DNA from: a virus
IMG/VR virus record: IMGVR_UViG_3300047550_000942
Coordinates: 1-30,753 of that record
Length of the DNA: 30,753 nucleotides
Direction: 5' to 3' (one strand)
Shown: positions 1-30,753 of the stretch, piece after piece
How positions within the stretch are numbered: position 1 is the first letter of the stretch
How the letters are laid out: each line of letters begins with the position of its first letter
Position numbers and translations under genes: made by a program
The notes under the pieces: model-generated
Seen by the model: only the letters and a program-made list of their open reading frames with translations
The model's database searches: none
What the model was told of the DNA's origin: nothing

Positions 1-2
1 GT

Positions 3-875
3 GCAACAAAAATAGGGACAAGATTTGGAAACCCAATATACCCATATAAAAAATCTGGAATATATTATGACTATAAGGCTAAAAACCCTATTAGTATATT
101 TAAAGAGAGCGTCCCATATTTATATTCAACGAGAAAAAGTGGAATAGAGATAAGGGGAACATTTCATCCATATATAAATAGGGGCGTTGCAGTTCCAATA
201 AATAGGAGCGTGTCCAATAACTATAAGATTACGGCATTGCAACTATGGCTTAGATATGATTTTGATAAGTTCACATATGGATCAACACAGGTTTTTGAAT
301 TAGAGCATAAAAACGATACAATACAATTTTTTGTGTCTGCTGTAAGTGAAAAGGGGGATAGAGGAAAATTATTTGCAGTTAACAAATCAACTGGACAACA
401 GGTAAATGGGCTTGCATTTTATGTTAATGGAAGTTTAGTAAAGGATCCAGTACTAGAGGCAAAAGAGTGGTCTGTTTTGGGTGTATCTTTTGCAAATAGC
501 ATTAACATGGATAACTTTTTAGGCTCTATAAATTTAAATGGTCCTTTTGTTTTTAATAACATAACAAACTATCAGTCTACTGCCTTGCAGGATATTCAAA
601 GCCGAGTTTATAGACCATGGCTAAGGGTAAAAAATAGTGGAGTTTCAGATTTATATTGGACATATTGGTATGCATCTTATAACTGGGAGGGCGTCCTCGT
701 TCTTTCTTCTTCAGAGTTATATGGGGTAAATCCAAGTGTAGTATACGAAACCTATATAGGAAGAAATAAGTTTATAATTGATAGCAATACAACAGAAAGT
801 TTAAATTTTTCTGCAGATTCTATAAAAATATATTCGGATGCCTCATGGCAAACCCAGACTATCGCTCCAGTATAA
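3..875 (+). CDS. Beta-rich structural protein with LamG/concanavalin-like segment, C-terminal part (5' partial)
   Basis: The reading frame is open from the first bases of the window, so the gene begins upstream and only its last 290 residues are visible. A GTG at 210 could be mistaken for the start, but nothing resembling a ribosome site precedes it and the frame continues upstream. The protein is rich in Ser, Asn, Tyr and Trp, with alternating hydrophobic strands. It carries a jelly-roll-like stretch around FYVNGSLV followed by EWSVLGVSF, as in LamG or concanavalin-like folds of phage fibres and surface proteins. No catalytic motif, signal peptide or membrane segment is seen. It lies directly upstream of the portal block, an unusual place for a tail-fibre-like gene, so it could equally be a head fibre or decoration. 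The fold assignment is inference from pattern, and the function is not established. Confidence 0.6.
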   Translation, partial: ATKIGTRFGNPIYPYKKSGIYYDYKAKNPISIFKESVPYLYSTRKSGIEIRGTFHPYINRGVAVPINRSVSNNYKITALQLWLRYDFDKFTYGSTQVFELEHKNDTIQFFVSAVSEKGDRGKLFAVNKSTGQQVNGLAFYVNGSLVKDPVLEAKEWSVLGVSFANSINMDNFLGSINLNGPFVFNNITNYQSTALQDIQSRVYRPWLRVKNSGVSDLYWTYWYASYNWEGVLVLSSSELYGVNPSVVYETYIGRNKFIIDSNTTESLNFSADSIKIYSDASWQTQTIAPV

Positions 876-888
876 TATGGTATACTGG
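867..888. repeat. Inverted repeat over the promoter of the next gene
   Basis: CCAGTAT (867-873) and its exact reverse complement ATACTGG (882-888) flank an 8-base centre. The right arm overlaps a TGG-TATACT extended -10-like element and the left arm overlaps the stop codon of the upstream gene. It could be an operator or an RNA hairpin. It has no T-tract, so it is not an obvious terminator. Confidence 0.4.
878..886 (+). promoter_or_regulatory. Extended -10 promoter candidate before the gene at 894
   Basis: TGG followed by TATACT (881-886) matches the TGn-TATAAT extended -10 pattern. Seven bases separate it from the ATG at 894, so a transcript starting at the usual distance would begin at or next to the start codon (leaderless). 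No convincing -35 box is seen. A TATAAT at 871-876 is an alternative. Confidence 0.4.
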
Positions 889-893
889 TGGAT

Positions 894-1298
894 ATGAATC
901 CTCAAAAAAGAAAGAAAAAAGGTAAAAATTTGCCCAAAATGAAGGGGCAAGTTGGAGAATCACGTATAAAGGTAATTGAAAAAAATTATAATTGGGGATT
1001 GTACGTATACAAAAAGGCTAATGGTAAATGGTTTACAGATGGAACTGGGTCTGTTCTTAATATACCATCAATGAGAAATGATTTATCAAAGATTTCTGAA
1101 TTAAAGCAGGCAGCAATATATTATGGAGATCCAGGTGATGGAGAGTGTGTATTTGTTCCAGGATTAAACAGAGTATCAGAAGAAGAATACTCTGAACAAA
1201 AACAAAGAATGGCAGAAGGTTTAATTCCAAACTTGAACGATCTAGGTGCTGTTCATGCTGCACAACAAACTGTTAAAAAGTGGGGAAATGAGGAATAA
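894..1298 (+). CDS. Small basic protein of unknown function upstream of portal
   Basis: This 134-residue protein has a strongly basic N-terminus (KRKKKGK), then a mixed alpha/beta body and a Gln- and Glu-rich C-terminal part. I do not recognise the family. I chose ATG 894 because an extended -10 element ends seven bases upstream. An in-frame GTG at 888 would add two residues and lies inside the inverted repeat. The stop overlaps the portal start by one base (TAATG), so the two are translationally coupled. Position between an upstream structural gene and the portal suggests a packaging or head-assembly role, and the basic tail could contact DNA. Both points are inference from context only. Confidence 0.7.
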   Translation: MNPQKRKKKGKNLPKMKGQVGESRIKVIEKNYNWGLYVYKKANGKWFTDGTGSVLNIPSMRNDLSKISELKQAAIYYGDPGDGECVFVPGLNRVSEEEYSEQKQRMAEGLIPNLNDLGAVHAAQQTVKKWGNEE

Positions 1299-2881
1299 TG
1301 AGCGAAGAATATAGAATTAATGCAAGCATTGATGATGCCAAGGAAGAATTAGATCAGTTTAAAAAGAGCGATCCATTTAATCAGACATGGGATGAATTAA
1401 AATCATTTTCTGGATTAGACAATAACTTTAAACGCAGGGCTGCACGTATGTCAAAGGTAGAGGCCTCCGACACATACATGACCAACGCTAGAGCAATTAG
1501 TGCTGGTGTTGATGGTGCAAGATCAAAAGAAATAAACCCCGGAACATTATATAGAAATGCATATGGTTTATTTGACGTTATTACTCCACCTTGGAATGTT
1601 TATGAGTTGGCAAATTATTATGATACTTCTTTTGCAAATCATGCTGCCATTGACGCTAAAGTAGAAAACATTGTCGGTCTTGGATATAAGTTTGAAATAT
1701 CTCCAAGAACAATGTTAAAACTAGAGGCATCTACAGACAGTGGTGCTACTGCTAGGGCAAGAAATAGAATTGAAAGATCCAAAATAGAACTAACAGATTG
1801 GCTAGAAAGTTTAAATGAAGACGATTCATTTACTTCTACAATGGAAAAGGTATATACAGATGTTCAATCTGTAGGAAATGGTTATCTAGAAATAGGAAGA
1901 ACTGTTCGTGGTGAAATTGGGTATGTTGGCCATATACCAGCAACCACTATGCGTGTACGAAGAATGCGTGATGGGTTTGTTCAGATTATTGCAAACAAGG
2001 TAGTTTATTTTAGAAACTTTGGAGCAAAAAATCCAAATCCAATAACATCTGATAACAGACCAAACGAAATTATTCATTTTAAACAATACTCACCTTTAAA
2101 TACATTTTATGGTGTGCCAGATATTATTTCTGCAATTTCTTCATTACATGGTGATCAATTAGCATCCCAGTATAATATTGATTATTTTTCTAATAAGGCA
2201 GTACCAAGATATGTTGTTACATTAAAAGGTGCAAAGTTGTCTGCTGATGCAGAAGAAAAAATGTTTAGATTTTTGCAGACTAACCTAAAAGGACAGTCAC
2301 ACAGAACACTTTATATACCACTTCCTGGAGATACTGAAAATAATAAGGTTGAGTTTAGTATGCAGCCAATAGAGAATGGAGTACAAGAGGGTTCATTCAA
2401 AGAATATCGTAAACAAAATCGTGATGATATTTTGATTGCACATCAAGTCCCATTATCTAAACTTGGAGGATCTGACTCTGCAGCAATTGCAGCAGCGCTT
2501 GCTCAAGATCGCACCTTTAAGGAGCAAGTCGCTAGGCCAGCACAACGTCAATTAGAAAAAATGATCAACAAAATTATACGTGAAAAAACAGATATATTAG
2601 AGTTTAAGTTTAATGAGTTGACGCTGACTGATGAAATAGCACAGTCACAAATTCTTGAGAGATATGTTAAAACTCAGGTTATGCTTCCAAATGAGGCAAG
2701 ACAGCAGTTGGGATTACCACAAGTTGAATATGGAGATGAGCCATTCCAGATGAAACCAGAGGCAGTAGCCAATGAAACCGCAAACAGGCAGCGGGATTCT
2801 GAAAGAGCAAATAATCAATCAGATAGTACTTCAACAGTATCTGGAAGAAATCCAAAGGGTGAGGGTAGAGCGTCTCAATAA
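1298..2881 (+). CDS. Portal protein (PBSX/HK97-like family)
   Basis: This 527-residue protein matches the PBSX-type portal pattern. An early segment reads ANYYDTSFANHAAIDAKVEN followed by IVGLGYKF. A middle part (IIHFKQYSPLNTFYGVPDI) corresponds to the family's conserved H-x-x-x-Y-S-P-x-x-x-x-Y-G-x-P motif, and the late DILIAHQVPLSKLGG segment is typical of the wing/stem region. Portals form the dodecameric ring at the capsid vertex through which DNA is packaged and ejected, and which nucleates procapsid assembly. The length is normal for the family. The C-terminal about 40 residues are polar and low in complexity. The start overlaps the preceding stop by one base. The protease gene follows after a 40-base gap holding a promoter-like element. 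Confidence in the family is high. Confidence 0.93.
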   Translation: MSEEYRINASIDDAKEELDQFKKSDPFNQTWDELKSFSGLDNNFKRRAARMSKVEASDTYMTNARAISAGVDGARSKEINPGTLYRNAYGLFDVITPPWNVYELANYYDTSFANHAAIDAKVENIVGLGYKFEISPRTMLKLEASTDSGATARARNRIERSKIELTDWLESLNEDDSFTSTMEKVYTDVQSVGNGYLEIGRTVRGEIGYVGHIPATTMRVRRMRDGFVQIIANKVVYFRNFGAKNPNPITSDNRPNEIIHFKQYSPLNTFYGVPDIISAISSLHGDQLASQYNIDYFSNKAVPRYVVTLKGAKLSADAEEKMFRFLQTNLKGQSHRTLYIPLPGDTENNKVEFSMQPIENGVQEGSFKEYRKQNRDDILIAHQVPLSKLGGSDSAAIAAALAQDRTFKEQVARPAQRQLEKMINKIIREKTDILEFKFNELTLTDEIAQSQILERYVKTQVMLPNEARQQLGLPQVEYGDEPFQMKPEAVANETANRQRDSERANNQSDSTSTVSGRNPKGEGRASQ

Positions 2882-2905
2882 ATGAGATAGTGTAAAAAAG
2901 TGCTC

Positions 2906-2911
2906 TATAAT
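2906..2911 (+). promoter_or_regulatory. -10-like TATAAT upstream of the protease/scaffold gene
   Basis: A perfect TATAAT lies in the 40-base gap between portal and protease. Ten bases separate it from the ATG at 2922, leaving a leader of only about three or four bases and no Shine-Dalgarno. A second -10-like TATACT at 2913-2918 overlaps it. TG occurs at 2901-2902 but not at exact extended -10 spacing, and no -35 is visible. Confidence 0.4.
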
Positions 2912-2921
2912 ATATACTAGT

Positions 2922-4256
2922 ATGACTATATCAAAAGCCCATTGGAATACAGAGGGCGAGCAACTTCGCCTTTCAATGCCTTTCAACAAGGTAGATAAAG
3001 AGAGACGTACAGTCTCAGGTTTTGCTACGCTTGATAACTTAGATAAACAAGATGATATTGTAACAACAGAGGCAAGTTTAAAAGCATTTAAAAAATTCCG
3101 TGGAAATATTCGTGAAATGCATCAGCCATCAGCAGTTGGCAAAATGGTTTCATTTAAAGAAGATAAATATTATGATTCAGATTCTGAAAAAATGTATAGC
3201 GGTGTTGTTGTTTCTGCATATATTTCAAAAGGCGCACAGGATGCTTGGGAAAAAGTTCTTGATGGCACATATACTGGTTTTTCAATTGGCGGAAGAATGA
3301 ATACTTGGGATGATGCTTATGATGAAAAAATGGATAAACAAATTAGAATTATTAAAGATTATGATTTAGTGGAATTATCATTAGTTGATAGTCCAGCAAA
3401 TCAATTTGCAAATATTGTTTCAGTAGAGAAGGTAGATGGTGTAGATATTGTTAAAGGGATGGATACCGTTATTGAAAACGTATTTTGGGACAAAGAGTCT
3501 GGAATTGTAATGGTTTCAGAAAATGAATCAGAGGTGAGCCCTACAACTGGAAACCAGATGCAAAATATAGGTTTCGTTGAAAAAACAGACAACGAGAAAA
3601 CAAGCATGATCAAATTCTTAGTCGAAAGTGCTAAAGGCACAAGTATTTCTAAGATAGACAAGGAGGCAAATCCTATGGCAAAAACAACAAAGAAAGAAAC
3701 AGCAGAAGTCGTTGAGAAGTCTGATGTAGTTGTTGAAGATGTTCAGGTCGCTCCGCAGGCAGATGCCGTAGTCGAAACTGCTGAAGTTGCAAAGTCAGAA
3801 GATGTTGCAGCAGAAGCAATTTCAACAACCGAGCAGGCACCAGTAGCAGAAGTAACAAAGGCTGAAGAGCCTGTAGTTGCAGAAGTTGCTAAGTCTGAAG
3901 AGGTAGTTGCTGAAGTTAAGACTGAAGAGGTATCTAAGTCTGATGAAGTAATTGTGGATGCAGTTACAGAAATCAAAAATACTCTCACATCAGCCTTTAG
4001 CGATCTAGTTGCAACCGTTAAGTCTCTACAAGAGCAGGTCAATGCAATTACAAAGTCAGTTGATGCAGTAGCACAAGATGTCGCTGCAGCAAAGGGCGAA
4101 TTTAGTGAATTTGGAAAGCGTGTAGACGCAGTAGAAGCAGATACAGCATTCCGAAAGTCTGGCGATCTCGGAGAGATTGTCCAGGAACAACCAGAGATGG
4201 TTGAGAAATCCCTATGGGGCGGTCGTTTCCTCAAAACAGCCGACTTATTTCGATAA
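2922..4256 (+). CDS. Prohead protease (XkdF-like serine protease) fused to a scaffold domain
   Basis: This 444-residue fusion has two parts. Residues 1 to about 180 resemble the XkdF-like phage protease: GFATLDNLDKQDDIV near the start, a candidate catalytic His67 in REMHQPSAVGKM, the GFSIGGRM segment and candidate Ser153 in LVELSLVDSPANQ. Residues from about 250 onward are highly acidic and Ala/Val/Glu-rich, with degenerate E-V-x-K-S-E repeats (about 287-343). A coiled-coil-like stretch with few aromatics follows (about 350-410), as expected of a scaffolding protein. The protease would mature the procapsid and digest the scaffold. There is no Shine-Dalgarno before ATG 2922, while an excellent internal one exists at 3660-3666 (see the nested CDS). 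The major capsid gene follows 25 bases later. Protease assignment is strong. The identity of the catalytic residues is inferred from motif position. Confidence 0.88.
   Translation: MTISKAHWNTEGEQLRLSMPFNKVDKERRTVSGFATLDNLDKQDDIVTTEASLKAFKKFRGNIREMHQPSAVGKMVSFKEDKYYDSDSEKMYSGVVVSAYISKGAQDAWEKVLDGTYTGFSIGGRMNTWDDAYDEKMDKQIRIIKDYDLVELSLVDSPANQFANIVSVEKVDGVDIVKGMDTVIENVFWDKESGIVMVSENESEVSPTTGNQMQNIGFVEKTDNEKTSMIKFLVESAKGTSISKIDKEANPMAKTTKKETAEVVEKSDVVVEDVQVAPQADAVVETAEVAKSEDVAAEAISTTEQAPVAEVTKAEEPVVAEVAKSEEVVAEVKTEEVSKSDEVIVDAVTEIKNTLTSAFSDLVATVKSLQEQVNAITKSVDAVAQDVAAAKGEFSEFGKRVDAVEADTAFRKSGDLGEIVQEQPEMVEKSLWGGRFLKTADLFR
3660..3666 (+). promoter_or_regulatory. Internal ribosome binding site for a nested scaffold protein
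   Basis: AAGGAGG, a perfect Shine-Dalgarno match, ends eight bases before an in-frame ATG at 3675 inside the protease/scaffold gene. The gene's own start at 2922 lacks such a site, which makes the internal site stand out. Confidence 0.7.
3675..4256 (+). CDS. Nested scaffolding protein from an in-frame internal start
   Basis: ATG 3675 is codon 252 of the protease gene and would give a 193-residue protein (MAKTTKKETAEVV...) ending at the same stop. A perfect AAGGAGG lies at ideal spacing. The product would hold exactly the acidic repeat region and the predicted coiled coil, without the protease domain. This is the arrangement known for lambda C/Nu3, where a scaffold is made from the 3' end of the protease gene. 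Separate scaffold synthesis lets the phage produce far more scaffold than protease. Arginine codon use shifts toward CGT in this half, in keeping with high expression. What is seen is the site, frame and domain boundary; that it is used is inference. Confidence 0.7.
   Translation: MAKTTKKETAEVVEKSDVVVEDVQVAPQADAVVETAEVAKSEDVAAEAISTTEQAPVAEVTKAEEPVVAEVAKSEEVVAEVKTEEVSKSDEVIVDAVTEIKNTLTSAFSDLVATVKSLQEQVNAITKSVDAVAQDVAAAKGEFSEFGKRVDAVEADTAFRKSGDLGEIVQEQPEMVEKSLWGGRFLKTADLFR
3780..3950 (+). repeat. Degenerate E-V-x-K-S-E coding repeats in the scaffold domain
   Basis: Variants AEVAKSED, AEVTKAEE, AEVAKSEE, AEVKTEE and EVSKSDE recur at irregular spacing across about residues 287-343 of the fusion. 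This produces a low-complexity, highly charged helix-prone segment. The GAAGT/GCTGAAGTT nucleotide theme recurs with it. Confidence 0.6.
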
Positions 4257-4281
4257 GTTTAAATCACTAGGAGGTGTAATA

Positions 4282-5427
4282 ATGTCGGAAGAAATCAAGA
4301 AAAATCAGCCAGGTACATCAGGCAATCTTGGTGGAACTGCTCCAGGACTCTATCAGGGTCAAGGTGCATTTGCATCAGGTTCAGATGCAGGTTCAAACGT
4401 ACCAGGCAATTACTCCGATGGTGGCGTAATTGGAAATATTCCAACAGCGCTGTCAGGAGTGACAACAGGTCCAAACGCAGTTAACCCTTCAGGTGATGCT
4501 GGTAGCGGTATTTTACGTCCTGAACAAGCACGTCGTTTTATTGACTATGTTTGGGATGCAACAGTACTTGCTCAGGATGGCCGTCGTGTAACTATGCGAG
4601 CCAACACAATGGAACTTGAAAAAGTTAACGTTGGTGAGCGTGTAATCCGTGCTGCTGCACAAGCAGTTGGCGATTTCACAAATGCTGGAGCAACATTCAG
4701 CAAGGTAGAACTTACAACCAAGAAGATTCGTCTAGACTGGGAAGTATCTGCCGAAGCACTAGAAGACAACATTGAAGGTGCTGCACTAGAAGACCATATC
4801 GTTCGTCTTATGACAAACGCATTTGGTAATGACATTGAAGATCTAGCCATTAATGGTGATGGATCAACAGGTTCATTCCTTTCAATCATGGAAGGTTTCG
4901 TTCACAAGGTACAAAATGATGGAGATGCACACGAGGCAGAGGTAACCGTTACTGACAATGCTTGGACAACAGGCGTTATGCAGGACATTATCCTTGCTAT
5001 GCCACGTAAGTATCGTGCAATCAAGAACAATCTAAAGTTCTATGCAGGCACAGATGCTTTCCAAGGTATTGTTAAGAATAACGGTACACTTGCAGATGCA
5101 GTTGCTGAAGCGTTTGCTGGACAAGTTCCAGGAAGCACACAAGCAAACCGTCAAAACTACTTAGACGGTGTAGGACAAACATTCGGTGGTGCTCGCACTA
5201 CCCGTGTTCTCGGTGTTGAAGTTCAAGAAGTTCCTTACTATCCAGAAGGATATGTCGATTTGACATTCCCACAGAACCGTGTATGGGGCTTCCAGAGAGA
5301 CATCACTGTAAACCGTGAGTATCAAGCAAAGAAGGACACTGTAGAATATACAGTATTCGTTCGCTTCGGTATTCAATGGGAAGAGCAGGATGCAATTGCA
5401 TTCGCTGACGCTGCTTCAGATTCCTAA
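4282..5427 (+). CDS. Major capsid protein (HK97 fold)
   Basis: This 381-residue protein begins with a Gly/Ser-rich N-arm, then RPEQARRFIDYVWD and the typical capsid segment with AQAVGDFTNAGATFSKVEL, KKIRLDWEVSAEALEDNIEG and NAFGNDIEDLAINGDG. The late KYRAIKNNLKFYAGTDAF and a C-terminal VRFGIQWEEQDAIAF are also HK97-fold hallmarks. The start at 4282 is fixed by AGGAGGTG at 4269-4276. The frame extends upstream to an ATG at 4177, but that would overlap the scaffold gene and lacks a ribosome site. It builds the icosahedral shell. Codon use is strikingly different from most neighbours: 15 of 19 Arg codons are CGT and only one is AGA/AGG, as expected for the most abundant virion protein. A strong hairpin follows the stop. 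Confidence 0.93.
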   Translation: MSEEIKKNQPGTSGNLGGTAPGLYQGQGAFASGSDAGSNVPGNYSDGGVIGNIPTALSGVTTGPNAVNPSGDAGSGILRPEQARRFIDYVWDATVLAQDGRRVTMRANTMELEKVNVGERVIRAAAQAVGDFTNAGATFSKVELTTKKIRLDWEVSAEALEDNIEGAALEDHIVRLMTNAFGNDIEDLAINGDGSTGSFLSIMEGFVHKVQNDGDAHEAEVTVTDNAWTTGVMQDIILAMPRKYRAIKNNLKFYAGTDAFQGIVKNNGTLADAVAEAFAGQVPGSTQANRQNYLDGVGQTFGGARTTRVLGVEVQEVPYYPEGYVDLTFPQNRVWGFQRDITVNREYQAKKDTVEYTVFVRFGIQWEEQDAIAFADAASDS

Positions 5428-5443
5428 TCTGTAAACAGTTTTT

Positions 5444-5475
5444 GGGGGGATGAGAGTTAATTCTCTTGTCCCCCC
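5444..5475 (+). terminator. Strong hairpin after the major capsid gene
   Basis: GGGGGGA (5444-5450) pairs with TCCCCCC (5469-5475). Inside, GAGAG pairs with TTCTC around a TTAA loop. The bases after the stem (TTCTCACT) are only weakly T-rich, so it may be an intrinsic terminator without a strong U-tract, or an RNA-stabilising or processing hairpin that caps the abundant capsid message. A promoter-like element follows within 14 bases. Confidence 0.6.
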
Positions 5476-5488
5476 TTCTCACTTATAA

Positions 5489-5497
5489 TGATATAAT
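5489..5497 (+). promoter_or_regulatory. Extended -10 promoter candidate before the gene at 5515
   Basis: TGA followed by a perfect TATAAT (5492-5497) lies right behind the capsid hairpin. A second overlapping TATAAT is at 5484-5489. No -35 is seen. A clear ribosome site GCAGGAGG (5502-5509) precedes ATG 5515. Confidence 0.5.
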
Positions 5498-5514
5498 ACA
5501 AGCAGGAGGATATT

Positions 5515-5805
5515 ATGTCTGATGTTAAAGAAAAAAATAAGCAAGCCCTTGGACCAGTTGGTAATGGTATATTTGGCACTGTCACTATATCTCCTGAATC
5601 GATCTCAGAAGAAAAACAAAAAAAAGAAAAACCAGTAAAAGACCTAGTCGCAATACACTCACCTAAAAATATATATTGGTCTGGCGTAGGTAAGATATTA
5701 AAAGGGTATAATATAGTAGAGAGACATAATGCTGAAAAATGGCTAACAAAGCCAGGAATTAGAATTGCTCCACCAGAAGAGGTAGCGAAGGAATACGGTT
5801 TATAA
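5515..5805 (+). CDS. Small conserved-looking head-module protein, function unknown
   Basis: This 96-residue protein has a polar, Lys/Glu-rich N-terminal half. A compact C-terminal half contains NIYWSGVGKILKGYNIVERH, then AEKWLTKPGIR and APPEEVAKEYGL. The pattern of an ordered C-terminal domain after a flexible tail is common in small head or head-tail joining proteins. I cannot assign a named family. It has its own ribosome site and promoter-like element after the capsid hairpin, and its stop abuts the start of the connector gene. Alternatives are a head decoration protein or an assembly factor. Confidence 0.75.
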   Translation: MSDVKEKNKQALGPVGNGIFGTVTISPESISEEKQKKEKPVKDLVAIHSPKNIYWSGVGKILKGYNIVERHNAEKWLTKPGIRIAPPEEVAKEYGL

Positions 5806-6714
5806 ATGGATTTATTAAGAGTAGCCCCATACCCAATAGTAACTACTTGGGACGTGCCATTGGCCAACACAGCCTATACAATTTATGTTGAAGATATGGT
5901 AGACCATGTATTATCAAATACAGCGGTTACATCAAGTGCAAGTTCAACAATTACATACAGTATTAATCAGGCAGAGGCATTGCTTGATCGAAGTTTCTTA
6001 TTTCAAGTTTTAGACAGCAGTAATAATATTGTTGTTGAAGATGAATTAGATTTAACAAGACCATACGTAGACCCAAACTCACTTGGTTCAACAGCATCAG
6101 AGATTGCTGAATACAAAGAACTAGAGATGGTGGCAAGGTCAATTATTGATACAATTATTGTTGATGGATTTTATAACTCAAAACAAATAGTACAAGGAAC
6201 AGGACAAGGATCAGACTATTTTAGTATTTGGAAAGACTTTAATAAAATTTTAAAAGTTTATGAAAATAATATTTTAATATATGATTTTGAAACACCAGAT
6301 GACAATATATATACATTTAATATAACTGCAGATAATGCTGCAGTACAAAGAGTAGCAGATGCCGAATATAATAGAATAGAACAAGGAGCAATCACATTGC
6401 CTCCAGCATATGGAGATCTTGGCTCTGTTGGCACTGGAAGAATCGTAGATTTTCCAAGAGGCTATGACTATACATTCGTACTAGATGCAGGCTATAAGTC
6501 AGTTCCGTCAGACATTGAATATGCAACAAAGTTATTAATAGAAGATTTAAAATGTGGAAAATTAGATTACTATAAAAGATATGTTACTTCATACAATACT
6601 GATCAATATAAGATAGGATTTGACAAAAGAGTTCTTGACGGAACTGGCAATATGATAGTTGATAAAATTTTAGATAAATACATTAAAAACATTACTAGGC
6701 CAGGTGTAATTTAA
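5806..6714 (+). CDS. Putative head-tail adaptor (connector) with N-terminal Ig-like domain
   Basis: This 302-residue protein starts immediately after the preceding stop. Residues 1 to about 95 look like a beta-sandwich (short alternating strands, Ser/Thr-rich). From about residue 100 a helical segment (SEIAEYKELEMVARSIID) resembles the first helix of gp6/gp15-type connectors that dock under the portal. Near the C-terminus, a segment around IEYATKLLIEDLKCGKLDYYK also fits the adaptor helical core. Role and family are inferred from order (capsid, connector, stopper, tail completion) and helix pattern, not a diagnostic motif. It ends one base into the next gene (TAATG). Confidence 0.6.
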   Translation: MDLLRVAPYPIVTTWDVPLANTAYTIYVEDMVDHVLSNTAVTSSASSTITYSINQAEALLDRSFLFQVLDSSNNIVVEDELDLTRPYVDPNSLGSTASEIAEYKELEMVARSIIDTIIVDGFYNSKQIVQGTGQGSDYFSIWKDFNKILKVYENNILIYDFETPDDNIYTFNITADNAAVQRVADAEYNRIEQGAITLPPAYGDLGSVGTGRIVDFPRGYDYTFVLDAGYKSVPSDIEYATKLLIEDLKCGKLDYYKRYVTSYNTDQYKIGFDKRVLDGTGNMIVDKILDKYIKNITRPGVI

Positions 6715-7160
6715 TGATATGCGAACCAAACGACTTTATTCACCCAATGTGTGCAGATGTTTATTATTCAATAAGCACACAGGGTGGTTATGGTGAAATA
6801 AAAAAAGAATGGTTGCTTGATAGAACAATAGCATGTAATGCTGCACCAGCAAGCAGAAGTGGTTTAGAAGAATTAGATCCAAAGATGATTGCTCAACTTA
6901 ATAATAAATTAAATGCTAGATCTTTAACAGATTTGAGAATATCATCACTAGATAAACCGTATGGCATAACTGACATATTGATTACAAATATTAAAGATAA
7001 GCATGGGAATTTAATATATAAAGAAACCTCTGGAATACGTGCAGGCAAGGGGACAATATATGAAATAGCAACAATTCAACCATTTGTTGGCCCATTTGGA
7101 AATGTAGAATCTTATCAGATGGTTTGGAGAAGAACAGATAGTCAGGCTTCGGTAGACTAA
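6714..7160 (+). CDS. Putative head-closure (stopper) protein
   Basis: This 148-residue protein is mostly beta-strand in pattern, with an early YYSISTQGGYGEIKKEW stretch typical of small SPP1 gp16-like/head-stopper proteins (a beta-barrel in which the region Y-x-x-x-x-x-x-G-x-x-x-x-x-W recurs). It overlaps both neighbours by a single base (TAATG at each end), so it is translationally coupled to the adaptor and to the next neck gene. The assignment rests mainly on order and size. The C-terminus reaches a conserved-looking YQMVWRRTD. Confidence 0.5.
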   Translation: MICEPNDFIHPMCADVYYSISTQGGYGEIKKEWLLDRTIACNAAPASRSGLEELDPKMIAQLNNKLNARSLTDLRISSLDKPYGITDILITNIKDKHGNLIYKETSGIRAGKGTIYEIATIQPFVGPFGNVESYQMVWRRTDSQASVD

Positions 7161-7837
7161 TGAACGTTGTATTTAATACCAAGGTATTTGAAAAAAAGAT
7201 GAATAATCTAGTCGATTATTCTTTTGGATTTCTAGATGGAATAGATGACGGGAAAACTTTATTTTTAAATAATTTAGCAAGGGGAACTGTAGAAGCATTA
7301 AAATTATATGTAGATGCAATGGCAAGAAGCAATCCAGATTCTTTGCATCACGTATATGAATGGTATAAGGTTGGAAGAATGGATGGGAGATTATTTGATG
7401 TTAAGTATTCAGTTAGCAAACTTGGAATAGTCATTGAGTCTAGTTTTAGGCAATCTCAGTCAGTGCAGAGTGGATCTAAAGAGCCATTTTATAATAAGGC
7501 TAAAATTATGGAAAATAGAACTCCCGTTATTATTAGGCCAAGAGGTGATAACCCATTAGTATTTGAAGATAATGGAACAACTGTATTTACTAGAAAAACT
7601 ATTATCAACCAATTTCCTGGTGGAAAAGATGTTCAGGGGGCATATGAAAAAACATTTGATGATTTCATGATGAGATACTTCACCCAATCATTCTTAACTT
7701 CCACTGGTCTATACGATTACCTAAGCGATCCAGAAATATACAAAAAGAACTTGGCTGCTGGAGTAAAGGGTGGAAGATCAGTTGGAAAATCTACAGGGTT
7801 CAAATGGATTGTAAACGCAAAAGTTGAGGTAGAATAA
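7160..7837 (+). CDS. Putative neck/tail-completion protein (gp10-like)
   Basis: This 225-residue protein has an N-terminal helical part and a later segment (EPFYNKAKIMENRTPVIIRP) seen in neck or minor head-tail proteins of this gene order. A basic, Gly-rich stretch (GVKGGRSVGKSTG) precedes the C-terminus. GRSVGKST superficially resembles a P-loop, but there is no Walker B, and its location near the end of a small neck gene argues against an ATPase. Starts with TAATG overlap. Function is assigned from position between head closure and tail terminator and remains tentative. Confidence 0.5.
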   Translation: MNVVFNTKVFEKKMNNLVDYSFGFLDGIDDGKTLFLNNLARGTVEALKLYVDAMARSNPDSLHHVYEWYKVGRMDGRLFDVKYSVSKLGIVIESSFRQSQSVQSGSKEPFYNKAKIMENRTPVIIRPRGDNPLVFEDNGTTVFTRKTIINQFPGGKDVQGAYEKTFDDFMMRYFTQSFLTSTGLYDYLSDPEIYKKNLAAGVKGGRSVGKSTGFKWIVNAKVEVE

Positions 7838-7841
7838 GAAT

Positions 7842-8417
7842 ATGGTTTTAGCATCCGAAAAATTTGATTTTCCTATAAAGTATATTAATGAGTATTTACA
7901 TGAGATATTGAGTCCCTATGAAGATATTAATATGGCAAAAAATGATTCTATTCCTGGCTTTATTCCATTTTTCCCTGCTGGACAGTCATCAAATATATCG
8001 GATATATATAATGATTTAATAGTTTCTTCTTCACAAGACCTTCCAGCAGTATTTTATTATGACAGAATGATAAGACTAAGGACTTCATCTTTTCCAGTTG
8101 GTAAAAGAGAACAAGTGTTATATACAATTTATGGAAGCGAAGCAAATTGTTTAAATATAGGAAACGTAATTTTTCAAACATTGGACAGAGAGGATTACTC
8201 TGCTCAAGATTTAAATAAGTGGATGGATGACAATAAAACATCTCTTATTGATAAAGGACATCCAATGAAGGTGTTTTTTAGAAGCCTTCGTGTTTTTCAG
8301 GCTGATGAATCCAGAGACTTGGTAGAACTAGATGGGTATAGAAGGGGTAGTGTCCATAAATATATTATAGAATACGACTATCACTTGAAAGATAACCTAG
8401 AATTTCTTGAGGGATAA
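7842..8417 (+). CDS. Putative tail terminator protein
   Basis: This 191-residue protein sits last before the major tail protein, the usual place of the tail terminator that caps the tail tube and joins it to the head. It is an alpha/beta protein with an early IKYINEYLHEIL helix, a central strand pair around VLYTIYGS and a C-terminal YIIEYDYHLK strand. That is compatible with the terminator fold, but no diagnostic motif is recognised. It begins four bases after the preceding stop. An 84-base gap with a promoter-like element follows. Confidence 0.5.
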   Translation: MVLASEKFDFPIKYINEYLHEILSPYEDINMAKNDSIPGFIPFFPAGQSSNISDIYNDLIVSSSQDLPAVFYYDRMIRLRTSSFPVGKREQVLYTIYGSEANCLNIGNVIFQTLDREDYSAQDLNKWMDDNKTSLIDKGHPMKVFFRSLRVFQADESRDLVELDGYRRGSVHKYIIEYDYHLKDNLEFLEG

Positions 8418-8440
8418 GCCCAAAAATCATAATAAAAGGT

Positions 8441-8448
8441 TGTATAAT
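8441..8448 (+). promoter_or_regulatory. -10 promoter candidate before the major tail protein
   Basis: TG immediately followed by TATAAT (8443-8448) stands in the gap before the major tail gene. A start near 8455 would leave a leader of about 45 bases containing AGAGGTGA (8489-8496) before ATG 8502. No -35 at suitable spacing is seen (a TTGAGG at 8407 is too far). Confidence 0.45.
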
Positions 8449-8501
8449 TAAGGCGAGGAAACAAATCGTCCATATATTAACCAAAAAAAGAGGTGAAATA
8501 A

Positions 8502-9146
8502 ATGGCATATACTAGAGGTACATCCAGCGATATTATCGTTGGCGCTGCTGCACTGTTTACAGCAGATAGTACATTGACACCAGGCACTGTGCCTGCGTTC
8601 GTCTCAGATGAATCCTACAAGGAGACTCTATCCAACACGACTAACATCGCTGCTGGAATCGACAACGTTGGTTACACAAGCAATGGTATCGAGATCACAT
8701 TCCAACCTGATTTCGGTGAGGTTCAAGTAGACCAAATTCTTGACGTTGCTAAACTTTATAAGCAAGGTATGCAAGTAACTCTTGCTACTTCGTTCGCAGA
8801 AGCAACTCTAGAAAATCTATTGTTCTCAATCGCAGGACAGGCTGATGATCTTTCAGGAAACAAAACACAATCTGCAGGTCGTACACTCAATCTCGCTTCT
8901 GGCGATATTGGAGAATGTCCAGTAGAACGTGCTCTTATCGCAGTAGGTCCAGGAACTGGCGACTGTGCAGACTCATCTAGCATTGAGCGTGTTTATGTTG
9001 CATACCGTGCACTTTCAATTGAAAATGTTACAGTATCAGCAAAGCGTGACACAGCAACAATGTTCGATGTTACATTCCGTCTTCTTCCAGAAGATGCTTC
9101 AGGATCATACGGAAAGATTATTGACCGTACAATCCAAAATTCATAA
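8502..9146 (+). CDS. Major tail (tube) protein
   Basis: This 214-residue protein has the features of a siphovirus tube subunit: a GAAALFTADSTLTPG N-terminal strand, a GIEITFQPDFGEVQVDQ segment, a helix around ILDVAKLYKQGMQVTLATSF and a C-terminal DVTFRLLPEDASGSYG. Such proteins stack in hexameric rings to form the tail tube. It is flanked by its own promoter-like element and ribosome site upstream and by a clear intrinsic terminator downstream. It is thus the best-delimited single-gene unit in the window. Seven of its eight Arg codons are CGT, unlike the AGA/AGG-rich minor tail genes, which fits high expression. Confidence 0.88.
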   Translation: MAYTRGTSSDIIVGAAALFTADSTLTPGTVPAFVSDESYKETLSNTTNIAAGIDNVGYTSNGIEITFQPDFGEVQVDQILDVAKLYKQGMQVTLATSFAEATLENLLFSIAGQADDLSGNKTQSAGRTLNLASGDIGECPVERALIAVGPGTGDCADSSSIERVYVAYRALSIENVTVSAKRDTATMFDVTFRLLPEDASGSYGKIIDRTIQNS

Positions 9147-9160
9147 AAACTGAATAAATA

Positions 9161-9192
9161 AAAGGACCCACTGGGAAACTGGTGGGTCTTTT
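9161..9192 (+). terminator. Intrinsic terminator after the major tail protein gene
   Basis: GACCCAC (9165-9171) pairs with GTGGGTC (9182-9188). The stem continues inward by T-G, G-T and G-C to a GAAA tetraloop and is followed by TTTT (9189-9192). It also has A-rich flanking bases that could pair with the T-tract. It is a textbook rho-independent terminator. Confidence 0.88.
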
Positions 9193-9200
9193 GCTATAAT
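9192..9200 (+). promoter_or_regulatory. Extended -10 promoter overlapping the terminator T-tract, leaderless start
   Basis: TGC followed by TATAAT (9195-9200) begins at the last T of the terminator. Six bases later comes ATG 9207, so the predicted transcript starts at the start codon. There is no room for a Shine-Dalgarno. The -35 position falls inside the hairpin and carries no consensus. Confidence 0.6.
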
Positions 9201-9206
9201 GTATAG

Positions 9207-9890
9207 ATGGCAACAACTGTTTATCAAACTAAAAATGTTTATTCTGTTTCTGGATTAGAAATAGAAGTTGGTCCATTAAAAATAAAATACTTAAGACAGT
9301 TTATGGATATTTTTGAATCTATAAGACAATCAAAAAACGATGAAGAGTCTATTGAAATATTAGCCAAGTGTGCTCAAATTGCCATGAAACAATTTTATCC
9401 AGAATTTGGAAAATCATATACTGATGTAGAAGATAATTTTGACCTACCAACAATATATCAAATATTAGATGCTGCTGCTGGAATAAAAATGAAAAAAAAT
9501 ACAGACGAGTCAGTTAAGAGTCAGGCTGAAGATAGTGATATGACCTGGAAAGATCTTAATCTAGTTAAACTAGAGTCTGAGGCATTCTTGCTCGGGATAT
9601 GGAAAGACTACGAAGAATTAGAATTATCTTTATCTATGCCAGAGTTGATGGCAATACTTGAATCAAAAAGAGAGTTAGACTACGAAGAAAAAAAATTCTT
9701 AGCAGCAATACAGGGAGTGGATTTAGATAAAAATAAAGCAAAAGAAGAGGACCCTTGGACGAGGTTAAAAAATAAGGTATTTAATCAAGGAAGAGATGAT
9801 AAAGACATTTTAACCTTTAAGGGCGATAAAGCAAGGAGAGCAGGGTTTGGAATAGGCATGGGTTTAGACTACGAAGATATGACAAAATAA
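9207..9890 (+). CDS. Tail assembly chaperone, long form (paralogue A)
   Basis: This 227-residue protein is the long, GT-like chaperone that sits just upstream of the tape measure gene. Its first about 95 residues (PLKIKYLRQFMDIFE, then CAQIAMKQF and DLPTIYQILDAAAGIK) are clearly homologous to the separate short gene at 9948. The remaining about 130 residues are charged and helical (DLNLVKLESEAFLLGIWKDY, then LSMPELMAILESKRELDYEE), like the T extension of lambda-type chaperones. The domain junction coincides with a run of eight A at 9492-9499. The start follows a TATAAT by six bases and has no Shine-Dalgarno (leaderless). All seven Arg codons are AGA/AGG, consistent with low expression. Chaperones of this kind bind the tape measure during tail assembly and are absent from the virion. 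Confidence 0.8.
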   Translation: MATTVYQTKNVYSVSGLEIEVGPLKIKYLRQFMDIFESIRQSKNDEESIEILAKCAQIAMKQFYPEFGKSYTDVEDNFDLPTIYQILDAAAGIKMKKNTDESVKSQAEDSDMTWKDLNLVKLESEAFLLGIWKDYEELELSLSMPELMAILESKRELDYEEKKFLAAIQGVDLDKNKAKEEDPWTRLKNKVFNQGRDDKDILTFKGDKARRAGFGIGMGLDYEDMTK

Positions 9891-9902
9891 GCATGTCTGC
9901 TA

Positions 9903-9911
9903 TGATATAAT
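9903..9911 (+). promoter_or_regulatory. Extended -10 promoter candidate before the short tail chaperone
   Basis: TGA followed by TATAAT (9906-9911) lies in the 57-base gap between the two chaperone genes. A ribosome site AAGGAAGG (9928-9935) precedes ATG 9948. No -35 at standard spacing. The short form thus has both its own promoter and its own Shine-Dalgarno. Confidence 0.5.
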
Positions 9912-9947
9912 TAATTCAAACCTACTGAAGGAAGGTATAAAATAACA

Positions 9948-10283
9948 ATGGCAACAGAAAAAACAACAGGTACTCAATTAGTCCTAATGGATGGAACAAA
10001 GATTAGTGTACGTCCTTTAAAGATTTCATTATTGAGACCATTTATGAAGAAGTTCGAGCAAATCGCAGCAGTAGCAGAAGACAACGATAAGTCTATGACT
10101 CTACTTTTGGAATGTGCTCAAATCGCAATGCAGCAATATAGTCCAGAGATAGCAGAAGATATTGATAAGTTGGAAGAGATCCTAGATCTGCCGACAGTTT
10201 ATCAAATTATTGAAGCAGCGTCTGGTGTTAAGTTAGCAGATGCTAATGCTTTACTTAATACTGTACTTGCAAATACTAACTAA
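9948..10283 (+). CDS. Tail assembly chaperone, short form (paralogue B)
   Basis: This 111-residue protein aligns along its whole length with the first about 95 residues of the gene at 9207. Shared blocks are the MAT start, PLKI followed by LR-x-FM and FE, CAQIAM, and DLPT-x-YQI with AA-x-G-x-K. It lacks the T extension and is equivalent to lambda gpG. In most siphoviruses both products come from one gene by programmed frameshifting. Here they are two adjacent genes, apparently from duplication. It has a separate promoter-like element and ribosome site. There is no slippery run at its end and no reading frame into which it could shift before the tape measure. Homology with its neighbour is seen directly; function is inferred from place and size. 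Confidence 0.82.
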   Translation: MATEKTTGTQLVLMDGTKISVRPLKISLLRPFMKKFEQIAAVAEDNDKSMTLLLECAQIAMQQYSPEIAEDIDKLEEILDLPTVYQIIEAASGVKLADANALLNTVLANTN

Positions 10284-10305
10284 ATAGCAAACGGGGTGCA
10301 AATGA

Positions 10306-13300
10306 ATGGCTGATGTAAACGCTAAAATTGGCGTACAAATTGATACGTCGGCCGCATTAGCAGAGTTAAAAGCCCTACAAAGACAGTTAGCAAATTTTCA
10401 TTCTTCTGTAGCAAAGGGAAGCGCAGCATCTGCTGCAGCACAAAAGAATTTACAGTATAACCTATTAAATGCTATAAATTCTACTGGTAAGTTCTATGCC
10501 CAAATGGGGCTAGTCCGAACATCTACGGAATCATTTACTCATGCACTTGAGAAAAACAAACTCTCAATGCGTGAGTATTTCCGTTATGCTGGCGGAGCAT
10601 CAAGAACATTTGGTAAATTATTTAAACAAGAATTTGACACAATAGGTAAGGTTGCTGAAGAACGTGTCAAGAAAATGTCTACCCAGTACATCAAGATGGG
10701 GCGTGATGCATCTGGTGCCATGAAGGCAATGTCGATTACTCCGACAACGCTAAACATGAAAGATTATGGTACACAGGTAGCATTAGCAGCACAAAAACAA
10801 GCATTATTTAATCAACTTTTAAAACAAGGCTCTACCAATCTTTTAAATTTTGGTAAGAATACTCAGTGGGCTGGTCGTCAGTTGATGGTTGGTTTTACAA
10901 TACCATTAGCATATTTTGGTACTGCTGCTTCAAAGACTTTTATGGATCTTGAAAAGCAAGCAATTAAATTTAAACGTGTCTATGGTGATATTTTTACAAC
11001 AACAGAAGAAACAGATAAGGCTCTTAAAGATATTCAGCAACTTGCACAGGAGTTTACAAAGTACGGCGTTGCAGTTACAGACACTATGGAAATGGCAGCA
11101 CAGGCTGCTGCGATGGGTAAGACTGGCGCAGATTTAATGGCGCAGGTGGCAGAAGCAACTCGTCTTGCAGTACTTGGCGGGGTAGAACAAGCACAAGCAT
11201 TAGAAACAACAATATCAGTTACAAATGCTTTTGGTATAGCAGCGGATGATCTAAGAAAGAAAATTGATTTTCTTAACGCTGTTGAAAACCAGACTGTAGT
11301 ATCTATTGAGGATTTAACTGTAGCAATTCCAAAAGCGGGTCCAGTTGTCCAACAACTAGGAGGATCTGTTGAAGATTTAGCCTTTTTCTTAACCGCAATG
11401 AAAGAGGGCGGTATTAATGCATCAGAAGGTGCTAACGCATTAAAGTCTGGACTTGCATCTCTTATTAATCCAACAGATAAAGCATCAAAAATGCTTGCAG
11501 GTATGGGTGTCAATATAAAGGCTATTGTTGAAGGAAATGCTGGTAATTTAAAAGAAACAGTAATTGATTTTGCTCAAGCACTAGATACATTAGATCCATT
11601 AAACAGAGCAAGAGCAATTGAACAATTATTTGGAAAATTCCAGTTTGCAAGATTATCTACTCTGTTCCAAAATATTACTAAAGATGGCACACAGGCAAGC
11701 AGGGTTTTAGATCTTGCCTCTGCATCAGTAGAAGAGTTGGCTATCCTATCAGAACGAGAATTAAAGAAGGTTGAGGATGCAGTAGGAGTTAACTTTAAAG
11801 AGGCTGTTGAAAAACTAAAAGTTGCTATTGCCCCAATAGGTAAAATATTTTTACAAACAATAACTCCGTTGGTTGAGGTTATAGGTAGATTACTTGATAA
11901 GTTTGATAATCTTAGTGATGGTACAAAAAAGTTTGTTATTGTAGCGGGTACATTAATTGGAGGAATTGGACCAGTTTTATTGATGACATTTGGTTTAATA
12001 TCAAATGCTATTGCTAATATTATTAAGTTATTTGTCACAATGCGTACTGGATTTTTAAGAGCAGGTACTACATCTAAAGTTCTTGCAGATCAAACACAAT
12101 ATTTAAATTCAGAGCAATTAGAAGCAGCAACAGTTGCAGCATCACTTAATCAGGCTCATAATAGATTAACTCAATCTTTCCAGGCAGAGACAGTTGCCAT
12201 ACAGATGTTGCGTCAAGCATATATTGATGCGACTGGTGCAGCAGCAAGATTCTCTGCTGTAAATCCAGGAATGATGAATCCAGGATTTAGAGGTTTTGGT
12301 CCAAAGAAATTTGCTTCAGGAACCACTGGAGTTGTTGGTGGTACGCCAGGCAAAGACTCAGTGCCTTCATTATTGATGCCAGGTGAAGCAGTTATTCCAG
12401 AGGCTATAGCACAAGATGAAAGATTTAAACCACTGGTAGAGGCTCTTGTAACTGGAAAGATAGCACAATATGGAGACGGAACAGTATTTGCACATGCAGT
12501 AGATAAAAAGGTGCTTAGTGGGGCGGGAGTTCCAGAAAGCATTAAAGCATTAGGATTCAACAGTGCAAATGCATTTACTGCAATAGGTTTTGATTTAAGT
12601 CCAGAAACTAACTCTAGATTAATAAACATAAATGTTCCAGTTCAAGATTATTTAAATGAAATAAATAAGCCTGGATCAACAAAAACAATGACTGCAAGAT
12701 TAATCGATCTTGGGGTAGATCCAAAAGATGCAGTTAGGGTTACGTCTCAAATAAGATCAAACCTTGCTAACTCTTTGTTAGGAATTCCTTCAGGAACAAT
12801 GATTGGTGATTCAGATATTTATTCTAGAATGGGAAATCTCAAGACAGGAGTATTGGGAGGTTTGGTAAGAAAATCAAGAGGTGGACTATTTGGTCAAGCA
12901 ATTAGATCATTGTACTCCCCAACTGCATATAGCCCTAGAGGTCTTTCAACAATTAAGATGAACTCTAATGTTCCTGTTTCACAAGTTATTGAAGCAGTAA
13001 AGAAAACAAGGACTTCACAGAGTGCAATAAGTGCTTTACGTAGAGTTCAAGAATTGGATCCAAACTATAGAATGCCAGTTAAGTTGGATTCTGCAGGAAA
13101 TATTGTTGCATTTGAAAGACCAGAAATTAGTAAGAGAACTGGTGAAATAAGTAATACTAGAGTAATTGGTGCTCTTCAGGGAAATAGATTTACAACTGCA
13201 AGATTAAGTCGTGGTGGTGGAAGAAAAATAACGCCAAGTCGTGGAGCCATGGAAATGGCAACACAGTTATTGGTTGGTAGAGGAGAAATTGTTCAAACTA

Positions 13301-16300
13301 AAGATGGCAGAATGCAAATGGTTACAAGTACAACTGGAAAACCAAAGGCTTCTCGTTCTAATGTTTTTGGTGGCGGTATATCAGATAAAAGATCATTACC
13401 ACTAACAACAGTTCGTAGAGTTATTCCTAGATTCCGAGGAATGGCACTGGGGGCCGAAGATGGATATCCACCAGTTGCTGGAGGAAAATCTTTTAGTCAG
13501 ACAGCCAGTGGACTTTTAGTACCACAAAGTGCTCTTGTTAATGCTTTAGAAAAAAATAGTGAAGCAGTTGATAATGGAACAAAAACACAGACTCAGTCAA
13601 GTAAAACACAAAAAGAAATAATTAAAGAACAGAGACAGGCAAGAGCAGATAGGATAGGAAGAGTTGCAGGACCTCTATCTATGGTTGCAGGTACCGCTGC
13701 TATGGCTGGATATGCTACAGGAAATGCTGGTATGGGAAATATTGCTATGGGAATTTCTGGTCTTGCAATGGTTGCACCAATGCTTGCAAATCCATTAGGT
13801 GCTACCGCAGCAGCACTTACTGCAATGACCGCAGCAGTTGTTCTAACTAGAAAGGCATTTGATAAAGCACAAGATAGTGCAATGGAAATGGCAGAAGCAA
13901 TGGGGTCTGGCGATAAGGCTATTCAAGACCTTGCTATGTTTGCAGGAAGAGTTAGTGCTGGAGAAATAATGGATAGGAGAAGAAGTAACATTCTTAATCC
14001 ATTTGCAGTACAAACTGGAAAAACTACTTTTGGTGAAAATTTTGTTAAATCAGAAACTGGAAAAGCGATGGTGTCCAGCGTTACACAATCTATCAAGACT
14101 GGTGGAAGCCAGGCAGCACAAGGTCAAATATTAAATCAATTGGCAACTGGAATTGCCTCTGGTGCAATAGATCCAGCCCAGGCAAGAAGTATTGCTGCAA
14201 ATATTGCATCTGAAATTGGAGACTATTCATTTGGAATTAATGTTAATGCAAAATTAATTGAACTTTTTGGAGTTAATGGAGAAAATCTCATGAAGGATCC
14301 ACTTAGACTGAGAGTGGTTCTTATGGAAGAATCTCGTAAAGATTTACAAAAACAGTCACAGTCGCTTTCCAACGTAGCCCCAGGAGCAATGACACAAACT
14401 CAACTTAAGGTTGGTGCAATAGGCTATGGTGCAGCAGGAGCAGTTGCTGGTGGAATACTTGGAGCAACAGCAGCAGGGGCAACAGCAGGCTCAGTAGTTC
14501 CAGTAGTTGGAACAGCGATAGGTGCTGCAATAGGAGCCACAATTGCTGCTGGTGCTTTATGGTTTAGTCAAAAGGGACAACAAGAAAAGTTAGGTAGAGC
14601 ATCTGGGGCAAATGTTGCTATGCAGAAAATGGCTTTAGAACAAAGTCAACAGATGCAAGATTCATTAAAATTAGAATATGAAAAAAGAATTGCAAATGCA
14701 AAGGCTGCTGGAGATATTGCTAAGGCAGTTCAGTTGCAAGGAGAATATGAAAAAGCAAATGCAGAATTATTAGCACAAAATGGAAAATTAGTAACAGATA
14801 TACAAAACAGTTATAAAGGTGCTTCTGGCGCAGTACGTGGTGCCCTTGAGACTGGATTAGATAAACAAATTACTGCAAAATATAAGGGAACTGCAATGGC
14901 AGATATTGCCCCTCTTGCAACAGACCTATTGGGTGGTTCTGCACTATCTAAAGAACAACAATTTACAATTAAAATGCAACTGGCATCTGGACAAATGGAT
15001 CCAATGCAAATAGTTAATTTAATGGAAACTTTTGGAAAAGATTCAAAAACATTAACAAAGGTTATGAATATAGTTACAAAGTTTGGAGGAGCCTTTGCTG
15101 GGCAAGCAATGTCTGTTGCAGATCTATTTAAAGATAAAAAAGGCAATCCATTAAAAGAACAACAAACTAAGTTTATTGCTGATATTAGTACTAAAACATC
15201 TGAAGAGGCAGAGAAATATCTTAAGTTATTTGCTGAAATAAGTAGGGTTGGAAATGTTATGGATGTTGAAGTTGCATTAACATATTACAGTAACAATCCA
15301 TTAGCAGCAGCACAACTACAATCCACAATAGATAAAATTAATGAACAAAAAGGAAAAATAACATTAGATGTTGCAACTAAAATTCTAGGCGCTAAAGAAA
15401 TGGAAGCGCTAAGAAAAGATCAAGAATACTTTAGTAGTTTGCCAGCAGAACAACAAAAGGTATATTTACAAACATTAACAACAATAGCAAATATTCAAGG
15501 CACTAATGCTGAAGCAATTAAAAATTGGCTAACTCAAAATCCAGGAAAAACTGAAGCAGATTATTATATTGAGTCTGCACAAAAATTAACAAAGGTTAGT
15601 GTTGATAATACAATCCCTACTGGAGCAACAGACTCTCAAGACACAGGTAAAAGAGATACTACTTTTGATGATATTTTAATAAATTTAAAGAGAACTAGAG
15701 ACGCAACAATAGACGCCACTGGTGGAGCAAAAGAATTAATTAGAGTTTTAGGTGGTACTAAAGATATAACTATTTTTAAAGGTCTTGATCAGCAACTAGC
15801 AAGACTAGGAGCAAATACAGATTTTATTGAATTTGCTGGTGGCGTAGAAAAAGCAATTCAAAATAAAATAATTAGAGTAAGCAAAGATGGTGTTGCCTCA
15901 TTAACTGAATTGGGCAAGGCTGCAATGAAGGCTTATAATGAAAAACAACTAGGTTTGTATCAAGCAGGACAAATCAATGCAGCCAAAGGAGCAATTGCAC
16001 AAAGAGAAGCATTTGTTAAACTCAAGGCTGCTGGTGCATCAAGTGCAGAGGCATTAGAGTTGGTTGCTGACGCACAATTAGCAATATCAATTAACTCTCA
16101 AAGATCTGCTAAAGATGTTGACTTATTGGTTAAGTCATTGCGAAATGCTAAGAAAGAATCTGATAAGACATTTAGGGCAAATGATCCAGTAAGTGCTCTT
16201 GAGGAAGATATACAAAATATCAATACTATGTTTGATCTATATGAAAGACAGGCAAGGGCAAAATATGAGCCACAAATAGATAGGGTAAATAAATTAATTG

Positions 16301-17661
16301 ATGCTGCACAGGAACGTGTAGATGATTTACAAAGAAAAGCAGAACTAGAATATGACAGACCTATTCAAAAATTACAAGAGCAGACTAGTGCTTTGAATCA
16401 TGACCTAACATTAATCTCACAAGCAACAGATAAAATAAATGAAAAATATGATAAACAGAGAGAGGCTCTTGAAAAGGTTTATGCAATAAATGAAAGAATT
16501 GCACAGCAACAAAAATCTAAGATTGCTCTTGCAGATGCTTTAACACAAGGAGACATTTCTGCTGCTGCTCAGGCCATGGCAGATATGAGGTCTGAGGCTC
16601 AGGGTTACGCACAAGAAGATAGCCTAACTGCATTAGAGACAGCAAGACAAAACGAAATAAATGCATTGACCAGTTCAACTGGAATGACAAAAGTACAGAT
16701 TGAACAAAAACTGTTTGATATATCAGAAGAAATATATGCATTGGAAACAAAACGTCAAACTGTTGATGCAGAAATATTAAAACTTCAAGATGAAATTTAT
16801 AATTTACAGAATAATCAACTAAAGGTTGCAGAAAAAGCATTGGCTGCAGAACTTGAGGCAATTGATGCACAAAGACAAAAGTGGAATAATGTTCAACTTG
16901 CTATTGATTTTGCTAGGGCTAATGCTGCTGGATATAATCAATTATTATTAGATGCCGAGGCAACATTAACAAGAATGCTTGCTTTGTGGGCAAGTATGGG
17001 GTCTGGAATTACTATGGGGGCTATAGAAGGCGCTCTAGGCGGGGCTCCAGTAGAAGTCACATCTTTTGGCGGTGAAACAAAAACTGGCTCTAGTGGTACA
17101 ACTAAGAAAACAAATAATCCATCTGGTACTGGTAAAAAGGGCGCAGCAGCATCTGGAGGTTTTAAGACAGCAACAGCATATCGCTCATACAGGTCTGGTG
17201 AACGTGGAGATACTGGCATAACAACCTCTTCAGCAATGGCTTCTGGATATACCAATGCAAAAACATACCAATCATTCCGTGCAGGAGAAAGAATGTATGG
17301 AGGTTTGATAAAGAAATATAATGTTGGTGGAATTATTGCAGGTGCTGGTATGACAGATAAGGTACCCGCACTTCTGACCCCTGGAGAGTATGTTGTTAAT
17401 CGTGCTGCAACACAAAAGTTTGGTCCCCTATTAGAACAAATAAATGAATCTAAATACCCAGGAAGTTTATCTTTAGGCGGTACCCCAAGCATTTCTGCAG
17501 TAAATAATAATATGGTTAATAATAACTCTACCTCAGTGTATAATTATAGTTTGGATGTAAATGTTAGCGGAACAAATGCAAATCCAGATGATATTGCAAG
17601 AACCGTTATAGCACAAATTAGAAGCATGGATGCTCAAAGATTAAGGGGGAATAGATACTGA
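10306..17661 (+). CDS. Tail tape measure protein
   Basis: This 2451-residue protein is the longest in the window. Residues about 170-420 carry the TP901-type tape measure core (AQEFTKYGVAVTDTMEMAAQ, AFGIAADDLRKKIDFLNAVE, and EGGINASEGANALKSGLASL). Hydrophobic or Gly/Ala-rich stretches at about 544-582, 1124-1185 and 1369-1419 could form membrane spans used during DNA ejection. A long charged coiled coil runs about 1978-2198. The C-terminus has VPALLTPGEYVVN (from V2353), common in tape measures, and a second copy-like VPSLLMPGEAVIP occurs at V686. YRSGER-type motifs occur at 2295-2302 and 2324-2329. With the usual 0.15 nm per residue, it predicts a tail near 370 nm. No lytic domain is recognised. 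ATG 10306 is preferred over ATG 10302, which stops after three codons. It overlaps the next gene (TGATG). Confidence 0.95.
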   Translation: MADVNAKIGVQIDTSAALAELKALQRQLANFHSSVAKGSAASAAAQKNLQYNLLNAINSTGKFYAQMGLVRTSTESFTHALEKNKLSMREYFRYAGGASRTFGKLFKQEFDTIGKVAEERVKKMSTQYIKMGRDASGAMKAMSITPTTLNMKDYGTQVALAAQKQALFNQLLKQGSTNLLNFGKNTQWAGRQLMVGFTIPLAYFGTAASKTFMDLEKQAIKFKRVYGDIFTTTEETDKALKDIQQLAQEFTKYGVAVTDTMEMAAQAAAMGKTGADLMAQVAEATRLAVLGGVEQAQALETTISVTNAFGIAADDLRKKIDFLNAVENQTVVSIEDLTVAIPKAGPVVQQLGGSVEDLAFFLTAMKEGGINASEGANALKSGLASLINPTDKASKMLAGMGVNIKAIVEGNAGNLKETVIDFAQALDTLDPLNRARAIEQLFGKFQFARLSTLFQNITKDGTQASRVLDLASASVEELAILSERELKKVEDAVGVNFKEAVEKLKVAIAPIGKIFLQTITPLVEVIGRLLDKFDNLSDGTKKFVIVAGTLIGGIGPVLLMTFGLISNAIANIIKLFVTMRTGFLRAGTTSKVLADQTQYLNSEQLEAATVAASLNQAHNRLTQSFQAETVAIQMLRQAYIDATGAAARFSAVNPGMMNPGFRGFGPKKFASGTTGVVGGTPGKDSVPSLLMPGEAVIPEAIAQDERFKPLVEALVTGKIAQYGDGTVFAHAVDKKVLSGAGVPESIKALGFNSANAFTAIGFDLSPETNSRLININVPVQDYLNEINKPGSTKTMTARLIDLGVDPKDAVRVTSQIRSNLANSLLGIPSGTMIGDSDIYSRMGNLKTGVLGGLVRKSRGGLFGQAIRSLYSPTAYSPRGLSTIKMNSNVPVSQVIEAVKKTRTSQSAISALRRVQELDPNYRMPVKLDSAGNIVAFERPEISKRTGEISNTRVIGALQGNRFTTARLSRGGGRKITPSRGAMEMATQLLVGRGEIVQTKDGRMQMVTSTTGKPKASRSNVFGGGISDKRSLPLTTVRRVIPRFRGMALGAEDGYPPVAGGKSFSQTASGLLVPQSALVNALEKNSEAVDNGTKTQTQSSKTQKEIIKEQRQARADRIGRVAGPLSMVAGTAAMAGYATGNAGMGNIAMGISGLAMVAPMLANPLGATAAALTAMTAAVVLTRKAFDKAQDSAMEMAEAMGSGDKAIQDLAMFAGRVSAGEIMDRRRSNILNPFAVQTGKTTFGENFVKSETGKAMVSSVTQSIKTGGSQAAQGQILNQLATGIASGAIDPAQARSIAANIASEIGDYSFGINVNAKLIELFGVNGENLMKDPLRLRVVLMEESRKDLQKQSQSLSNVAPGAMTQTQLKVGAIGYGAAGAVAGGILGATAAGATAGSVVPVVGTAIGAAIGATIAAGALWFSQKGQQEKLGRASGANVAMQKMALEQSQQMQDSLKLEYEKRIANAKAAGDIAKAVQLQGEYEKANAELLAQNGKLVTDIQNSYKGASGAVRGALETGLDKQITAKYKGTAMADIAPLATDLLGGSALSKEQQFTIKMQLASGQMDPMQIVNLMETFGKDSKTLTKVMNIVTKFGGAFAGQAMSVADLFKDKKGNPLKEQQTKFIADISTKTSEEAEKYLKLFAEISRVGNVMDVEVALTYYSNNPLAAAQLQSTIDKINEQKGKITLDVATKILGAKEMEALRKDQEYFSSLPAEQQKVYLQTLTTIANIQGTNAEAIKNWLTQNPGKTEADYYIESAQKLTKVSVDNTIPTGATDSQDTGKRDTTFDDILINLKRTRDATIDATGGAKELIRVLGGTKDITIFKGLDQQLARLGANTDFIEFAGGVEKAIQNKIIRVSKDGVASLTELGKAAMKAYNEKQLGLYQAGQINAAKGAIAQREAFVKLKAAGASSAEALELVADAQLAISINSQRSAKDVDLLVKSLRNAKKESDKTFRANDPVSALEEDIQNINTMFDLYERQARAKYEPQIDRVNKLIDAAQERVDDLQRKAELEYDRPIQKLQEQTSALNHDLTLISQATDKINEKYDKQREALEKVYAINERIAQQQKSKIALADALTQGDISAAAQAMADMRSEAQGYAQEDSLTALETARQNEINALTSSTGMTKVQIEQKLFDISEEIYALETKRQTVDAEILKLQDEIYNLQNNQLKVAEKALAAELEAIDAQRQKWNNVQLAIDFARANAAGYNQLLLDAEATLTRMLALWASMGSGITMGAIEGALGGAPVEVTSFGGETKTGSSGTTKKTNNPSGTGKKGAAASGGFKTATAYRSYRSGERGDTGITTSSAMASGYTNAKTYQSFRAGERMYGGLIKKYNVGGIIAGAGMTDKVPALLTPGEYVVNRAATQKFGPLLEQINESKYPGSLSLGGTPSISAVNNNMVNNNSTSVYNYSLDVNVSGTNANPDDIARTVIAQIRSMDAQRLRGNRY
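17188..17292 (+). repeat. Two YRSGER-type peptide motifs in the tape measure C-terminus
   Basis: YRSGERGD (residues 2295-2302) and FRAGER (2324-2329) lie 29 residues apart, each preceded by a similar A/T-x-Y-x-S context. The same motif recurs twice in the protein encoded at 22398-23228. Confidence 0.7.
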
Positions 17662-18263
17662 TGGCTGGCATAGAATATTTAGTTGGTCGTCGTAAATATG
17701 CGCTACCGCAAGCAATGCTGTGGTCTGAAAATTCTGGAACACTAATAAGTGGATATTATTATCCAGATGGTTACGAAGTGGGTGCTGATTTTACTGGCGT
17801 ACCAATTGATGAAAGAAATACATTTTTAATATTATCAGATCACAACAGAACAGAACTATCTTTTGGTCAAGAAAGAATACAGAAAAGAGAAAGAATGATT
17901 AATGGTAATATGAGAGCATATAATATTGCAGATAAATTAAATCTTTCAACATCTTGGCAAATGCTGCCATCACGATCATATAAGGATAATCCATCTTTTA
18001 ATTCCGCAGGATCAACATTACTACGTGGTGGCCCAGATGAATTTACCGTAGACGGTGGTGCTGGTGGTTTGGAACTATTAGAGTGGTATGACAATCATCA
18101 AGGACCATTTTGGGTATTTTTAGCGTATGATAGATATGAAGATAAAACTAAATATAATCAGATAGTTCAAATGTACTTTAAAGATTTTAGTTATTCTGTT
18201 GTTAAAAGAGGACTGAATAATCATGACCTATGGAATATTAACGTAACCCTAGAAGAGGTATAA
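17661..18263 (+). CDS. Distal-tail-like minor tail protein
   Basis: This 200-residue protein directly follows the tape measure with a TGATG overlap. That is the position of the distal tail protein that connects the tube to the tip. It is beta-rich, with a GPFWVFLAYDRYEDKT segment and a C-terminal LWNINVTLEEV strand. N-terminal residues (GIEYLVGRRKYALPQ) are compact. I see no enzymatic motif. The next gene's ribosome site AGAGG lies in its last codons, showing tight coupling. Assignment is by position, size and beta character. Confidence 0.6.
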   Translation: MAGIEYLVGRRKYALPQAMLWSENSGTLISGYYYPDGYEVGADFTGVPIDERNTFLILSDHNRTELSFGQERIQKRERMINGNMRAYNIADKLNLSTSWQMLPSRSYKDNPSFNSAGSTLLRGGPDEFTVDGGAGGLELLEWYDNHQGPFWVFLAYDRYEDKTKYNQIVQMYFKDFSYSVVKRGLNNHDLWNINVTLEEV

Positions 18264-18265
18264 CA

Positions 18266-21200
18266 TTGTTTAGCAATTCTGATCTTGTAGAATATTTAAA
18301 AACATCAAATGACGTTTTTATTAATTCCGTTATTGTTTGTGAGTGGAATATGAATATTCCAGGAAATATTAAAAAAGTTGGTAATTATAGATATAGGCCT
18401 AATAATAATACAAGTATTTATAAAAACATTCCAAATACGTTTGATCCAGCAGACGCTGGAGATTATTATACAGATGCAGAAATTTCCTATGAGCAGGTAC
18501 AAAATACATATAATGTCAATAACACATTACAACTATTTCAATCAGTAGATCAAAAAAAATCCATGTATTATTCCATGGAAGACTGTTTAAAGCCTTTTAG
18601 ACCTAGGTCTGGAATAAATAAAGTTTTATTTTTTGATAAAAAATATATACCAACAAACGTTATGTTTGGGAACAATTCTCCAAGGTATTATATGTCTTCA
18701 AGAAATGATGTATTTAAATATTGGACATCGTATAGAAAAGAAGACGGAATTGAAAGAGGAATAGCCAATAAAACAATAAATAGTATTCATTATATAGAAG
18801 ACGCATGTCCATTTGTAGTATATAAAGAAAGTGTTCCATGTAACAGAATTGTTATTAAAATGCAAACTAATGTAGGCAAAGATGACCCAGGAACATTTCA
18901 AAATATAGTTGGAGTTAATCAAAGCCCATTTTATGGTAGTATAAATAAAACTATACCAGATAGATTTAAAATTCAAGTTCTTAAAAACAATAATTGGATT
19001 GATATATTAAGTATTGATAAAAATAGTAAAAGGTCTGATGGATCAGAGATAATTGAGGCAGATGGATATCTTGAGTTATCATATTTAAATAACGAATGGT
19101 TTTTAAGTTCTGAGAGTGTTGATTATAATACACCATTTGTTACTAAATTTGTAGATCCATTTAAAACTATAAAAAATGATAATACATTTTTTTACAATGA
19201 GTTTGACTATATAGATGGCATTAGGTTTGTAACCTTATCAATGAATAAGTTTGACTCAACCTTTGATCTAATAGAGATGTCGCCAAGGCTTACTGCAGAT
19301 ATATCAAATAATGTTTTGGATTTTAAAATAACAAAAACAATGTCGGATATGTCAACTGGTGCAATACCAGTCGGACAACTGCTGGCCTCAAATGGATCTA
19401 TATCAATTTTTGATGAAGAACTGGCATTTAATGAAAATAATAATGATAGTATTATAAAAAAATATTTAAATAAAAATATTAAATTTGTTTTTTATGAAAA
19501 TATATATAATAATGATTCAACAGTAGATTATTTTATTCCAATAAAAACTTTATATTCGGATAATTTTCCACAGACATCGGACGACGGGTCCTCCGTATCA
19601 ATAGATTTACGTGATTTTTATTTTTACTTTGAATCACAAATAGCACCAAGAATGTTATTAACTGACGTATCTTTAAGTTTTGCAATATCTACTTTATTGG
19701 ATTCTGTTGGTTTTTCTAATTATACCTTTAAAAGAATTGGTTTAGAAAATGACCCTATTATTCCATATTTTTTTGTTGCTCCAGATCAAAGTATTGCACA
19801 GGTATTAAATGATTTAGCAATATCAACACAGACTGCAATGTTTTTTGATGAATATAATAATTTTACAATTATGAGTAAAAACTACATAATGCCACAAGCA
19901 AATGAAAGACAGACGTCATTTACCCTTGTCGGAACCAATAATCAACAAGAGGTTAGCATAATAAAAAATAAACAGATGGTTGCAGAACTGCCAAATATAA
20001 TATCAATATCTTCTCAAGATAAAAAAATATATAATGATGGCAGAATTAACTATACATCTAGATATATACAAAAATCATACGGATCAATAAAACAAAGCAC
20101 ACTACTGGATAAAGAAAAGACTTGGGTGTATAAGCCATCATTATTGTGGGAGGTTTCTGGAGAAACAGCATTAAAAACTATAAATTCCAAAGTAGAAAAG
20201 CAGTCAAATTTTGTTTTGGGTGCTATGCCAATTAATTCAGATTTGTCAGAAATACCGCCATATGTCTCTAATGGAGTTATTATAAATAATACCGTAGATC
20301 TTGGAGAGAATATTTATTGGCTAACAAAATATAAAGGATATTTTTATTCTAATGGAGAAATAATACGATACGACGCCGTTCAATTTAATATAACCGCAAT
20401 TGGAAATGTTTGGATATCTAGCAATCAAGAGTATCAAGATTATATGGCTTCCCTACCATTTAACGGTAAAATGTATCCCACTGGACTTATAAGAATATTA
20501 TGCAATCCATATTACGAAACAGTTAGTGGTCAGACAAGAATAAAATCTGGTGCTGTTATGGAGCATGGACGTGGTCAATTTGGAACAAAAATTACTACCC
20601 ATAATGCTGGCATGTCTTCACACTGGACATCCGACACATATTTACGTGGATGCAATATGAAGTCAAGTTATTTATTTAATACAAGTTCCGAAATTGAGTA
20701 TCCATTATCACTAACAACTGGTGAGGCTGGTATTAATAACACGTTGGCAAAAAAATCATCAAGAACTGGAATTATTAAAAATTTCATGGCAAGTAATTAT
20801 TTGACCGAAACAGAACTCAATAGTTTACAGTCAACACAAAGTGGAACTATACAGTCTTCTGCATTAGTAATGTCTGGTCCATCTTTTAGTTCTACAGACA
20901 CGCCAGTAGACTTTATTTCATATGTTTATAAGCCATTAGATAACTCTTATAAACATTTTGGAACAAGGATAAGAATAGTGGGTAGTGTTGACACCAATGA
21001 AGATAGATTGCAGACACCTATTGGAAGTACGACATACTATCAATTACCAACAACTCAGCCAAATCAAAATTCTAATATTGGTGGAGGATCTGGTGGTTTA
21101 GGTATAATGATTAATCCAGAAACTAATAATGGATATTATTTTGAAATTGTTGCATTGACAGAAAAAAATGTTGAGTCATATTTAAAAATTAATTCTGATG

Positions 21201-22396
21201 GATCTTCAGAAAAAAATATATCGAATGTTGTTTTTTATAAAATTAAAAAAGATAGTTCTGGCAATGCAATACCAATTAAACTATGGTCTGGTCTAAGCAA
21301 CATTTTAGTAGATGATGGAAGATTTACTGGTCAATATCGGGTCTTTGGAGAAGAAAATCCTACAGTTTATGATCTTGCTGTTGAATATTCAAATGTAGGC
21401 ACAACACGAAAATTTTATTTGTATATCAATAATAAACTAGTTGGGGTTGTAGATGATACAGATCCTCTTCCAGTTTATAATAATGCCTGCCTATTTGTTC
21501 GTGGGGCGTCAAAATGTATGTTTGAAAATATATATGCTTTGGGAGAAAATTATTCACAAAATACAGTATTTAACGTTGCAGAATCAATTTCTTCAGTATT
21601 TGGAGCAAATGAGATTAATGCTAACTCTGCATTGAGAAAGTATGCAATGAGTGGAATTGTTCAGTCTACATATCTAAGTGGTGTTTCAAGTTCGCAGCCA
21701 CCAAAATATAACATGTATTATGATGAATTTGGATCTATTTTTAGAGAGGTTGCATACTTTAATATAAAATATGATAAGGCATATCCAGCACTATATGCAA
21801 AAATATCTCCAACCCCAACTACAATAAAGGGTTATGTTGTTTCTGGATTCCAGGCTGATTCGTACGGTGCAGAATTTTTAGTATTTAATGCAACAGATTC
21901 TGCTCTTAGTTTAGATGAAGGTACTGGCAATTATTTAAGAATTCAAGGTATAACATTTACCCAGGATACAACCTACACAATATCGGTAGATGATTATTTT
22001 AATAAAAAATCAAACTTTACAGAAATAGACAACATAGACACTAACACGATAAGGTCAGAACTTGTTAGTATTCAGGACTATAACTATATAAGACAAAGCA
22101 GAATAAATCATGGACTAAGTAGTTTTTCATTGGAGACTCCATATATTCAAACATCTTCTGATGCTGAAAACTTGTTGGGATGGGTAATAGAAAAATCAAT
22201 GAAGCCTAAAAAACTTATTGGTGCTAATATATTTTCATTACCAATTTTACAATTAGGTGATATTGTTAATATTGACTATCAAAAAGATGGGGTAGATATA
22301 GTTTCAGATAAAGACAAGCAATTTGTAATATATAATATAGAATATGAAAGAAATGTAAATGGTCCAAGTATGAGACTTTACATGGCGGAGGTATAA
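18266..22396 (+). CDS. Large tail hub/tip protein with a lectin-like insertion
   Basis: This 1376-residue protein starts at TTG 18266, with AGAGG at 18254-18258 seven bases upstream. An N-terminal beta-rich part contains CNRIVIKMQTNVG followed by FKIQVLKNNNWIDI, which resembles a discoidin-type carbohydrate-binding fold. The middle part around DISNNVLDFKITKTMSD, and the C-terminal LQLGDIVNIDYQKDGVDI with FVIYNIEYERN, fit a baseplate-hub (Tal-like) framework. Between about residues 881 and 1096 lies a LamG/concanavalin-like segment (FGTRIRIVG, then KFYLYINNKLVGVVDD and FENIYALG). So a hub appears to hold an inserted sugar-binding module, a candidate host contact site. No peptidoglycan hydrolase motif is recognised. 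Codons are strongly AT-rich, with AGA/AGG arginine. Hub role is inference. Confidence 0.7.
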   Translation: MFSNSDLVEYLKTSNDVFINSVIVCEWNMNIPGNIKKVGNYRYRPNNNTSIYKNIPNTFDPADAGDYYTDAEISYEQVQNTYNVNNTLQLFQSVDQKKSMYYSMEDCLKPFRPRSGINKVLFFDKKYIPTNVMFGNNSPRYYMSSRNDVFKYWTSYRKEDGIERGIANKTINSIHYIEDACPFVVYKESVPCNRIVIKMQTNVGKDDPGTFQNIVGVNQSPFYGSINKTIPDRFKIQVLKNNNWIDILSIDKNSKRSDGSEIIEADGYLELSYLNNEWFLSSESVDYNTPFVTKFVDPFKTIKNDNTFFYNEFDYIDGIRFVTLSMNKFDSTFDLIEMSPRLTADISNNVLDFKITKTMSDMSTGAIPVGQLLASNGSISIFDEELAFNENNNDSIIKKYLNKNIKFVFYENIYNNDSTVDYFIPIKTLYSDNFPQTSDDGSSVSIDLRDFYFYFESQIAPRMLLTDVSLSFAISTLLDSVGFSNYTFKRIGLENDPIIPYFFVAPDQSIAQVLNDLAISTQTAMFFDEYNNFTIMSKNYIMPQANERQTSFTLVGTNNQQEVSIIKNKQMVAELPNIISISSQDKKIYNDGRINYTSRYIQKSYGSIKQSTLLDKEKTWVYKPSLLWEVSGETALKTINSKVEKQSNFVLGAMPINSDLSEIPPYVSNGVIINNTVDLGENIYWLTKYKGYFYSNGEIIRYDAVQFNITAIGNVWISSNQEYQDYMASLPFNGKMYPTGLIRILCNPYYETVSGQTRIKSGAVMEHGRGQFGTKITTHNAGMSSHWTSDTYLRGCNMKSSYLFNTSSEIEYPLSLTTGEAGINNTLAKKSSRTGIIKNFMASNYLTETELNSLQSTQSGTIQSSALVMSGPSFSSTDTPVDFISYVYKPLDNSYKHFGTRIRIVGSVDTNEDRLQTPIGSTTYYQLPTTQPNQNSNIGGGSGGLGIMINPETNNGYYFEIVALTEKNVESYLKINSDGSSEKNISNVVFYKIKKDSSGNAIPIKLWSGLSNILVDDGRFTGQYRVFGEENPTVYDLAVEYSNVGTTRKFYLYINNKLVGVVDDTDPLPVYNNACLFVRGASKCMFENIYALGENYSQNTVFNVAESISSVFGANEINANSALRKYAMSGIVQSTYLSGVSSSQPPKYNMYYDEFGSIFREVAYFNIKYDKAYPALYAKISPTPTTIKGYVVSGFQADSYGAEFLVFNATDSALSLDEGTGNYLRIQGITFTQDTTYTISVDDYFNKKSNFTEIDNIDTNTIRSELVSIQDYNYIRQSRINHGLSSFSLETPYIQTSSDAENLLGWVIEKSMKPKKLIGANIFSLPILQLGDIVNIDYQKDGVDIVSDKDKQFVIYNIEYERNVNGPSMRLYMAEV

Positions 22397-22397
22397 A

Positions 22398-23228
22398 ATG
22401 CCAGGCGAAAATTCTGGTAATATGTATAGAGCACCTACACCAGTCGATGCTGAGACTGCAAGAGAGACTAGAAGGGCTGTGGTTGCCAATCCAGTTCAAC
22501 CAGTTGTCGCAGTTAAAGAAACATCTTCCTCAGATTGGTCTTCATATCGTTCTGGAGAAAGAGACTCTAAGCCTGCACCGCCACCACCTGATGTGCCTCC
22601 ATCAAAAAGCAATACACAAAATACAGACTGGGTACAGTATAGATCTGGAGAACGTGGGGACCCAATACAATATGTTGCAAATAATCCACCAATTGTTGAA
22701 GTTTTAAATTTTGGAGGTTTTATACCACCCGCAAGCATTTCTGCAGTGCCTCCGCTTCCAGTTGTTCCACCTGTGTCAGTACCAACAACATATAAAGTAA
22801 AAACAGCAACACCAGAAATTATTTTATTTGATGATGACTCAGTACCAGTTGAGGTTCTATCAGATTTAATATTTGAAAATATAGGCGGACAAGAACTTTT
22901 ATCTTTATCAAGACATGACATAATTAGTGGAGATTATGTTCCAAATCAATTAATTAAAAATCTTACATCATTAAAACAAGAATCTTCTTCAAAACGATTA
23001 CTAAGTTTACAAAATACTTCAGATAGATATTTTTCTAATTTTGGTATTAAATTAGAAAATAAAATACCTTTTGAGGGAAATGGTCCAAATGGCAGTAATG
23101 TTTATCTTGATGACTCACAAAATATTATAATAGAGTTGATAAATTTAGACATAGACGAGCAGGTAGAGGTACAACTCAGCGTAGGTGGTACAATATATAC
23201 TATAGTCCTTGGAGCATCAGAGTCGTGA
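22398..23228 (+). CDS. Tail-tip protein with YRSGER repeats and proline-rich linkers
   Basis: This 276-residue protein has an unusual architecture. It opens with a disordered-looking N-terminus and two copies of D-W-x-x-YRSGER (Tyr50-Arg55 and Tyr81-Asp88, 31 residues apart), separated by KPAPPPPDVPPSKS. A second proline-rich linker spans about residues 108-131. The C-terminal half is ordered (IFENIGGQELLSLSRHDI, then a strand-rich end at VQLSVGGTIYTIVLGA). The YRSGER motif also occurs at the end of the tape measure. This suggests that the two proteins present the same short peptide to a common partner such as the hub ring. It starts one base after the hub gene stop and overlaps the next gene by four bases (GTGA). 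I do not recognise an enzymatic function. Confidence 0.75.
   Translation: MPGENSGNMYRAPTPVDAETARETRRAVVANPVQPVVAVKETSSSDWSSYRSGERDSKPAPPPPDVPPSKSNTQNTDWVQYRSGERGDPIQYVANNPPIVEVLNFGGFIPPASISAVPPLPVVPPVSVPTTYKVKTATPEIILFDDDSVPVEVLSDLIFENIGGQELLSLSRHDIISGDYVPNQLIKNLTSLKQESSSKRLLSLQNTSDRYFSNFGIKLENKIPFEGNGPNGSNVYLDDSQNIIIELINLDIDEQVEVQLSVGGTIYTIVLGASES
22545..22661 (+). repeat. Two YRSGER motifs in the tail-tip protein
   Basis: SYRSGERDS and QYRSGERGD, both preceded by Asp-Trp. They use different codons (CGT and AGA for the first Arg, AGA and CGT for the last), which argues for conservation at the protein level rather than a recent DNA duplication. Confidence 0.7.
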
Positions 23229-24349
23229 TAACTAATACTGGCAAATATATTATTGCTAAATACCTATTGGGTCAGACCCCAGCGTATGCCTCTTATATGG
23301 CTTTAGGTTGCGGTACAAAACCATTAGATACAGATGATACCCCACCAGATTATTCCAACAAAGAAAACTTAGAATTTGAAATGTTTCGCATTCCAATAAG
23401 TTCTCGTGGATATATAGTAGAAGATGGAAAATCAAAATTAGTTTTAACGGCAGAATTACCCACAGAGGAAAGATATGAAATATCTGAGGTTGGAATATAT
23501 TCTGCTGGCTCAAACCCATATGCTGGATCATATGATAGTCGAACAATTCTTACATTTACACAAAGTGAAAACTGGCAACACGTTTCCCCATCTGCAACCA
23601 CCGATATTGAAAGAATTACTCAACCATTAGACGCAACTTTATCTGATAATGTTATTGAGACTACTACAAAAATATTTGAAAGTAATGCCGACAATAAAAT
23701 ATTTTATAATGCAAATAGGGCTGCAAGATATGAAAGATGTCGCTATTATAATAATATAATTGCAATACGTGGAGACTCCGCATCAATGTCAACATCTGGT
23801 GGTCATTTAGTAATTGGTGCAGATCCACAATACATTAGAGCAACTGGTATTTCTTTAGACTTTTCTAAAAATGCACCATCTGACGAATTAAGACTTGCAT
23901 TTTCAGTCATTAATAAAGATGGCGATTCGGTAGTAGTGCCAGATACAGTAAAGATTATGATTGAGTTTACTAATAGTATCGATGCTACAAAATTTTCTAG
24001 ATTTGAGGCCACTGTATCTAATGGAACTGGAACTGGACAACATGATTTTACAACCAATAGATATTGTATTGTGACTAAAGAATTACAAGAATTATATACA
24101 ACCTCCAATTTTTCGTGGACATCCGCAGATACTATAAATATATATAGTTCGGTGGTAGATGGTGGTACAGAGTCAGATGACTTTTATGTAGTTTTGGATG
24201 CACTAAGGTTTGAAAATCTTAATACTCCAAATCCACTTTATGGTCTTATTGGATATTCTGTGGTTCAAAATGATACAGCAATAACAATTATTAAATCTCC
24301 AAATACAAGTAACTATGTTGAATTTAAATTTTCTATAGGTGTTGGATAA
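23225..24349 (+). CDS. Baseplate/tail-fibre-associated structural protein
   Basis: This 374-residue protein begins with GTG in a GTGA overlap with the previous stop. Residues 1 to about 110 (ITNTGKYIIAKYLLGQTPAY, then MALGCGTKPLDTDD, LVLTAELPTEERYEISEVGI and YSAG) follow the layout of phage baseplate or fibre-connector domains. That layout has an invariant-looking ALG-x-G-T turn and an E-x-GIY-like strand. Residues about 150-370 are a second beta-rich region, perhaps a carbohydrate-binding jelly roll (SASMSTSGGHLVIGADPQY). It likely links the tail tip to fibres. The assignment is by fold pattern and position; no catalytic residues are seen. The stop overlaps the next start (TAATG). Confidence 0.65.
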   Translation: MITNTGKYIIAKYLLGQTPAYASYMALGCGTKPLDTDDTPPDYSNKENLEFEMFRIPISSRGYIVEDGKSKLVLTAELPTEERYEISEVGIYSAGSNPYAGSYDSRTILTFTQSENWQHVSPSATTDIERITQPLDATLSDNVIETTTKIFESNADNKIFYNANRAARYERCRYYNNIIAIRGDSASMSTSGGHLVIGADPQYIRATGISLDFSKNAPSDELRLAFSVINKDGDSVVVPDTVKIMIEFTNSIDATKFSRFEATVSNGTGTGQHDFTTNRYCIVTKELQELYTTSNFSWTSADTINIYSSVVDGGTESDDFYVVLDALRFENLNTPNPLYGLIGYSVVQNDTAITIIKSPNTSNYVEFKFSIGVG

Positions 24350-24903
24350 TGGCAGATGCAGGAATTAAAAGAACTATAATAAAATCATCAGAACTTCCAC
24401 CAACACTTGGTAATAATGATATTTTAAAATACACATTTAGATATAGAATTTTATCAGAAGACAAAAATAGATTCTCACATTGGTCACCAATATCAGAAAT
24501 GGAAATAAAAAATACTTTTGAAGAAACTGGATTTGATGCATTGGATCCAGAAGGCACAAGTATATCTCATCATGTAAGTATTGACAACAATGCACATGTT
24601 GCCTCCATTTCTTGGACAATGCCAGCATTATTAATTGTTAATCCTACAGATGCTGAAAAAATATTACAGGCACAACAGGCTGCTATAAAAGAATTTGATA
24701 TATATGTTCAATGGATCACAGATGGTGTTTCAAGTAGTTGGGTTTGGGTCGGCACATCAAATGGAACTAACTACTCCCTGTCTTTCCCGCATGGAGAAGT
24801 AAACTCTCCAGACCATATTAAGTTTAGAGTACAAAAAGTAACCATAATAAAACAACCATTTGATGCTGCAACATATTTAATAACTGCTGAGACCAACCTG
24901 TAG
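24349..24903 (+). CDS. Minor tail protein, fibronectin III-like pattern
   Basis: This 184-residue protein has an FnIII-like strand pattern: YTFRYRILSEDKNRFSHWSP, then ASISWTMPA, EFDIYVQW and SWVWVGTSNGTNYSLSF. Such modules occur in tail-tip and fibre proteins as rigid spacers or binding units. It starts in a one-base overlap with the previous stop and ends in a TAG directly abutting a TGA-TATAAT element. It probably ends the structural tail transcript. Function is inferred from context. Confidence 0.6.
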   Translation: MADAGIKRTIIKSSELPPTLGNNDILKYTFRYRILSEDKNRFSHWSPISEMEIKNTFEETGFDALDPEGTSISHHVSIDNNAHVASISWTMPALLIVNPTDAEKILQAQQAAIKEFDIYVQWITDGVSSSWVWVGTSNGTNYSLSFPHGEVNSPDHIKFRVQKVTIIKQPFDAATYLITAETNL

Positions 24904-24912
24904 TGATATAAT
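24904..24912 (+). promoter_or_regulatory. Extended -10 promoter candidate for the lectin-to-primase run
   Basis: TGA followed by TATAAT (24907-24912) starts at the base after the TAG stop of the upstream gene. AGAGGAG at 24917-24923 precedes ATG 24928. Downstream genes to 28725 overlap or lie within a few bases, so this element could drive all of them. No -35 is evident. Confidence 0.5.
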
Positions 24913-24927
24913 AATAAGAGGAGAAAT

Positions 24928-25371
24928 ATGTCAAAAATACCATTGCCAGAAAGAGGCCAGCCACTAGATGTAACTTATATTTATCAGTTGGCAGAGGCAA
25001 TAAATGATGTTGCTACCGAAGTGTCTTCAAGCACGTCAAACTATGCCACAGTAGACACCATTGGTTCTGATAAGGCAAATGTTAAAACTTCCGATTTGCG
25101 TGTTGTTGCTGGTCGTGTTGAAATTTTTAACAACACAACTGTAACACCAACAACAGAAAAAGACTTTTCATATAATTTTACAACAAACTTTAAATATGCT
25201 CCAATCGTTACTGCTACTCCAGTAAATGTTGGTAACACCCCTGCTGGAAAAAATGTTTCAGTTATATTAAAAAATATTACAACTTCTCGTGTAGAAGGAA
25301 GCGTTAAATTCGGAGCATCTGGAGACTTATCAGTTTGGGTAAACCTTATTATAGTTGGTATTCCGAATTAA
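24928..25371 (+). CDS. Small fibre-like protein with H-type-lectin-like C-terminus
   Basis: This 147-residue protein has a short helical N-terminus (DVTYIYQLAEAINDVATEV) that could trimerise or attach, then a beta-rich domain from about residue 55. Strand patterns such as YNFTTNFKYAPIVTATPVNV and a final VWVNLIIVGIPN recall H-type lectin-like domains at fibre tips, where F-x-x-x-F-x-x-x-P-x-V is typical. A receptor-binding role is plausible. It begins a new transcript (promoter-like element and ribosome site) and its stop overlaps the next start by one base. This links a likely virion protein to a run of regulatory and replication genes. Confidence 0.65.
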   Translation: MSKIPLPERGQPLDVTYIYQLAEAINDVATEVSSSTSNYATVDTIGSDKANVKTSDLRVVAGRVEIFNNTTVTPTTEKDFSYNFTTNFKYAPIVTATPVNVGNTPAGKNVSVILKNITTSRVEGSVKFGASGDLSVWVNLIIVGIPN

Positions 25372-25562
25372 TGATTAAATGTTCAAAGTGTAAAACCAGA
25401 ATGTTTGTTGACAGGCAATATTCTAAAATAGATCACCTAGAGGTTTTTTGTTTAAATTGTGGAAACAGAAAATTTTATAATCCACCATCAGCATCAAGAG
25501 AGGGATCATGGCTACTGCAAAAGGAAACATTGAGGGCCAAGAGTACAATAAGTCCTCTGTAA
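25371..25562 (+). CDS. Small zinc-ribbon protein
   Basis: This 63-residue protein starts at ATG 25371, overlapping the previous stop by one base. An in-frame ATG at 25335 would lie deep in the upstream gene and has no support. Four cysteines form a C4-x2-C7 and C27-x2-C30 pair (MIKCSKCKTRMF, then FCLNCGNRKFYN), a classic zinc ribbon that binds one zinc ion. The C-terminal third overlaps the next gene in another frame. Such small ribbons in phages can act as DNA- or protein-binding adaptors or as RNA-polymerase-associated factors. Which applies here is unknown. Confidence 0.75.
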   Translation: MIKCSKCKTRMFVDRQYSKIDHLEVFCLNCGNRKFYNPPSASREGSWLLQKETLRAKSTISPL

Positions 25563-26053
25563 TAAAAGGCAGCAATGCTGTTTGGTTTTTAAACAATGAT
25601 TTAGTTAGAGTTCATCACTATAATAGATCTGATGGAACAGTAGCGCTTTACAATATTATCAAAAATAAAATAGAGTTATGTTTTATTTTAGATTTTAAAA
25701 AAAATAGAGAACGAGCATATACAATAGCAGAAACTGCACGTCTTGTCAATAGGCATAGAAAATATATGCCAAGTTTAATAAAACGAGGAGTAATTCCACC
25801 ACCTATTGGAAATTCTGAGGGCGGTAAAAGAGGGTATCAAATTAGAGCATATTATTCTGAGTCGCAAGTAAAAGACATTCGTGATATACTGGCAAGTATA
25901 CATATTGGTCAACCCAGAAAGGATGGTTTGGTGACAAATAATATGACACCAACAAAACAAGAGTTGACAAGAAAAATGGGTGATGGTATACTAACATATA
26001 CGAAAACTGAAGATGGAAGATTTATTCCAGTATGGAATGAGTCAATACGATAA
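25508..26053 (+). CDS. DNA-binding protein with MerR/excisionase-like helix-turn-helix
   Basis: This 181-residue protein starts at ATG 25508 with AGAGGGA just upstream, inside the zinc-ribbon gene (55-base overlap). A central segment (RAYTIAETARLVNRHRKYMP followed by SLIKRGVIPPP) matches a MerR/excisionase-type winged helix-turn-helix. In these, A-E-x-A-x-x-x-x-x-x-x-x-x-x-x-x-I-x-x-G-x-I-P-x-P reads the DNA. A later YSESQVKDIRDILASI helix is typical of the same fold. The N-terminal about 75 residues form an extra beta-rich domain. It sits between structural genes and replication genes, so it may control that switch. No integrase is seen, so a pure excisionase role is less likely. No cysteine-rich metal sensor tail is present. 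Confidence 0.72.
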   Translation: MATAKGNIEGQEYNKSSVIKGSNAVWFLNNDLVRVHHYNRSDGTVALYNIIKNKIELCFILDFKKNRERAYTIAETARLVNRHRKYMPSLIKRGVIPPPIGNSEGGKRGYQIRAYYSESQVKDIRDILASIHIGQPRKDGLVTNNMTPTKQELTRKMGDGILTYTKTEDGRFIPVWNESIR

Positions 26054-26069
26054 TCCCTTGGGAGGGGTA

Positions 26070-26276
26070 ATGAATAACGAAGAAACAAAAGTAACTGTTA
26101 CATTAGGATATACATTAAATCTGGGTAATTTCCAGTCACTAAGATTAGATCTTGGTGTTACAGATGGTCGCCGTGAAGGTGAAAATATCAACGATGCTTT
26201 TGAACGTGTTTATAAATTTGTTGAAGACAAATTGACAGAAAAAATTAACGAAGCAAAAGTAGAAATCTCAGAATAG
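26070..26276 (+). CDS. Small protein of unknown function before the replication genes
   Basis: This 68-residue protein starts at ATG 26070, fixed by GGGAGGGG at 26060-26067. An upstream in-frame ATG at 26013 overlaps the HTH gene and lacks a site. It contains VTVTLGYTLNLGNFQSLRLD, then a charged helix (NDAFERVYKFVEDKLTEKIN). The beta-then-alpha pattern looks like a compact folded domain, and the family is not recognised. Its stop overlaps the next gene by one base. Its place suggests an accessory factor in replication or recombination. Confidence 0.7.
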   Translation: MNNEETKVTVTLGYTLNLGNFQSLRLDLGVTDGRREGENINDAFERVYKFVEDKLTEKINEAKVEISE

Positions 26277-26584
26277 TGGCAGAACGCAAAGACCGAATGG
26301 CTTTGCTAAGTAGATATAGTAAGTTACATACTATAAGGTACGAACAAAAGCCATCTCTAAATTTAAATGTAGAGCAGTGGTCTTCTGATGCCCTTATAGA
26401 ATCTTATGGAATAGGAAAATGTTATGATTTACTCGATTATTATTTTAGTATCGCTAGTTCTCCTTCTTGGAATTACTTTGCGTACAATGCGGAGAAAATA
26501 CTTCAAGCAAGATTAGATAAAGAACGAGATGATTTAGAAAGAGCAGAGCGTAGAAAAATGGCAAAGGAGTGGTTAAGTGAATAA
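26276..26584 (+). CDS. Small helical protein upstream of the helicase, possible replication accessory
   Basis: This 102-residue protein begins at GTG 26276 in a one-base overlap with the previous stop and overlaps the helicase gene by eight bases. The sequence is helical, with aromatic-rich YDLLDYYFSIASSPSWNYFA and a highly charged C-terminal helix (LDKERDDLERAERRKMAKEW). No family is recognised. Small helical genes directly upstream of phage DnaB-type helicases sometimes encode helicase loaders. This one lacks an ATPase motif, so an adaptor-type loader is possible but unproven. Confidence 0.65.
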   Translation: MAERKDRMALLSRYSKLHTIRYEQKPSLNLNVEQWSSDALIESYGIGKCYDLLDYYFSIASSPSWNYFAYNAEKILQARLDKERDDLERAERRKMAKEWLSE

Positions 26585-27806
26585 TACAGAATCCAAACTA
26601 ATATCTGCTTTGCTTAAAGATAAACAAATGCATGTTTTGTTACAGGCTAATGTTGAAAATTTATTAAGAACTCATACAGACCTGTGGATATTTATTAGAA
26701 AATATTATGAAGCAAATAATGCGGTTCCTCCAGAATCTTTAGTTGTTGAAAAATTCAGAGATTTTCAGCCATTAGCAGACACTGGTGCAACTAAATATCA
26801 TTTAGAAGAATTGCAAGCAGAATATTTAAATGATAGTTTAAAGGATATTCTTAGGTCTGCTGCCACAGATGTGCAGAGTGGTAATGGAGATATTGCATTA
26901 ACAGAACTAATTAATAAAACATCAGAATTAAAAAAGAATGTTGCAGCAATAAAAGATATAGATGCAACCGACCTAGACTCTGCTATTGCCTATTTTACCC
27001 AAGTTCAAAAGATGAAAGAGTTGGGTGCAGTAGGTATTAAGACGGGCTTGCCAGGATTTGACAATTACCTCCCATCTGGGATTATGCCAGGACAACTTGG
27101 TGTTTTCCTTGCATATCCAGGAATTGGTAAATCTTGGCTTGCTCTTTATTTTGCAGTGCAAGCATGGAGACAAGGAAAGTCTCCTCTTATTATAAGTCTT
27201 GAAATGTCTGAGGTTGAAGTTAGAAATCGTGTATTTACTATTATGGGACAAGGGGTATGGTCTCATAGAAAAATAAGCAATGGCGAAATTGAAATGGACA
27301 TGCTTAAATCTTGGCACGGAAATCATTTGGTCGGCAAGCCAGAGTTTCATATTATTTCAAACGATAGTGGCGGTGAGGTTACTCCATCTGTTGTTCGTGG
27401 AAAAATTGATCAATACCGTCCAGACTTTGTAATTGTAGATTATTTACAATTGATGTCTCCAAATCAAAAGTCAGATAATGAAACTGTTCGTATGAAAAAT
27501 TTATCTCGTGAGTTAAAACTCATGGCAATTAGTGAAGAAGTTCCAATTATTGCCATTTCTTCTGCTACGCCAGATGATGTTACTAATTTAAATACTGTTC
27601 CAACACTTGGTCAAACGGCATGGTCAAGACAAATTGCATACGATGCAGACTGGGTTCTCGCACTTGGTCGTGCAGCAAATAGTGATATTATTGAATGTGC
27701 ATTTAGAAAAAACAGAAATGGTTTTATGGGGGAGTTTTTAGTTCAAGCAGATTTTGATAAAGGATACTATAGATATAAAGATTTTGAGGATTTAAATGAC
27801 AAATAA
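26577..27806 (+). CDS. Replicative DNA helicase (DnaB-like)
   Basis: This 409-residue protein has an N-terminal helical domain, a linker (to about residue 155) and a RecA-type ATPase domain. The P-loop reads AYPGIGKSW (179-187, Lys185, Ser186), with Ala where the first Gly of a canonical Walker A is found. Walker B is FVIVDYLQL with Asp288, followed by the sensor-like VPIIAISSATPDDV and a basic FRKNRNG near the end. It would unwind the fork ahead of the polymerase, coupled to the primase encoded next. GTG 26577 is chosen because AAAGGAG (26562-26568) lies at good spacing inside the previous gene. It is shorter than cellular DnaB (about 470 residues), as common in phages. Overlaps the primase gene by 11 bases. 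Confidence 0.93.
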   Translation: MNNTESKLISALLKDKQMHVLLQANVENLLRTHTDLWIFIRKYYEANNAVPPESLVVEKFRDFQPLADTGATKYHLEELQAEYLNDSLKDILRSAATDVQSGNGDIALTELINKTSELKKNVAAIKDIDATDLDSAIAYFTQVQKMKELGAVGIKTGLPGFDNYLPSGIMPGQLGVFLAYPGIGKSWLALYFAVQAWRQGKSPLIISLEMSEVEVRNRVFTIMGQGVWSHRKISNGEIEMDMLKSWHGNHLVGKPEFHIISNDSGGEVTPSVVRGKIDQYRPDFVIVDYLQLMSPNQKSDNETVRMKNLSRELKLMAISEEVPIIAISSATPDDVTNLNTVPTLGQTAWSRQIAYDADWVLALGRAANSDIIECAFRKNRNGFMGEFLVQADFDKGYYRYKDFEDLNDK

Positions 27807-28725
27807 AAATAATTCATATAGCGATGACCAGGTAAGACGTGTATTAAGTGGTTGTGGTATTGATATAGAGTCTGAGATGGACAATGACTTTATGATATTT
27901 TGTCCATATCATAATAATTTTAGAACTCCAGCAGGTGAGGTATCTAAGAGCACTGGAATGTTTTTTTGTTTTTCATGTCAAGAAACAAAAGATCTAGTTG
28001 AATTAGTTATGCATATTAGCAATAGAACATATTTTGAGGCCATTAGATTTATTACCAGTAAAGGTAAGGATACAGATATTGAACAGTTTGTAAGTCGTGC
28101 ACTTGTTCAGATTCCAGAGTACATAGCATTTGATGAATTAATTATTAAAAGATTAAATAATCAAGCATTAACCTCTCCAAGAGCAATATCATATTATGAG
28201 GGACGAAGGATTACAAAAGAGTCAGTAGTTAAATTTGGATTGGGGTATTCAGAAAAACAAGACATGGTAACCATACCAGTACATTCACCAGATGGTATGG
28301 CAGTTGGATTTGTTGGTCGATCAATTGAAGGTAAAGATTTTAAAAATACTCCAAAACTTCCAAAGGCAAAAGTATTATTTAATCTGCATAGAATAAAAAC
28401 ATCAGATAGGGTTTATGTGGTAGAATCGTCTTTTGATGCTATTAGGCTTGATCAAGTAGGGCTTTCAGCCGTTGCAACTCTTGGCGCTAATGTATCAAAT
28501 ACTCAAATAGATTTGCTTCAAAAATATTTCAATAATATTATTGTTATTGCAGATAATGATGAAGCAGGCGGTAACATGAAAGATAGAATAGTTGAAAAAC
28601 TAAAATCTCGTGTTTCTGTAATACAACTTAATAAAGAATATAAAGACATAGGTGATATGGATGATGTTGCAATAAAAAATCTGGAATACAGGTTTGACAA
28701 AACTATATCATCTATGCTACAATAA
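27796..28725 (+). CDS. DnaG-like DNA primase (zinc finger and TOPRIM)
   Basis: This 309-residue protein carries a CHC2-type zinc finger (Cys36-x2-His39 and Cys58-x2-Cys61) followed by a TOPRIM core. The candidate catalytic Glu210 is in VYVVESSFDAI, and the Asp253-Asn254-Asp255 pair in IADNDEAGG is the metal-binding DxD. It would synthesise RNA primers for the lagging strand. It is about half the size of cellular DnaG and ends shortly after the TOPRIM domain, so the helicase-binding C-terminal domain is missing. Contact with the helicase may instead be direct or use one of the small neighbouring proteins. It overlaps the helicase gene and its end carries the promoter for the next gene. Confidence 0.9.
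   Translation: MTNKNNSYSDDQVRRVLSGCGIDIESEMDNDFMIFCPYHNNFRTPAGEVSKSTGMFFCFSCQETKDLVELVMHISNRTYFEAIRFITSKGKDTDIEQFVSRALVQIPEYIAFDELIIKRLNNQALTSPRAISYYEGRRITKESVVKFGLGYSEKQDMVTIPVHSPDGMAVGFVGRSIEGKDFKNTPKLPKAKVLFNLHRIKTSDRVYVVESSFDAIRLDQVGLSAVATLGANVSNTQIDLLQKYFNNIIVIADNDEAGGNMKDRIVEKLKSRVSVIQLNKEYKDIGDMDDVAIKNLEYRFDKTISSMLQ
28694..28723 (+). promoter_or_regulatory. Consensus -35/-10 promoter for the SSB gene
   Basis: TTGACA (28694-28699) and TACAAT (28718-28723) are separated by 18 bases. The -10 is also preceded by TGC (extended -10). It is the only site in the window with both a perfect -35 and a near-perfect extended -10. It lies within the last codons of the primase gene. AAAGGAG (28736-28742) and ATG 28749 follow. 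Confidence 0.82.
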
Positions 28726-28748
28726 ATAAAAACACAAAGGAGAAAAAT

Positions 28749-29399
28749 ATGAGCGTTATTAAGGGACTCAAAAACATAAATGCCCTGCTCGACAAACCAA
28801 AATCAGATACACCAAAAGTTCGTTGGCTAAAATTAGCAGACGGACAATCAGTAAAAATCCGTTTCATTGAAGAGTTAGACGAAGACTCTGCAAGTTATAA
28901 TGCAGATCGTGGTCTAGCCCTTGTTGTAAAAGAACACACCAATCCTAAAGACTACAAGCGCAAGGCTGTAGACACAATGGATTCAGAGGGCCGAGACTGG
29001 GCCGAAGAAATGCATCGCAAAGATCCAAAGGCTGGTTGGAGAGCACGTCTTAGATTTTATTGCAATGTAATTGTAGATGATGGAATTGAGCCACCATATG
29101 TTGCAATTTGGTCTATGGGTGTAAGCAAGCAATCATCATTTAATACGATTCGTGAGTATGCACTAGAAACAGGTAGCATCTCAAACTTAACATGGAAGTT
29201 AAAGCGTAATGGGCAGGGTACTGAGACTAGTTATACACTAATTCCATCTGCACCAGATAAAGAACCATTCAATTGGGAAGGTATTTCACCATATCCATTA
29301 GAGATGGCACTACGTCGCATTCCATATGCAGAGCAAGAAGCATTCTATCTTGGCTTCGATTCACCATCAGTAACAGCATCAACGAATACTGATTGGTAG
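28749..29399 (+). CDS. Single-stranded DNA-binding protein (phage type)
   Basis: This 216-residue protein matches phage-type ssDNA-binding proteins by layout. It has a short N-terminal helix, then WLKLADGQSVKIRFIEELDE (OB-fold strand pair), a VVKEHTNPKDYKRKAVDTMD stretch, DPKAGWRARLRFYCNVIVDD and a late LTWKLKRNGQGTETSYTLIP. The extreme C-terminus ends TNTDW, an acidic/aromatic tip like those used by SSBs to recruit partners. It would coat ssDNA at the fork. It is transcribed from a strong promoter and uses CGT/CGC for most arginines (2 of 13 are AGA), consistent with high copy number. It has only one Cys, so a zinc-binding form as in T4 gp32 is unlikely. The assignment is by pattern and by position between primase and polymerase. 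Confidence 0.75.
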   Translation: MSVIKGLKNINALLDKPKSDTPKVRWLKLADGQSVKIRFIEELDEDSASYNADRGLALVVKEHTNPKDYKRKAVDTMDSEGRDWAEEMHRKDPKAGWRARLRFYCNVIVDDGIEPPYVAIWSMGVSKQSSFNTIREYALETGSISNLTWKLKRNGQGTETSYTLIPSAPDKEPFNWEGISPYPLEMALRRIPYAEQEAFYLGFDSPSVTASTNTDW

Positions 29400-29400
29400 T

Positions 29401-30753
29401 ATGAATTACGTAGGACTACACGTACATACTCACTATTCATTAATGGATGGTGTTGGAACTCCAGAAGAGTATATTGATCGGGCAGTTGCAATAGGCATGC
29501 CAGCCTTAGCAATTACCGATCATGGTACATTATCTGGACACCGTGAGTTTTACAGAATTGCAAAACAAAAAGGTATAAAGCCCATTCTTGGCATAGAAGG
29601 ATATATGTGTGAGGATCGTTTTGACAGAAGAGAAAAAACAGAACGAAAGGGTCCTCTTGATAATGTATACAATCATATTATTCTTCTTGCCAAGAATAAG
29701 CAAGGTTTGGAAAATTTAAATAAAATAAATGAAATAGCCTGGACTGAAGGATATTTCAGAAAACCAAGGTTTGACTTTGAAACCTTAAAAAAATATAAAG
29801 AAGGAATTATTGTTACATCCGCATGTTTAAGTGGAATTGTTACTAAGGCAGTTGAATTAGAAGAATTTGCTGAAGCAAAAAAATATATTAAATGGTTTAA
29901 AGAAACATTTGGTGATGACTATTACATTGAAATAATGCCACATAATCCACAACAGGTTAATATGCATTTAATGGATTTAGCAGATGAGTTTAAAGTTAAA
30001 ATTATTGTTACTCCAGATTGTCACCATGTTGATAAATCACAAAAAGAAATTCAAGAGTTTATGCTTATTTTAAATACTCATGCAAAACTTCAAAGGGACG
30101 TATCTTATGAGAAATCAAAAAAATATAACCACATGATGCATAGGCTTGATTACTTGTATGGAAAAGATAGACAAATGAGTTTTAATAAATTTAATATTCA
30201 TCTTCTTGATGCGTATGAAATGTTAGATGAGATGCAAAAACAATCTTTTATGAGAACTGACATGTTTGATAGCACAATTGAAGTAATGGAAAAAATAGAA
30301 GATTATGAAATTGAAGAGGGATTAAATTTATTGCCAGTTCAATATAAAAACCCTGATAAGCAACTTGCAGAGTTGGCCTTTGCTGGATTAGAAGAAAAAA
30401 GACTCAATAGTAATTGGCTTGGCAACGATATATATGAACAAAGGCTTGATGAAGAATTACACATTATTCGTGAAAAGAAGTTTGCTCCATATTTTCTTGT
30501 AGTAAGTAATATGATTAGTTGGGCTAAAAAAGAAGGTATTATGGTGGGTCCAGGTCGTGGATCATCTGCTGGATCTTTGCTATGCTATCTTTTAGGAATT
30601 ACAGAAATAGATCCAATAGAACATGGACTTTTGTTCTTTCGTTTTATCAATCCAGAAAGAAACGATTTTCCAGATATTGATACAGATATTCAAGACTCAA
30701 GGCGTGACGAAGTAAAAGATTATTTGGTAAAACAATATAGACATGTTGCATCA
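29401..30753 (+). CDS. dnaE: DNA polymerase III alpha subunit (DnaE-like), 3' partial
   Basis: The frame is open from ATG 29401 to the end of the window, 451 residues with no stop. It begins with a PHP domain. All nine positions known to bind metal in bacterial PHP exonuclease domains can be matched: His7, His9, Asp16, His41, Glu66, His92, Cys142, Asp206, His208. From about residue 360 comes the polymerase palm with VGPGRGSSAGSLL (382-394) and PDIDTDI (424-430), in which Asp427 and Asp429 would be two of the three catalytic aspartates. The third, and the fingers and tau-binding parts, lie beyond the window. It starts two bases after the SSB stop. It is the C-family replicative polymerase, here encoded by a phage, and probably proofreads with its own PHP domain since no separate DnaQ-like exonuclease is seen here. 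Confidence 0.93.
   Translation, partial: MNYVGLHVHTHYSLMDGVGTPEEYIDRAVAIGMPALAITDHGTLSGHREFYRIAKQKGIKPILGIEGYMCEDRFDRREKTERKGPLDNVYNHIILLAKNKQGLENLNKINEIAWTEGYFRKPRFDFETLKKYKEGIIVTSACLSGIVTKAVELEEFAEAKKYIKWFKETFGDDYYIEIMPHNPQQVNMHLMDLADEFKVKIIVTPDCHHVDKSQKEIQEFMLILNTHAKLQRDVSYEKSKKYNHMMHRLDYLYGKDRQMSFNKFNIHLLDAYEMLDEMQKQSFMRTDMFDSTIEVMEKIEDYEIEEGLNLLPVQYKNPDKQLAELAFAGLEEKRLNSNWLGNDIYEQRLDEELHIIREKKFAPYFLVVSNMISWAKKEGIMVGPGRGSSAGSLLCYLLGITEIDPIEHGLLFFRFINPERNDFPDIDTDIQDSRRDEVKDYLVKQYRHVAS

Follow-up and report, generated by a model that had tools for sequence, protein, structure and literature searches.

Probable replacement of programmed frameshifting by gene duplication in the tail assembly chaperones of one phage family

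Two adjacent genes in a 30,753-nucleotide stretch of DNA from a freshwater phage (IMG/VR record IMGVR_UViG_3300047550_000942, positions 1 to 30,753; hereafter the window) very probably encode the two forms of a tail assembly chaperone, a short form like gpG and a long form like gpGT of lambda, in a ratio that would be set by expression. Tailed phages usually make both forms from one gene by a programmed ribosomal slip, and few recoding events in phages are as conserved as this one. We consider it likely that within this phage family programmed frameshifting was replaced once, in nature, by duplication, and that the stoichiometry now lies in paralogues with opposite start types (a leaderless long gene and a Shine-Dalgarno-led short gene), unequal promoters and unequal codon adaptation.

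Results

A long and a short chaperone gene between the major tail protein and tape measure genes

The preliminary description of the window had proposed adjacent, separately started genes for proteins of 227 and 111 residues, and both open reading frames (ORFs) were recovered on the plus strand, each with an ATG start. The long gene (9207-9890) is read in a single frame and comprises an N (G-like) domain at 9207-9494 and a C (T-like) domain at 9546-9887; because an in-frame TAG lies directly upstream of the ATG at 9207, no earlier start is possible. The short gene occupies 9948-10283. The proposed homology of the two was borne out, the N-domains being identical at 40 of 96 positions (42%, E=2e-24). 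Upstream lies the gene of the major tail protein (8502-9146, plus strand; Ig-domain phrog_2175, E=3e-34; phrog_885, major tail protein, E=3e-4), and downstream that of the tape measure protein (10306-17661, plus strand; phrog_10030, E=4e-100; PF10145, E=3e-29 on the first 667 residues). The pair thus has the position of gpG/gpGT-type chaperones and, like them, gives two products with a common N-domain, the longer one with an extra C-domain.

Profile searches did not split the N-domains into different families, both gene products matching phrog_10504. The C-half of the long form matched a separate family, phrog_10474, and this division by PHROGs pointed to relatives that encode the halves as separate ORFs. 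The C-domain is homologous to the -1-frame ORF of Stanwilliamsviridae (42-43% identity with the C-domain of Gilson in an alignment), and tblastn against Streptomyces phage genes gave E-values down to 4e-26, many of the genes being annotated as tail assembly chaperone. AlphaFold2 predicted the same succession of elements, two strands and then helices, for each N-domain (pLDDT 72 and 76), and the top BFVD match of the short form was a tail assembly chaperone of an uncultured phage (E=1.5e-6, TM 0.72). HK97 gp13 (2OB9) was a weak fold match, tied with unrelated chains, at Z 4.4 over 84 residues for the long form and Z 4.0 over 80 residues for the short form. Pfam and NCBIfam gave scattered low-scoring matches only for either protein, none of them to a curated tail-chaperone Pfam family; PDB sequence profiles yielded no relative, Foldseek of the long model against the PDB yielded nothing significant, and a scan for close relatives of the short form in bacterial and archaeal genome contigs found none. 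One family, its annotation as tail assembly chaperone in cultured relatives, the gene position, and a slippery site conserved in neither gene of the clade together agree with the earlier assignment of the pair as two chaperone forms.

Two gene architectures among the relatives

IMG/VR was scanned with each protein and with alignments that included Streptomyces phage homologues, and the best 80 loci per query were taken, which makes them samples and no census. At least 324 loci, copies of the window included, had both domains resolved, and they showed two architectures. In the pair type (at least 177 loci, at least 121 of them distinct), N is fused to C in a single frame and a second, separate N gene follows, so the survey for the same gene pair that had been proposed returned it widely. 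Since fusion of N to C leaves the phage in need of another source of the short form, the second gene would be that source in this class. The frameshift type (at least 147 loci, at least 110 distinct) has a single N gene, which is overlapped by a -1-frame C ORF in 147 of the 147 listed; this type includes every cultured relative inspected (Stanwilliamsviridae, Streptomyces phages) and many freshwater contigs. Four deep-branching frameshift-type relatives (L186, L187, L278 and L212) have very divergent N or C domains.

The short gene is conserved, being present at every locus whose contig extends to its position; at the three loci with the fused gene only, the contig edge comes soon after the long gene. 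In one relative, L019, the long gene is broken into two ORFs that overlap (137 and 119 aa, at 3215-3971) and stand beside an intact short gene, through assembly error, decay or a secondary frameshift. Such a broken gene is what one would expect if the separate genes were an assembly artefact or a misread frameshifted gene, but the intact layout with two full N-domains, found at all of the distinct pair-type loci and in many metagenomes, refutes this explanation and leaves it next to no probability.

The slippery site is present in one architecture and erased in the other

The overlap of frameshift-type genes typically encodes KLNDPN with GAC CCA AAC, that is, the canonical X_XXY_YYZ heptamer C_CCA_AAC. 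CCCAAAN occurred in 51 of 60 frameshift-type representatives and GGGAAAC in 2 more; the 7 that have no canonical heptamer are Samistivirus-like loci, most of them with CCCGGAA at that position. None of the 53 pair-type short genes had CCCAAAN. They retain a similar tail, KLADANALL in the window, from which the proline codon has been lost: GAT GCT AAT (DAN) at 10239-10247 on the plus strand aligns with the GAC CCA AAC (DPN) of the frameshift-type relatives. Judged by this alignment, the old slip site is recognisable as a protein motif and erased as a signal. TTTAAAY heptamers in 8 of 53 short-gene tails were rejected as slip sites, the C-domain being upstream in the long gene and none lying downstream of the short gene.

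The long gene carries a run of eight A at its N/C junction (9492-9499, plus strand), and a -1 slip there, by ribosomal frameshifting or transcriptional slippage, would yield a protein ending in ...KKKYRRVS of roughly the size of the short form, with the short gene as a mere supplement. The run was nevertheless rejected as a slip site, and this alternative is highly improbable: the N/C junctions of 53 long genes share no conserved heptamer, an in-frame A-run heptamer being present in only 7 of them, and a separate, conserved short gene stands at every locus that reaches far enough.

With N and C in the same frame throughout the pair type and CCCAAAN absent from its short genes, these genes lie outside the frameshift-expressed tail assembly chaperones. 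The preliminary description had allowed that relatives with a single gene and a conserved slippery site would speak against it. Such relatives do exist, literally as described, in the outgroup; in the window's own clade the site has been lost and the long form is fused in frame. The reading that these outgroup relatives display the ancestral state, and do not contradict the two-gene claim, is supported by the comparison.

Contrasting expression signals of the two genes

Upstream regions were compared across 60 N genes of the frameshift type and, for the pair type, 52 long and 53 short genes; the loci share ancestry, so that the counts show conservation and not independent events. The long gene of the window is preceded by a terminator-like hairpin (9161-9192, plus strand; 14 bp stem, 4-nt loop, U-rich 3' arm; -21.4 kcal/mol, z=-6.35) that would close the transcript of the major tail protein. 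Hairpins directly 5' of long genes had a median of -20 kcal/mol; the value was about -3 for short and frameshift-type genes. Next to the hairpin, the extended -10 element TGCTATAAT (9192-9200, plus strand) starts its TATAAT hexamer at -12 from the ATG, which puts the predicted transcription start at the A of the start codon, and the gene has no Shine-Dalgarno (SD) sequence (duplex +0.8 kcal/mol). The long gene is therefore predicted to be leaderless, as had been proposed. Across the family, SD sequences are absent from long genes (median duplex -2.9 kcal/mol), the -10 element starts at -12 in 28 of 52 loci and at -11 to -15 in the remainder, TGn is present in 49/52 and a perfect TATAAT in only 14/52. 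A -10 score of at least 5 was reached at this position in 51 of 52 loci, compared with a mean of 2.9 (maximum 8) when the sequences were shuffled. A generic promoter scan, which requires a -35 match, did not list the long-gene promoter; the predicted promoter is shown by the extended -10 element and its conservation.

Leaderless genes, which are common in Actinobacteria, are marked by a TANNNT or TA-like -10 element that lies some 12 bp 5' of the start codon (PMC3160421), and the long gene has just this combination of a -10 element at that distance and no SD; the pair differs from those genes in that one paralogue is leaderless and the other SD-led. Since leaderless messages can be well translated in Actinobacteria, a leaderless start does not by itself mean weak expression. 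Two other window genes, at 2922-4256 and 888-1298, have TATAAT/TATACT-like elements directly before their start codons and weak SD sequences (1.0 and -2.9 kcal/mol), and are possibly leaderless too. The former encodes a prohead protease with a C-terminal zipper-like stretch and is perhaps a protease-scaffold fusion.

For the short gene, the promoter-like element and SD sequence of its own that had been described were both located on the plus strand, the extended -10 element TGATATAAT at 9903-9911 and the SD sequence GAAGGAAGG at 9927-9935 (duplex -8.3 kcal/mol; family median -10.2). TGnTATAAT was perfect in 53 of 53 short-gene representatives. Short and frameshift-type genes are alike in these signals, with the extended -10 mostly at about -29 to -35 and a median SD duplex of -10.2 kcal/mol in both. 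TGnTATAAT occurs 4 times in the 30.7 kb of the window, about the number expected by chance; all four sites (5489-5497, 9192-9200, 9903-9911 and 24904-24912) lie on the plus strand just 5' of genes, two of these being the chaperone genes, and they are probably promoters of this phage.

Codon usage separates the two genes as well. All 7 arginine codons of the long gene are AGA or AGG, as the preliminary description had stated, and the bias holds family-wide, with 245 of 299 arginine codons in long versus 42 of 117 in short genes. With pooled major tail protein genes as the reference, the long gene had a lower codon adaptation than the short gene at 53 of 53 loci (medians 0.53 versus 0.65).

The pair is nested among frameshift lineages

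Three trees were rooted on Streptomyces phages, one each for the major tail protein, the C-domain and the tape measure protein. In all three, the pair-type phages adjoin one freshwater frameshift clade and are nested among frameshift lineages, which indicates that frameshifting was replaced; support for the branch joining pair and frameshift types was modest (SH-aLRT 69 in the tail protein tree and 84 in the C tree). L299 and L318 combine a frameshift-type chaperone and tail protein with a tape measure gene of the pair-type clade: in the tape measure tree these frameshift loci fall inside the pair clade, and their tail protein and C-domain fall outside it, a placement that suggests a recombination boundary separating C from the tape measure gene.

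The N-domain trees contained one long clade (99/99) and one short clade (100/99), and the short clade joined the freshwater frameshift clade just named (100/99). The long N-domain, with a branch of length 0.64, falls outside this group, a position that would be expected if this domain, or the whole long gene, had been gained by recombination from a distant relative with no duplication in the lineage; the recombination seen in the region in L299 and L318 fits as well. We regard such a gain as possible but unlikely, since the AU test does not reject long and short as one N clade (p=0.059) and the long gene's C-domain has as its sister group the very freshwater frameshift clade to which the short gene is related. 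The long N copy could have arisen either by tandem duplication and fast divergence or in another lineage. Most simply, we infer a single switch from frameshifting to two genes, through duplication and in-frame fusion.

The long branch, a faster evolution of the long N-domain (dN 0.15 versus 0.05) and the mere 42% identity of the N-domains in the window are also consistent with diverged roles, in which the long form would have ceased to coat the tape measure protein and become an adaptor, with the short form as the sole chaperone, with G-domains that are not interchangeable and no tuned ratio. This seems doubtful, given the same predicted order of secondary structure, the shared motifs, a gene position as for gpG/gpGT, and purifying selection on both genes (dN/dS 0.11 for the long and 0.10 for the short), the former value ruling out that the long gene is a decaying copy.

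Discussion

In lambda, many copies of the short form bind the tape measure protein, and the long form, which is rare, connects that protein to the major tail protein; the ratio is 30:1 (PMC5009743). The pair resembles lambda gpG/gpGT in having a short and a long form with a common N-domain, an extra C-domain in the long one and the tape measure gene adjacent; it differs in that lambda obtains its ratio by -1 programmed frameshifting. In TP901-1, permanently fused gpG-T gives particles that look normal but are non-infectious (PMC4493119). The closest cultured counterparts are the Stanwilliamsviridae (the Streptomyces phages Gilson, Samisti12, BillNye and TunaTartare), which have homologous N and C domains in the same place between the major tail and tape measure genes. 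In contrast to the pair type, they have one N gene with C in an overlapping -1 frame (as a joined CDS in the TunaTartare annotation); the overlap contains CCCAAAN, or CCCGGAA, in most of them, and their start is led and SD-bearing.

By the proposed mechanism, the N gene would have been duplicated, the upstream copy being fused in frame to C and the downstream copy keeping a gpG-like tail free of CCCAAAN. By analogy with lambda, many copies of the short form may coat the tape measure protein, and the long form may recruit the major tail protein through its C-domain. A stronger promoter, better codons and initiation led by an SD would favour the short form, and the long form would be held down by a promoter of weaker consensus, leaderless initiation and poor codons. 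There is no terminator between the genes, so a transcript from the long gene would also carry the short gene. The contrasts in promoter, SD/leader and codons all point to an excess of the short form. That expression rather than frameshifting sets the short:long ratio, the suggestion made initially, is an interpretation that we find well supported, because the differences in promoter, leader, SD and codons are conserved across more than 50 diverged loci.

A two-gene solution is already known. According to the work cited in PMC10885494 (Vladimirov, Gautam and Davidson 2022, Virology 566:9-15), T4-like phages dispense with frameshifting and encode the short form and a fused long form in separate genes. 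The likeness, as far as that citation describes it, lies in the separate short gene and the in-frame long fusion gene; the T4-like phages are a different virus group, likened here by gene layout and not by sequence, and the frameshift ancestor within the family argues for an origin of the pair type independent of the T4-like genes. Relative to the open-licence literature, the new parts are a switch within one family with a resolved frameshift ancestor, a visibly erased slippery site, a conserved contrast of leaderless and led starts, and a second virus group with two genes.

A caution for annotation is that rules by which neighbouring chaperone ORFs are joined as a frameshift would give a wrong result in the pair-type clade. 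As close relatives show both states, one with a visible slippery site and one in which it has been erased, the purpose of frameshifting in tail chaperones (a fixed ratio, co-translation or genome economy) can be tested by a comparison of two solutions that both work.

Follow-up and report, generated by a model that had tools for sequence, protein, structure and literature searches.

Why the tape measure protein (TMP) of a phage and a second protein of the tail-tip region should carry the same hexapeptide, YRSGER, is the question raised by this locus. The window, i.e. the whole stretch of DNA analysed, is a 30,753-base virus record of the IMG/VR type. Its genes follow each other in the order TMP, 200-aa protein, 1376-aa hub, 276-aa protein (P276), 374-aa protein (P374) and 184-aa protein (P184). 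The TMP (2451 aa; 10306..17661, + strand) matches PhageMin_Tail (PF10145, E 2.3e-28) and phrog_10030, tail length tape measure protein (E 1.5e-103). The 200-aa protein (17661..18263, +) between TMP and hub is distal-tail-like by gene order and a weak match to phrog_1194. The 1376-aa tail hub or minor tail protein (18266..22396, +) matches phrog_10359, minor tail protein (E 2.6e-56). P276 (22398..23228, +) consists of a hypervariable, disordered N-terminal linker (residues ~1-130) and a conserved C-terminal domain (~131-276). It has no Pfam or PHROG family match and no relatives among the cultured phages of INPHARED, and a PDB profile search gave one match, 7uek (named OT3), at E 5e-5. A Pfam search detected no enzyme domain in the TMP or P276 of the window, and LysM (PF01476) over the cut-off is absent from the window proteins. 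Since the distant relatives of the hub all belong to phages of Streptomyces or Rhodococcus, the host may be an actinobacterium. Judging by the kind of record and the literature, the kin are probably freshwater phages.

Four copies of (Y/F)R(S/A)GER, in pairs about 30 residues apart, had been listed in the initial annotation, and all four are present. In the C-terminal linker of the TMP, YRSGER occupies residues 2295-2300 (within AYRSYRSGERGD; 17188..17205, +), a site that appears unstructured in a low-confidence model, and FRAGER occupies residues 2324-2329 (within TYQSFRAGERMYGG; 17275..17292, +). P276 has YRSGER at residues 50-55 (within SDWSSYRSGERD; 22545..22562, +) and again at residues 81-86 (within TDWVQYRSGERGD; 22638..22655, +). 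The spacing is 29 residues in the TMP and 31 in P276. Four occurrences of [YF]R[SA]GER compare with 0.001 expected when residues are shuffled within each protein (9,570 aa of the window), and the six frames of the window hold no further R.GER. Past the second TMP copy lies the conserved C-terminal end of the protein (residues 2330-2451; 17293..17661, +), recognized by alignment (MYGG.IKKY...PALLTPGEYVVN...NYSLDVNV...). It contains all 15 invariant columns of the alignment of 50 relatives.

The first arginine of the four copies is encoded by AGG, CGT, CGT and AGA, the second by CGT, AGA, AGA and CGT. Since the codons differ and codon identity between copies is mostly near the expectation from the codon usage of the genome, the likeness resides at the protein level, as had been proposed. 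A recent DNA duplication or gene conversion was considered as source and rejected for the copies compared, codon identity being near background in the window and in L029, L092, L143, L084 and L016. The flexible context ascribed to the copies is supported by AlphaFold predictions, in which all four sites have a pLDDT of about 50-55 or less and lack clear secondary structure; these models are poor overall (mean pLDDT 59 for P276 and 56 for the TMP C-terminus) and bear only on disorder where the motif lies. The motif is part of a longer pattern, with a W or Y three residues upstream and, in most relatives, a GD behind it. It is short, lies in a disordered context, is conserved at the protein level and recurs in unrelated proteins, the features of a short linear motif.

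Many relatives of the hub and of P276 are present in IMG/VR. Among these kin, the C-terminal domain of P276 is conserved and its N-terminal linker almost wholly different between phages. The TMP likewise has a conserved C-terminal end, preceded by a linker as variable as that of P276. Both linkers are hypervariable and mosaic. Within 159 relative loci (2.06 Mb) the YRSGER-type motif is confined to the TMP and P276 ORFs, and a looser pattern applied to 268 loci yielded WKYADR in a P184 protein. An equal frequency in unrelated genes, the objection raised with the original observation, was rejected on these results, with none in the 159 loci and one stray variant in the 268. The 200-aa protein and the hub are without cassette, as the peptide is called here, in the window, and the motif was found in none of 113 relatives of the former and none of 158 relatives of the latter. 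Co-occurrence in both genes, the other check proposed, was observed again in L011 and L088, where the position of the second TMP copy is filled by YRAGER and FRAGER, respectively. L083 has YREGER in P276 and a LysM domain in the TMP, L082 has a degraded copy, YRAEER, in P276 but no copy in its TMP linker, and L093 and L094 carry YRSGER in P276 only. In the majority of the kin, at least one of the two genes is without YRSGER.

YRSGER belongs to a set of cassettes comprising YRxGERGD, FRxGEEKSM, QRGEY, GTPFGQAG, SQFGSNTPWA and a true LysM domain. The pool common to both linkers of the kin consists of YRxGER, GTPFGQAG, SQFGSNTPWA and LysM. SQFGSNTPWA is present in two copies in each of the two proteins of L028/L029/L190; in an 89-kb record it occurs only in the TMP frame and in a 274-aa P276 frame. 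In six whole records (30-102 kb), PF01476 over the cut-off was restricted to frames with the length and place of TMP and/or P276, and three non-redundant genomes have LysM in both proteins. Across 115 non-redundant genomes, TMP and P276 carried the same cassette class within a genome in 9 cases, vs a permuted mean of 0.88, under a class list drawn up after the linkers had been viewed. Permutation of P276 among the genomes gave at most 7 matches in 100,000 trials (p about 1e-5, relatedness ignored). Local-alignment scores of whole linkers point in the same direction (p 0.003 and 0.007, shared ancestry ignored). The three matched YRxGER genomes are near kin, and in most of the 115 genomes the cassettes of TMP and P276 are unmatched. 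Because the tests ignore ancestry, the classes were listed post hoc and most genomes are unmatched, the sequences suggest a clear tendency towards matching within a genome, not a rule. A matched cassette is not essential as such, since most of the window kin are without one. Sharing of 6-mers between P276 and TMP was about twice the rate between TMP and other proteins; the P184-P374 pair scored higher, so that these counts alone are weak evidence.

The cassettes also occur beyond the kin. Among 2.9 million viral contigs, the query W..YRxGERGD, which is biased towards the W form, retrieved 42 stretches, of which 2 belong to P276 proteins of window kin and 39 to a family of short TMPs. The remaining stretch, L296, has a frame of just 54 residues and is probably a chance match. 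Members of the short-TMP family comprise ~480-545 aa (some are clipped by contig ends) and bear the motif near the C-terminus, often twice at a distance of ~40 residues. The L277 member has no PHROG match itself and is regarded as a TMP from its gene position: genes for terminase, portal, capsid, head-tail adaptor and major tail protein precede it, and a minor-tail-like gene follows. Proteins of the same sequence cluster in L323, L344, L358 and L364 match tape measure families. GTPFGQAG was found in at least 120 viral stretches. Among the matches listed, 96 in-frame proteins form a single short-TMP cluster when the motif is masked, and 7 further matches lie in long TMPs of window kin, 4 in P276 and 16 in proteins of the phrog_8424 type. 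The rest of these listed matches stand alone; one of them is an 848-aa TMP-like protein that combines GTPFGQAG with FRMGEEKSM. Copies in the main cluster number 117 among the matches listed, and 93 of these are located at most 120 residues from the C-terminus. FRxGEEKSM gave 12 stretches, with the peptide in frame in 11. All 11 lie 47-111 residues from the C-terminus of several kinds of protein, called TMP-like by length, N-terminal sequence and, for L429 and L438, homology to the L277 family.

YRxGERGD, GTPFGQAG and FRxGEEKSM thereby recur in TMP types without detectable similarity to the TMP of the window. The queries select the exact peptide, so the scans show where it occurs and not how variable it is. 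At the DNA level, at least 119 distinct versions of GTPFGQAG and 39 of YRxGERGD were counted. W..YRxGERGD, the one cassette used against 84,980 bacterial and archaeal genomes, yielded 7 stretches: five are probably chance matches, in open frames of 41-130 aa, and two (L312, L316) lack the peptide in frame. Among the cultured phages of INPHARED, the GTPFGQAG and FRxGEEKSM queries found no match, and the YRAGER query found only matches at E about 1 in Corynebacterium phages.

An alignment of ten short TMPs, 49-91% identical in the body, revealed two slots on the C-terminal side, followed by a conserved end. In these slots YRAGERGD, FRMGEE, QRGEY and GTPFGQAG replace one another. No second cassette-bearing ORF was detected in 128 short-TMP loci (0.98 Mb), which makes the sharing of a cassette with a second protein a trait of the window kin. 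The initial annotation had interpreted the motif as a short linear motif, for docking or processing, used by two tail components. That a short linear motif is common to the two is supported; it is not exclusive to them, as TMPs of unrelated phages contain it too. A dedicated docking pair of TMP and P276 is unlikely to be the whole story, because the cassettes are also found in TMPs of unrelated phages without P276.

The explanation tentatively preferred is that YRSGER is one of several swappable linear cassettes that may bind the host envelope through the linkers of TMP and P276. This proposal draws on the observations that the cassettes alternate with LysM, have their slot beside the tip end, occur in tandem and are reused in TMPs that are dissimilar. 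LysM is a known peptidoglycan-binding domain and the only cassette class with a known ligand. The cassettes lie in disordered linkers next to conserved ends, in the TMP directly ahead of its tail-tip end and in P276 within the N-terminal arm, and both virion proteins would face or enter the host envelope at infection. Each peptide would bind weakly, and the tandem copies, together with the oligomeric state of TMP and tail tip, would make the binding multivalent. The putative target would be part of the cell wall, or an exported envelope component, that the hosts of the cassette phages have in common. P276 may use its arms to keep the tip attached to the envelope, and the TMP, as it emerges and the channel forms, may engage the same target with the same peptide; the TMP is thought to exit the tail and to span the envelope (PMC10721106, PMC5099701). 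TMP and P276 would carry the same cassette because both face the same target. It counts against envelope binding that tight binding to glycans is improbable for peptides of 8-12 residues. A target on the host side is favoured since no phage partner is evident as common to the families. More doubtful is the wider idea that unrelated freshwater phages use a common code of swappable cassettes, each addressing one host envelope target, with TMP and tip arms co-selected.

A partner within the virion is the main rival, since a pocket on the phage side could be conserved in structure without conservation of sequence. The cassette would then be a ligand for a tail-tip pocket in the hub, the distal tail or the P276 domain, by which, during tail assembly, the end of the TMP and the arm of P276 come to sit on one common ring; this is considered unlikely. 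The C-terminus of the TMP does lie in the tail tip, including that of lambda and TP901-1 (PMC10721106, PMC5099701), the slots have fixed places beside the conserved TMP end, and both proteins of one genome can carry the same cassette. However, hub and P276 domain remain 43-85% identical among kin in which the cassette switches class or is absent, the same peptide serves TMP types without detectable similarity, and LysM is an odd substitute for a docking peptide.

Hypervariable, mosaic linkers, cassettes in tandem and the many kin without cassettes could alternatively reflect neutral shuffling, in which recombination moves short coding pieces between linkers and the cassettes would be spacers in circulation, with little function. 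Such spacers would be expected to decay, whereas the slots are conserved and one 8-residue peptide exists in at least 119 DNA versions. Codon identity between copies of one genome is near background, and the cassettes, among the matches listed, are nearly confined to the ends of TMP, P276 and phrog_8424; neutral shuffling is thus rated as quite unlikely. C-terminal processing near the end of the TMP occurs in lambda gpH, and a site for a phage or host protease, as in the removal of the gpH C-terminus, would agree with a charged, exposed and disordered peptide next to the conserved TMP end. Two to three tandem copies, and unrelated classes plus LysM in the same slot, are a poor fit to one protease specificity, and in P276 and phrog_8424 the cassette is N-terminal. 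Processing is therefore very improbable.

Lambda gpH likewise has a special region near the TMP C-terminus; the cassettes differ in being repeated and swapped. LysM (PF01476) takes cassette positions in TMP and P276 of window kin. It is a folded domain of about 43 residues, unlike YRSGER and GTPFGQAG, which have no detectable relation to it. TMPs have been tied to host envelope factors in genome injection, and no such case is known to involve a linear cassette or a copy in a second protein. The nearest precedent is the small cell-wall motifs in mycobacteriophage TMPs (motifs 1-3, including mt3; Pedulla 2003; Piuri and Hatfull 2006, PMC1796659). The mt3 motif hydrolyses peptidoglycan and helps injection into stationary cells, and is dispensable for viability (PMC1796659). 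Both kinds are small modules inside TMPs that recur in several phages. The mycobacteriophage motifs resemble host cell-wall proteins, mt3 being a peptidoglycan hydrolase, whereas the cassettes are linear peptides of 8-12 residues near the TMP C-terminus that occupy swappable slots and are shared with a second virion protein. Literature searches found no description of the cassette peptides and none of a short linear motif in combination with a tape measure protein. Cassettes so short, swapped between slots and common to a second protein were not found described. The meeting of the TMP with the cell envelope during genome delivery has been called obscure (PMC5099701), and the cassettes give concrete residues on which a TMP-envelope contact can be tested. 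As markers, they also help to recognize TMPs and tip proteins in uncultured phages, and they may offer a readable link to the host.

A further protein of the virion module, phrog_8424, carries cassettes at its N-terminus. In L376 and L391 it adjoins the scaffold and major capsid genes, and the L391 record has a portal match further along, with a 1626-1945-aa protein between. The N-terminus contains GTPFGQAG in one to three copies, LysM in L331 and FRKAEE in L360. It also includes a GGINSQGYFNDxP stretch, similar to one (GGVNAQGYFNDVP) in P276 of L039, L044 and others. As a guess, phrog_8424 might be an ejected protein.

Several N-terminal cassettes, the interchangeable peptides or LysM domains of disordered linkers, are common to P276, the 276-aa tail-tip-region protein, and to proteins of the virion-module family phrog_8424 from L376, L391, L331, L360 and L407. 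The phrog_8424 genes of L376 (3804-5066, minus strand) and L391 (6301-7839, minus strand) adjoin scaffold and capsid genes. GTPFGQAG occurs at phrog_8424 N-termini in up to three copies; LysM, FRKAEE, an NWERN start and a GGINSQGYFNDxP stretch are also shared with P276. Despite the common cassettes, no relation between phrog_8424 proteins and P276 was detectable. When P276 alignment A1 was used for a profile search of the PDB, chain A of 7uek, which bears the name OT3, matched with an E value of 5e-5.

L020 and L021 carry the longer cassette GTPGYEGM..QIE.ERRRESGN in the linker of the tape measure protein (TMP), and L142 carries it in the P276 linker, indicating that cassettes can switch protein between lineages. 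The VTGTRVVDGRTV cassette, in up to two copies, was seen solely in TMP linkers (L110, L117, L122, L163, L184, L191). In a TMP-like frame of L423 (910 aa), GTPFGQAG immediately precedes a stretch, HTGLDFPA...GPHLHLE, which by eye resembles an M23 peptidase domain.

Within the window TMP, an internal KDSVPSLLMPGEAVIPEA stretch (about residue 685) resembles the C-terminal DKVPALLTPGEYVVNRAA. Upstream of this gene, two adjacent, mutually similar ORFs (9207-9890 and 9948-10283) share the pattern ...LKI..LR.FM..FE...C.QIA and appear to be duplicated tail assembly chaperones.
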